NCBI GenBank assembly: GCA_947568835.1 | Contig: OX387604.1 | Span: 4,320,001 to 4,384,000, forward strand | Length of the DNA: 64,000 nt | Reading direction: 5' to 3' | Source of the DNA: Protonemura montana | Lineage: Eukaryota > Arthropoda > Insecta > Plecoptera > Nemouridae | In this document: piece by piece, positions 1 to 64,000 of the stretch | How positions within the stretch are numbered: position 1 is the stretch's first letter | How the letters are laid out: every line of letters begins with the position of its first letter | The notes under the pieces: model-generated | Databases searched by the model: none | What the model was told of the DNA's origin: nothing | What the model saw: the letters and a program-made list of their open reading frames with translations, nothing else | Program-made: the position numbers and the translations under genes

Positions 1-2890
1 TACTTCTGATAAATAAATATTTATTTGAGATTCCAAGAGCATTTGCAATCTAAATCTTCTTGTGAATTGTCATTAACCAATGAAGGCATCAAGATTGCAT
101 TTAATCTGGCATCAATTAAGTAAGCCACCAGTCATTCTTCATATTTGATCTGTCTATACCTATGCCTTCCTCCTGCTTCAAACTTTTTTTTTTTTTTTAA
201 TTTAATGTCAGCAATATGTCAGGTGGGGAGGCATACTTCATGCACAAGGTACTAATTAGTTAACCAATTGCCTGCACCCTTCATGTATAGTTAAAAAATT
301 TATTGCAGAATCCCAAAGATCACAAATTACCGCTGCATTATCATGAAAGATTGCATAACCATATCATAAAAATACCATATTGCTCTCATATTCATAAAAA
401 TTAAAATGTAGTTTTGATTCAAAGATTGTATGCAATTAAATTCTCTGTGGGTTGTCTTTTACCAGTGGAGCTGTGTGGATTGCATTTAATCTGGCATCAA
501 TAGATTGAGCATCCTGACATTGTTTGAACAGGAGCTGTCTATATATGCGTTCATTCTAATAAAAACATTACAATATTTTCTAATTCTTTATCAGCTTCAA
601 ATTCTAAACAAGGATAATTACATTTAAGCAGATTACATACCTTGCAATATTGTCAATATTGTGGTTGAGTGTTAAGGGCAAGAAAGGTCAACAGTAGCTG
701 TAATGATGTAAAACAGGTCCGTGCTGTTCCATCCAACATGCTGGGACAATGGGCAGATTTTTCTAAAATGCAAAAATGTTTCAGTTCTTGGTTTGGTTCC
801 ATATTAAATTTAACAGGGATGAAACAATCTTCAAAAAAAAGGAATTCAAACATTTAAAACTGCTTCTAGCCACCACAATCTTGTCCAGTTGAATATGCAA
901 CCAGAGATTGTAAACAATATCTAAGCCTCTAAAAAGCAGCACCTGCAGATGCATCTTTACCTGACAGCTATACTGGATGTTGTTAAACTGACACTGTAAA
1001 ATATCCTAAAGAATATCTTTTAAGGCATCTGCTACATTTCTGCAGCTTTAGAGCACGCTACAGTAAGATCTAAACAGAGTTGTGATCATGCGATTAATAA
1101 ATAACTAGATCTTCCGAGTACTCCTTATGTGTTATCTAACCAGGGCAGTCACTTAGATTGCATTATTTTTGGCATAATATGATTACGCAACCCAAAATTT
1201 TTCGAACGGGATCACACCGTATTTGCCGCTGTTCTGCATTAAGTTTTTTTTTTATCAAGGCTACATGTTATGCATGTACGCTCCAAGACAGTCCAGAAAA
1301 TGAACTGAATATTTAATCATGTATCAAAAAAAAACCATTAAGTATTATCAGGGTTCCACATACACAGCAGGCCTGTAGTGAAGCTCTAGAAGCAAGTTTG
1401 TGAAGTCACGTGGCCCCAATGTGTTGGTGAAACGAATCTGCATTATCGGTCCAGTAAGCCGGGAAACAGAACTGGTTTTCCTAAAAGCAAAAAAAGAACA
1501 GTCCTCAGTAAAAGTTTGCTAATAAACCTAACAGAAATGAAAAATCACGAAAGGATAAATATTTTAGACTTAAAACTGCTTGTTACCGACAAAGACTTTG
1601 TAAGCAAAATATATCCTTCAAAGATTTACCATCTTTGAAGGGAGGGAAATTGCAGATAATTTAGCATCAAATTGCTGGGCTGCCTGACATGGTAATGAGC
1701 AGGAGCTGTCAATCTGTGCCCTCTCTTGTAACAGGTACACACTTTTGTGCTTTACAGTTTTCTGCGATCATGTTAATAATTAAGAAAGATATTCCCATTA
1801 TTCACAACATGTCTGCAACAAATCTCTCCAGTAGGTTGTCTTGAACCAATGGAGCCCCTTGGATTGCAATTAATGTGGCAAAAAAAAATGTAACCCGCCA
1901 TTGTTTGAACAGGAGACAGTTTATATTTGCTCTCTTTCTGAAAACAGATCACCTCCACTTCCTTGTATGCAAAATGGAAACCTGATTATTATGGTATCTG
2001 AAGGAAAATCTTTTGCAATTTATTAGCCATCCGATTGTCATGCAGCCATCCATTGTTGTGAGCTGGAGCTTTAAATCACTATACACAGTTAACATTTCTG
2101 GTACTGCCTGGTAGGAGGACACAAATCAGTAAATTTGTTAGTTTTATCGCTACTATTCGTGGAAAACATCAGGTTAGGTATGTCACATAAGCTAAAAAAA
2201 AACACAAACACGGTAGCACACTGAAGCACAAACCAGATGAACCAGATGTTCAACCTGATGAACAAATGTTTTATTGATGGCAAAGTTTGTAAGCAATTTT
2301 TATACTTCATCGATGATATCGAACCAATGAAGCCGTTTAAATTGCAATTAATCTGGCATTAATTAATTAAGCAACCCAACATTGCTTGAAGAGTTGCTAT
2401 CTTTATCTGCCTTCATTGTGCTATGAATATGTATATTTTTAGATATGTGTAACCAGAGATTGAAATCAATATCTAAATAGCTTAAATGCACCAAAATTTC
2501 GAAATACGAAATATCCTGAAAATATCTTTTAAGACATCTGCTATGCTTCTGTTGCTTTAGAGCAAGCTGCAATGAGATTTAAAGAAAGGTGCGATCATGT
2601 TTAATAAATATTAAATACCTAGATTTCCAAGATGTGGAGGTATGTATGCAATTTTGATACTCTATTGGTGTTATCAAACCAATGAAGCTATAGAGGTTGC
2701 ATTTAATCTGGCATTATATGATTACGCAACATGAAATTGTTCAAGCGTGTTCACACCATATTTGCCGTAGTTCTGGTTTAAGCATTCTATCTTGTCTATT
2801 TTATCTTTGGTTTCTATCATGCATGTACGGACTGAGTCAGTTTATGCAATGTACCGAATATTTAATCAAATATCAAACAATTACCATTAA

Positions 2891-3038
2891 TGGTTGAGTG
2901 GTTTTTATCAGAGCCATGGTTTGATGTTATGATTTTTTTTTGGCTTTGCTCTGTGTTGAAGAGGTTTATGGCCCTATAAATGGCTGCTTTAACACAGAGC
3001 AAAACAACTAAAAAACATATCATAACAATTGCCATTAA
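2891..3038. mobile_element. Small foldback (MITE-like) insertion in array unit II
   Basis: Compared with the first array unit (around 1325-1345), this unit has an extra ~148 bp. It contains imperfect inverted arms (a GTTATGAT..TTTGCTCTGTGTT side and an AACACAGAGCAAA..ATCATAAC side). The segment ACAATTACCATTAA at 2877-2890 is repeated as ACAATTGCCATTAA at 3025-3038, which looks like a target duplication. It encodes no protein. Confidence 0.6.
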
Positions 3039-4577
3039 GTTTTATTAGGGTTCCACATACGTAGCTGGTTATAAGTGTAGCTCCAGAAGCAAGTTTGTGA
3101 AGTCCATGGGCTCCAATGTGTCGATGAAACAAATCTGCATTGCTGATCCAATAAGCTGGGAAACAGGACTGTTTCTCCTGAAATGCATACAAGGAAAAGT
3201 CCTCTTCATAAGTTACATATTAAACCTAGCTGAAATGAAAAAATCATGGAAGAAAAAATATTTTAGACTTAAAACTGCCTGTTACCGACAAAAACTTTGT
3301 ATGCTAAATAAATCCTTCAAAGATTTACCATCTTTAAAGGGAGGGAAATTGCAGATAATTTAGCATCAAATTGCTGGGCTGCCTGACATGGTAATAAGCA
3401 GGAGCTTTCAATCTGTGCTGCTGTAACAGGTACACCCTTATCTGCTTTACAGTTTTCTGCGATTTTGTTAATAATTACGAAAGATATTGCCATTATTCAC
3501 AACATGTCTGCAACAAATCTCTCCAGTAGGTTGTCTTTAACCAATCCAGGCCTTTGGATTGCAATTAATGTGGCAAAAAAAAATGTAACCTGCCATTGTT
3601 TGAACAGGAGACAGTTTATATTTGCTCTCTTTCTGAAAACTGCTCACCTCCACTTCCTTGTATGCAAAATGGAAACCTGATTATTATGGTATCTGAAGAA
3701 AAGTCTTTTGCAATTTATTAGCCATCCGATTGTCATGCAGCCATTCATTGTTGTGAGCTGGAGCTTTAAATCACTATACACAGTTAACATTTCTGGTACT
3801 GCCTGGTAGGAGGACACAAATCAGCAAATTTGTTAGTTTTATCGCTACTATTCGTGGAAAACATCAGGTTAGGTATGTCACATAAGCTTAAAAAAAACAC
3901 GAAACACTGTAGCACACTGTAGCACAAACCAGCGTAAGACTGATGAACAACTGTTTTATTGATGGCAAAGTTTGTAAGCAATTTTTATACTTCATCGATG
4001 ATATCGAACCAATGAAGCCGTTTAAATTGCAATTAATCTGGCATTAATTAATTAAGCAACCCAACATTGTTTGAAGAGTTGCTATCTTTATCTGCCTTCA
4101 TTGCGCTTTGAATATGTATATTTTTAGAAATGTGCATCCAGAGATTGCAATCAATCTCTAAATATCTAAAATCCACCGAAACATTTGAAATACGAAATAT
4201 CCTGAAAATATCTTTTAAGACATCTGCTGTGCTTTTGTTGCTTTAGAGCAAGCTACAATGAGATTTAAAGAAAGGTGCGATCATGTTTAATAAATATTAA
4301 ATACCTAGATTTCCAAGATGGGGAGGTATGTATGCAATTTTGATACTTTATTGGTGTTATCAAACCAATGAAGCTTTAGAGGTTGCATTTAATCTGGCAT
4401 TATATGATTACGCAACATGAAATAGTTCAAGTGTGTTTACACCATATTTGCCGTAGTTCTGGTTTACGCATTCTATTTTGTCTATTTTATCTTTGTTTTC
4501 TATCATGCATGTACGGACTGAGTCAGTTTATGCAATGTACCGAATATTTAATCAAATATCAAACAATTACCATTAAT

Positions 4578-4722
4578 GGTGAGCGGTATTTTTAAGGGCC
4601 AAGGTTTTGATGTTATGATATGTTTTTTTGCTTTGCACTATGTTGAAGAGGTTTGTGGCCCTAGAAAGGGCTGCTTAAACACAGAGCAAAACCTAAAAAC
4701 ATATAATAACAATTACCATTAA
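4578..4722. mobile_element. Same foldback insertion in array unit III
   Basis: This is the counterpart of the insertion at 2891-3038, in the equivalent position of the next 1.69-kb unit, with the same arms and flanking ACAATTACCATTAA repeats. Its presence in both units means it was duplicated together with the unit rather than inserted twice. Confidence 0.6.
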
Positions 4723-5627
4723 GTATTATGAGGGTTCCACATACGTAGCTGGTTATAAGTGGAGCTCCAGAAGTAAGTTTGTGAAGTCAAGTGGTCCCAA
4801 TGTGTCGATGAAACAAATCTGCATCGACGATCCAATAAGCTGGGCAACAAGACTGTTTCTCCTGAAATGCATAAAAGGAAAAGTCCTCGTTATAAGTTAC
4901 ATATTAAACCTAGCCGAAATGAAAAAATCATGGAAGAAAAAATATTTTAGACTTAAAACCGCCTGTTACCGACAAAAACTTTGTATGCTAAATAAATCCT
5001 TCAAAGATTTACCATCTTTGAAGGGAGGGAAATTGCAGATAATTTAGCATCAAATTGCTGGGCTGTCTGACATGGTAATGAGCAGGAGCTTTCAATCTGT
5101 GCTGTCTATTGTAACAGGTACACAATTATGTACTTTACAGTTTTCTGCGATCATGTTAATAATCAAGGAAGATATTCCCAGTATTACAACATGTCTGCAA
5201 CAAATCTCTCCAGCTGTTTGTCTTAAACCAATGGAGCCATTTGAATTGCAATTAATGTGACAAATAAAAAGCAAACTGCCATTGTTCAAATGGGAGACTG
5301 TCTTTTTTTGCCGTTATATTGCAAAAACATTACCTTTAATGCTTTGTATGCAAAATGCAAACCTTCTGATTCTTATGGTATCTGAAGGAAAGTGTTTGGC
5401 AATTTATTTGGCATCCGATTGTCATGCAGCCAGATATGGTTGTGAGCGGGAGCTTTAAATCAGTGCAGACAGATAACATATTACGTACTGCCTTTTAGGA
5501 GGACACATTACAACAAATTTGTTAGCTTTATCTCTACAACACGTGGTATACATCAGCTTGGATATGTCACATAAGCTTAAAAAACATAGAAGCACAAACC
5601 AGCATAAACCTGATGAACAAATAATTG

Positions 5628-6235
5628 TAAGCAATTTTGATACTTCATCGATGATATCAAACCAATGAAGCCGTTTAAATTGCAATTAATCTAGCATAAA
5701 TTAATTAAGCAACCCAACATTGTTTGAAGAGTTGCTATCTTTATCTGCCTTCATTGCGCTTTGAATAGATATATATTTTTAGAATTCAAGGTTAACTGTT
5801 AGGCTGGTGGGTAGGCACTTAAATTGTAAGCAATTTTGATACTTCATCAATGATATCAAACCAATGAAGCCGTTTTAATTGCAATTAATCTGGCATAAAT
5901 TAATTAAGCAACCTAAAATTGTTTGAAGAGTTGCTATCTTTATCTGCCTTCATTGCGCTTTGAATATAAATATATTTTTAGAATTCAATGTTAACTGTAA
6001 GGCTGGTGGGTAGGCACTAAAACAAATAATTGTAAGCAATTTTGATACTTCATCGATGATATCGAACCAATGAAGCCGTTTAAATTGCAGTTAATCTGGC
6101 ATAAATAAATTAAGTAACCCAACATTGTTTGAAGAGTTACTATCTTAATCTGCCTTCATTGCGCTTTGAATAAATATATATTTTTAGAATTCAATGATAA
6201 CTGTAAGGCTGGTGGGTAGCCACTAAAACTGTTCA
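5628..6235 (+). repeat. Three tandem ~200-bp copies of one array sub-unit
   Basis: Three consecutive, nearly identical blocks have cores at about 5681, 5881 and 6085. Each starts with ATTGTAAGCAATTTTGATAC and ends in a segment containing GGCTGGTGGGTAG. This is the most homogeneous and so probably youngest expansion in the array. Confidence 0.85.
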
Positions 6236-6499
6236 TAAGGTACAACTTAGTTAAATGAATTGTCAACAAAATTACAAAAAATGCAGCGTCCTACATACAT
6301 TGCATGAATATTGTTGGGTGGGTGCTAACAGAAGCTGGATTGGAAAAGGGATGTGGTTCAGAGGTTGTACGGATTTGCATCGGTATGAATGACTTGCGTC
6401 CTAAAAGGGACTAAAGCAATGCAGCAAGTGTCCTGGTGCCTGTTGTTGGGAGTGGGCTAATCAGAGCCCATGCTGGCCTATGGTTGGTCAACTCACGTT

Positions 6500-7035
6500 T
6501 TAGGAGCAGTTAACCCTTTGTTCTTTGGCTCGGGCGGCCGCCGGGCGGGTGCGAGTAGCAAGACTGTCCTTGCCGGAACTTCTGGTGCTGTGGCCGGTGT
6601 CCTGGTCACCACTCGGTCTCGGTATCCCGACTGATAGCTCCGTTTCCGTGCGAGCGCTGTTAGCAGAGCCAACCTTGGCGATCTTGGGGCTGGTGTCCTG
6701 GTCACTGCATAATCTCGGTATTTGGACTGAGGGCTCGGTCTCTGATTGTACGGAGTCAACCTCCGGCATCGACCCGAACCGAGTCGTGGTCGATCACTCC
6801 TCGGTAATCCTGGACATCCACACAAAGGCTGCTCTACCCAAAGTGTTCAACTTTGCAGTCAGCGTAACTCGTCTACCCTACGAGCGCATCATCTGCTGTG
6901 TAGAAGCAGCAGTCAGGACACTGCCCACTGCACTAGCCAAATAACTACGGCAGGACACAGCGGCTATCATTAGAAACGCTAAACCAACTACCAGCAACAT
7001 CACCCGTGCAGATCGGGCGGCCCTGAAATTGATCG
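6500..7035 (+). pseudogene. Penelope-like retroelement fragment (N-terminal part)
   Basis: This is a GC-rich island in the AT-rich array. The plus-strand frame at about 6835-7020 reads like the region preceding the reverse transcriptase of Penelope-like elements: a FNFAVSVTRLP segment, then CVEAAVRTLP, then AKPTTSNITRADRAAL after one stop codon. In that family this leads into the conserved ADKG block, but here similarity stops abruptly where array sequence resumes near 7035. The upstream 6590-6750 part contains a partial direct duplication (a CCTGGTCAC..CTCGGTAT segment twice). Family assignment rests on my recall of conserved blocks. A PLE relic is likely; the clade is unknown. Confidence 0.55.
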
Positions 7036-8599
7036 AAATATCGAAATATACGAAATATCTGAAAATATCTTTTAAGATATCTGCTTTGTTTTTGTTGCTT
7101 TAGAGTAAGCTACAATGGGATTTAAAGAAAGGTGCGATCATGCTATTAATAAGTTCCTAGATTTTCCAAGATGAGGAGGTATGTACGCAATTATAATACT
7201 CCATTGGTGTTATCAAACCAATGAAGCCGTTTAGATTGCATTTAATCTGGTATTATATGATTAGGCAACCCAAATTTGTTCAAACGGAATGCAGCGATAT
7301 TTGCCGTTCTGGTTTCAGCATTGTATTTTCTCCATTTCATCTAAGGTTTATGTCATGCATATATGTACCGAGTCAGTTCAGACAATGCACTGAATATTAA
7401 ATTCAATATCAAAAAATTATCAATAAGTATTATTTAAGTACCACATACGTAGGAAGCTTCTAGTGTAGCTCTAGAAGCATGTTTGTGAAGTCAAGTGGCT
7501 CCAATGTGTCGGTGAAACAAATCTGCATTGTCCATCCAGAAAGCTGGGAAACAGGACTGTTTCTCCTGTAATGTAAAAAGAAAAAGTCCTCTTTATAATT
7601 TACATATTAATCCCAACAGAAATGAAAAAATATGGAAGAAAAAATATTTTGGATTTAAAACTGCTTGTTATGGAAAAAGACTTTGTATGCAAAATAGATC
7701 CTTCTAAGATTTACCACCTTTGGGGGAAAGGAAATTTCAGATAATTTAGCATCAAATTGCTGGTCTAGTTGACATGGTTATGAGCAGGAGCTTTGCATTT
7801 ATGCCTTTTATTGTAACAGGTACACACTTATGTGCTTTACAGTTTTCTGCGATCATGTTAATAATTAAGGAAGTTATTCCCATTATTCACAACATGTCTG
7901 CAACAAATCTCTCCAACAGGTTATGTTTCAACAATGGAGCCCCTTGGATTGCAATTAATGTGGCAAATAAAAATGTAACTTGCTATAGTTTGAACGAGCA
8001 ACAGTTTATATTTGCTCTCATTCTGCAAACAGATCACCTCCAATACCTTGTATGCAAAATGGAAACCTCCTGATTCTTATGGTATCTGAAGGAAAGTCTT
8101 TTGCAATTTATTTGGCATCCGATTGTTATGCAGCCAGCTATGGTTGTGAACTGGAGCTTTAAATCAGTGCAGACAGATAACATATTACGTACTGCCTTGT
8201 AGGAGGATACAACAAATTTGTTAGCTTTATCTCTACAACACGTGGTATACATCAGCTTAGATATGTCACATAAGCTTAAAAAACATAGAAGCACAAACCA
8301 GCATAAACCGGATGAACAAATGTTTTATTGATGGCAAAGTTTGTCAGCAATTTTGATACTTCATCGATGATATCAAACCAATGAAGCCGTTTAAATTGCA
8401 ATTAATCTGGCATAAATGTATTAAGCAACCCAACATTGTTTGAAGAGTGGCTATCTTTATCTGCCTTCATTGCACTTTGAATATAGATATTTTTAGAATC
8501 CAATGTTAGCTGTATCGCTAGTGAGCAGGTACTAAAGCTGTTTATAAGGTACAACTTAGTTACCCGAATTGACAACAAGTATAATTAGTAATTACTAAT

Positions 8600-9400
8600 A
8601 CGCAGCGTACAACATACTTCGCTTGAATGTTGTCGAGTAGGTGGAGCCAACAGAAGCTGGGTTGGAATGGCGATGTGGTTCAGAGGTTGTACGGTGTTGC
8701 ATCGGTATGAATGACATGCAGGTTTTAAAGAGACTAAAGCGATGCAGCAAGTGTTTGCTGCTTTTATGCCCCAAAGTCAAATGCTATTTTCTGATCAGTT
8801 CAAATCGTGGAAGGGACAATTGGCCACTCAGAGCACAAGCCAGCCTGGATTGGGCCATGTAGGTGAAGCAAGACCCAACTGTTTTCTGGCTCAGATGGCT
8901 GCCGCATGGGTTTGTTTGCAAGATTGTCGTCGCAGGTGCTCGTGTTCTCAGAGCAGATGGATCTTCTTGGTGACTCCGAGTTTTTGCGCTTGTTCATGTT
9001 TAAGGCCGTCTCTTGATATCATTAGCCTCCCAGTTCGACTGTGTTGTGCAGTGAAAAATCATGGCCAGGGACTTCATGCCGTCAAAGTTGATCGAGTGCG
9101 CGGTCTGCTCGACGTGTTCCAGGTGACTGCTGCAGGCACTGTACCTTTAGAGACTGGTCACCGGGAAGATCCTGGTGGCCCCTACTGGTCCTTTTGAGTC
9201 CGAGTCTTCAGTCGAGATATTGAGACAGAGATTATCGGGATGCCGACACCAAGCCTTCACTCATGATGCACATGCACCTGTGCTTCGACCATCTGAGCCG
9301 GGGTACGGATAGGCAACAACGTCGCTTGACCTTAGTCAATAATCCAGACCGTCTAAGGCTCTGAGTCGGCCGTTGTCCCTCCCACTACACAAAAACATCC
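8600..9400 (-). pseudogene. Penelope-like retroelement fragment (C-terminal part, minus strand)
   Basis: This is a second GC-rich island inside the array. On the minus strand at about 9126-9010 the frame contains EHVEQTAHSINFDGMKSLA followed by a stretch ending IKRR. This resembles the histidine-containing block after the GIY-YIG endonuclease in Penelope-like elements, where H-x-I-x-F/W-D-x-V/M is conserved. The preceding reverse transcriptase and GIY-YIG parts were not recognised. Frames are broken by stops. It is opposite in orientation to the fragment at 6.5-7.0 kb, so the two are not one simple insertion. The plus-strand 151-codon frame over the same bases is probably a shadow. Confidence 0.5.
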
Positions 9401-10629
9401 CTTCTATCCAATGAAGCCGTTTAGATTGTATTTAATCTGGCATAAAATGATTAGGCAACCTGTCATGGTTTGAACAGGAGCCATCCATTTTGCCGTTATT
9501 CTGCTTTAAGCATAATAGTTTTCAGTTTTATGTCCGTTTTATCTCAGGCATTTAGGCACTTAGTCAATACCAACAATGTACTGAAAATGTAACCAAATAG
9601 CATATAAATTTACGTGTTAGCAGAGCACTACACACTTATCAAGCTTGTAGCGGAGCAATCGCAGCAAGTTTGTGGAGTGAAATGCAGCGGAGTGTCGATC
9701 CAATAAGCTGGGAAACGAGACCATTTTTCCTGAAATAAAAAATATTTGAGTTCTTCTTTTAAGTTCCATAAAAAACCTAACAGAGTTGAAAAGGTTTTGA
9801 AAGCATAGATATTTTCAACTAAAAACTGCTTGCTGGCTACACACAAAAATGTGGTATGCAAAAACAATCCTCCAATTTGATTTCCCACCTGTGTGGGAAA
9901 TCAAGTGGGAAAGCATCAAATTACTAGGCAGCCTTGTTACTCCGCTACAAAAAGAATTGTAGCACAAACCAGCATAAACTTGATGAACAAATGTTTTATT
10001 GATGGCAAAGTATGTATACAATTCTAATACTTCATCGATGATATCTAACCAATGAAGCCCTTTAAATTGCAATTAATCTGGCATAATTTTACTAAGCAAC
10101 CCGACATTGTTTGAAGGGGGCTGTATGTATTTGCCAAAGCTCTGCTACAAGCATAATATTTTTTTAATTTGTTGGTCAGCTTCTTGTTAGGTATTAAGGC
10201 GTCCAGACTGCTATGGCTGTTAAAGAATGTCCTTTAATCAGAGCAGTATATTGTCATTGGTACCAATTGTCGTGTTTGTCTTTAATTACAGTTGTGAGGG
10301 GTTTCGACCATGCTCCTAATTCAGAGCTGTGGTTGGATGTTGAAAGTGTTTACGGTTTTGATCCATTTTGCTTTGGATTTGGTACCAAGCCTTTGACCGC
10401 AAATCCACAAAGAATTAAACTGTTACCAGATAGGTAAACAAATGTATGCCCATAATCTAAGATTTGTTTGCAATTTAAATCTCCTTTGGGTTTTCTCTAA
10501 CCAATGGAGCCTAATGATTGCAATTAATCTAGCATAAAAATGGATAAGCATCCCGACATTGGTTGTACGAGTGCTGCCTAAATATGCCATCGTCCTGCCT
10601 ACACATTAGGCACACATTACGTCGAATAT

Positions 10630-10715
10630 TTTTCCAGTCAAGCCCTCCTCTCATCCTCCACATGCTGGTTTCAGCTCCCTAGTGGAATCACCAGAAAAAC
10701 CAAAAACCCTGCATG
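10630..10715 (+). repeat. Partial SINE (3' part)
   Basis: The segment includes CTGGTTTCAGCTCCCTAGTG followed by an A-rich ACCAGAAAAACC run, matching the 3' half of the tRNA-derived SINE at 11.09-11.30 kb. The tRNA-like head is absent. The same partial copy recurs near 13.55 and 17.48 kb because the host block was duplicated. Confidence 0.6.
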
Positions 10716-11084
10716 TACCTAAGATGTTAGTTGAGGAATACATCCAGGGCTTCCAAGAAACTTATGTTTAATAACAACCAGACATTCCTTTGATGGCAAG
10801 GTGTGTGTGAAATAATAATACTCCATGGGTAATAGTTAACCCTGGGAGCATTTTGGAATTCCATTTATCTGGCATAATATAATTTAGCTTCTCGTTATGA
10901 ATTGGACGAGAGCCGATCATATTTGCCCTCGTTGTGCAGTGTGCTGAAGGAAACTTTTCCCATTTCATGTCCTCCATGTTTTAGGTATGTAGGTTCCAAG
11001 AATGCGTAATCAATGTTCTAAATATTGAACCAAATGAGCAACAAGATAATTGGAAAAGAAGCTACGGCTGAAAAAATGTGCAAC

Positions 11085-11298
11085 CGAACCGGGCTACGAA
11101 CTCAGGACCTCCCAGGTAAGCTGGAATATATGTACCCAGATGGCTCAACTGGTAGAGCACCTGACTGGCAGTTGGGAGGTCCTGGGTTCGTTTCCTGGTT
11201 TGGTTGTACATATTTGCAGTCGTAGCTTCCTTTCCAACTTTTGCTTGCTGGTTTCAGCTCCCTAGTGGAAACACAAGAAAAATCAAACAACTCTGTAC
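11085..11298 (+). mobile_element. tRNA-derived SINE, full-length-like copy
   Basis: A tRNA-like head carries an A box (TGGCTCAACTGGTAGAGC) and a B box (GGGTTCGTTTCC), the internal RNA polymerase III promoter elements. The anticodon arm can pair CCTGA with TTGGG around a loop holding GGC, which suggests a tRNA-Ala ancestor. A body follows with CTGGTTTCAGCTCCCTAGTG and an A-rich end. The acceptor stem is not maintained, so it is a SINE and not a tRNA gene. It sits inside the satellite-like array. Confidence 0.75.
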
Positions 11299-13024
11299 CG
11301 AAATAATTACTTATTTGCAGCTTACGCTTGTGATTGAACGTTTGAGTGAGTTAGTAAAGTCAACATATGCATTCCTAGATCTTCCAAGATGGGGTGGTGT
11401 GTATTTAATTATTTAACTCCACAGGTGTTATAAAACCAATAAAGCCGTTTGGATTGCATTTTATCTGGCATATATTTATGAAATAACCAAACATTCTTTA
11501 GAGGAGAGCTGTTTTAAAATGCCTACATTGTGCTAAAAGTATTTTTTTTTTTAAATTCAATGTCAGCTTATCTCTGTTAGGTAGGCACTGAAACTGTACA
11601 TACAAGGCAAAACATACTAAATCAATTTCTCCAAGGAGTATATTTCCTAATATGCAGATTGCTACATACCTTGTAAGAATGCTGTCAAGCAAGTGGAGTC
11701 AACAGAAGCTTTGTTGGAATGGCGAAGCGGTTGAGAGTCGTGAGCTGCTGGTTATGAGTTGTATGGTTTTGCTACGGCTCTGAGTGGATGGTTGCCCTTC
11801 CCACTATTCGGATCGAATAGAAAACAGCCCTTTCATTTGCGGCATAAGAGCAGCAAACACTTGCTACGTCGACGCAGGCTTGAAGATGTCAGTACCAATG
11901 CCGACTAAATGTCAACTACGGTCCTTATACCGGGGCAAAACCGTAACACATAACCAGGAGCTGTGTTGATGTAAAACAAATCTGCGCTGTTCATCCAGAA
12001 TGCTGGGACAATGGACCAATTTTACTGAAATGCAAAAATGTTGGAGTTAATGGATTGTTTCTGTATAAAACAGAACAGAGATAAAAAGAGCTTAAAGAAT
12101 AGAGATTTAAAATTGATGACTGCTTGTAACTGAAACAGAATTTGCATTCAAAATACAAGCCCCCAAAATGGTTTCTTTATCTGATGTGGGGAAAGAATTT
12201 CAGATAATTTACAACATTGTGTAAGCATCAATATACTCCAAATAGGTTGTCTTCAATCAATGGAGTGCTTTTGAATGCAATTATTCTGGCATAAAATTAG
12301 ATTAGCTGCCCGACATTGAACGAACGAGAGCTTTCTATATTTGCCATCATTCTGCAAACACATCACCTTGTATACCTTGTATGCAAAATGGAAACCTCTG
12401 GATTCTTATAGTACCCAAAGATAGTGTTTTGCAATTTATTTGGCATCAGATTGTTATGCAGCCAGCCATGGTTGTGAGCTGGAGCTTTAAATCAGTGCAG
12501 ACAGTTGACATTATAGGTACTGCCTTGTAGGACACCAATCGACATATTTGTTAATTTTGTCTCCACAACACGATAAATACATCAGCTTTGGTATATTAAG
12601 TAAGGTTACGGAGCATTGTAGGTAGAACCAGCATAAACCTGATGAACAAAAGCTGTATTGGTGGCAAAGTGTGTATACAATTCCAATACTTCATCGATGA
12701 TATCAAACCAATGAAGCCCTTTAAATTGCAATTAATCTGGCATAGTTTTACTCAGCAACCTGACATTGTTTGAAGGGGGCTGTATATATATATATGCCAT
12801 AATTCTGCTATAAGCATAATATTTTTAAATTTCATATCAGCTTCATCAGCGCCCAAAAATCCACAAAGAATAAAACCGTACCACATTAAGTAAACAAATG
12901 TGTGCCCATAATTGAAGATGTGTTTGCAATTTTAATCTCCTTTGAGTTGTCTTTGACCAATGGAGCCTAATGATTGCAATTAGTCTAGCATAAAAATAGA
13001 TAAGCATCCCGACATTGCTTGTAC

Positions 13025-13443
13025 CGTTGAGTGTAGGTTATAGGTAGAGAAACAATGTCAATGTTACAGTCTCTGCGTGAAGATGACCGTTAAATGACTA
13101 CCTTACCGACAAAAATGCAGAGTACCGGAACATCACGTTAAGTGGAGCCACTGTCGTCTGAATTTTAATTTGGATATTTCTCGTAGGTTAACTCGCTTTT
13201 GAGACTTTTCATGCTCAAAAAATCTCTATCAATGTTTACCTCAACGATAGATAGACATAACAATATTAAAAAGCGAGTAACCTACGATAAATATCGAAAT
13301 TAAATTATATACGACAGTGGCTCCACTTAACGTGACGTTCCGGTACTCTGCGTTTTTGTCGGTAAGGTAGTCATTTAGGGGTCATCTTCACGCAGAGACT
13401 TGAACATTGACGTTGTTTCTCTACCTATAACCTACACTCAACG
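13025..13443. mobile_element. Foldback/MITE element with long terminal inverted repeats (copy 1)
   Basis: The element begins CGTTGAGTGTAGGTTATAGG and ends with its reverse complement. The arms pair over roughly 170 bases each with few mismatches, leaving a short centre. It encodes no protein. Flanks are CTTGTAC (13018-13024) and GTTGTAC (13444-13450), a 7-bp target duplication with one difference. The corresponding array position at 10562-10568 reads GTTGTAC with no insertion, so that paralogous unit is an empty site. Confidence 0.85.
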
Positions 13444-14296
13444 GTTGTACGAGTGCTGCCTATATATGCAATCGTCCTGTCTACACATTAGGCACACATT
13501 AGGTTGAATATTTTTCCAGTCAAGCCCCCCTCTAATCCTCCACATGCTGGTTTCAGCTCCCTAGTGGAATCACCAGAAAAACCAAAAACCCTGCATGTAC
13601 CTAAGATGTTAGTTGAGGAATACATCCAGGGCTTCCAAGAAACTTATGTTTAATAACAACCAGACATTCCTTTGATGGCAAGGTGTGTGTGAAATTATGA
13701 TACTCCATGGGTCATAGTTAACCTTAGGAGCTTTTTGGAATTCCATTTATCTGGCATAATATAATTTAGCATCTCGTTATTAATTGGACGAGAGCCAGCA
13801 ACCAAATATTCTTTGAAAGGGAGCCGTTTTAATATGCCTTCATTGCGCTAAAAATGTATATTTTTTTAAATTCAATCCTAGCTATAAATCTGTTTGGTAT
13901 GCACCAAAACTGTATATATCAGGCAAAACATATTAAACTAAATCTCCAACATGCATAATTACTAATATGCAGAGTACTACGTACCATACCACAAAGTACT
14001 TACATACATAGAGTATAGAATGTTGTCGACGAATGCTGTTACTATTTTTCCTATTTTAAAGGAAAAGAAAAGTGTTTTTAGGTCAGCTTTATCTGCTACC
14101 TTATTATGGGGTTTCGTTATTTCCCATCAAGGTAGTCGATCGACTATACTCTATGCAAGTCGTTATAATAACACGAACGGGAAATTAGTTAATTACCAAC
14201 GTAGATTTTTTAGTTAAGCAGGAAAGAGTTTGAAGGCCAAAAAAGCAAGCCTGGTATCACGAGAAAAATGCAGGTTTGCTGCCATCGTGACCTCCA

Positions 14297-14321
14297 CCCC
14301 CCCCCCCCCCCCCCCCCCCCC
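14297..14321 (+). repeat. Poly-C tract (25 C)
   Basis: An uninterrupted run of cytosines within an otherwise AT-rich region. Its neighbourhood (about 14.03-14.30 kb) lacks the array modules and may be a separate insertion; nothing else was recognised there. The exact length may be affected by sequencing. Confidence 0.9.
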
Positions 14322-16950
14322 TCCCGACTGCATTAGTTATCACATTTTTTGCAGACTCTAAAAGGAAAAAGATCACGAGCCACCACTGCATTATCATAAA
14401 AGAGTGCATGATCTGATACAATCATACTCCTTAAATTTAAGATGTAGTTGTGATTTATAGATTATTTGCAATTAAAATCTCCGTGGGTTGTCTTTTACCA
14501 ATGGAGCTGTGTGGATTGCATTTAATCTCGCATCAATAGATTGAGCATCCTGACATTGTTTGAACAAGAGCTGTCTATATATGCCTTCATTCTAATAAAA
14601 ACATTATATATTATTTAATTCTTTGTTAGCTTTCATAACACTCTGTATAAAAAGTACAATATATTTAATCAAATCCTTAATAGCTATTACATATCAGCAG
14701 AGTACTACATACCTTGCAATATTATGGTTGAGTGTTACATGCAAGAAAGTTAAGTCAACAGTAGCTGTGTTTATGTAAAACAGGTCCATGCTGTCCATCC
14801 AACATGCCGAGACTTTTCCTGAAATCCAAAAATGTTGGAGTTCTTGGTTTAGATCCATATTACATGAAACAGGCATAAAAAAATCTTGAAGAAATATAAA
14901 TTCTAAATCTGAAACTGCTTCTAGCCATCACAATCTTTGTCTAGTTGAAATTACAACTGGACGTTGAGATTAATATCTAAGTATTGAAAGCAGCCACTGC
15001 AGAAATGAGTCTTTACCTGGCAGCTATCCTAAAAAATGGTTAAACTTGCAGTACAAAATATCCTGAAAAATAAATTTTGAATGCATTTGCAATGTTTCTG
15101 CAAGCTACTATAGAGCAAGCTACTATAAGATTTAAACAAAGGTGCGATCTTGTCATTAATAAATACCGAGATCTTCCAAGATGGGGAGGTGTGCATGCAA
15201 TTATGAGACTTCATAGGTGTTATCTAACAAATAAAGCTATTTAGATTGCATTTAATCTAGTATATGATTAAGACCCCAAAATTGTTCAAAAGAGATCCAG
15301 CCATACATGCTGTCATTCTGACTTAAGCATCTTATTTTCTCCACTTTCTCTAGTCCATATGTTATGCATGTATGCTCCGAGTCAGTCCAGACAATGTACT
15401 GAATATTTAATCATGTATGAAACAAATATCATTAAGTATTATCATGGTTCTACTTACGTACCTGGTTTGTAGAGAAGCTCTAGAAGCAAGTTTGTGAAGT
15501 CAAGTGGCCCCAATGTGTCGGTGAAACAAATCTGCATTGTCGATCCAATAAGGTGGGTTACAGAACTGGTTTTCCTGAAATGCAAAAAAGGGGAATGTCA
15601 TCGTTAAAAGTAACATATTAAACCCAACAGAAATAAAAAATGATGGAAGAAAAAATAATTTAAGACTTAAAACTGCTTGTTACCAACAAAGACTTTGTAT
15701 GCAAATTAAATCCTCCAAAGATTTACCATCTTTGAAGGGAGGGAAATTGCAGATAATTTAGCATCAAATTGCTGGGCTGCCTGACATGGTAATGAGCAGG
15801 AGCTTTCAATCTGTGCCCTCTATTGTAAAAAGTACACACTTTTGTGCTTTACAGTGTTCGGCTATCATGCAATTAATTAAGAAAGAAATTTCCATTATTC
15901 ACAAAGTGTCTGCAACTTAACTCTCCTGTGGGCTGCCTTCAACCAATAGTACCCTTTGGATTGCAAGTAATTTAGCAAAAAATAAAATAAGTAACTTGCC
16001 ATTTTTCAAACGGGGTACAGTCTCTATTTGCCGTCATACTGCAAGCACATCACCTCCAATGCTTTGTATGCAAAATGGAAATCTCCTGATTCTTATGGTA
16101 TCTGAAAGAAAGTTTTTTGCAATTTATTTGGCATCTGATTATCTTGCAGCCAACCATGTTTGTGAGAAGAAGCTTTAAATCAGGAAACACAGTTGACATT
16201 TCTGGTACGACATTTTTTTTGTTTTATCTCCACAATACGATAAATACATCAGTTTATGTATATTACATACGATAACATAGCATCGTAGCTGGAACCAGCA
16301 TAATCCTGATGAACAAAAGCTGAATTGATGGCAAAGTTTGTATGCAATTCCAATACTTCATCGATGCTATCGAACCAATGAAGCCATTTAAATTGCAATT
16401 AATCTGGCATAATTTTACTGAGCAACCCGACATTGTTTGAAGGGGGCTGTATATATCTATGCCATAATTCTACTATAAGCATAATATTTTTAAATTTGAT
16501 ATCAGCTTCTTGTCAGGTAGGTACCCAGGCTCCCAGACTGTTATGGCTGTTGAAGGATGTCCTTTGAATCAGTGCTTTCTATTGTCAAAGCTACCAATTT
16601 TTGTGTTCAGAAGTGCTTTATGAACACTGTTATAATGGGTTGCAATCATGCTCCTAATACATATAAGTACATATGATAAGACATAGTGATTCAGAGCTAT
16701 GGTTGGATGTTGAAAGTGTTTACGGTTTTGTTCCGTATTGCTCTGGTTTCGGTGTTTAAAAAAGCTTCAAGGCTGCCCCCACAAATCCACAAAGAATAAA
16801 ACCGTACCACATTAAGTAAACAAAGGTATGCCCATAATTCAAGATGTGTTTGCAATTTTAATCTCCTTTGAGTTGTCTTTAACCAATGGAGCCTAATGAT
16901 TGCAATTAGTCTAGCATAAAAATAGATAAGCATCCCGACATTGGTTGTAC

Positions 16951-17371
16951 CGTTGAGTGTAGGTTATAGGTAGAGAAACAACGTCAATATTACAGTCTCT
17001 GCCTGAAGATGACCGTTAAATGACTACCTTACCGACAAAAATGCAGAGTACCGGAACATCACGTTAAGTGGAGCCACTGTCGTCTGAATTTTAATTTCGA
17101 AATTTCTCGTAGGTTAACTCACTTTTGAGACTTTTCATGCTCAAAAAATCTCTATCAATGTTTACCTCAACAATAGATATAGACATAACGATATTAAAAA
17201 GCGAGTAACCTACGATAAATATCTAAATTAAATTTAACAAGACAGTGGCTCCACTTAACGTGACGTTCTCGTACTCTGCATTTTTGTCGGTAAGGTAGTC
17301 ATTTAAAGGTCATCTTCACGCAGAGACTGTAACATTGACGTTTTTTCTCTACCTATAAACTACACTCAACG
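16951..17371. mobile_element. Foldback/MITE element (copy 2)
   Basis: This is nearly identical in structure to the element at 13025-13443 and lies in the same array context. A perfect 7-bp target duplication GTTGTAC sits at 16944-16950 and 17372-17378. Because the flanks for hundreds of bases on both sides also match the 12.6-13.9 kb block, this copy most likely arose by duplication of the host block. The transposase family is not identifiable from the ends alone. Confidence 0.85.
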
Positions 17372-18249
17372 GTTGTACGAGTGCTGCCTAAATATGCCAT
17401 CGTCCTGCCCACACATTAGGCACACATTACGTCGAATATTTTTCCAGTCAAGCCCCCCTCTCATCCTCTACATGCTGGTTTCAGCTCCCTAGTGGAATCA
17501 CTGAAAAACCAAAAACCCTGTATGTACCTAAGATGTTAGTTGAGGAATACATCCATTCTTTCCATTTCTACATATCATTCTTGGAGGGCTTCCAAGAAAC
17601 TTATGTTTAATAACAACCAGACATTCCTTTGATGGCAAGGTGTGTGTGAAATTATGATACTTCATGGGTAATAGTAAACCTTAGGAGCATTTAGGAATTC
17701 CATTTATCTGGCATAATATAATTTAGCTTCTCGTTATTAATTGGACGAGAGCCGATCATATTTGCCCTCGTTGTGCTTAGAGGAGCTTTTTTTCTATGAC
17801 ATGTCCTTCATGTGTCAGGTACGTAGGTACCAAGTTTGTGTAGTCAACGTTCTATATATTAAACTTAATGTTTAACAAGATACTTACTTATTTGCAGTTA
17901 AAGCTTGTAAAGGAATGTTTGAAGAGAGTTGGTGAAGTCGACACATTCCATTTTGAAGTGATTGGCGTTATCCACTGAATTAGCTAGGAAACAGGAATTA
18001 TTTTTATGTTAGGGCGAGCTATTAGGAGAAGGTTTAGTGATATCTGAGTTACGATCCTTATACATATAGATATGCTCATGATTTGAGTTGTGGATGCAAC
18101 GGTAATCTCTATTAGGTTACTTGGATTGGAATTAATAGGGCATAAAATTAAACAAGCAACCTGACATTGTAAACATATCCAAGAAATGATTTTGGTAGAT
18201 ATGTCGATTTAAGATTGTTGGCAATTGTTTTGCTAAAATCCCGGGTTAC

Positions 18250-18350
18250 CAACTGAGGTCCTGAGTTTGTATCCCAGTTCAGTTGCATATTTTTCTAGTC
18301 TAGCTCCCTTTCTGTACTTCTTTGTTACTATTTCAACTTCATAAAACATT
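18250..18350 (+). repeat. Degenerate SINE fragment
   Basis: The stretch includes AACTGAGGTCCTGAGTTTGT, then a TCCCAGTTCAGTTGCATATT-like region and a TCTAGCTCCCTTTCTGTACT-like region, in the same order as the head and body of the tRNA-derived SINE at 11.09 and 25.0 kb. It is strongly diverged and lies just past the right edge of the array. Confidence 0.45.
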
Positions 18351-18641
18351 TTAATTTTAAGATGAAAGATTGAACCGATACATCCAAATAGCAAATTCCG
18401 TTGCTTTTCTGAACAGACAAGGGGCTTAAAATTTCTAAAAAGGTCTAAAAAACTGTAGAAACACATAGAAAATGCATTCTTAAATTTGCCTAAAATTGCC
18501 CCCTGTTGTTTGGAAGCATTAACCACCCACTTTCAAAACGTAAATTTCTAGAGTTTAACAACCATAACGAACAGAACAATAACAGAAACACACCAGAACC
18601 ATAACATAGAAAAATAAAGACCGTGGATCAGGATGTCCCAA

Positions 18642-19019
18642 GTGTCCCAAGTGCTTGCGGTACTAGTCAGTTCCCGATAAGATTTATGACCTTCAAAAAC
18701 GGTGCCGACCGGACCTCGTAACTCTGTTTTCATGCACAACGTCCACCTTCGCGACACGGAGGCGACGTTGGCGTCAACGGCTCCATATCGGGAGGGTAGG
18801 AGTCAAGTATTGAAACACAGTTCCATGGTCGAATCCATATCAGGAGGGTGGGGTCAAGTATCGTAACAAAGATCCAGGGTCGGCGCCGTCGACACCGACG
18901 TCGCCTCCATGCTGTGCGAGTGGACGTTGTGCATGAAAACAGAGTTCCAAGGTCGGCGCTATTGTTGACGGTCACAAATCTTATAGGGAACCGGCTAGTA
19001 CGGCAAGCACTTGAGACAC
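18642..19019. repeat. Long imperfect inverted repeat with GC-rich centre
   Basis: The left arm (about 18642-18772) and right arm (about 18889-19019) are reverse complements with scattered mismatches; they share CTCTGTTTTCATGCACAACG and the outer CAAGTGCTTG segment. The centre holds two ~50-bp direct repeats beginning TCCATATC. It is more GC-rich than the surroundings and codes for nothing recognisable. The shape fits a foldback transposon, but no target duplication was found. Confidence 0.7.
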
Positions 19020-19215
19020 GAAATTTTGTGCAAATAGCATTCCGGCAACTTCGATACACAAAAATTATGAAATTTGAAAACAAAACTCAAAATTTCTGTG
19101 TGAATAGCTTTCTGACGTTTTCGATACATGAACATTTTTGTAAATTTTTGTGCAAAAGAGCTCCCAGACTGGCTTTTTCATGATTGCATAAGTTTTGAAA
19201 ATTTTGTGCCAATAG
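19020..19215 (+). repeat. Diverged ~60-70-bp tandem repeat
   Basis: Successive segments begin AAATTTTGTGCAAATAGC, AAATTTCTGTGTGAATAGC, TTTTTGTGCAAAAGAGC and AAATTTTGTGCCAATAGG, each followed by a related stretch (for example CTTCGATACA and TTTCGATACA). About three and a half decayed copies adjoin the inverted repeat on its right side. Confidence 0.5.
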
Positions 19216-19642
19216 GCCCGGCCTAACATAGAAGGTGTACAAATGAAGAAAAAAATGTTGTCAAAAAGTTTAAAGATGGTCAAAATGCATGGACTTGATT
19301 TTTTGCAGAAAGTACACTGATAAACAGGTGTATTAATAAAATTAGAAGATAGCAGATAGATCTTCCACAAAAATCTCCACTTGCAGAAACCTGCACGAAA
19401 ATGTTCCAGTTGGCTTACGTTTGCTAGTTAGCGCTTGCATCACACCGTTGCCCGATGACTCCATCCTTGCACCGGAATTAGCCAGTCTCCCTATCGCAGC
19501 CTGGCGCCGGTGAGCCGGTCAAGTAGCACTTGCACCTTCGGCACTCCCCGTCCGGCACAGATTGAAAGTGGACTTCCTTGGGGAATAAAAAACCAATAAA
19601 TTAGAAAATATGCTCTAGAAGTGAGGCAAAAGGAATAACAAT

Positions 19643-19798
19643 ATGGGCAGCTTTTTGGATTGTAAGAAACTCAACTTTCCAGACTTCGACGCCTTTGTTT
19701 ATCACAAGTTAGATTCAGAAAACATCACATCGGACCTCCTCCGATTTCACAATTTCACCAAACAAAAGCCCATCTTCTCCCTTTTCTTGTTGTTTTAA
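19643..19798 (+). CDS. Short plus-strand ORF (51 aa), possibly retroelement-derived
   Basis: ATG at 19643 opens a 51-codon frame containing NFPDFDAFVYHKLDSENI, with ordinary amino-acid composition. I do not recognise it. About 150 bp upstream there is a TGGCGCC sequence like a retrotransposon primer-binding site, so this may be the start of a retroelement protein now cut short. It points opposite to the gag remnant at 20.1-21.6 kb, which argues against one intact element. It could also be chance. Confidence 0.25.
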   Translation: MGSFLDCKKLNFPDFDAFVYHKLDSENITSDLLRFHNFTKQKPIFSLFLLF

Positions 19799-20149
19799 CT
19801 GCCACTTGGCTTATGGTTGCACTTAAGAACTTCAGGGTCAATAATTATTGCTAAATTTCGACCATCCTGATTACATTGATCGTCCTCGATCACTTAATTA
19901 AAATATTCCACAATAACAAAAGCCACAATAAATGGTTCTCTTGGGAATCCTTTCCTGTTTCTAGATTTATTTATCGACGACTGTCTTGAGGTTGGTCTCA
20001 TCATCTTCTACATCAAACAAGCCAGATTCGTCTTCATTTTCTTCAGGGCACTTTCAGCTTTTCAGTTGAGAAAAAAATGTGCTATTATCACGTAAAAGTG
20101 ACAGCCCGACTCACCAGCTAATTGACTTACTTGATAAGTAGTATTTTTG

Positions 20150-21590
20150 TAACCTCTAACGGTCTTCGGTACTTGGGTTGCGATTTTGTCGGTTTTCCAG
20201 TTTGCATTGGCGCTTCAAATCTTGGTCCAATTATTTTCTTTTGATCAATGGCAGCCTTTATTTTCTGCTGTTCTTCTACTCATGTCCGAGCTTCTTCTCG
20301 TAACTCCACAGGGTCGTTCCACTACGTTTCCTCCTGCACAATGAGTTCCCTGAGCGCGCTGTCGTTAAAATGGGGTACATATCCGTATAATAATTGGAAT
20401 AGTTTCCTTGTCGTCTTTTATGAATGGTATTGTTTAGATCTCGCTAATCTCTTTAGTTTTCTTGTAGTACAGCTCTACAGCCCCAGCAGCGATAATCTTC
20501 TGGATCAGCACTCCTTCTGTTGAAGATTGTCTGCCTGGCCCCCATGTTGACCGTAGAGCAGTCTCGTTTAATACGATTTTGTTGCCACAGCTGTAACAAA
20601 CCGATTTGCCTGTTGCATGACGTCTTGCTTCCTTGCGCTCTCGTGACAGTTGACCATTCCTGCCACAAGTGTAACATTTCATGGTTGTTCAAGGGGTGGC
20701 ACTTGATTCACGAACAGTCAGTTCTATCTCTGTCGACGGAATCGCTTCAATTTTCATTTACGGTGGGTTTTCTCTTAAATTTTTCGTATCCGTTCTCTGT
20801 GTTGACCTCAGCGTTCAATTAAACCGTTCTGCCCTTTTTGAGTCGACTGACTCAAAACTTCAGATGTTACACAGTATCTCATCCATTTCAGTATGGGTGT
20901 GCGTCGTCAGATGGTATGCCAAAGCACGGGATGACAACCCATTCACCACAAGCTGTTTTTTCTCAGCAAAGGATAATCTTATACCTTGGCACATCAAAAC
21001 CTTACCGTGAAAATAACTTTGCGTATTCTCACCCTTTCCTAGACTACGCTCTTAAGCTCCAGTCCAACACTTCAAACGATTGTTGGTTCCAACGAAACTC
21101 TTCCTAAATTGTGAGACAGAATTCTTCCAAATCACTTAAGTTTTGGGCACTACACCAGTTCATTGCAGCATCCTTGAGGTGTCCACAAGCACTTTGAAAT
21201 CTGAATGCCTCAGGCCATTTCTGTAGAACTGCCGTTGATTGAAATACACACTGCCACGTTTTAGCCTTCCAGCTGCCGTCCGGAACGTCAAAATTTGGGA
21301 TGTGTTGAGTCAAATCTGGCATCACATGGTACTTTTCAATACTTAGACTTCTGAGAAGTAGTTACCTACTTGGTCATCTTATTGATAAGTATTAACAATC
21401 ATTCCTCCCGTTGGTTTTGGCGTCGTGCCTCTGCCTCTTCCCGTTGCCTATTCTCTTCGAACACAAACCTCAAAAAATCGCTGGTTGATAAAGGCTGGTC
21501 AATAGTATTGTGCATCGATCCTTTATCTTCATGGAACTCTTCTGTTCCCGATGCTTTTCGCTTCGATATCATCTTTCCTTGACCTCGCAT
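20150..21590 (-). pseudogene. Decayed Ty3/gypsy-type gag remnant
   Basis: Minus-strand reading frames in order: a charged N-terminal piece (21590-21399, ending in a Glu/Arg/Gln-rich run); a capsid-like piece (21325-21104) with HIPNFDVPDGSWKAKTWQ and HLKDAAMNW, typical of gypsy gag; a further piece near 21010-20870 with KKQLVVNGLSSRALAYHL; and a zinc-knuckle-like piece (20682-20434) with CYTCGRNGQLSRER, in which the final cysteine of the CCHC motif is missing. The pieces lie in different frames separated by stops, so the gene is dead. A short frame near 20350-20170 may be its tail. No protease, reverse transcriptase or LTR pair was seen. Confidence 0.6.
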
Positions 21591-21609
21591 GTATTTGATG
21601 TTAGGCAGG

Positions 21610-22790
21610 TTCCCAGAATGATCACAGACATGGGATGTGTGTGGAGGGGGGAGAGCGGGGAGCAGCCTGCCTGTCCCTGTTTGATATTAACATGGCATGA
21701 TATGGTATGAAAGTATTGTATATTGGACAGCTATATGAGAGGAATGTGACTGTGAAAGAAAAAGAGCAAGTTGACGCTTTCCCGACAACTTGTTGATGTT
21801 TAATTTGATTCACCGAGTTCCATAATATTTTCCCTTCAGCGCGCAAAGCATGGCTTCCTTAACTTCATGACTTCTCAGAAATTGCCTTTTTCTAAAGCTT
21901 AATACTTTTCCATGTTTGCAAAACAATGCCTCGCACAAGCTTATGGCTTCTCAGATATAAGGTTTGATTTTTATTCACTGATAGGATACACAAAGGCTTC
22001 TCACTAACAAAAGGGCGGTAGGTCGCATATTGCAGTGTTCATTGAATGCATGCAAGAGCCCTGAAAAGGTTGAGACAAAAATTACAAAAATATATTATCA
22101 TGCCCAAACCTTAAACTTCCAAGTGGTAGAAACGTTCGTAGGAGTTTCGTGTTTTGCAAAATCCTGGCAAGATGGTAATTACCGCTGTAAAGTAGAGTCG
22201 ATGTAATTTGATTCGTATTCAGTGAATGAATGCACGATCACAAAGAGGTCTAATGGCGTCCCCAAGCCGGGAAGGACGGAAGGAGTCTTCAGCAGGGACG
22301 CCATGTGAAGGTCGCTGTGATTGGCAGATGGAAACGTCAGCTCCTGTGCATATAGCATTTTCAGCAAAAACCGTCAAGAAAATGGCCGACACACATTCTC
22401 TTTGTCTATTAGCTGGTATAGACGAATGTTGTTAGAAGGCTATGAGTGGGTCATGTTGGTTGATGGTTCTTATACTGAAAATACTGTATGAGCCAAGGTC
22501 AGCCAATCAGCAACGCTCGAGGCAACGCGCTGCTTACGTCAATTTTCAAATGTGACGGATGTGGCAGGAATATTAAATTCTGAATGAAAATGTAGATCGT
22601 TGTGATAAGAGACATTATCTATCGAATAGGCTTGCGCCTACAAAACAAATTTTTCATGCTGACATGGCTTTTTTAATTTAATGTAGAAGTGTTAACTTGG
22701 CAAATATCTTTTTTTCACCATTTGTTGTAGGTTATGGTTTATGCCACGGATGGTTTATGCACAGTTCGTAGTTGACGCAGCGCTGTAAAT
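21610..22790. other. Non-coding stretch, no gene recognised
   Basis: No domain was recognised on either strand. A small inverted repeat, ATGGCGTCCC at about 22253 and GGGACGCCAT at about 22298, flanks a 35-bp loop inside a 69-codon plus-strand frame that I could not assign. The rest is AT-rich. Confidence 0.5.
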
Positions 22791-23495
22791 AGCATTGAAT
22801 TCGCCTGTTTTAGTTTGATGCAGACTCGCACGAAGTATAGATGGAGTTTGTCCAACACAGATTACAGCTGGGCTTCTAGAAACTGTGGCCTGTTGAGGAC
22901 TTATTAATGGCGGCCTTGTCTGGGTAGAGCGCCAGCCGAGAGCCCAATAACTCCGTCCACACGTTGTTAGTGTACAGGCTGTACAGAACTAGGCTGAATA
23001 AGGCCTCCCTGCAGCACACCTGCAGCGATTGCCCCATGACCTAATACAACTTCTTTACGGGCAACGAAGAAATGCCTGTCTCGCAGATGGCTGGCCCGAA
23101 GAATAATGATGCTACGATTAATGTTTAGGGTCTGTTCAAGTGCCTCTGTGCCCGATGCGATCGAATACCCTGGCAATTTCCTTGGCAGAGGACTCCTGTC
23201 AGCTATTTGCTGTGAAGTCCATTCTGGATTGCTTTTGTCACGCATGTCACACAGCATTTGGCTGGTAGACTAGCTTTGCTTTGAGGCTAAACTGATGCAG
23301 TACTTGGATATCTGTGACGATTTGTTGCTGAAGTGGTGTGAGGATTTTGTGATTGTTGGTAATTGATATGTGTGTGGTGTCAGAGATATCTGGATGGGTC
23401 GTGGGTTTCCCTGCTTCGGGAAAACAATCGCCTTGGTGGCATTCCACAAGGATGGAATGTGCTGGAAGTGTTGACCTGTGTTAATGGTTTTGATA
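22790..23495 (-). pseudogene. Jockey-like LINE reverse transcriptase fragment
   Basis: On the minus strand successive frames give fragments of a non-LTR reverse transcriptase: IPSLWNATKAIVFPKQGNPR (finger region), then near 23030-22915 a segment ending LYSLYTNNV..GSRLALYPD. This corresponds to the catalytic FSLYTND..LALYADD block, with the second catalytic aspartate pair lost. Next comes LDKLHLYFV..IKLKQA, the region after the active site. Frameshifts and stops break it. The LALY-DD form is typical of the Jockey/RTE-related branches. The 5' end abuts an oppositely oriented LINE tail at about 23,495. Confidence 0.65.
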
Positions 23496-23787
23496 GGGTC
23501 CAGAACAGCAGTCTTCTTGAGCTCAAGCGCTTCAGAGCAACTCTGAAGGCCTACCTCATAGAAAAATGTTTTTATAGTACAAAAGAACTGTTTTATGTAA
23601 AATGATACGACTGTGATATACCATTGCTATTGAATTTATTGTACATATTTATTGACTTGTGATATTGTGATACCATGGGTATTTTATCTCGATTGTACAT
23701 CCATTTATGTAACACCTTGACTTGCCAAAAACCAAGGAATTGGTATCTTGGAAAAAATAAGTTAAATAAAAAAAAAAAAAAAAAAAA
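23495..23787 (+). mobile_element. 3' end of a second LINE with poly-A tail
   Basis: A plus-strand frame up to the stop at 23605 contains LKRFRATLKAYLIEKCFYS, resembling the extreme C-terminus of CR1/Jockey-type ORF2 proteins. A ~160-bp 3' untranslated segment follows, ending in a run of about 19 A at 23769-23787. It is 5'-truncated and directly abuts the minus-strand Jockey-like fragment. Confidence 0.6.
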
Positions 23788-23966
23788 TGACAGCTTGGCT
23801 AGGAATGCCGTTAAACAAGGGACCTTTCGGAAGTTAGTTCCACCATTTAGAGCCGCGATCTCAGTTATGGTAATTGGAACGATGCTGTTTTCCACTGAGG
23901 CTTGTCTGTCAAGAAATAAGTAGACTCTGTTCACTATGGCGTTCGAGCAGTAGCGTAGCCAGGGGG

Positions 23967-24017
23967 TTTTTGTACTTGAAGCGCCCGCCCCCCGGGCAGG
24001 CACTTCAAGTACAAAAA
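23967..24017. repeat. 15-bp perfect hairpin with G/C-rich loop
   Basis: TTTTTGTACTTGAAG at 23967-23981 is mirrored by CTTCAAGTACAAAAA at 24003-24017. The 21-base loop itself can pair GCCCG with CGGGC. The preceding AGTAGCGTAGCCAGGGGG resembles a DNA-transposon end. From here to about 24.98 kb nothing else was recognised. Confidence 0.7.
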
Positions 24018-24984
24018 AAACACAAGAAGGTCAAAAGTCTGGCGCCAGGTGTCCTTTCACAATAGTTAGTTTTTGGAAAAATCATTTAACAGTGTAAAAA
24101 ATTTGAGTGCCCTTATACTGGGTGCTTATCTAATATTAAAGACAAAGATTTTTACAGCCTGACTAGAGCAGTAAACTCGAGAGCTCGTGTTTCAACGCCA
24201 AAATCTCACCAGTAAGTACAATTTTGATAGCGATAATTTGTTATAATATACTCTAAAGCATGACGATTTTAGAAATTTAAGTCTTATCTCGATCAGATAA
24301 ATAGTGCCAATGAAACGTTGTCCAAGTAAGTCGGTGCACAATGCCAAATGATCTACGAGTATAACGTACAGTAGTAAGAGTCCAAGCGATTCGCTCGGCC
24401 TTGCTGTCGGTAGCAACTCATTACCCCTCCAAACAGCGAAGTGGGGAGGCCCACGAATCAGCTTAATGATAAGAAGGACCAGTTTGCCAGCACAATGCAT
24501 GATGACATTGTTTTAAAAAATCATCGAATTGTAATTGACTAGAAATGGGTTACCCAATTACAAGCATTCACGTGATCTGACAGGGGGTTGGAACGAACTA
24601 AATTCTACCATTTGATAGCCCAGGGGCGTGCAGTGGGGTAAGAACGTGGATATGCTCACATTTTTAAATTGTAGGTGGCAGATTTTTGAAAGCAATAAAA
24701 GCGTGGTGTGTTTATGTAGAGTCAGCTAGCCGGTGCTAAAGTTCAGCTTTCTGCTGAGCAAACAGTCGGCAACACGTTGTAACGGAGGATGATATTTGAT
24801 GGTGTACTGCGGCCATCCTATGAACGAACCTCTACAATTAAATAATTACCACTCCAAATATCGATCTATGTTTATCAATTGTTGAGGTTACCATTTTTAA
24901 AGATAATTTGAGCACAAACCAGTCCATTTTCTCTGACATTCTCTGCCAACCAAATTTGTTTGTCGGATCTGACTGTACATTCTA

Positions 24985-25115
24985 GGCAAAACCTGGAATA
25001 TTTGTGCCCAGATAGCTCAGTTGATAGAGCATCTGATCTGCAATTGGGAGGTCCCGGGCTTGTATCCCGGTATGGTTGCACTTTTTTCCTGTCTACCTCC
25101 CCTTCCATTGTAAGA
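24985..25115 (+). mobile_element. tRNA-derived SINE, second copy
   Basis: It contains the same head as the copy at 11.09 kb: A box ATAGCTCAGTTGATAGAGC, a possible TCTGA/TTGGG anticodon stem with TGC in the loop, and B-box-like GGGCTTGTATCCC. A shorter, diverged body follows, ending near the CTACCTCCCCTTCCATTG segment. Two different alanine-type anticodon triplets (GGC and TGC) in the two copies fit a tRNA-Ala origin with drift. Confidence 0.65.
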
Positions 25116-25683
25116 ATAATATAATAAAAATTCGGTTGTGGGGCAATTTGATTGGGCATGCGCTGCATACCTAGCATGCCCTGACTAAAAGCCCCTGAAT
25201 ATATAGGCCATAATTATTTCTATGTTAACCTACTTTTCCCAATCTTTACTGCGTATAGATCACTTGTCATTGTACTGCTTTCTACGGGTAGAGATATGCT
25301 GCGTCGCGTTGCAGCTTCCACCACCAAGTTTTGTTTCTAATTGGACAAATAATTTGTCTTTATCATGAGAATTAGGAAGCCATTCTAATCGTTTGCTTTG
25401 TGGCTTTTTTTTTGTCGGGGGTTGAAGTTAAAAGGGAAGATCTTTCAAATGATTCGTAATAAGACCACATGAAAACACCAAGGGTTTCATTGAAACTGAT
25501 GAAGCAGGTCCCGTTATACGCTGGGCCAAAACTATTCGATGCATTGCCGGCATCGCATTGCATTGCCAGTTGGTTTCAATTGCGATAAGATATCCACAAA
25601 TTGTGAATTTCTGAATTTTTTAAGCACATTATTACAAAATTTATCTTGTTGGTAGATGCTGTCCGAAACAACCAACAACATCT

Positions 25684-25765
25684 GGAGGGGATACATCAAC
25701 AAAGGACATGGATCCCATCAACAAAGAACATTGATCCCACCAACAAAATACATCGATCGAATAAT
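25684..25765 (+). repeat. Short minisatellite, ~22-bp unit, about 3.5 copies
   Basis: Units such as GATCCCATCAACAAAGAACA and GATCCCACCAACAAAATACA repeat in direct orientation. They lie in a 78-codon plus-strand frame with no recognised relative. Confidence 0.7.
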
Positions 25766-26065
25766 GACTGCGTATCGAAACACCACACCATGAAGAAAGG
25801 TATAGCCAAATTCCTTAATACAAAATTCGGCGGAACAAGAGCAATCGACCACTGCCTCGACCAACAGAAAAATGTGGGATAAATTACCACCCTTTACACA
25901 GACAGATTCCTAATTAACCTCATAACAAAGAACTCCCACACCGACAAGCCAACCCTTAGCCGACTTTAGGACATGTCTGACAGAAACCTGAGACTTCTGC
26001 ATATTTTATAGAACAAAAGAGCTGGCGATGCCCCGCATCGGCTGCGGCCTAGATGGCCGCCGCTG

Positions 26066-26425
26066 GTGGCTATAGAAAAAACTCTGACTGAAGTCTTCCA
26101 ACACACAGACATGCATATAACTGTCTACACCCTCCCTCCAAAACGAGATATCGACACTCGCACAGAAGATGTCTCACCTCACAAAGAACCCACGCCAACC
26201 CACATGGAGACGGAGCACGAGGCGACACCGACCGAGACGGAGCACGAGACTACGCCGACCAAGACGCAGGCTGAAGGCTACGGTGACCCAGAACTCACAG
26301 TACTAACTGCCTTCAACTGTACCATTTTACCTTCATTTAAAAATCTTTACTAGAATAGGCCCATACAACTACAATGTAATTGTCAGTAGCCAATAAACAA
26401 ATATACAAATATACAAATATACCCC
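26066..26425 (+). pseudogene. LINE 3'-terminal fragment with an upstream Glu/Thr-rich ORF
   Basis: The last ~95 bases (26331-26425, around GGCCCATACAACTACAAT and CAATAAACAAATATACAAAT) match the 3' end of the LINE that finishes near 29,455, so this is another copy of that tail. The upstream 95-codon frame (26066-26353) contains internal repeats of the form TETEHE.TPT and runs into the tail without a recognised reverse transcriptase. It could be a remnant of the element's first ORF or unrelated sequence fused to the tail. Confidence 0.45.
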
Positions 26426-26737
26426 CCACCACAAACCAAAGAAAGCAGAGAACACTGTGAAGCCAACTCCATCCTCCTCCCCCTCCCCCACTGCAATCCC
26501 CACACCTACACTCACCACGCGATCCCAACCTAAACAACACAACAAGACCAACCACCGAACTATACCCATGCACTCTTTCCGCAGACCCAAACAACAAATC
26601 ACGTGACCATCACAAAGACTAAAGACCACCAGAACCACCCCATTATCCTTTTAGCCCTCAACGTCCAAGCAATCAGAAATAAATCCACACAAATAGAACT
26701 ACTCACAAACACCCACTCACCCGATCTCCACTTATGT

Positions 26738-27337
26738 CCGCATCCACCCTGATCAATTCCCCCCCAACTCCTCTGTCCATCACCACACCACCAGAAACAG
26801 AAACAACATAAGACTACCGACTCACGCCCACTCCTCCTTCACAAATAGCCCCCACTACATCTGCACAATAATCTACAACAAACTCCCAGCCTCAATTGTC
26901 AGTTCAACCTCCCTCACATCGTTTGAAAGCCAGCTTAAGTCCTTCCTAATCCAACACCCCTTCTATACCCTCTCAGAATACCTCAATCACGACACCTCCC
27001 ATTAGCCTCCATCCCACCACCAAACTCTAACTGTACCTAGACCATAGACCCAGCCTCCCAGCCTCCCAACATCTAACCCTGTATCATATCTGTATCATAA
27101 CTGTATCATATCTGTATCATAACTGTATCATATCTGCATCATTCACCAAAACCATACCATCATTATTATTATTATTTAAACATCATTTATCCTTCACCAC
27201 TCATCTACATGTATCATATGATCATGTAAAATTATTCTAACCATACCCATAATCATAGCATAATCATAACTTGACGATACCCATACTATGTACAATGTAC
27301 CAGTCAACGGGACAATAATAAATACAATACAATATAT
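26738..27337 (+). mobile_element. Related LINE 3' end nested inside the endonuclease domain
   Basis: The host frame reads through SPDLHLC up to 26737 and continues with ITEHWL at 27338. The 600 bp between codes for the C-terminus of a related LINE (KSFLIQHPFYTLSEYL, stop near 27003), followed by a 3' untranslated region with CTGTATCATAT-type repeats and an AATACA-rich tail. No convincing target duplication is visible. Confidence 0.7.
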
Positions 27338-28095
27338 ATCACCGAGCACTGGCTACCTGCCACCGACACCTTCTTCACAATACCCCACTACGTCACAGCA
27401 AACATTTACCATCACACCTCCTCCTCCCATGGCGGTGTAGCTATCTTTTCAAAACCAACCCTCACCACCACCCCCATCAAACTCTCACCGTTCACTGCAG
27501 ACAAAATTCTTGAATGTGCAGGCATCCTCTGGACCCCAACAAATTCAAAACCCCTACCGCACATAATCTTGACCGCCTACCGCTCTCCTTCTGCTTGCCC
27601 CAACTCTTTTCTCTCGCGACTAGAAGATGTCGTCATCTTCGTGTCAAAGAAATATCCCAAAGGAGGCATCACCCTATGTGGGGACTTTAACATAAACCTT
27701 TTACAGCCCTCCCAAATAAAAACCCAATTCCTTGACATCCTCCACTCCTATAACCTAATCGAAACAATAGCTCCCCAACCCGTATCACTCAATCCAACAA
27801 CAACCTTGCATGAGCAGCCAATATGGATTCCAAAAAAATTGATCAACTTTTACTGCCATCCTCCAATTCCTTAATTACCTCCACACCGCCCGACATCAAG
27901 ATGACCAAGCAATCGGCATATTCTATGACCTGAGTAAGGCCTTTGACACCATCGACCACAACCTTCTCCTTCCCAAACTCCACTCCATTGGGATCCGGGG
28001 CATCGCAAACAAATGGTTAGCCTCCTTTCTCTCCAACCGCACCCAAATAGTCCGTATAAACTCCACCACCCCCGGTTTGCCACCCTTTCTTTCAA

Positions 28096-28115
28096 CCCCC
28101 CCCCCCCCCCCCCCC
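28096..28115 (+). repeat. Poly-C tract (20 C) inside LINE reverse transcriptase
   Basis: This homopolymer run separates two parts of the reverse transcriptase frame. It may be a replication-slippage expansion of a proline-coding stretch. Confidence 0.9.
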
Positions 28116-29859
28116 TTGAGATCTTGCAAGGAGTACCCCAAGGCTCGGTACTCTCTCCACTGCTTTTCCTGATCTACGTAAACGACCTCCCTCAATATAT
28201 CAACCAGGGCAAACTATTCCAATTCTCAGACGACACCACCCACCTCCTTACCTGCCCCAAATCCCAATCAATTTCCACCCTCACCCAAACGGTCAACGTG
28301 CAAACATCCAACATCCAACATCCTCTTACTGCCTCCACAACAGACTAGCCATTCAACCGTCCAAATCCCATTACATCCATTTCCACACAAAAAACAACAG
28401 CCCCGACTCCACACCACTCATTCGAATAAACAACAAGGTAGTTCCCAGCACAACCACCACCAAATTCCTGGGAATCCATATTGCCCCCAACCTAGACTGG
28501 TCCCACCAAATTGAAACAACCCTTAATAAAATCAAAAGCGGCTGCTTCCTCCTCCGTAGACTAAAACCAATTACCAACACCCACTCCCTAAAACTTGTGT
28601 ACCATGCCCACCTCCACTCCTACCTCTCCTATGGCCTTCTCTTCTCCTCACCCCATGCACAACGAATATTCAAAATGCAAAAACAGGCAGTAAGCATCAT
28701 TGCAGGCATCTCCCGCTGCAAAATTTGCAGACCTCACTTCACAACCCACAAAATCGTCACCCTCACCTGTACCATCATCCAGATAGCCAGCACCCTCGTA
28801 CGATCGGACCCTGAACTCTTCCCCCTGAATTCCTCCATCCACACTCACGCAACCAGAAGTAGAAAAGAAATTTGCATCGTTCCACACCTCACCTCCCTCT
28901 TCAAACAAAGTCCCCTCTACTTATGTACAAAAATATTCAACCACCTCCCTACCCACATCAAAGAATCCTCCGTACGCAGCACCTTTGACTCCTACCTACG
29001 AAACTTCCTCATCCGAAACCCCTTCTACAACCTAGAGGAATACCTCACCTCTACACCACACCATGTCCCCCTGGCCGATCAACAATGAAGTCGACTTAAG
29101 AACAAACCACCTAACTATTGATGCTAGTTCCTAATCATTACTTTTAGTATACCATTATTATTGATATCATACATAATTTATTATTATATTATAATTTAAT
29201 ATTATTATTTTATTTTACAACCACTATTATACCATTAAGCCACTATGTTTACCATTACTACCATTATTATATTTATCATTTTATTATAGTATATACAACT
29301 CTGCCATTATTACTATTTTATCACCGTTATTTACTTTTTCATGTTGTAAAACGGTACAATATTACCATGTTACCTACATATAAAAATCTATATTAGATTG
29401 GGCCCATACAACTACAATCTACTTGTCAGCAGACAATAAACAATAAACAATAGAGTCGTGCATTATAGAGATTGAGGAAATAGTGTGTGATTTATTTGTG
29501 CTTGTATTGTTATTAATAAACACTTCATTTTTAAGGAACTAAATTTCATTTTAAATTTCTGTCATCCCTAGGCACTGCATTTTGGGTACTTGAAAGTAAC
29601 AGTAATTGGATTTATTTTCAACCTGTTCTCGTTCATTTTCACAACACCTTATGATGTAGAAAAGGTGTAGAATGCATCTGAATCGCGTGTGGAATGCATC
29701 CGATTAACGTATGGAAACGATCATACAAGGTCTGCCAGCACACTGCCCCTGTGGATTGGCTCCAGCAGCATGGAAGCGTTTGGAAAAAGTCAAGTCCGTG
29801 TGCCAAACCCACATACAAATCGGGTCTACTAGACAGGTGAGAATCGCACTGTGCGTCTG

Positions 29860-30290
29860 GTGCTCATGAGCTGAATCAGATTGTCTTCAGATGTAGTGTG
29901 CTGCCTGGGTATAGTTGGTAAATCATACACAGTTCAAGAAAAGCAGTTCTGTTTGGGAGAGAGGTTGGAGGGATGAAAGTTAGAAAAGCAACTTCATTTG
30001 CCATGCTAATCAAATCTTGACAGCATGGATTTGTGAAGGAATCCTGCTGTTCGAGTTGTACCCTCCTTCGGATGGATGTTAAGCCGGTGGTCGCCTGGTT
30101 CTCTTTAACAGGAGTAGGCTTCGTGTCAGCACCGGAGTTCCCTTCTACGCTAACTTAGGTTCATCATCACCCTCATCATCTTCCAGTCATTCGCCGATGC
30201 CATTAGACCGGTGCCGCATGGCCAGATGTCAAAAAAGTGCGTCGTTAAACACCAAAAATCAAGCAATCAAAAAAAGCACCACCTATGGTG
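29860..30290 (+). mobile_element. SINE with 5S-like relic head and LINE-type 3' tail
   Basis: The part from about 29935 (GGGAGAGAGGTT, then AGCAACTTCATTTGCC, then GACAGCATGGATTT) matches the body of the 5S-rRNA-derived SINE at 35.63 kb. Upstream bases show a weak resemblance to its 5S part. A longer body follows with GATGTTAAGCCGGTGG. It ends in GTGCGTCGTTAAACACCAAA plus an A-rich run, the same tail seen in the short insertion at 36.5 kb. Confidence 0.55.
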
Positions 30291-30917
30291 GATTTTTTAA
30301 TCTTATAAGAACTCTACAATTCCCACAAAAATCTTCGTAACTTTGTTATTATCTTATATTGCAATGCAAGAATAGTATCATTTATGTGATTACTCATTAG
30401 TAGAGATAGGATAGTAATGCAAATGCATATTCTTCAATAATGCTAGTATCCCATGCAAAATCATGGATACATCCGTTTAATGACATTGGGATTGCAATGA
30501 CATCATGTTGATATTGCATATTTTGCATATTTCAGCTTTTAGTGCATATTTGGGCTGATACTGCATAAAATTGCATATTTTAGCTTTTTTGGCAGTTTTA
30601 TAGCGCATATTTCAGGGGATGTTGCATACTTTACGTGTAAATGTATTATTTTCTAATTTTATTCTAGAAACTAGAAAAAATAAGTAATTCGATTCTGAGA
30701 ATCGCAGAATCACAACTTCTGAGAATCGGGTTTTTCCTAGAACTTTCCAAGCTAGCAAGTTGTTAAGGGGTATAGGTAGGGTGAGGAGGACTTTACCCTC
30801 AGCCAGTCACAACAAACACAACCTACCTAATAATAGGTGTTGTTACGTGCTCAGGAGTATGGCCAAGAGGTAGGTGGACGGGGAGAGAAGGTGGTGGACT
30901 TTAAACTAAAGAAAAGG

Positions 30918-30948
30918 GAGCTAATGAACACAGGTGTTTCATTAGCTC
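30918..30948. repeat. 14-bp-arm hairpin
   Basis: GAGCTAATGAACAC is followed after a short loop by GTGTTTCATTAGCTC. It lies immediately next to the 3' end of the nested LINE fragment and could mark the insertion junction. Confidence 0.6.
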
Positions 30949-30962
30949 AGCCGCTCAGTTTT

Positions 30963-31610
30963 CTGATTTATTTATTTATTTATTTACATCTTACAAGCGC
31001 ACATAGTGTACATTGGCAAGGAATAATATTACATCTAGACTAATAGTAGTAGCTTAATACTATATTACTATTAATAGACTAGCATTTTTTTTTAGGAACT
31101 TCAGATAGTGCACGCATTTAGCCTTCTCTTAAATGTTTTTGTTGTGCATTCATTTGATTTCTCCCTTATGGGGACTTCCAGCAGGTTCCACTCCCTAATG
31201 GTTCTGGCCAGGAAGGAGTTCCGGCCGACTTCTGTTCTGGAGCCTCTCTCCCTCAACCCCTGGCCATTTCTCTGACTGAGGCTTATCTCGATGCCAGCCC
31301 CTACCTCAGCCCAACCTTGATGGGCGCTCAGGGCTCTGTGCAGCCCACACAGCCTTGCTTTACTCCTCCTAGTGCTGAGGTTTTCCCAGCCCAGTTCCAG
31401 GATCATTGCGCTCGGGCTCTCCTTGACACGAGATCTGGTGTTTGCGTCCCAGCGCCACCTCTTCATCCTCCCCATGACCCTCCTCGCAGCCATCCTCTGA
31501 ACCCTTTCGACCGCTTTAACCTGGTCTATGTGATATGGGTCCCATACCATACCCCCATATTCCAAGATGGGCCTGAAGATTGTGCAGTAGCTAGTGGGTA
31601 AGCCAATTCA
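30963..31610 (-). pseudogene. LINE C-terminal fragment (family with TAAATA tail), minus strand
   Basis: A 154-codon minus-strand frame (31565-31101) starts [20 protein letters not shown] and ends with [15 protein letters not shown] plus a short tail, the typical end of a CR1/Jockey-superfamily ORF2 after the catalytic domain. Its 3' region runs to an ATTT-repeat tail at 30963-30995 that also contains GCTTGTAAGATGT, shared with the LINE at 44.4-45.4 kb. It is 5'-truncated and lies inside the hAT-like element. Confidence 0.8.
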
Positions 31611-32203
31611 TTTATCATGGCGCCTATGAGAGCATCTATAAGTGTGAAGTTGAAACAATGGGTGAAAGAGCACAAATATTTAGCAAGTAATGGAATGGCC
31701 ATTCACTGTGAAGCTTATATGCGATACTTATACTATGCGGTACCGCATATTTGGCCATTTTTGCCGCATATTTCAGTTTTTGATAGCGCATATTTTGCAT
31801 ATTTAAGCTTTTGATTTTGCATATTGTGGCTTTGATACTGCATTACTATCCTATCACTACTCACTAGACAGGGAACAGAAATCAATTCATTTTAGCTCAT
31901 TTACCATTTTTCAAGCTTTATTTCTTTTCTATACAAATATTTATCTTCTTTGTTTTGTTTTCGGCTGTCCATACTTATAGTCAAAAAATTGCTGTAAAGA
32001 TATAAAATTCATTTTCAGCCAAGACTTTTTTCTACATTTTTAAAGGGTTTTTCAGAAAATCTTCACTGCATTTTAAATTGAATCTTTATTGAATATTATC
32101 CAAATATGTAATCAATCGTGGAAGAAAATACAAATACAAATACAAATACAACTAAAATTGCCTTGGCCACCCTCTACCATACCTCCTTGCTTGTAAATTT
32201 CAG

Positions 32204-32336
32204 GAGGCAAATTTCGTCTTCTGAGCATCCCAGCACTCAAAGACCGCCTCTTTCGTCCAACGATTCCAGTTGACTTTGTTGACCGAATAGACCCAACCGG
32301 TGGATGTTTATGCACACTCAACGGTAGTATCTTTAG
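32204..32336 (+). CDS. Possible orphan internal exon, unrecognised
   Basis: The stretch is bounded by TTTCAG and AGGTAGG, which fit splice acceptor and donor sites. It stays open in the frame containing LLSIPALKDRLFRPTIPVD and DRIDPTGGCLCTL. I do not recognise the product and found no neighbouring plus-strand exon that would join it. The opposite strand is also open across most of it, so the call is weak. A CAAATA microsatellite lies just upstream near 32130. Confidence 0.25.
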
Positions 32337-32339
32337 GTA

Positions 32340-33340
32340 GGCCGGTCAACCGTGTTAACTAGAGATATACGGAACGGGTCCAGGTTACGACCAGATCGAT
32401 CCTTTTACGGATTACTCCCTAAAGGCAGACGTGGTGAGAGAGAGAGCTAAAGGCTAAATAAATAGTGGAAGCTCAGCAGGAGCGGCCATTGATTTCCGCT
32501 ATGTACCAGAGCGCTCTAGTAGAGATTTAGAGAACCTTACAATAACCCATCGCTTACCTATCAAAATAAGCATATTTAGGTAATTTTACAGATTTTCTGG
32601 CACCATGCTCATCAAATTGAATGATTTATTCAGATTTGTTTTAAAAAAGTAAACTAGAAAAGTCTAATGGCAAGAAATGAAAACGAGCCAATACGGAATC
32701 TGGAAGCTTCAAAGTCATCATTTTCTCACTACCATTCTTTCCGTTGCGTGTGACTACATAAGAATCTTTCTTACCAGCAATCCGTGGGGCAGCTGTGCAT
32801 TTAACTGTGTACAAGCCGTCCTGGCCTGAGAATCTATTGTCATAATAACACATTGATAATTAACATATTCAGAGGTCGTGATAGATAGTACATCGATTGC
32901 GTCTTTACCGCGCAGACAACTTCCCATCCCATCCAATAAACATCCCCCCGTCCCTACGTTTAACCCAATTGGCAAATCCTTTCCCTTCCTTTTGATTTTT
33001 TGCCACTAAATAAGAGACATATGTATTTCAGCATTTTATGTCGATAAAATTAGGTTCATTGGGAATATAACAAAGGGTCTAAAAGTACCCCAAGTGTGCA
33101 ATTTAGTCATAGTATTATTTGGTAGTGATCTGTGTGTAAGTAAATAGCTACAGTGTAGTAAATAGCTACAATAAATTATTGACTGTTCATAGTTGATAGT
33201 TTCATGTGTGTTACCATTAAAAACACAAGGAGACTGCTATTATTTGCACACACTTCATCGACATCAAGCTATCAACAATGACACCATTTAGCTTGCTGTT
33301 CTCTAATAGTGTGGTCAGGACCCGACCCTTGCTCTGTCCA
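32340..33340. other. No confident gene
   Basis: Mostly AT-rich sequence. On the minus strand about 32975-32640 two overlapping frames are open (one contains FSGQDGLYTVKCTAAPRI before a GTAAGA donor-like site), but neither was recognised and no complete exon structure could be drawn. Confidence 0.4.
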
Positions 33341-33342
33341 TT

Positions 33343-33795
33343 TTACCTGGTAAATACACATTCTTGCACTCTGCAATAATTAAACAAATGTAACCAGATA
33401 ACATGGACGGCCACAGAGCCTTCTCGAAAAAGTCCAAGACTCAGTTCAAGAATCAAGGCTGGAAAAGACATGAAAGTTATCAGAAACTTGAGAAGAACAG
33501 ACTTTACCCCGCACAAAATGTTGGATGTTGCAGCTAAATGGAGGTGTGGCAGCTTCCTAGGAGTGGAGAGTCTCGCAAGGATCGGTCTGATTCCGATTCT
33601 GATTCTGTGTCGAGATTGCCGACGGTGGCGGTTGCAGTTGCTGAGCTTGAGGGGCTGAATGTCACTGTCACTGCCAGAGAGAGACTCGCAGCTCTGTATC
33701 AGGTCACGAAGCTCACTCAAGCTTTGACCACCGCTCTCGTAGCTTCGTAGCTCGAAACCTCGGCGTCTCGATCTTGAGCTCCTGCTCAAATACAC
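33343..33795 (-). CDS. Unrecognised 150-codon ORF, low support
   Basis: A minus-strand frame rich in Arg, Ser and Leu (contains SLSELRDLIQSCESLSGSD) lies downstream of the kinase exon on the same strand, in a locally GC-rich patch. The plus strand is also open here for 70 codons. It could be a downstream exon of the kinase gene, a retained fragment or chance. No start, splice site or domain decides it. Confidence 0.2.
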   Translation of the reverse strand: MYLSRSSRSRRRGFELRSYESGGQSLSELRDLIQSCESLSGSDSDIQPLKLSNCNRHRRQSRHRIRIGIRPILARLSTPRKLPHLHLAATSNILCGVKSVLLKFLITFMSFPALILELSLGLFREGSVAVHVIWLHLFNYCRVQECVFTR

Positions 33796-33925
33796 TCCTC
33801 ATCCCTACTATGATCAGGCTGGTGCTGGCAGTTAGAAAGAAAACAATGGAAGTATGCTGGATGGGTAGGGGATAAACTGACAGAGATGAAGAGAGCATAA
33901 GAGTATTTCTATTATTTGTTTTTTT

Positions 33926-34253
33926 CTACTGTTGTAGCTTCATACCCTTAGCAAGGAGCTCTGGGAGCGAGTAGTTGACTAGTTGGCATACGTTAGCGCA
34001 CCATGCGTGTTGGACAACGCCTCCGATGCAAATGCGCTGTTCTGCGCTCGGATGAAGCATTTCTCCAAGCAGCGCTCTCAGCTGGTCAGGATCGGGTTTT
34101 GGATCGGGATTGGCTTCAGGATCACGACAGGGATCCGGGAAACGTAGGCCGACACGAACCGTGCTGGCCACGTCCGGGAAAGGGAAATGGCCAAAAGATA
34201 TGGTGAAGAGGACAACCCCTAATGACCACACCTGTAATTCCGGCCCAGCATAT
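33926..34253 (-). CDS. PASK: Terminal exon of a PAS-domain kinase-like Ser/Thr kinase (partial gene)
   Basis: After a pyrimidine-rich acceptor (TTTTTCCACAG, ending at 34254) the frame reads YAGPELQVWSLGVVLFTI. This is protein-kinase subdomain IX, in which PASK has a near-identical GPELEMWSLGVTLYT. It continues through the C-lobe (LLGEMLHPSAEQRI, then the HAW box) and into CQLVNYSLPELL, which matches the characteristic post-kinase NLADYTWEE segment of PASK. An acidic, proline-rich insertion with repeated DP pairs sits before the last helices. The frame ends at a TAG at 33926-33928; a GGTATGAAG just before it could instead be a donor site. In PASK this lobe completes the catalytic domain of an energy-sensing kinase. 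No upstream exon with the HRD or DFG motifs was found in the 7 kb before WDR35. Confidence 0.65.
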
Positions 34254-34389
34254 CTGTGGAAAAATGCTAACGCTAGGGAATGTAAAGTAAAAAATTGTCT
34301 GTTCTCCAGATGATCGAACATGCATATAAATACTTCAAAGAAATATTTTTTTACTATTTGATCCTGATTCACAGCTGCAAGATCAGAGA

Positions 34390-35215
34390 CATACTTGCAC
34401 CGTGGATCTTTGGTATTGTAGAATATTTTGGATAAAGTGCATCCTTTTTAAATGGAATTTAAAACATTATTTAAACATTATTTATTTAAATAATGTTACT
34501 TAAATCAACAACTTCAAGGCTCGACGAGCGCGACGTGTATACCCATGGACAGGAACAAACCTCATCCCTACTCCGCACTCCGCAGCCTACGCCGGTACAG
34601 TAAGTACTGATCATACAATTTCAAACTCATTCAACACACACAATTTTACAACAAACACATAGCATTGTATTATTTTATTATGAGACCGCTGTATATTTTT
34701 CAAATAAAATGTATTGTTCGATAAATCAAGCTGATTATGAGATGACACAACACGGCACCTCCACGGCCCCTCCGATTCCGATCAGTCCAATAATCTCCAA
34801 ATTCATCGACAATTTTCGCGACAATTTTTTGTAATTCATGGGCATGTTCGTACAAATTGGAAATGTTTTACTTGGGTTTGTCCAACGTTTTATCAGAAGG
34901 CGGGCAAGTGGCGGCGAGACGCTGGACTTGCACTTGCGTCCCGCTTCGTCCAAGTACGGCATGAGGTCTGGCTAGTGCTGGATGCCTGCGCCTTGTCCGA
35001 CTTACAAACGAAGACTTAGGAGTCTATTGGGTGCGCATATAGAGGGAGATGTTGTCCGCGGCAAGCCTCGTCAGCCTCACGTCACGTGGCATTGAGGTCA
35101 GCGATGGACAAAGACTTATCAATTCTAGAACTAGTCAATTGAAGCCAGACAATTCTGTCCAAATCAAGCTAAATCTTGCCAGAACTTTGGCTAGAAAATA
35201 TAGTGAGAATTTTTA
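34390..35215. other. Intergenic or intronic stretch, no gene recognised
   Basis: AT-rich. A minus-strand frame near 34962-34735 switches frame in the middle (one frame includes HELQKIVAKIVDEFG) and could not be assigned. No repeat family was recognised. Confidence 0.4.
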
Positions 35216-35221
35216 ACAGGG

Positions 35222-35371
35222 AGAGCATAGGATCCAGCCAGCTGATCTCAAATAATTTGGATAGAGCAAAGGATCCAGCCAGGTTATCTCAAATAACCTG
35301 GATAGAGCGTAGGATCCAGCTAGCTGATCTCAAATATCCTGGAGAGAGCATAGGGTCCAGCCAGCCGATCA
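35222..35371 (+). repeat. Minisatellite, ~41-bp unit, four copies
   Basis: Units beginning AGAGCATAGGATCCAGCCAG start at about 35222, 35263, 35303 and 35345. Each carries a GATCTCAAATA stretch and a TGGATAG or TGGAGAG junction; the last copy is truncated. Confidence 0.85.
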
Positions 35372-35633
35372 AAATTGCAGTCAGGCAATCCATTGTTGGC
35401 AACAGGTAGGAGTCTCTAAATCCGATGGGTCCCTGCGATTTCAATGCTTATTTTAGAGTTTTTTTTTTAAACAAGTTTTCAACCAATTTTGACCGTTAAA
35501 GCAGTGAAAACCACTAAAACTATCGATGAAAACACTTGAAATAGCACGGGATTTTTGAGAGAACTGAAAGCCAGGGACTCTCAAGATCTCTCAAGGATCT
35601 CTCTCAGGGACTCTCAAGTCTTGGCTTCAAAGC

Positions 35634-35875
35634 GTCTCCAGACCGAACGGTTTGGCATAATGGAAACACCGGTTCTCGTTGGATCACCGAAGTTAAGCAA
35701 CACTGCGCTGTGTCTGGTATTGGATGGGTGACCATCATACACATGACCAGGTCTGTTGGGGAGAGAGGTTAGAAGGATGATAGCTAGCACAGCAACTTCA
35801 TTTGCCTTGCTTATCAACCTCTCGACAGCATGGATTTATTTATTTATTTATTTGACTAGCTGACAGGTACATATA
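35634..35875 (+). mobile_element. 5S-rRNA-derived SINE (SINE3 type)
   Basis: The first ~120 bp are 5S ribosomal RNA sequence: ACACCGGTTCTCGTTGGATC, then ACCGAAGTTAAGCAAC, then TTGGATGGGTGACC, which includes the internal A and C boxes of the 5S promoter. It then runs into a non-ribosomal body (GGGGAGAGAGGTTAGAAGGA, then GACAGCATGG) and ends in an ATTT microsatellite. A real 5S gene would not continue this way, and its terminator and 3' stem are not intact. The same body is found near 29.94 kb. Confidence 0.85.
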
Positions 35876-35879
35876 GTAA

Positions 35880-36862
35880 TTGTATGAGCCTTAGTTTAAC
35901 GTAATTTAGATATAGATGATGTAATATAAAGTATAATAAAAATAATAGTGATTAAGACTATGATTATTTAAAACATCTTCTAAGAAAATCTTAATAAGAT
36001 AAAAATAGAGGTAATGATAGTATTCTATTTTAATAATAATAATACATTTTGTATAGAAATGATAATAATAATAGAAATAATACATTTTGTTTAGAAATGA
36101 TAATAATAATAGTAATAATAAATGTTTTATAGAAATGATAATAATAATAGTAATAATAATATTTGTCTTCCTTCATAATTTTGGTGATTCTAGTTAGGAA
36201 GGGGGGGGATAGCTATATCATACAAATTATATAAATAGTATAAATATAGATAGTATATGTGTTTCTAGGTGGGATTGGTCATGGAGGATAGGTATTTATC
36301 TAGGGAGTAGAAGGGGTTTTGGATAAGGAAGTTTCGGAGGCTGGGGTCGAAGATTGAGCGTTTGCAGGCTGTTACTAATTGTGTTGGAAGGTGGTTGTAA
36401 ATTTTGGTGAATAGGTAAAGTGGACGGTGTGTGAAGAATGAGTGGGAGTGGGGAATAGTTCGAATATCATTCCTACTTCTGGTTGCGTGGGAGTGGGCAG
36501 AGGATTTATTATTTGTGGTGTTTAACGACGCACTGTTTTGACAACTGGCCCTGCGGCACTGGTCTAAGGGCGTCGGTGGGCAGAGGAGTTGAGAGGTCGG
36601 GGTGGGATCGAACGAGGGTGCTTGCTATCTGAATTATAGTGCAAGTGAGGGCCAGGATTTGTTGGTTAATGAAATGGGGCTCGTAGGATTTACGGCGGGA
36701 TTGCAAACACTTGACGTAACAACTCGAAGATTGATGCCATAGCTGTGCTTTGGTAATGCACCGTCGACCTGCAAATTCTAAGCATGTCGACCGTGGTCGT
36801 AACCACCAGCCGGGTCTTCGAAAAAGCACGATCTTGTTGAGGACAGAGACACCTGGTAGCAA
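35880..36862 (-). pseudogene. LINE C-terminal fragment, minus strand, related to the 26.4-29.5 kb element
   Basis: Minus-strand frames contain LTCTIIQIASTLVRSHPDL and, after an insertion, THRPLYLFTKIYNHLP and FLIQNPFYSLDKYLS. These match the same order and spacing in the C-terminus of the LINE ending near 29,088 (for example LTCTIIQIASTLVRSDPEL). The 3' region (about 35.9-36.17 kb) is an ATAATA-rich repeat with a ~35-bp higher period. It is 5'-truncated and not functional. Confidence 0.75.
36505..36575 (-). mobile_element. 71-bp SINE/LINE-tail insertion with 12-bp target duplications
   Basis: The identical 12-mer GTGGGCAGAGGA flanks the insert at 36493-36504 and 36576-36587. Read on the minus strand the insert ends GTGCGTCGTTAAACACCAC plus an A-rich end, the same 3' tail as the SINE at 29.9-30.3 kb. 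Removing it joins the LINE frame on either side. It is a short 3'-end insertion, younger than its host LINE. Confidence 0.85.
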
Positions 36863-36959
36863 ATCTTGAACTAAAAACCTTCATACATAAACGTCATACC
36901 CAAATGAATCTTTTTACCAAGAAATTCATTTACACAAAAGAAGCACTGGAATCAAAAGA

Positions 36960-37031
36960 GTCCCAGTGGTCGTGTGGTAAAGCTACGAAGTTGTTGCGCT
37001 GTGGTTTCCGGTTCGAATCCCGTCCACGCAG
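36960..37031 (+). repeat. tRNA-like unit (tRNA pseudogene or SINE head)
   Basis: A canonical B box GGTTCGAATCCC lies near 37010, and an A-box-like TGGTCGTGTGGTAAAGC near 36967, at tRNA spacing. The acceptor ends do not pair well. Downstream, near 37085-37135, a second weaker tRNA-like stretch follows, which favours a SINE or tRNA pseudogene over a functional tRNA gene. Confidence 0.5.
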
Positions 37032-37188
37032 AGGATTTTTATATATTGCCAGGCTTTAGTTCTGCGAAGGACAATCTCCTGCGAGGCTGTCGAGTTAGTC
37101 GCCGTCTCAAAGATCTGGACTTCGATTCCGGATTACCTAGATCTCATCCGCTGCGATTTTTTTCTTTTTGGGCGTTTGATTGAGACAG

Positions 37189-37248
37189 TAGCGAAATTGC
37201 CAATCACTCGTGCCGCTTCGCGCCACTCGCGCTCGGCAATTTCGCGGG
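37189..37248. repeat. Short GC-rich inverted repeat
   Basis: GCGAAATTGCC and GGCAATTTCGC flank a GC-rich centre (CTCGTGCCGCTTCGCGCC). It looks like a small palindromic element. The following ~450 bp contain no recognised gene. Confidence 0.5.
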
Positions 37249-37490
37249 GCGTTCCCACGACCCCAGACCCCACCTAACCCCGTGTGCAGCTCCTTCGTCT
37301 AGCATCAAGTATATAGGAACAGTACTTGGTGTTAAGCGCAAAACCGACCGTAGCGCAACCTGTCGGCCGAAATTAGTACTACAATCTGGACTTGTAAACT
37401 TTTTTCAATTATCATATCGAAGGAAGGTATATTCATCGATAGTAATAAGTTTCGTATTTATATATATCACAAAACGCGTCTACCATATCT

Positions 37491-37564
37491 CTGGCTCCGT
37501 GTCCGATTGGTATGATTGACTGGACCTTGTGCTGGAGCATCTGAGTTTAAGTCCAGTCCAGGTG
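37491..37564 (+). repeat. Degenerate tRNA-like unit
   Basis: GTCCGATTGGTATGATTGAC resembles an A-box region and GAGTTTAAGTCCAG a decayed B box, followed by a TATT-rich stretch. The stems do not fold cleanly, so it is a pseudogene or SINE head. Confidence 0.35.
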
Positions 37565-37679
37565 TATTTTTATTATTACTATTTTACAAATTTAGCTAAA
37601 AAAAAAAACGCTGTGAAAAATGTATCGGGGTTGGGGCTCGAAGCAGTTGTTCATCTAAAATAAATACACCAAAAATCTA

Positions 37680-38390
37680 CATATGTCATATTATGTACAA
37701 CACACACACCAGCTGAAAACACTTACACTCAGATAACATTTCATATCATTCATCAACTGAGATGACATTAACACCACAAACGCACTATCACATTCACCTC
37801 CACTTACAGTTGAAGCAGAGGCATGGACTCGCCCCAAAAGATAACACCCGTCTAAACACTCCTACAGCATCTTGGACCACACTCAGCCTACCAAAAATGT
37901 CACGATCTAGAGCGAAGATGCGACCCACCAAAGCTCAATCAGTAATAAGGACCAGTCTTACTCTGATACCTCAACGTGAGCCACCTAGGGTCTGGTCTTT
38001 AACCAAGTATAGTTGAACGAGACCTAGTGTTGTACAGCAGGTCGACAGCGAACTCTGTTGAGACATTGAGTAGTAATTAATAAAATGTCGATACATCACT
38101 GATCGGTCGGTAACTATCGTGTACCTACTTGCTCAATCACCAAAGCGGTCGACTCGAAAACAACCACCAACGCAACCGCGCTTTTTAAACCAGTTTCACA
38201 GTTCAAACTAGACCCGGTTGAATGCGTTTCTCTTGACAGCGAGTGGAAGTTATATGATTCTGTCGGACGTTTATAGTCCTTAGGAATAGTTCCAAGCTTT
38301 CTAACAGGTGACGCTAGCCTAGAAATTTATAGCGGTAGTTCTAAGATTAGCATTTTGAGTGTCCCACAAAACCTTGCATCGCTATGAAGG
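37680..38390. other. No confident gene; unassigned 84-codon plus-strand frame
   Basis: A frame from 37762 to 38016 (contains SWTTLSLPKMSRSRAKMRPT) has an even composition that hints at retroelement origin, but I recognise no motif in it. The remainder is non-coding. Confidence 0.3.
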
Positions 38391-38392
38391 TC

Positions 38393-38466
38393 TGCCTTGG
38401 TCGAGTGGTTGAACTGTGTGATAAACATCCTGGAGGTACCGCGTTCAAATCCCGCTTATCAAGGCA
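38393..38466 (+). repeat. tRNA-like unit with a 7-bp acceptor stem but broken arms
   Basis: The ends TGCCTTG and CAAGGCA pair perfectly over 7 bp. The D region (GGTCGAGTGGTTGAAC) and T loop (GTTCAAATCCC) are tRNA-like, in the style of a serine or leucine tRNA. The anticodon stem pairs only about three bases and two T-stem positions mismatch. An ATTT microsatellite follows directly. Best read as a tRNA-derived pseudogene or SINE. Confidence 0.5.
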
Positions 38467-39879
38467 CACATGTATTTATTTATTTATTAAACCTAATAAT
38501 GCATGAATATAGAAAAATGTCAAAACAACCCCTCCTTAAAGCACACGAATCCAGGATTTGTCACATCGAGGAAGCCCAGACCACAAATGGAACACTCTGG
38601 TCACTGGTGTGTTTCTCGAGGTGAAATGTTTGAAAAACTGTATAATTGACCCAGCCCATTCTGCCTCCATAATACTATTTTGTCTATCTTTCTCCCAGCG
38701 GCCAAATTCTGATTCCTGAAGTGTATACCAATGCTGTCGTAAAATTTGGTGGTGGACGTACTGTCCCTCGAGTCGGCCAGTCTATCAGATGCTGGTAGTA
38801 AACAGGAGACAGCATATCAGACTAAAAAAAATGTGCAGTTAGTTTCATTCAGTTGAGCTTTGTACCACAGCACATGGATAATGCAAACAGATCTCGCACA
38901 TTATATTTAGGCACGATGGTTGCTAGAGGGACAATTCAAAGTGTTTAGTCTCAAGAAAACTATAAAATAGTTAACTAATAAATTGCTGGTTTTATTAATA
39001 GAAACAGTAAAAAAAGCTAATACACAAAGTGATTAGTTGATACCAGCTAACAACTTGATACCAACTTGATATTATAACTCACATAAAATAAAAATGCCAT
39101 TATCAAAATGTAAAACTTGCACGATAGGTGTATTTTTATTTTTTGGTTAGAAAATAGCCACTTGACTATATGGACTTAATGGATAATTGATAACAGATTA
39201 AAGGAATACATAATATGAACATTAAGGCTTGCCCATTAAGCCCATTAAGCCTTTGGCCGAGTGCGGCGTGGTACACGGGTTATACAGGTTAATACAAGAT
39301 GATAACGTGATTTTATTTGTTCGGATGGTTAGATATACAATCGATGAACAAAGATAATATTTGCCATGGACAAATTGAGCGATGATGTTCACCTGTGTGC
39401 TGTCGGATGTAGACTGTGCAGGTAGCTAGGTACCTGCCCCGAATTACCGCTGATGCATCCTCTCGCATATTGCCCCCTGGTCCCCCGGCCCTCTGTTCAA
39501 TCTCGGCGCGGGAACCAGGCCGCCACAAGCCCATTAAGGCTTGTGGATTGATAAAGTACCCCATTTACAAATTTTTTCAAACAGACAATCTTTTCTCTAT
39601 TTAACATACATTTCTTGTGCAAACATCAAGTGCCAATCTTCAGTGCAACTGTAGTTATCAAACTATTAAATGTAAATTACAAAGAAGCTAACAATAGTAA
39701 ATACAAAAATGTCAATCAATTGAGGAATTGTAAATCAGTATGCCATCAAACCAGTCAATACAAGCTAGAAACTAAAATGCCAAAATGCATTTTTCCAAGC
39801 AACACTTCACAACTTTTTCAGGAAGTTCCATTCCTCATCAATTAAGATCTTACATTTGTCCAAACTCAGCCATTTGACA

Positions 39880-39899
39880 CCCCCCCCCCCCCCCCCCCC
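39880..39899 (+). repeat. Poly-C tract (20 C)
   Basis: An uninterrupted cytosine run in AT-rich sequence downstream of WDR35. Confidence 0.9.
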
Positions 39900-40923
39900 T
39901 CTGAAACATTTCATAAAATGTACAGAAGTCAAAGGTAAAATCATCTTACATCTGGTACAAGCTAGTTCAGATCCTTCCTCAGAATAAATAGACACGAACC
40001 AAACTATAGTATTAGTGAAATACGAAGACTACTTAAGTAAATTGCCACTGTCTGAGATCATTGGATTACTACATTTTTGTTAAAACTTTCTCCTGAAGTA
40101 AGAAAGACCTTACTGGTTGGAATGATTTTAGCAGATGCGCATAATGCCATAATTTTATTTTGGTTGGGAGGCTTAACAACCAACCATACCTTTTACCCAA
40201 CCTTATTCTGTTCTGCTGAGATGGTTGTGGGAACTGAGTGGGGCAGTATTTGTGAGAAAAAATTGTCCTCATAACAAAATTTGAGGCATGGTGCTTTTTC
40301 AATGGTAGGTTTATACAGATGTCAACCTTCAAGTTTTCCTCTCCAGTTTCCTTCTTACATCCATTATCCAGACTCTTGGCCCTACCTGCCAGATACATTA
40401 GATAATATTTGTTTTGGTGCTATAACTTACTGTGGCTTCAACTGTGACTTAAAAGACAATGCATATCATTCTGTAACACTCGAGAGACTACGCTAAGTTG
40501 TTCGTTGATGGTAACAACCAACTCATACCAAAGGGTTTTATTAAATAGTCATGGTCACGGTGCCAATCTTTACGCTCTATAGCCTCCAACATTTGATAAC
40601 GGTTTTGCCCACTGGAGCTTGCAGCTATAATTTTTAGCACACCTCTACAATTAATTAAATATGACTCAAAATATTGATACATGTGAACTATCAATGAGGT
40701 AAGCATAAATATTTTTGGGCGTAAACCATCTCAAATGTGAATAATCTGGAAGAAATAACAAAATTAAATTTACTTTCCAAACTCTATTACTGGGAGACCA
40801 CCATTTGTGTTGCTATAGTAATCATAGGCTGGACATTTTTGCAAAGACCGTTTTACATTAGAGCTGAGGCTCTGACTAACACTGTAAACTCAAGGTTAGT
40901 AACATAGAATAAAGACCCTCATC

Positions 40924-40929
40924 TTTATT
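40924..40929 (-). terminator. Candidate WDR35 polyadenylation signal
   Basis: AATAAA on the minus strand, about 390 bp beyond the WDR35 stop codon. Other A/T-rich signals exist nearby, so the choice is tentative. Confidence 0.3.
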
Positions 40930-41321
40930 ATTTGCTATTACTGTACTGCCATAGATAACGTTCAAGTGTTTTCACAAAAACGTACCGCCAAATGACTACT
41001 TTACCGACGGAAATAGAGGATGCTTCAAGGGGTGCCAGGATCGTTGTGAGTGTTTAGAAATTTAATTTAAATATTTTTCACAGACTACTCGCATTTGAGA
41101 CTGGTTTACCCTCAATTTATCATTACTTTGCTAATCTGAATGACTGATATAGATGTAACGATGTTTTGAGTCGTGATTATTTAATTATGGCAGTTTGTTA
41201 AAAAGGACAGCCACACTGGCAATCAGGTAGCACTTGCCATTACTTCTTATTGCCAGCTTGTTTGCTCAGCAGAACGTTAGGCATTTTTGCTGGCCCTCTG
41301 ACTATACCCATATACTCAATA

Positions 41322-41496
41322 CTAATACTGTACGGCTGAGTGACACAGCGGACAGCATGGTCGAATGCGCATGTGCTGAGCGTCTGCGCAGTGTTTGCAG
41401 ACCATACAAGTCCAAACGTTGTTAGCATTCATCAGTGGACGACCAGTCACCAGGCACGTTGGGAATTTCACGCCACAGCTTGGGCAGACGCTGCAT
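41322..41496 (-). CDS. WDR35: WDR35 terminal exon 16 (zinc-binding C-terminus)
   Basis: Acceptor TGTGTACAG; stop TAG at 41322-41324. It encodes [20 protein letters not shown], then WTCMVCKHC and [11 protein letters not shown]. The cysteine/histidine pattern matches the conserved C-terminal end of WDR35 and related IFT-A proteins. Confidence 0.95.
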
Positions 41497-44400
41497 CTGT
41501 ACACACGAAATGAAGACAGAGGTGAGAAAATTGGATTTTTGTTTGATGCATTTTATATTTTGCTGCCTGAAATTTTAACACTATATAAATGACTTGAAAT
41601 AGGGAGCGAGGCGTACATCTTATATAGAAAATGTATAAAAAAAATGAATTAAAAATGAGGAAAAAAGAGTACATTTTAACACGTCATAAATACGGCCCAC
41701 GGGTAAATTTAAAGACGTAGAATCAAAAGGCAAATTGTACAATCAAAGGTGTTAAAGACAGACGCTATGTGTGAGAATGAATACAAAATTATAATTTTTT
41801 TTTAAATTAAAATCCAAGAGTTAACAACATGTGGAGAATAGGTGTTTGCCAAAAATAGTTTTTAGTAAAATCACATAATACCTAACAAAGTTTCCCAAAG
41901 TTGAAAGGAGTTTCATTAGCCTAGAGATTGTTATCTGTCATAACTGGAGACAGCAAAACCTATCTTAAACACAACATAGTTTCACCACCTTTCTCTGTGG
42001 TCGGGAATTATTTCCATCACCCTCTAAATACATGGTCTAGGATGAAGATAAACAATAATCTAATACCTCAAAACATGTGCAATGCTGAGATTGGTTTTTG
42101 TCTTTCGTTTACAATCTCTTCAAACTTTAATCACATCTGGACCTGGTATTGTTGGTTTTACAGTTTCAAATAAAAAAGATCCTCGTCTGTGTATCAAGAC
42201 GAATCGATTTCCTTAATAAAAAAAAAAACGAAATTCCAAAAACCACCACTTTATATTCGTGGTCTGCGATAAGATCTATGGGAGCCCCAATAAAACTTAA
42301 ATCTCTTGCTCAACAGGCATTCTTCAAACCCTAACAATTCGCAAGCTATGCAGTTGTGTTACACTGGTAGACAGAGATGTTGCAAATTATGAGAGAGACT
42401 GGGCACTTAAACATTGCATCTGGGTACAACATCGTTTGAAGTCAAATCAACTTTTGTAAGGCGAGTGATCAGAATCGTGGCTAGATGTTTGTGTGTTGAA
42501 CGGTTCTGTTCTGTGGGAATTGCTTTTTGTCCTTAACAGGACCTAGCGATTTGACGTCGTTTTGACATGATTGGAGGGTTCATTTTCAGGTCTGTAAAGA
42601 GTAGCAGGTTGGTTGCCGCTGTACAGGTCTGAGCAGCGGCTGTGATAGGCAGTTCTCGCCTCAGTACTGCCGGTGGAGTGCTGGTTTGGAGGCAAGAATG
42701 GCCTATCACAACTGCCCCTCAGACCTATACAGTGACTACCAACATGTTGATCTTCACAGTCCTAAGGATGACCATGGCAAAGTGGTCAAAAAGTGGGCAT
42801 AGTAAGGTTTTTAGGACCAAAAAGCAATTTCCACAGAGAAAAATTGTTCATCCCACAAATATAAGTATCGTTCTGGAAATATTTTCAGAAATTTTGGTTT
42901 TAACATTGTTGGCATCCAAGTAGACACCAAAAAACACTATAAACACACCCCTACGTCTCTGGAATTATTGAAAGTAAGATTTTATGCTTACAATAACCCC
43001 CCTCCTGAACGTCTGTCATAGACTGGTCACCCTATATCATTAGAAAAGACAACCTCAATTTCAATGGTGGCAAACAAGTGGGGCAAGGGGACTAGCAGCA
43101 CCACTGAGTTTTGCATAGAGTATGAACCATAATAACCATGTGTACATTACTATATGTTAAGTACGAATCCTCAAAAACTTGTGGGTATACTGGATTAAAC
43201 CCTCATAATACTTATTTTAATAACCATGAACTTCCTTCTAGCCTGTATTAAATATAAACTGTTTGATAACAAAATGCTCAGCAAGTGCAACGTTCCTGGT
43301 GGCGTAACCAGGAATATGTGCCGACCTCAGTTTTGCAATAATGCTAAGCATGGTTACACCAGAATCTCTTCGATTGACATGGTGACGTCTGTATCACACT
43401 CATGTCAAAGTGTAAAATAAACAAGAGTCATACTCAGATAGATTCCATGTCCTAGACTAAAGAAGGATTGTAAATGGATAGCAATAGCTAGAATTGTCTG
43501 TTTCAATATCTATATCTCCTTGAAAATCACCCAAAGTGTTGTTTATGTGTTGTGGAAATAATATCCTCTTGCAAGCAGTGCCATTTTTAGTAAAACAGAG
43601 ACAATCATAGTGGCTATCTTGCTCACCATTTGTAGCAACACTGCAATTGCAAAGTATTTTGTTATCGAGAACAGTTTAACTTTGGTACTGTACTTAGATT
43701 GATCCAGCAAAACTGTAAGTTTCATAGGGCTGGCATCTTTCATGTGTAAGTTGTTATAAATTAAATCCCCCCCATGTGCATAACCAACCTCTACCGGCTG
43801 CCTTGCCTCATTATCCTCCCACCTTCACAGAAGTGACCGTCAGCTCACCCTTCTTCCTGAATGACTGAAGGTTAGGGAAATGTTGAGTGCCCCCACAGCT
43901 AAAATACTTACGTATCTGGGATCATAGTTTCACAGGCTGTGCATTCACAACGGTTGCTGCGGCCGTCTTTTGGTGAGTGTTTTGTGAAGATGGCCATTGA
44001 CAACTCTTCAAACGTAGCCCTCTTTGCCTCGGGAATCTAAAAATAATTATTTACAATTCAAGTCTAGAAAAAAACCTTTTTATTGAACCTTACAATGATG
44101 TTACACTCAAGCACTAATGTGTTGACATGTTGACATGCTACCCAATTTTGTCTTTCGTATGCTGCTCCGAGTGCTACACAATGGTGTTGCCACCAGCGCC
44201 AGGCGACACTGGCTCGCACTGTTAAGCCAAATGGGCTTGCTGGGTTATCTAAGACTAAATCTGAGGTTAACAGCAATGATACTAGAGTGTAACGTTGGTA
44301 TCGTGTACCAATACACCCAATGGTAAAACGTGTTTAAAACGTAAAACGTAATACTTGGCAATATTTGTCAAGTGGAGCCGTATTCTTAGTGAAATATCAA

Positions 44401-47400
44401 TGAGGTGAAATCTCCAGCAGAGGTAAATATGACATCTGGTGTATCACAGGGAAGTGTCATGGGCCTGCTGCTATTTATTATATTTATCAACGACATTGTG
44501 GACTTGGTCTCCGGCAAGATACGGCTATTTGCGGATGACTGCAGAGTGTAGGTACAAGAAACAAGGAAGAGGGGACGAGAATACATTTCAAATGGACAAC
44601 AAAAGCATGCAACTCAACTTAGAGAAATGTGAAGTAGTCAGATTCTGCAGGAAGAAACCAACATCTAATGGAGAATATGAACTGCAAGGAAAGGAGATAA
44701 AAAGGAGCAAGGGATATAAATACTTGGGGGTATGGTTAAATGAACAGTTGGAATGAAAGGGCCAAGTTGAAAGAGTAGTGACCAAAGGAATTTCGTAATG
44801 CGAGTTCTAAGGGGCACACATTGGCAGGTAAAGGTACCTATAGGCCTACAAAACACTAGTTAGGCCCGTACTGGAATATGGGGGCATGGTGTGGGATCCG
44901 TACCAACTAGGACAAGTGGAAGCAGTGGAAAGTGTCCAGAGGCAGGCAACAAGGAGGGTCACGGGAAGTGTGAAAAGGTGGCGCTGGGACCCAACTAGCA
45001 AATCCCCAGTCCATGATAGTGTGAGAGATATGCTCCAAAAACTAGCATGGGAAAGCCTCAGCCAAAGAAGAGGGAAAGCAAGATTGTGTGGGCTGCATAG
45101 AGCCCTAAGAGATGATGAAGGCCGGAATGAAATAAGGGCTGGCATTGAGGCAACCCTTAATGGAAGGCATGGGCAAAGGCTGAGGGAGAAGGGGACCAAA
45201 TTGGAGGTTGGCAGAAACTCCTTCCTGGCCCGCACCATAAGGGAATGGAATTTACTGGATCCATGTCTCAGAGAGAATACAGCTACAATAAGCTCAACAT
45301 TATTCAGGAGCAGACTAGATTTAGATTTAAGTTAATAAATATTTATACCTTACCACAGTGCTATTATTGTGTGCTTGTAAGATGTTTTTATAAATAAATA
45401 AAAAAAGTCTATGAAGTTAGCAAGTTTGCAAAGTTGCTGAATAATGCAGAAAAATGTAAGGTTTTTTGGTTTAAGGACCCTGTAAAAGGATTTATTTGTC
45501 AAATTTAAGAAGTTTTCTTTCTATACCATTTTATCCACAATCTCCCGGTTTATTGCATGTTACACTGAATTAGAACTGCAAAAATCAACTCACGTTATCC
45601 AGTGTTTCCAGCTTGATGAATGCTCGGGAGCATGTGGCAAATGCCCTGCTGCCACAACTTGTCAGTGCGATGATACTGAAAATCAGCTCGGGACTGATGA
45701 ATTCTTCGTACTCTCGCAGGTGTAGCGCCGTCTTAAGTGCGGCATCAACATGATCTACAGACCACACAAAATTTGTATCATAGATGACCGAATTAGCGAT
45801 AAGTGTACAATAATTTTGTATTACGGTCAGCTGTTGGAGGGTTGGCTTATCATCATTTGCTATTATCAGTGGCAATTTGTGCATGACGCCCATGAAACAC
45901 GGCTTCTACAAAGCGAAAGTAGGTTTTATCTTCATTTAGTTACTCGAAACTTGATAAAATTTTCTACAAGAGTAAAGTTTGTATCGCCCTGTTGCCACGC
46001 AAACCGCAGTGGTCTTACGCAAGTGACGGAGAGTGCTCAGCGTGTCTTGTCAGAGGAGACGCCCGTTATGCTGCATTAAGGCCACTTGGGGCACATTGCC
46101 AATTTTGGGTATCTTTATAATGCGAGGTTTGCCAAGGTGTGTGGGAATCTAGCTCAATAAGTCAGCGGTGGGGCCAGTGTCAAATTATTTCAACAAAAAC
46201 GCGATCTTTCACGAGGGTCTAGGGGCAACTAGCTACGCACACAGCGAACAAGCGCAAGCTGTGAATAGCCAATCTAGACATGATTTCTACCCTCGTTACG
46301 CGATTGTTACAGTTACAAGTTGTAGTGGATCTTATAACTGTAAGTATAAAATTATAGCAAAAATATAATTGCAATAAGAGATTTTAAATAACTGACAGGA
46401 CAATGGACCTCAAAATTCACAAGAGGAAGGATTCACATTAAGGAATTTTTTCATGCCTCTTTACTCTTTGCTCCACAAACTGCCACTGGTTGGAATGAAA
46501 GAAATATCATATTTAATATGTAAGGAAGGATATTTTTGCGTCATTAATTTACCGCTTTTGAGACACATCAATGGTGTCACGGTGTTGTAGCCAAATGCAA
46601 TGTATAAAAGGAGATGAGACCCTCTCATAATTTACTACTATCCTCTATGTCTACCAGTTTAACAAGTGCATAGGTTGCAGATTGTTTTGGTTTGAAGTAG
46701 CTCGTCTAGCTAAATTAGTTGGATTCCCGAAGAAAGCTTAATATTTCTATTCTGCAAGAATTCCTATTCTGCAAATGTTGTTAACTTTCAGATTTAACTT
46801 AAAAATTTGATTTTTTTCTGTGTTCACACTTATACATATTGTTTGTCTACAATGCTCTTAAGCTACTTACATACTACTGTTTCTGATTACCTTCATATAG
46901 TTGACGATGTGCTAATAGGAGGAAGTGAAATGCTACTGCTCCATCCCAGGCACTTTCATAAAGTTTTGAATCATTGAGAGCATCCTTCTCATTTATCTGA
47001 TAAGTTGGAGTGATAGCAGAGGTAGCATTCTTTTTGTGATCTTCGACCAAAAGAGCAGCCAAAACGTACAGCTTCTTCACTCTAAGTGGCGATGTCATTG
47101 ATCTTGATTCGGTCTCAGCCATCTGAAAAAAAAATATTTTTCAGATCATGTTGTTGGGAAAAGAATGTGAACATTCACCTATATCATGAGAAATTAGGAA
47201 TGGACCAAATGTTCTGAGTGGAGATTGTATTAATTAGTTTGAAGTTATTGGGGCAAAAAGCAAGTTTTTGAGATTTGAGCATCGGAAAAATAGTTTCGAG
47301 ACAAAACCTCCAAATACACAGTTGTTGTCAGGTTCCTTTTTTTTTTACTTTTGAGCATCCAAAAGATAGTTTCGTGAAAAAACAACCGTTCCAACCAAGT

Positions 47401-50400
47401 TACCAACCAAGTACATGCTCATTGCGACCATGGTCATCATTGCTGAACCTCTTGCTCTAAACAGAGCAGCGTACATCATCCACTTTGGGTCAGTGCTACA
47501 CCATGTGAGTGCAGCACTATGTTGCTTAGCATATTGCAAATTGGGTTGTCAATATGACTATCTATTCAATGTTTAGATATAATAACTCAGAAAAAAAATG
47601 TCAAAAGGGCCTCTTCATACATATCAGGGGATTTATTTTCTTCTATTAACATTTCTTCTGTGGTTTAACATATTTACCATGATATTTTTCTAATTTTCTA
47701 ATTTTTTTTTTTTTTTTTTTAAAAGAATTAAACAAAAGCTTCGTTGTAAAAAATTAATTAAATTTGACGTATTCTAAACCTTACTATGTCCATTCCCATT
47801 TAATTAAATGTTTAAGAGTCTGTAAAGCAGTTAATCCCCTCACCCTAATATTGATAAGCTTATCATCATTTCATGGTTTTAATAAACTGTTCATCATCGA
47901 CAGGTCTTAGCATGCATAGCGCCAAGGTATTCTCATTATTTAACGCGTAATTTTACAATGTTTGTCAAATATTTTACATAATTGGATTGATTCTGATAGG
48001 AGTTTCAAAGTTTTTGGATGTCCGACAGCCATATCATCAGACCACAGACCTATAAGTGCTACGCAGAACAAGCACCTATGTGTGATTCCAATGAATGAGT
48101 TATGTCAACGGAAGTTGGATGTATTTTATGGGCATGCCGGGAGATTTCAGCCATGTTCCTTCTGTCAAAAACAACAAACAATGATAGAGCAAGTTTTAAT
48201 TGCAATATAGCAGGACGTTGCACTAGAAATCGAACTATGAGCGCACAAAACAAGTAATATAGCCGCCTCGCAATTCAACTAAAAATGCGTAACTATTGTC
48301 CGTCGTTCAATCGTGTTACACGTCAGAGTGACATTTTACTGTGCCTAATCACTAATAACAACTCCCGTATAATTAATTGGATTTTCGTCGAGCACAACTG
48401 TGTCGAGGTAGGTCGATCTAGCGGCAGGTCAGTGAACCACGAGAGAGCAACCGTTAACCTTTGGCTTGGAAGGAGGGCTCTCTGCAGCCAGTGGCATGGT
48501 AGGAGAAATCTAGGCCACAGAATACCCAGGCACAGAATACGTAGACCGAGTTTGACGTTCAATTTCTAGAATTTTGGAGCACAGTACACTAGGGCACAGA
48601 AAACATAGGTACAGTTTACACGAGTTTTAGCTTTTAGCCCGGCACAGAATACTCGGGCACAGAGTACACACTCTAGGACATAGAATGCTTGGGCACAGAA
48701 TATGGTCTCCCATACGTCATCCGGCAGTTATAAGTTCGTGATCAAACATCAAAGTGTTTCACTTTGACTATTTTTTGCTCAAAATCGGGAAGTTCCCATT
48801 GCACGTGTTTTTGTTGCTGTTTGGCAAGTGATAAGTGATAACATTCATGTTGGTATTTAGCAGCCCGGCTTCAACCAAATTTTGAGTATGCCGACGCTTA
48901 CACAGTCAAACTTTTAGGGGTGAAAAATGATTCGAAAAATTTGAAAAAAAAGCAGTGCAGAGGAAAAGGCTGTGGTCATAAGTCATGACCACGGCCTTTT
49001 CCTATGCACTGCTTTTTTTTTATTTATCTAATGGAGTCATCACACTAAGTCTTCACTTACGTACATTTTTTTTTTTTTTTAAATCACCCCGTCTACGTTT
49101 TTTTTTAAATCAAAATTTGAAATAGTAGTAACCATGGTGTTTAAGCATGGAATTGGATGATGTCTAAGGTTGTCTTAGGATGTCGAAAGTTGCTACTATT
49201 TCAGATTCCTTATTTTGCTTCCTATACATATTGTTTTTTCACTAGACTTTTTTGATTAATGTTCGACTCCCAAAAAGTCTGACCACGTGCTCACATGTTA
49301 CGCTGGTAGAGGCCAGGAACAAGTACATTTCAATTAATTTAGTTCGCAAAATGGGCCGAGTTTTAAATTTGAGTGGCAGTATGCCGATTGGCTAATCGTG
49401 TTCTCGCACCGCCAATGGCCGCCATTGACGAGTTCTGCTCGCTTCCGCTAGGCGTTCTAACATTCCATTTGCAGACCTTGGAACTTAGAAGGCCACCTGG
49501 TCAAATCGCCATTGAAAACTGAACTGAACCTTGAACCTGAACCTTGGAACTGACTAGTCCACTGTTCTAAACGCCATTTTAGTGAAAGTTCTCGCAGTTA
49601 TGTCCAAACGTATTACATTAAACGCCATCAGTGACGGGTTGCGCTTTCTCTCAGCATCAGAAAACCAACGGAAAGAAGGGAACACTGGGCAGGAGGTGTG
49701 TGAGTGGTTGAAAACTCATGACTTTGATGCTTCCGAGAAGGAAGTTTTGGAAGAATTAGACTACCTCAGTTATAACTTTGCAATCAGCAAGCAAGTTATC
49801 AACAACATAACATACTACAAAACAGTGGACCAAGTCGACCTTCAAAGCTTCATAGATGCAGACATCATGGTTACAATTTGGCAGAAATCTATCGTGATGG
49901 CTGAGAAGAAGTTGATACTTCCTGAAAATAGCCGTCAACGCCGCTACAAGTTAAAGAAGGCGCTAGGGCTACAGAAAACTAACGGTTCTAGGAAATGCCG
50001 TTATGAAATGTGGGTGGATAGTGTTATGAGACCCAAGCGAATCAAGTTGTTCTCTACAAAGTCACGAGTACTACCGGAAATTCAAGAAATTTACCAAATA
50101 TGTCAGGGATACCATGGGCTATATGCTAGCCGCTATGGTGAAATTAAGTTCAGAAAGTAAATTATTGTAACTTCACATCACCTCAGATGAACTTTCAGTC
50201 CAAGCATTTATTTTTTGTAAGTTTTTTATGTAATTTTTATTTTGAGCTTAAATCCAAATTAATTAAAGAAATAAATCAAAATACATAACTAATTATTTCC
50301 CAGCACACTCCATTTGTGCACAAGTTGTTTCCAAGTGATGAGAGTTTCCGAGTTCCAAAACAAATTCCGAGCGATGAGAATTTTGCATCAAATATGTTGC

Positions 50401-53400
50401 AAAAGAAATTCCTAATAGATTTTTGGTGGAAGCCAATTCTGTGATTTCCTTTTAATCTTATAATGTTCAACTGGCACTTTACCGTTTCCGATGTGTGCAA
50501 CCATGGTCAGCTGTGATTAATAATAATTAATTCGTGTACCAAGCCACCTCAGTTGGAGCGCAAGTTTATAGTGTACTAGAAAGAGAGCTTCACAACCAGG
50601 CTTGATATTAGGGTTGAAATACGAACAATATTGTTTCAAAAAAAACTGATCTACCGGAGTCGAAATGTCATACGAATATATGTCACATTACCCGATTTCA
50701 CTAAATTTTATGCATATGATTACCTACATAAAAGCATTGTCTGAATATGATAAATGAGAAATCTGAATCTAAATCTCAGTCCAAACATTTGAAACTTTGA
50801 TTTCACTTCAATCAGCATGTACAGAAAATGGAATTTGGTAAGAAACAGGAATAAAAGCTTTGATGACTTAAAGTAGTCCTAGACTTAGATATTTTCATTA
50901 TTTATCAAGGAAGTGTTACACCATGCCATACTGCTGCGATACGAAATATAGTAATTTTCAGATGCACTTTCGAGTATATATGCTTTTTGAGCTGATATGG
51001 AGAAAAATGTAAACTTTGTCTTGCCAGATGTTTCGATTTCAAGTCTCGATTTTAACATACAAGGCGAATTGTGTCATTCAAAATATTGCTGTTTTTAGTG
51101 CACTGATATTTTCATCAAATTTTGAGACAGCGAGGGTTTGAATATGCTCATTTCATTTGGACCTACCCATTGAGTTCATAGGTAAGTCTTAGAGCCAGCG
51201 GCAAATGTTGAAAATTCTGCTCAGCAAACAAGCCGGCAACACAAGGGAACAGTGGGTGCAGCCCGATAGCACTTGCAGACTCTTTAACAATTGGCGACTA
51301 CTTTTCAAATCATTCAAAAATGAAATTTCTTAACTCAAGACCAACAAACCGTTGCCAGACTCTTTGTTTAGGTGTCAGTACACCACAGTTCAAAAACAAA
51401 GGTAACCTGTGAAAAATTGGGTCGAATAATCAATTAGCGATACTTTAAACATTAACCAGCTATAAGACATCTGCTGCGACAGACGATCTACTCTTTGGTA
51501 AGTAGTGTATTTATTTCTTTCCTCTCCTACAAATAAAACAACATTACCGATTCGGAATTGCTTTCCCTACGAACCACGAATAAGCAAGTGGCTAACTCTA
51601 TTTCTCTCCGCAGTAATTATTGCAGGTCTTCGATAGGATCAAAAGCATCGTTATTTGGTACCGAGGATTTATAAACAAACTTGATACAACAGAAAAGTGC
51701 TTTTTGTGAATACAATCCTAGAACACATTCAATCCCAATATTATCCCAGATTAATTCACCGAGTTTGCTCAAATGAACTATTAGTTTCTTTGATAGATAA
51801 GATTCCATACCTTGAATAGAAGTTTAGCACCTTCCAGGAAACGATTAGCTTTCCTGTATAATTCTATAGCTTCCATAATTTTGTTTTTGGCAAGCAAATG
51901 CTCAGCATACTTAGTGAGCAAGTGCTTGATTTCCAGGCACTTGTATTGATTGGCTAAGGCAACAGCTTGATCCCACTGGTTGAGATTCATGCAGACATCA
52001 ACGGCAGCATTCACCTGATTGCACTGCAAAGAAACCAACAAAGAAATGTGTTAAACTTGAATTGAAGAAGCACATAGGCCAATCACAATGTGTTGCATGT
52101 ATCCCTGTCTGGATCTCACTCGTTTTCATCTGAGATAGTGTTTTTTATCTCCCGGAAACTCTGCAGCGATCACATAATTATTTGTCGGTTCTTATCTCAG
52201 ATAAATCAAACGGTAGGTGGTGAAAATATTTCAAAGTACACAATTTCTACTTGTCACTCTTCGAAATTTCAGCTAAGTGCGTCGAATAGTCAGAAATGTT
52301 GAAGCAGAAGAAAATTAAATGAAAATTTGGGAAATTGGAATAGATCGGAAGCAATATTGTTCTGGCCATTTATCGGCTCCACGCACATATTCGCCTCCAA
52401 TCTTGCCAAGTTTGTAATTAACTATTAACCCTTTCCGGTCATATGTCTAATCTCATTTGACATTAGTTTTTCATTATTGGGTAATTCCATGTCAATTCAA
52501 CCGACCAAAAGACCCTAGAACTCAGCCCTACTATTAGTTGCTAGTTCCATAGTATTACTTGATTTTGGACTCTTGATTTTAAAGGTTTTGCAAGAGCATA
52601 AAAGCCTTCTGCCACTTTCCTGCTGTTTGTGGATCCACCTATGTCCAGCAAATCTTATCTGATTTCAAAGATGAAAGATTCATGGTTGATCACTAATGAT
52701 AATACCTTCAGGTAGCATTCAACGGCCACAGAGCACATGCCTACTGAAGCAAACATTTCTGCGATGGATGGTAGCAACACATGGCCTTCAGGCAGATTAC
52801 TCATGGTGGCCTGTAAGGCTGGATAGTCTTCCTGGTTGAAATAGCATTCGACAAGTTGCTCTAGGTTGCCACCAAGGTCGTAGTACTCTCTTGCTCCCGC
52901 CCTGGAAAAAATGTGTTGCAGTCACTATCCTAATTTTCCACTTCATAGATGCAAACCTGCAATATACTGGCGCTAATATAGAGTAATAAGTAATATAATA
53001 TAAAGTGCTGATATAAACTAATTCAAGTGCACAGTTTAATTCCAAGTTCAGGGAAGTTTAGCCGATCATAGATAGAACTATTTGCAGCTCTTGGGACTTT
53101 TTAAATTATTGTTTATTTCTCACACACTGTCAAAAAATATTATAAAATATACTCTCTACGAAAAGTTTGGCAAACTAATTAGAATTTCACGCAACTTTTC
53201 GTTGAGGTGCCAGGTTTATTAACGTAATTCTACAAATAAGACGGCTCGGCATCCTTACAAGGACCTCAGCCAAGATTTTATGCAGACAAGAAGTTATCTC
53301 TAGCTAAGTTCTTACCAAGGAATAAATGATTATAAATGATAGTATGAAGTGCGATGTATGAATACTGGAAAACACGTGATTTCAATACAGCATCACATTA

Positions 53401-56400
53401 GTTATTACTTGACAACTTCTTTCTTGGTTAATTGTACTTGGTTATCTTAATTCTTTATAAATGGACAGAAATAAATGAATAGACAAATTGGACCAATTGA
53501 ACAATGGTCTTAAAAACTTTGTTTTTTCAAGCAACTGCATCGAAATTTTAACATACCAATTCTGTTTTTCTGCCAGTTCATCACCAATGCAGTTGTAAGC
53601 ATCCTATAACAATCAAAGGAAAAAAAGTTAATATAATTTCATGCATCTCAGTCAATTGCAACAAAGCGGTATCTTGGAATAGGAAATTGGGAGTAGCATA
53701 TTTCAAAGATGGCCCAACAATCTTGTAAAATTGACTTTAGTTTTAACTATCATAGAAATATATTAAGCACACGGAAGGTGGTTTTGTTCTAGAAATTGTG
53801 GTATCCGGTCTAAAGTCAAGAACATCTGGAGGCTAATTATTTTAGAAGCATATAAATTCCAGAATTTTCCTGGAACAGCTGATTGAGGATTTTATCCATT
53901 CTATCTGGCAGAAAATTCTTGATGGAATAGATTACAGACTGCGGCCATACATAGAAGGATAATTTCGTAACCCTAGTATAAGTCAGTAGCAACATGCTAA
54001 CTAGCAATACCATAGAACCAAGCAAACCCCTGACTGGAGTGGCAGACTTAATTAGCACCATTTCCAGTGACTCTGGCTTCAGTAACTCTTCTTGCAATTG
54101 GTTGCTTTGTCGTCACTATCCTGTGATGATTAACTCGAGCTCAGTATGCCTTCCTGATCATGCTACCGTCATAACACATCCGTAATACCGGTTTCTAGTG
54201 GTGCTGAAATCAACACGCTCTAAAATTGTTGAAAAGTTCCACTCTAGGTTGTGGTTACATAAAACCATCAGCCTGATATTATATAGCACCATCGTGGCAC
54301 AGCCAAATAGCCACTCATGGTAAGGTCCCTGAAAATAACTGGCAATTGATGTAAAAGAAATCTTTTTTGTCGGTTCCTTTAAGGCCAGTTTAATTACATT
54401 TTTTAACTTAGAGCTTGTTCAGTGCATAGAAATCATTATGCGTACGGCTTGAAATTGGGTGTTTCCATGACATGAAAACAAATTATCATCCAACCACAAG
54501 TTGAAAATATGGTAAAACTGGATAAGGGACAACTGGTTCTACAAATCTAGAACGAATCAAGTAATGAATCCACGAACCTTAAGTTGAGCATCCGAACCAG
54601 CTCCTTTTTCGTTCATTTTCATCAGCTGCACCACACGATGCCAGTCCCCAAGCTTCTCTCGAAGTTCAATGGCCAAATCCTTTCGGTCCACTTCAAGGTA
54701 CAAAGCTTCCGCATAGTCAAAGTTTCTGAAGTATGCGGCAATCTCTGCACGCTTGACAGTATCATTGGTTATCGAGCGAAGCTGTTTGATCAGTAGGATT
54801 CCGGGGTAATCTCGGCACCGAACGTAAGCAGCTTCTGCCGTAGTCAGGTCTAAGTTACCGAGAGCCTTCTCTGCTAGCAGACCCCTAAATAAGTGAGAAA
54901 CCATTGATTGGGTAAGATGATTTGTCCGAAAATGCTTACTAGAAAAGCCACAGTCATTGAATCTTTATTATCTATAGGGCAATTAGAACATTCCTAGGAA
55001 ATTCTATTTTTGAATAAAAATGTCAGAAAAACATAATTCATATTGCTACAATACTATTTTAAATTCTTAAATGAATAGCTATGCTATGTGAACTCAAAAC
55101 ATTGTGATTTGTGACAGCCAAATATATTCTATGGGTCACAATTTTTTTAGTGATTCTGGGCTTTTGTAAAAAGTCAGCACATAGCTCGAAAAAAGGTAAA
55201 CCTGAACACATGGACACAAAACATACCACAATCTAGGATGAGGATTTTCTTCAATGAAGATGGTGGCCTCACCAACCCCAACTTTATCAAGAAGATTTCT
55301 TGTGTCGCGCAATGACTTGATCTCTAGGTCGAGGATAAATGGAGTCATCGGGCTGTCTGGTGCTTTCAAGATGTCGTCTAAAAGAGCCGTGCGGATTTCC
55401 AGCTCCTGTCGGAGTAAATAGAAACAACGTTTCAACTTTTTAAAGGTAGGGATTTCAAGACTAAAGCAATAATATGTGTGCTTGATTCGACGCCTCGTGC
55501 CTTCTACTTGACAGCGCATTTAATTTGGACCAACCCAGTGCTTGTGTCCGTATGGAGTCATCAGTTTACTGCACTGTAAGACTGAAGGTGGGAGGGGCTA
55601 AAAAAATGCTCTTGTCAAATCTATCTTTTTAAGGGGGGGGGGGGGGGGGGGAAAGGGGGGAAAGGGGGGAGTTGGTAGTGGTAAATTTGCTATTTTGTTA
55701 CTCAGCTAAGTCAGATACTTGTTTGGGAGAGGTTGTCTAGAAGCATCGGGTTAATACAGGTCCGCTTTTAAGGCCAGCTATTTGAAAATATGAACTTAGG
55801 CCACATGTTTACCACATGGTTCTTTGGAAACGTCTCCGAAGACCCTCTCTCCAGAAACCCTCATCGGACCCACCCGTTTACCAGCCAGAGTATCTGTGTC
55901 TGCCGTAAGTCGGCCAAGTTTGCCATACCGTAGCATCAGAGAGGACACAGCTAGTTTACCTGATCCCGACTGCTTGGCGGCAACAAAATATCTCTGGCTG
56001 CAATAAATTGAAAACGTTTAATCATCTGTTACTGGTTATGTGTATTTTTGGCCAATATCGAGAGCTAATAAACAATCAATAATGTAAGAACTCGATAGAT
56101 TGACAATTTGGAACCCCGAGCATTTTTATAATGTTTATAACTGAATATTCATCACTGAGATTTAATTGCATATTTATTTTTTAAGCATGTTGTGATAACC
56201 CAAGCAAATGTAATATGCCTGGTGGAATGCAAGTTGTATATATACTAAACTGAAGCATTTCATGCCCATTTTTGTTGAGTAATTTGTAGGCAACAAATGA
56301 TAATTGGATCAAATAACACTTATCAACCCCAAATGAGAGGATGTTTTATGTATGTATGGCAATGGAGAGATAAACCATTACAAACTCGAAAGTACCACAC

Positions 56401-59400
56401 GTGAAATAATGTTATTACTTGATACAAAGCTGAAACTTAGAACTTAGCATAGATGGTCATTCTCTTGATCTAAAATACCTCAGAGTCTTATTTCAGCTCC
56501 ATTCATTGTGACTCCTTGAGTAGGTACCTGCTCCTACAAGAGTAGTACGGATGGCCGTGAGCCTCGTTTCTCTCTCACACACTATCTCTTTCTCTCTCTC
56601 GAGCGACGACAGACACAGCTCCAAATACTGCATATTAGGCTAATCAACACCAGATAATCAGAAGAAGAATTTTCACGGCATATTCGCAGGACAATCAAAA
56701 AATTAAATAGACAAGTTTCTTGGAAATATTGGAACGTAATGACTGAAGAAAAAAAAAGCAGAAGGATCGGCCGGCAACTTTTTAATTCTTTAATAACTTA
56801 ATTGAGGCTTAGACATTCTTTTGGCTTATATTGATGCCTATTTGCAGCTCAGAAATATTTTTCACTCTAAATAAAAGTCGGTAAAACTGTCTAGAAGGTG
56901 ATCTTTTTGTTTTGTGCTTTTGCCTTTATTACTTGATAAGAAAAAAAATTGCTTTATATTTACTTGAGCTGCGCCTGGGCACTACTGGTCCCTCTACCTT
57001 AAAGTTTTGTAAGAACTCTCAGCCTCAGTAAAATTTTCACTTTGTTTCTTATTATTTCTTTTTGTTTTTTAACGATTTTCCTAATCATTTAAACAAAATG
57101 TGATTTACAGTGTTAATTGTCTTGTAGTATGTACTGCAAGAACTTAGTGTACAAAGCACCAAATATTAGAAAACCTAATGCTGATTGGCTGTTTGGTGTT
57201 ACTACTATGGAAGAAGCGTATTACCTCTGCTATGGCTAAAACTGTGATTGCAAATAGACAGGTGTCAGCTTACAGGACTGCAAAGGGTAAAAATTGTCAT
57301 TAAATTGAGTGGCATAGCCGCACCTTAGCTTGCAGTAAAAGGGTTTAAGTGCCTCTAACTTGGCAGAACTTGCTAGAAATGCATTACCGAAAATGAATCC
57401 CAGCTCACACCAGGTTCCAACCATGGCTTTTGTACAGAATTATGGTGAGTACTGAATACCTTCGATTCAAATTGCTCCTTTCCACTTTTCTACCAATTTT
57501 GCTTAGGCAGATGGGCTGGTTTAGATTTCTATTGTTTTGCAATATGTTTTAAAATATTTTTTATGTCGAATGAATTGATCCCCTGGGATCTGTCTTTTTT
57601 ATTATTGAGTTGTGAGAAGAGGTTTGATTTCTTTAAGTTTTCATCTCATTTTCTATTTGAGGCAAAGGACAAGGCAATCAGAGGCAATCATCCCTTTGCA
57701 CTGAGATTAGTTCAAGGTTTCACCTATTAACTAAAAGACCTCTAACCTGAAATGAGCATATATATCCATTGCTCGAGATGGGTTCTTCAGGTTCCAGCCC
57801 ACGAAAAATGTACATCCTGGTTTTCTCCATTATTGCCAGCAGCTCCGGATTGTCAGCTGCCCACTCCATGGCCCAAACGTCTTTCCGTTCAAACTTGGCC
57901 AGCTGCTTGATCTCGTCGTCGGTCTTTGCAGGCAGACTTTCTTTGTGGTACATCGATGGCTGCGAGTCTACGTCCAGCAGGGTCAAGATGCCAATGTGAT
58001 CGATAATCGAAATACGTCTGTAAAGCAGATGATGGAAAAATGTATTGCCACGGCAGCTCAAAAGTTGTTGACATGGAAGAGAGGAGTTTTACTTGGGCCC
58101 CACATTATTTTATTTAGATTTAGAAGAATTTAATTTGAAAGAATAACTGGGCACTTTTGTTTACTCCTTCAACTTACTTTATTTACTTATCATCAATGCA
58201 TAACTACAACCAGGAGCGGCTCGTCCATAAGGGCAGCCAAGGCACGGCCCTGGCTGGTGGAGAGAGAAAGGAGAGAAGGGAAGAACGACAATGATTTTGT
58301 GATGCATTATAATTTTCAATTTTGGCTTGATATTCATTCTTCTTGTGACCAAATTTCACTCTTTTTAAATACATGACTGATAAACGCGCTCAGTCGTGCA
58401 GCTTTCCGCCGCGGAGATTGAGTTTATTTGATTTGCCAGGGCGCCACCCCACCCTCAACGGTGTTAAATAATTGGAAATTAAGGAGACGCAATTTTCGTG
58501 GGGTCCAGAGAGTGCTTAGATTTTCTCCTTAAAAATATCCTTGACATTGTTTTTTTGGCCCACCAAACCCCCATTTTCTTCGACTACCCTTTGCCATAGT
58601 TATTTATTATCTGCGCCCCGGCACCAAAATATCTCACCAAAATATCTCACCAGCCGCCATTGATTACAACTGCATATGACACTAATTTTGATGTGAGGAA
58701 ATGCATAAATAAGTCAGCTGTACATACTCTCTAGCTCATACATTCAAATTAATGTCATGTCAAAACCTACTCCAGTCTTCACAATCTCCAGGAGCTAGAG
58801 TAGAAAAGCCAACTCCAACTTACCCTAACCTGAAAAACGATTAAACGCCATGATTTCCTAATTAAAAACCTACTAAAAACCACCTTTTTAAGTATTTTGA
58901 TAAAATTGGAAGATTTAACAATATGGACCTGAACCTCTTAGCAAATTTACCCAGAGGGCTTAGATGAAGAGCATCGTTAAGAAGGCTGTGCTTGGTATGA
59001 TGTCTACTCTTACTCGTTTTGTAGAAGTTTCATTTTTCTTAGCGTCACATTTGATAACAAAATTTCAGTTAAGAAGGCAAAGAGAACAATTCCACTCCAA
59101 AGACTCAACCAGAGTCTTCAGGTAAAAAGCATATTGTTTCTCCACCCAATTTGGTTAAAAATGTTTGCCATTGCTATTCAATTAAAAAAAAAACAAACAC
59201 AAAAAAAAAAAACTGAAACTCACGAAGAATCGCAGTTGAGAGCCAACTTGTGCGGCCGTGAAGTGAGCGAGTAGCGGTTAGTGAGTGCAACCTGCGGCAG
59301 CTCGTAGCGCTGCAGTGTGCCAGATTCTCTGCCGAGAATAAGCGAGATGTCTGAGACGACCAGGCAAGAGACGGGATCGATCGACGGCTCTGTGCTCACT

Positions 59401-62400
59401 GCCGGCTCGTAAGTGCTGTCCAAATCTTGGATCACCTCGGCCACACCCGAAGGTGTGTCATCCACGTGATAAAACCGCTCCTTACGGTAGCGGACGGCTG
59501 GAAGAAAGGAGTGCACGCACTTTCATGCCAGTTTTCGACGTCCAGGAAGAAAATCACAGTAAACCTAATACCTTTGAGAAGCTGCTGTCAAACATGATTT
59601 TTTAGATTCCAAATTAAGTCTACCTATATTTAAGTGAATTCTTGTGATTCACTGTGATGACAATATCGTCACAATATCTTGGCAATACCTGAACATTTTT
59701 TGGAACATTTACTCTCTGACTCAATCAAGGATTAGCTGCAGGAACTGCAGATAGACAAAAATAGGGTAATAAAAGTAGGTACTTTTTTAACAGAAACTTT
59801 GGTCACTCAAATTTAAGAATAGAAAAGAAGGTAATACAACAATGGGGTGGAATTGACCAATTGCAAAAGATAAAGAGGGAGGAGGAACGTGAGAATAGAA
59901 TAAACAAGACAGAGATGTAACGTCATAATAGTATCAATTTCCATCTTTTGCAATCGGCCATTTCTACCTCGGTTAGTTGCATTTCCTTCTTCTCTCTTCC
60001 CCAACTCTTTCACTGATAATTTAAAAAATGTATCACCTCCAATGGTAACAGCCTTAGCTTTAGGAGTCTGGTAGTTCCACACAAGGAAGTTGTCGTGAGA
60101 GCATGCCACAACGTGTGACCCATTGATGCCGACAAATAGAGGCTCGAAATTAACGTATTTGGCTGAAACAAAACAAAAAAATTGCTACTAACTACTAACA
60201 AATATTTTCCACCCTATCTTCTTGTCTGATTGAAGTCCTTCATTATTATCACCACGTCATTCCCAACCCCTATCAACCAGTGATCTCTATACAGGGTATT
60301 GCAGCAGACAAGATCAGCAACACAATATTAGCATGAGGGCCTTTCTGGTACCAATTCTGGTCAGACACCATCTAGGTTTCATAGTTAGTGTGGGTGCCAA
60401 AAAACTAGATAAAGGAATTTGGGAGAAAGTAAAGGGAGTTGGAGGACAACTTGGAGGGTACCTCCAATAATATGGAGAGGTGCTATCAATGAAAACAATT
60501 TGTATAGTAAATTTTCAACTGGATGACTTTGTGGTTAATGGGGCAATTGGATGTACACCTTCAATTGAAGGGCTGGGAAGCAACTGGTCAAGGATCCTAA
60601 GCTTGGGGTATGAGTATGACCAAACCTCATAAGAAAAATTATCTGGATATAAGCAAAAATGCACCAAACCAGCAAAGCAAGTAACAGCTCCAGCCCAACT
60701 AAAACATCAACTCACTGTCTACGGGCGTGCTTATGGCATTGCAGAGCACCAGCGCAAACTGCCCAGTGCTAGCGTCAGGATCTTCTACTTGAGTTGCCAA
60801 CACGCAATGTTGCCCGTAAGATGCTATGCTGATCAGACTCTTGACATGCCTCAAGTGTGCCTAGAACAAACAAGTCCACAAGCATCAAGTGGCGTGCTGT
60901 CCGTGGCATCAACGGAATCATTGATTCCCCTAGACTTCAAAATAAAATTATATAATAATAAATATATATTATATAATATTTTTCTTCTGTTCACAATTAT
61001 GTAATTACATGTTTAATTAAATAATAAAAAAATTAACTTATTAAATGCAATAAAAAAAAATTGAAATTTAGCTGTTCCTCACTTAGCATTCAAAACCCAG
61101 CTCAAACAGATTTTGTCAATGTAATTGACTACTTGTTCATGTCGTTAAATAATTAATTTATGTGAATTTCTAATTTGTAACAACACAAATCCCTTTTTTC
61201 AATCTAAACTCTGCCCAAAAACATCCCACTTCCAAGCGCACCACGGCAGCCTACAGTAGCTCCGCTTTGCAAGGGAATCACTTCAAAAATCTATCAAGCA
61301 GACTTGAAAAAGTCCATGTTAGCCGTCCTATGTTGCAGTGAGCTGGCCGCACAGCGAGCATTGCGGGCGAGTCCGACGTGCAAATAAATGACGAGAAAGA
61401 GCATTTAAAGTGCGGAGAAGAGGGGTTTATGCCCATAATATGATTTGCCACATCCTCCACATCAATTACATGCATCGTGTGTAACGATATCAGCCAAAAG
61501 CGCATATAAATCGCATTTTATTTTCAAGGGAATCAAATTTAAAAAATGCTCCTCTCGCGTTCGGAATGCCGTTCTACATCGGTTACGAACATTGCAAGAA
61601 TTGCAATTATGGACATGAGATGAGCCTGAGTGCTCGGGAGTGATTTTGTAACTATTGTGATTAGAACTACTCGTCATTAGGTCAACAGTGTTTGTGAAAC
61701 CTATCCAAGATAAATATCACTCAAGTATTTGTGAGGAAGCAGATTTTAGCAGAGTTTAAGTTGGAATTATTGAATAGACCATTTTTTTAAACTTTGCTTT
61801 CTACACTAAGTCTAACTATTTATCCAACGTACCTTTAATTTAAAAAAGAGTACATACACATTTCAACTAGTTGTTTTTGAAGAAAATAAAAAGACATGAT
61901 AACAATTGTTAGCCAACCAATCTGACCTAAAGACCAAGAAAAATGTACATTTTTGTAACAGCATATTTTTAGTGGACTGACAACTGCTCTAATCTCAAGC
62001 TATTGATCTCAAGAAAGGAACATTTATCTGAATTTTATTTTATTTCTAGCCAAAATATAACTTAAGATTGTAAAATAGGAAATAATCTTACCTTCTCTTT
62101 CTTGGTATCCCAGAAGCAAACCGTTGTATCGCATCTCTCGATCCGATGGTAAGATATAACAAGCGTTTGTTCAAAGTATGTCCATTTGTATTCGTGCTTG
62201 ATGTTGGCAAAGTAAATGTATGAGTCCACGGCAAGAGCGATTCGAAGCGATCTTCCTTCCCACTCGCAATGTGCCACATCTCTTCCCGGGATCTTCAAAG
62301 TCCGCACATGCTGGAAAGAAATGTAGTTGATATGACTTAGGTTAAAGCTGCTCGCATTTCAGAAACATTATTTAGTAAACACCAAGGAGATTGTCAGCCT

Positions 62401-63869
62401 TAGTCCCCTGTAACATGGCTAACTGCTTGCCTTCTACACTCGTCTTTAAGATATGGATAAGTTTTTTTTCAGATTTGCTTGATATTAGAAAAACATATTT
62501 TACCATCGGGCACACAAATTACATAACATTTCTCGAAAATTTAGTGCCACCTTAGCTAAAGTTTTAAGGTACTGTGTCGTAAATATCAATTCCTTAAAAA
62601 AAATCCTTAAAATATCAAGCCTTATCAATTTGATACTCTTGAAATGTAATGATGTCAAGACTTTAGGATTTTGGGCTAGCGCTTGCCTTAACTTCACCAA
62701 ATGATACGTCGTTACAAGAGGAATTTTGAGTACCAAATAATACGAAAGATTCTACCTCCTTATCATCTATCATTAAATCAATGCTATTAGTCCAATGCCA
62801 CAAGACTCCTTGTTGCAACAGAGCATTTAAAAACTGCTGGATCTCTCCATACTAATGACTAACCTCTCCGTACGGGGTAAAGAACTGAATTAAGTTGACA
62901 TCCTTGTTCGGTCCAGGTGCCATGATCTTCCCAGTAACAGCAATGATGCTTCCATCGTGGTTCCAGCGACAGCAAACTGAAGCCATCCCAGTGTCCAGCA
63001 GCACTGGCACTAAGGAACAAACTCACCGAGATCACACACATGCCTGCCGTTCCATACATTCCATTAACAATTTCTTTCGTTGGGCAACTCGGGCTTTAGT
63101 CAAGCCAAGTCGAGTCAAGCAAGCTTGCACTGACATTTTCGATAGCTGGCTACCACAAACAAATCCCACGTTTTCTTCAGGAGCAAGATTGTAGGGAAGA
63201 ATATTAGTGCACTACCAATTGAACCGCCAACTCCCGATTGGTAAAAGAATCTCGTAGATAAAGTTTACTGATCTTAAAAGAGATGCAAAACTAGTGGTTC
63301 CAAGTTGGCTTTTGACAGAAGGATTTCCTCCACTGTTCTAGTATAGAACTTTCGCACTGAATGGCCGACACCATTGGATCTATGTCCCAATGGCTGTGGT
63401 CAAAACAGTGTGACTTAAACACTGGCTTGAAATTACTGAAACAATAAAAGAGACATCCCTAGCAATCCGAATAGCAGAGCCTTTCATTCGTATTTGAGCG
63501 ATTGACGGAACGCAATCTCTTTGCTAACTGCATCTGCACATATTTCCTACCCCAAGGAAAAAGTACAAACATTTTTTTTTCAGAGTAATGGGCTGAATTC
63601 TATTTTTAGTTCAAGTTACATTAGAAAATATTAGCTCCTTCTGGTTTCAGTTCTGGTTTGGGTCTGTTTTTTTATTAATATTTATTTTTTTTGTAAATCT
63701 TACTTTCGTCACTCTCGCCCCTCATGATCTGCATACACCCATTTTGATAGCAGATTGCAAGTGTCGGGGGATCTGGTGACAAGAAGCCATAACGCCCGTT
63801 GTACCAATGCATGCCTACTATCTGGTTTGTGCTCCCAATTTCTGACAAACACTGGATGTTCACTTTCAT
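41322..63869 (-). CDS. WDR35: WD repeat-containing protein 35 / IFT121, 16 exons in window, 5' end beyond the edge
   Basis: WDR35 (IFT121) is a subunit of the IFT-A complex, which drives retrograde transport and membrane-protein entry in cilia. Sixteen exons with GT-AG sites join in one uninterrupted frame of 993 residues plus stop. Exons 1-7 hold most of the two N-terminal WD40 propellers; signature segments are [29 protein letters not shown] and [14 protein letters not shown]. Exons 8-14 hold the alpha-solenoid of TPR-like repeats ([51 protein letters not shown]). Exons 15-16 hold a cysteine-rich end (CMVCKHC, CCPLCHS). Mammalian WDR35 has about 1,180 residues; the missing part is the first ~180, upstream of base 64,000. 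The longest intron (46891-52023 interval, ~4.7 kb) contains an opposite-strand ORF. The gene looks intact. Confidence 0.95.
42421..42925. mobile_element. Diverged foldback element downstream of WDR35 exon 15
   Basis: Around a centre near 42,672, sequence on the left (TGTACAGGTCTGAGCAGCGG, GGGAATTGCTTTTTGTCCTT) is mirrored on the right in reverse complement, out to about 42,885 and weakly to 42,925. The inner ~65-bp arms are the best matched. No ORF with transposase similarity was found. It lies in the WDR35 intron between exons 15 and 16. Confidence 0.6.
43912..44036 (-). CDS. WDR35: WDR35 exon 15 in window (cysteine-rich start)
   Basis: Acceptor TTTTTAG, donor GTAAGT. It includes [20 protein letters not shown] followed by [13 protein letters not shown], an additional cysteine cluster before the usual C-terminal zinc-binding region. 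Confidence 0.92.
44094..44309. repeat. Weak inverted repeat in WDR35 intron
   Basis: ATGTTACACTC near 44098 and GAGTGTAACGT near 44286 flank a segment with further short self-complementary stretches. It may be a small decayed MITE. Confidence 0.3.
44386..45411 (+). pseudogene. 5'-truncated CR1/Jockey-type LINE inserted antisense in WDR35 intron
   Basis: The plus strand carries part of ORF2. [20 protein letters not shown] and the catalytic LFADDC block lie at about 44436-44542. A frameshift and stop follow, then [13 protein letters not shown] and [13 protein letters not shown] in another frame, then [20 protein letters not shown] to [16 protein letters not shown] (44886-45335). The 3' end has GCTTGTAAGATG and a TAAATAAATAAAAAAA tail at about 45395-45411. 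The catalytic aspartates are present but the frame is broken, so the copy is dead. It belongs to the same family as the fragment at 31.0-31.6 kb. Confidence 0.85.
45594..45754 (-). CDS. WDR35: WDR35 exon 14 in window
   Basis: Acceptor TCTGTAG, donor GTGAGT. The split codon gives D, then [39 protein letters not shown] and [13 protein letters not shown] relic sits in the intron after it. Confidence 0.95.
46891..47122 (-). CDS. WDR35: WDR35 exon 13 in window
   Basis: Acceptor TTTTTTTTCAG, donor GTAATC. It includes [19 protein letters not shown] and [20 protein letters not shown]. It begins with ATG, but this is an internal codon: exon 12 joins it in phase. Confidence 0.95.
48511..48706 (+). repeat. 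Diverged minisatellite based on GGCACAGAATAC
   Basis: About ten variants of GGCACAGAATAC (for example GGCCACAGAATACC, GGGCACAGAAAACA, GGACATAGAATGC, GGGCACAGAATATG) recur every 15-25 bp, with one non-repeat gap around 48548-48575. It lies in the long WDR35 intron. Confidence 0.8.
48944..49020. repeat. 36-bp-arm hairpin, 5-base loop
   Basis: The left arm 48944-48979 (eight A, then AGCAGTGCAGAGGAAAAGG onward) pairs with 48985-49020 with only two mismatches, leaving the loop AAGTC. Its ends are oligo-A and oligo-T. It could be a very short palindromic transposon or a structured transcript within the WDR35 intron. Confidence 0.9.
49118..49207. repeat. 14-bp inverted repeat
   Basis: GAAATAGTAGTAAC and GTTGCTACTATTTC flank ~60 bp with short TGATGTCTAAGG/AGGATGTCGAAAG direct repeats. 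It is possibly a decayed small element just upstream of the opposite-strand ORF. Confidence 0.45.
49600..50160 (+). CDS. Intronless 186-aa ORF inside a WDR35 intron, opposite strand, unrecognised
   Basis: This is the longest open frame in the window outside known genes. ATG at 49600 is chosen because the frame extends only 18 bases further upstream and has no other ATG there. Features seen: an N-terminal stretch ([20 protein letters not shown]), a middle with alternating helix-like and strand-like segments ([34 protein letters not shown]) whose pattern could suit a winged-helix fold, and a basic C-terminal half ([27 protein letters not shown]). There is no signal peptide and no membrane segment. 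Upstream within 250 bp are CCAAT-type sequences (GATTGGCT, GCCAATGG). An AATAAA lies about 110 bp after the stop. I do not recognise a family; a lineage-specific gene, a retrocopy or a transposon accessory protein are all possible. Confidence 0.55.
   Translation: MSKRITLNAISDGLRFLSASENQRKEGNTGQEVCEWLKTHDFDASEKEVLEELDYLSYNFAISKQVINNITYYKTVDQVDLQSFIDADIMVTIWQKSIVMAEKKLILPENSRQRRYKLKKALGLQKTNGSRKCRYEMWVDSVMRPKRIKLFSTKSRVLPEIQEIYQICQGYHGLYASRYGEIKFRK
50170..51800. other. WDR35 intron, remainder
   Basis: AT-rich intronic sequence. Near 51195-51270 a stretch (CTGCTCAGCAAACAAGCCGG) resembles one near 24750 (CTGCTGAGCAAACAGTCGGC), so a shared low-copy repeat is likely. No exon was recognised. Confidence 0.5.
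51811..52023 (-). CDS. WDR35: WDR35 exon 12 in window (solenoid)
   Basis: 213 bp, 71 codons in phase 0; acceptor TTTGCAG, donor GTATGG. It includes [40 protein letters not shown] and [17 protein letters not shown], among the best conserved parts of the protein. Confidence 0.96.
52706..52901 (-). CDS. WDR35: WDR35 exon 11 in window (solenoid)
   Basis: Acceptor TTTTCCAG, donor GTATTA. The frame starting from a split tryptophan gives [19 protein letters not shown], then [19 protein letters not shown] and [19 protein letters not shown]. It ends in phase 0. Confidence 0.93.
53557..53603 (-). CDS. WDR35: WDR35 micro-exon 10 in window (47 bp)
   Basis: Bounded by TTGTTATAG and GTATGT. It encodes [16 protein letters not shown], matching the family segment NNAIGDYFADRQKW between the repeats. 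It is too short to be found by ORF length; the phase fits exactly with exon 11. Confidence 0.9.
54578..54884 (-). CDS. WDR35: WDR35 exon 9 in window (solenoid)
   Basis: Acceptor CTTATTTAG; donor GTTCGT, a weak but in-phase GT. It includes [34 protein letters not shown] and [20 protein letters not shown]. It ends in phase 0. Confidence 0.95.
55227..55405 (-). CDS. WDR35: WDR35 exon 8 in window (start of alpha-solenoid)
   Basis: Acceptor CTCCGACAG, donor GTATGT. It includes [34 protein letters not shown] and the near-invariant [11 protein letters not shown], whose tryptophan codon is split with exon 9. Confidence 0.95.
55633..55670 (+). repeat. Poly-G tract with GGGGGG satellites
   Basis: Nineteen G are followed by AAAGGGGGG twice. 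The spacing would allow G-quadruplex formation on the plus strand, i.e. the non-template strand relative to the minus-strand gene is its complement. It lies in the WDR35 intron between exons 7 and 8. Confidence 0.9.
55820..57740. other. WDR35 intron between exons 7 and 8
   Basis: A 60-codon plus-strand frame at 55824-56006, also open on the minus strand, is locally GC-balanced but unassigned. A CT-rich run lies near 56560-56605. No exon homologous to WDR35 was seen here, and exons 7 and 8 join in phase without one. Confidence 0.5.
57747..58017 (-). CDS. WDR35: WDR35 exon 7 in window (end of second propeller)
   Basis: Acceptor TTTACAG, donor GTTAGA; ends in phase 0. It includes [37 protein letters not shown] and [16 protein letters not shown]. 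The last propeller blade ends here. Confidence 0.95.
58211..58480. mobile_element. hAT-like transposon terminus in WDR35 intron
   Basis: CAGGAGCGGCTCGTCCATAA, followed by GGGCAGCCAAGGCACGGCCC, resembles the termini of many animal hAT-type elements (CAG-starting end with GGCGGCT..GTCCAT). The matching right-hand end was not found, so this is a truncated or decayed copy. The extent given is approximate. Confidence 0.45.
59224..59497 (-). CDS. WDR35: WDR35 exon 6 in window (second propeller)
   Basis: Acceptor TTTCCAG, donor GTGAGT. It encodes [14 protein letters not shown], then [15 protein letters not shown] and [10 protein letters not shown], all strongly conserved. The segment joining exons 5 and 6 is about ten residues shorter than in vertebrates. 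Confidence 0.95.
60037..60162 (-). CDS. WDR35: WDR35 exon 5 in window
   Basis: Acceptor TTGTTTCAG, donor GTGATA. It includes [20 protein letters not shown] and [13 protein letters not shown]. The phase fits both neighbours (two bases complete a threonine codon; one base carries over). Confidence 0.9.
60716..60860 (-). CDS. WDR35: WDR35 exon 4 in window
   Basis: Acceptor TTCTAG, donor GTGAGT. The frame includes [20 protein letters not shown] and [14 protein letters not shown], following directly on exon 3 in family order. It ends one base into a codon. Confidence 0.92.
61270..61680 (-). pseudogene. Possible retroelement cysteine-rich fragment
   Basis: Minus-strand frames give [14 protein letters not shown], then after ~40 residues and a stop [15 protein letters not shown]. 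The order (CxxC cluster, then CxxCxxxYxG) resembles the region leading into a GIY-YIG endonuclease of Penelope-like elements. Stops interrupt it. It lies in the WDR35 intron between exons 3 and 4. Confidence 0.25.
62092..62310 (-). CDS. WDR35: WDR35 exon 3 in window (WD40 region)
   Basis: 219 bp (73 codons), phase 0 at both ends; acceptor TTTCCAG, donor GTAAGA. It holds [11 protein letters not shown] and the highly conserved [20 protein letters not shown], ending in [10 protein letters not shown]. Confidence 0.95.
62864..63009 (-). CDS. WDR35: WDR35 exon 2 in window (WD40 region)
   Basis: Acceptor TTCCTTAG and donor GTTAGT. The codon split from exon 1 reads ATG, giving [12 protein letters not shown], then [14 protein letters not shown] and [11 protein letters not shown]. 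It matches the family order exactly. Confidence 0.93.
63704..63869 (-). CDS. WDR35: WDR35 exon 1 in window (WD40 region)
   Basis: The acceptor TTGTTACAG ends at 63870 and the donor GTAAG starts at 63703. The exon starts in phase 0 with ATG, but this is an internal methionine: family members have about 180 residues before it. It includes [13 protein letters not shown] and [11 protein letters not shown], a WD40 blade. It ends one base into a codon. Confidence 0.92.
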
Positions 63870-64000
63870 CTGTAACAAGATAGATCAAATTAAAAAATTA
63901 AGCATCCAGTTACGCTTCCCCACAATAGAAGCCAAAAAAGGCATTCAGCAGGGGCAAGGAGTTTGTAGATGTCCTCCCTCAACTATCAAATCACTCATGT

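Follow-up and report, generated by a model that had tools for sequence, protein, structure and literature searches.

The first 18 kb of the DNA analyzed here, a 64,000-nucleotide stretch of the Protonemura montana genome (the window; contig OX387604.1, positions 4,320,001 to 4,384,000), very probably represents one minus-strand, non-coding host gene for about 42 tandem paralogues of a single H/ACA family, at least partly intronic. The module core, read on the minus strand, looks like a box H/ACA snoRNA with two pocketed hairpins, an ANANNA hinge, and an ACA tail. In the same genome, the mitochondrial genes stand in the ancestral insect order and COX1 reads through TGA, features of a pancrustacean and probably of an insect. 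A sequence-only reading had described the plus strand of this region and had favored an old satellite or mobile-element array. The gene probably lies on the minus strand, and both the core, with its H/ACA boxes, hairpins, and pocket spacing on that strand, and the spacers, which hold an exon-like element with splice sites, speak against that interpretation. What appeared to be a satellite becomes a likely gene, an 18-kb locus in which 35 modules have both boxes, with about 42 modules in all.

An iterated nhmmer profile of the core (132 columns; E ≤ 0.01) gave 45 matches on the plus strand, spanning positions 44..18170. The recurrence reported earlier was real, but the figure of "32 or more" copies was too low, and the core length of ~110 bp was too short; by the profile, a unit measures about 132 to 145 nt. 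The claim of a single orientation held except for one weak minus-strand match (E 0.0094) within the array. The array begins at about position 33, just within the window. No profile matches (E ≤ 0.01) were found in the 30 kb upstream of the array or from 18.2 to 64 kb in the window, in agreement with the sharp end previously placed near 18.15 kb. Spacing is widely variable, as had been noted, with gaps of 11 to 1006 nt between the model boundaries of neighboring modules; modules of classes C, D, and E are spaced 11 to 68 nt apart. A search for the module elsewhere in the genome had been proposed. Whole-genome DNA searches with stretches of classes B/C, A, D/E, and G/H revealed no copies outside the array; these queries left out classes F and I, and only the best candidates were scored, so distant copies can be missed. 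The sole off-array match was a dispersed repeat held by one spacer.

The boxes that define H/ACA RNAs are found at the predicted places in most modules. Of 41 modules, 39 carry ANANNA at the hinge, 37 carry ACA at the tail, and 35 have both in place; base composition predicts chance rates of about 3% (H box) and 2% (ACA) per site, for copies that are related and thus not independent. In H/ACA RNAs, an internal pocket lies about 14 to 16 nt above each box. A pocket appeared in the folded 3' hairpin of 30 modules, 25 of which had 13 to 14 nt between the upper stem and ACA; the remaining 11 of 41 had no pocket. For the 5' hairpin, which is irregular in part of the modules, the result was weaker: the distance to the H box was 15 to 16 nt in 12 of the 25 modules with a pocket, as located by a script that preferred loops at 10 to 20 nt, and 16 of 41 folds lacked one. 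The earlier suggestion that the core could be a transcribed unit is borne out as a possibility.

Folding of 18 representatives with RNAalifold yielded z scores of -7.2 (minus strand) and -6.7 (plus strand), each matched by 0 of 500 column shuffles. For single sequences, the mean z score across 38 modules was -2.1 (SD, 1.8) on the minus strand and -1.1 (SD, 1.1) on the plus strand. We then counted base pairs on the minus strand in 36 modules, with the structure taken from the same alignment and with shuffles that ignore the relatedness of the copies. Three of five measures lay beyond all shuffles: pair cells formed (84.2% versus 80.1% in shuffles, 0/500; 31 to 46% when the structure was slid along), double-change cells (47 versus 23.4, 0/500), and the covariation score (0.231, 0/500). 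There was no excess of pairs with a double change (152/500 shuffles) or of further pair types (218/500). G-U occupied 78 cells on the minus strand, versus 49 for A-C.

Could the plus strand instead be the functional one, encoding a structured RNA or forming an array of DNA elements with CCAAT-, octamer-, and SOX-like motifs? Judged by eye, conserved islands of the core on this strand resemble transcription factor sites (CCAAT, octamer, and SOX), and the consensus fold is significant there too, as a reverse complement would be. However, most of what the islands contain is the H box, the ACA box, and the lower stems in reverse complement; modules folded singly are more stable on the minus strand, where G-U also exceeds A-C; and splice-like sites lie on the minus strand, the one scanned for them. 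We therefore regard this explanation as extremely improbable. A plus-strand three-hairpin RNA, a microRNA cluster, CCAAT/octamer/SOX enhancers, and spliced-leader or hsr-omega-like repeats were all dropped because the reverse complement shows H and ACA boxes.

A covariance model (CM) recognized 43 minus-strand matches at E ≤ 0.01, of which 36 had trained the model and 7 had not; at this threshold, neither the rest of the window nor the upstream 30 kb contained a match. The modules form about nine classes, lettered here with our own labels, which follow one another in a repeating order. All lie on the minus strand and, unless stated otherwise, were identified with the CM. Predicted class A snoRNAs are at 2281..2425, 3966..4110 (the best CM score, 146.7 bits), 5619..5763, 5818..5962, 6024..6168, and 8335..8479, and class A2 snoRNAs are at 10006..10149, 12665..12812, and 16332..16477. 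Class B comprises predicted snoRNAs at 2636..2780, 4322..4466, and 7175..7319 and a module at 15185..15325 with GCA instead of ACA (CM and boxes); the module at 1089..1241 (52.7 bits) is B-like by position, and its 3' half is decayed. Class C snoRNAs are predicted at 1592..1734, 3291..3433, 4975..5117, and 15689..15831, and the class C module at 7677..7819 keeps its boxes and folds poorly. Those of class D are at 1803..1945, 5185..5326, and 7888..8030, joined by a module with a poorly folding 3' hairpin (3498..3640) and one with boxes kept and a poor fold (15900..16046); a putative snoRNA at 12213..12359 (CM and boxes) is D-like by position and forms its own cluster at 0.30. Class E includes predicted snoRNAs at 5338..5481, 8042..8185, and 12371..12513, a module whose 5' hairpin folds poorly (16058..16201), and two modules without an H box, TAATAA standing in its place (1957..2097 and 3652..3792; CM and boxes).

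Class F is represented by predicted snoRNAs at 420..563 and 14456..14599, the latter with ATA instead of ACA (CM and boxes); class G by one at 10458..10602; class H by those at 10797..10941 and 17636..17780; and class I by a module with a weak fold at 11393..11537. In two further class G modules, 12914..13053 and 16840..16979, the 5' hairpin is broken by an inverted-repeat element (13023-13445 and 16949-17373, respectively). A chimeric module at 13679..13852 is class H joined to a part of class I (CM and profile). The module at 33..180 (68 bits) has ATG at the ACA position, and that at 9385..9508 is truncated at its 3' end, with no ACA (CM and boxes). A remnant at 9854..9934, C-like by eye, was found with the sequence profile only, and a decayed module at 18084..18211 (CM E 0.0076) marks the array end.

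One spacer element, which we call exon X, recurs nine times on the minus strand with splice-like sites, chosen by eye from an alignment of the related copies. Five copies are 117 nt long (1364..1480, 3061..3177, 4745..4861, 7449..7565, and 15458..15574, the last with donor GTAAGT), and in these, the class C snoRNA lies 112 to 115 nt from the exon X acceptor. The other candidates are at 641..762 (bounded by TTTTAG and GTATGTA), 9636..9729 (donor GTGTGT), and 14713..14818. In the copy at 11925..12024, whose low end is the edge of the stretch examined, the acceptor is kept and the donor side is lost. A splice-like acceptor is thus present in nine of nine copies and a donor in eight. None of the frames stays open across the nine copies: the third is open in five copies (in two of which the first is open as well), the second is open in two, and none is open in two. 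Exon X is the only spacer element that we propose as an exon. The C-D-E spacers show no clear exon, and we claim none in the E-A, C-D, and A-B spacers, where splice-like signals occur but are inconsistent across copies. Judged from sequence features, the modules and exon X together look like one non-coding snoRNA host gene on the minus strand. Because C-D-E neighbors are only 11 to 68 nt apart, the arrangement is probably not one snoRNA per intron.

Along the array, blocks of about 1.7 kb or more are found repeatedly, as expected if, as had been proposed, the copies come from longer units that were exchanged or duplicated. Among 14 alignments of such blocks, some of which overlap, 10 show a core clearly more conserved than the spacers, 2 an equally conserved one, and 2 a less conserved one, so the earlier impression that the core is kept better proved largely right; both reversals involve the rearranged stretch at 13.4 to 13.8 kb. 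These block duplications, together with the rearranged or truncated modules, the inverted-repeat insertions inside two modules, and the four alignments in which the core is not better conserved, fit a functionless long-monomer satellite or mobile-element-derived array rearranged by unequal exchange. That explanation is nonetheless very unlikely: both boxes are at the predicted places in 35 of 41 modules, none of 500 shuffles reached the consensus fold, double-change cells are in excess, the spacers contain splice-like exon elements, and no copies of classes A to E, G, or H were found elsewhere in the genome. We rejected a satellite or transposon array on the basis of the boxes, the fold, and the occurrence of these classes at a single locus.

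No Rfam snoRNA family reaches its gathering score on the array. A class A module has four sub-threshold matches, the three with the lowest E values being to full-length snoRNA or scaRNA models on the minus strand. The lowest is PsiU2-38.40.42 (RF02667), which scores 18.1 bits (E 0.3; gathering score, 88). This family and PsiU1-6, another of the matches, are H/ACA RNAs, and snoR83, also among them, is labeled HACA by Rfam. Among rejected candidates, the lowest-E microRNA precursor matches (MIR4371, MIR6457, and MIR7504) are below their gathering scores and lie on inverted-repeat elements, off the modules, and a SNORA58 match (22.5 bits, E 2) is out of step with the module boundaries. The H/ACA family of the array went unflagged by Rfam scans. 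A comparison of 76 pockets with 1,143 nt of an 18S fragment gave no convincing rRNA target; the best two candidates (0/60 shuffles as good) are identical pockets of two class A copies, and about one such candidate is expected by chance. Neither was a convincing target found in one U2 copy (best candidate, 4/200), and two sequence patterns did not locate 28S.

Conservation among paralogues was calculated from 33 of 36 modules in eight classes. Within classes, identity peaks in ACA (98%), the H box (97%), and the 3' lower stem (96%), versus 76 to 78% in the flanks. Between classes, it is 94% for ACA, 82% for the H box, 78 to 80% for the lower stems, and about 40% for the flanks. The guide pockets are 38 to 48% identical between classes versus 84 to 88% within them, where they are no better conserved than the upper stems. 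Divergence between paralogues is thus greatest in the pockets, the flanks, and the loop of the 3' hairpin and smallest in the boxes and lower stems, which makes the locus a natural series in which guide RNAs can be followed, copy by copy, as they arise, possibly change targets, and die.

These figures also bear on whether the cluster is largely dead, a pseudogene array kept only by duplication, a reading that shares the H/ACA identity with the one we favor and whose odds overlap with it. The decayed modules (starting at 1089, 9385, 9854, 12914, 13679, 16840, and 18084), the irregular 5' hairpins, and the lack of a target in the 18S fragment or the one U2 are consistent with death. We consider it unlikely, however, given the retention of both boxes in 35 of 41 modules, the within-class peaks of identity in the boxes and 3' lower stem, and the splice-like sites retained in eight of nine exon X copies.

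From the sequence, structure, boxes, pocket spacing, likely strand, exon-like elements, and block order described above, we infer a route through transcription, splicing, RNP assembly, and activity. Transcription of the host gene would start at about 18.2 kb and run along the minus strand to about position 1, with splicing at the X exons. Debranching and trimming of the introns would follow, with the H/ACA core proteins dyskerin/Nop60B, Nhp2, Nop10, and Gar1 protecting each two-hairpin RNA, which would guide pseudouridylation via its pockets. The locus very probably grew by duplication of blocks containing exon and snoRNAs jointly, giving rise to about nine classes in repeating order; the pockets have diverged between classes, with boxes and lower stems retained and some copies decayed.

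H/ACA snoRNA clusters are already known, and the array is an unusually large member of this kind. Its modules resemble H/ACA snoRNAs and scaRNAs such as Drosophila PsiU2-38.40.42 in having two pocketed hairpins, an ANANNA hinge, an ACA tail, and a length of about 130 to 145 nt, and the class A module matches the full RF02667 model on the same strand. Unlike a member of that Rfam family, it scores far under the gathering threshold, and the U2 scan was not convincing. Several Drosophila H/ACA snoRNA genes are reportedly clustered in introns, going by the title of work by Huang et al. in 2004 (J Mol Biol 341:669). A limited literature search, mostly of titles and abstract openings, turned up no H/ACA array of equal size. 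All Drosophila Uhg genes, which are non-coding U-snoRNA hosts, together contain 48 snoRNAs, according to one report (PMC4430873); in contrast, the array gathers about 42 paralogues of a single H/ACA family at one locus. In mammals, another report (PMC5748676) describes SNORD116 as 28 or more tandem, highly similar snoRNAs in SNHG14, a long non-coding host. The array is likewise a series of repeated units of similar snoRNAs, but it is H/ACA and from an arthropod, whereas SNORD116, an imprinted array, is box C/D and mammalian. We tentatively raise the possibility, which we would not yet favor, that this arthropod array is an H/ACA counterpart of mammalian SNORD115/116, in which one guide was multiplied to about forty in one lineage and its pockets were re-specified class by class, yielding new or regulatory guides that are orphan to rRNA and perhaps tissue or sex specific.

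An iterated profile search with a core of about 132 columns located 45 cores on the plus strand between positions 44 and 18170 of the window, which lies at 4.32-4.384 Mb on contig C16, one of the 34 that make up a eukaryotic genome of 258.5 Mb. The same search found no cores in the 30 kb upstream or in the remainder of the window. Pairwise identity among 36 modules ranged from 36 to 98%, with a median of 57%. Average-linkage clustering of these modules yielded 12, 9, or 5 classes at distances of 0.25, 0.30, and 0.35, respectively, and class letters (A to I) were assigned by eye and by position. In 14 block alignments, some of them overlapping, the core had clearly higher identity than the spacer in 10, the two were level in 2, and the spacer was higher in the remaining 2, both of which involve a rearranged stretch at 13.4-13.8 kb. 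The sequence-only reading of a preserved core is therefore upheld: we found neither equal divergence of core and spacer nor dispersal of the module in both orientations. Between classes (33 of the 36 modules, in 8 classes, with three single modules excluded), identity was about 40% in the flanks, 94% in the ACA, 82% in the H box, and 78 to 80% in the lower stems.

Box H/ACA snoRNAs are defined by a hinge box, an ACA tail, two pocketed hairpins, and the spacing between pocket and box. Read on the minus strand, the modules contain a hinge with the sequence AGATTA or a variant of it and end in an ACA tail. We trained a covariance model on 36 modules; at E ≤ 0.01 it gave 43 minus-strand matches, all within 33-18211 and 7 of them from outside the training set. 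Sub-threshold matches up to an E of 1 consisted of two weak ones on the minus strand, at 902 and 62568, and five weak ones on the plus strand, which fell on modules (best E, 0.013). We counted boxes in 41 modules, that is, the 42 strong matches minus the decayed module 1089, with the weak match at 18084 also excluded. ANANNA was present in 39 of the 41 and ACA in 37, with 35 modules keeping both boxes; from base composition, a chance fit would be expected at about 3% for the H box and 2% for the ACA, although the copies are related and hence not independent. The exceptions, all on the minus strand, were TAATAA in place of the H box in modules 1957 and 3652 and, in place of the ACA, ATG in module 33, ATA in module 14456, GCA in module 15185, and a truncation in module 9385. 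The distance from the upper stem to the ACA was 13 to 14 nt in 25 of the 30 modules with a folded pocket (11 of the 41 had none), and that from the upper stem to the H box was 15 to 16 nt in 12 of 25 (16 had no pocket); for this second distance, the script favored loops 10 to 20 nt from the box. With most of the tested features present, we assign the array, which is very large, to a known kind of RNA, the box H/ACA snoRNAs.

The predicted fold was examined at several levels. RNAalifold analysis of 18 representatives revealed two hairpins, each composed of a lower stem, an internal loop, and an upper stem. The energy z scores were -7.2 for the minus strand and -6.7 for the plus strand, and neither value was reached in 500 conservation-preserving column shuffles. 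When 38 modules were folded singly, the mean z was -2.1 on the minus strand versus -1.1 on the plus strand, with a wide spread that included some positive values. Pairs were then counted on the minus strand of 36 modules, using a structure derived from the same alignment and shuffles that ignore relatedness. Paired cells amounted to 84.2%, versus a mean of 80.1% for shuffles of the 3′ letters (0 of 500 reached 84.2%), and dropped to 31 to 46% when the partners were slid by 1 to 3 columns. Cells with a double change numbered 47 versus 23.4 in shuffles (0 of 500); double-change pairs (11 versus 9.6; 152 of 500) and further pair types (33 versus 32.2; 218 of 500) did not rise above the shuffles. 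The minus orientation had 78 G-U versus 49 A-C pairs. A structure-free column screen of the plus strand placed the best stems at compatible positions, a result that is not decisive alone.

Rfam scans identified no snoRNA family at the gathering score. For a class A module, the three matches with the lowest E values among four were full-length matches to snoRNA or scaRNA models on the minus strand (PsiU2-38.40.42, E 0.3; PsiU1-6, E 0.66; snoR83, E 1.3), and the fourth was U6atac (E 2.8); none was significant. The C-D-E stretch also gave four matches, two of them to H/ACA models in the minus orientation (TtnuHACA19, E 0.48; ceN51, E 4.6) and two to bacterial sRNAs, one at E 0.45, again without significance.

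We infer that the module RNAs are active and processed and that their host is spliced. A 2004 study by Huang et al. reportedly concerns H/ACA intronic gene clusters in Drosophila. The array would work like these clusters and like Uhg, SNORD116, and mfl, but it differs in its size and in the tight spacing of classes C, D, and E. Drosophila Uhg genes have up to 16 introns, with one snoRNA in each and 48 snoRNAs in total (PMC4430873). SNORD116 is a tandem array in which a non-coding host carries at least 28 box C/D snoRNAs (PMC5748676). Drosophila mfl contains small tandem clusters, in one of which a box C/D snoRNA is present as four isoforms, under a one-gene-per-intron rule (PMC1821038). According to PMC2653536, new snoRNA paralogues in vertebrates have two main origins, and tandem duplication inside a host gene is one of them.

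A candidate for the exon of a host gene is element X, a second conserved element found in nine copies in the spacers. Its putative splice sites were chosen from the alignment and afterwards located by script. On the minus strand, an AG behind a T-rich stretch marks the acceptor side in all nine copies, and a donor-like sequence is present in eight (GTATGT in six, GTAAGT in one, and GTGTGT in one), the ninth having lost it. Five of the nine copies are exactly 117 nt long, and in each of them 112 to 115 nt separate the acceptor from the class C snoRNA that precedes it, as measured from the model boundary. No reading frame of X is open in all nine copies; the third is open in five, the second in two, and none in the remaining two. 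Only 11 to 68 nt separate neighbors among C, D, and E, so that either one intron would house more than one snoRNA or there would have to be some very small exons.

Pocket identity was flank-like between classes (38 to 48%) and reached 84 to 88% within them; the pockets are class-specific, yet held within each class. Upper stems were 84 and 89% identical within classes. The pockets are no more conserved than these stems and therefore provide no proof of selection on guides. When 76 pockets were compared with one U2 copy and, over 1,143 nt, with a truncated copy of 18S rRNA on contig C14, nothing stood out above chance. This incomplete 18S copy, at about 672.8-674.1 kb of C14 (positions 6790-8142 of the extracted stretch L029), was the sole match to an exact conserved 18S pattern, and two exact 28S rRNA patterns had no match in the genome. 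Nuclear rDNA may therefore be missing from the assembly or masked in it.

The order B-C-D-E-A, read off by eye, is repeated, for example, at 2636-4110, 4322-5763, 7175-8479, and 15185-16477. Since the classes recur in constant order, the route by which the array grew is block duplication. Two copies of a MITE-like inverted repeat, whose arms are 168 nt long, lie at 13023-13445 and 16949-17373, and each splits a class G snoRNA within its 5′ hairpin; that both occupy the same place in class G suggests that the insertion is older than the block duplication. Genome DNA searches used queries holding classes A, B, C, D, E, G, and H, and distant copies could escape them. All matches to the B/X/C (7 matches), class A (14), and D/E (6) stretches were in the array. 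The G/H stretch had at least 48 matches (the best 40 of 662 candidates were scored), in the array and in a dispersed repeat. Matches to the repeat involved the spacer part of the query alone (core, 10628-10713) and occurred in dozens of places at 81 to 100% identity.

Other elements were observed in and around the array. An inverted repeat with 65-nt arms (11050-11237) overlaps a tRNA-like sequence (11134-11206; Rfam tRNA, 42 bits) and is perhaps a tRNA-derived repeat. A pair of 5S rRNA-like sequences flanks the array on opposite strands about 60 kb apart, one at 35642-35762 (plus) and the other in the upstream region (L008:3935-4049, minus). A partial protein kinase domain at 33926-34372 (minus) scored just under the cutoff for Pfam Pkinase (29.9 versus 31.7 bits). 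Elsewhere in the genome, COX1-like stretches occur on non-mitochondrial contigs (C4:5760925-5762262, C4:5776811-5777755, and C12:1429388-1429777), one of them scoring equal to the mitochondrial contig, C34; they represent either mitochondrial insertions or an assembly join. The mitochondrial genes and their arrangement point to a pancrustacean, probably an insect. On C34 itself, an extra tRNA-Leu-like call (aag) at 3397-3472 lies between cox1 and the usual tRNA-Leu.
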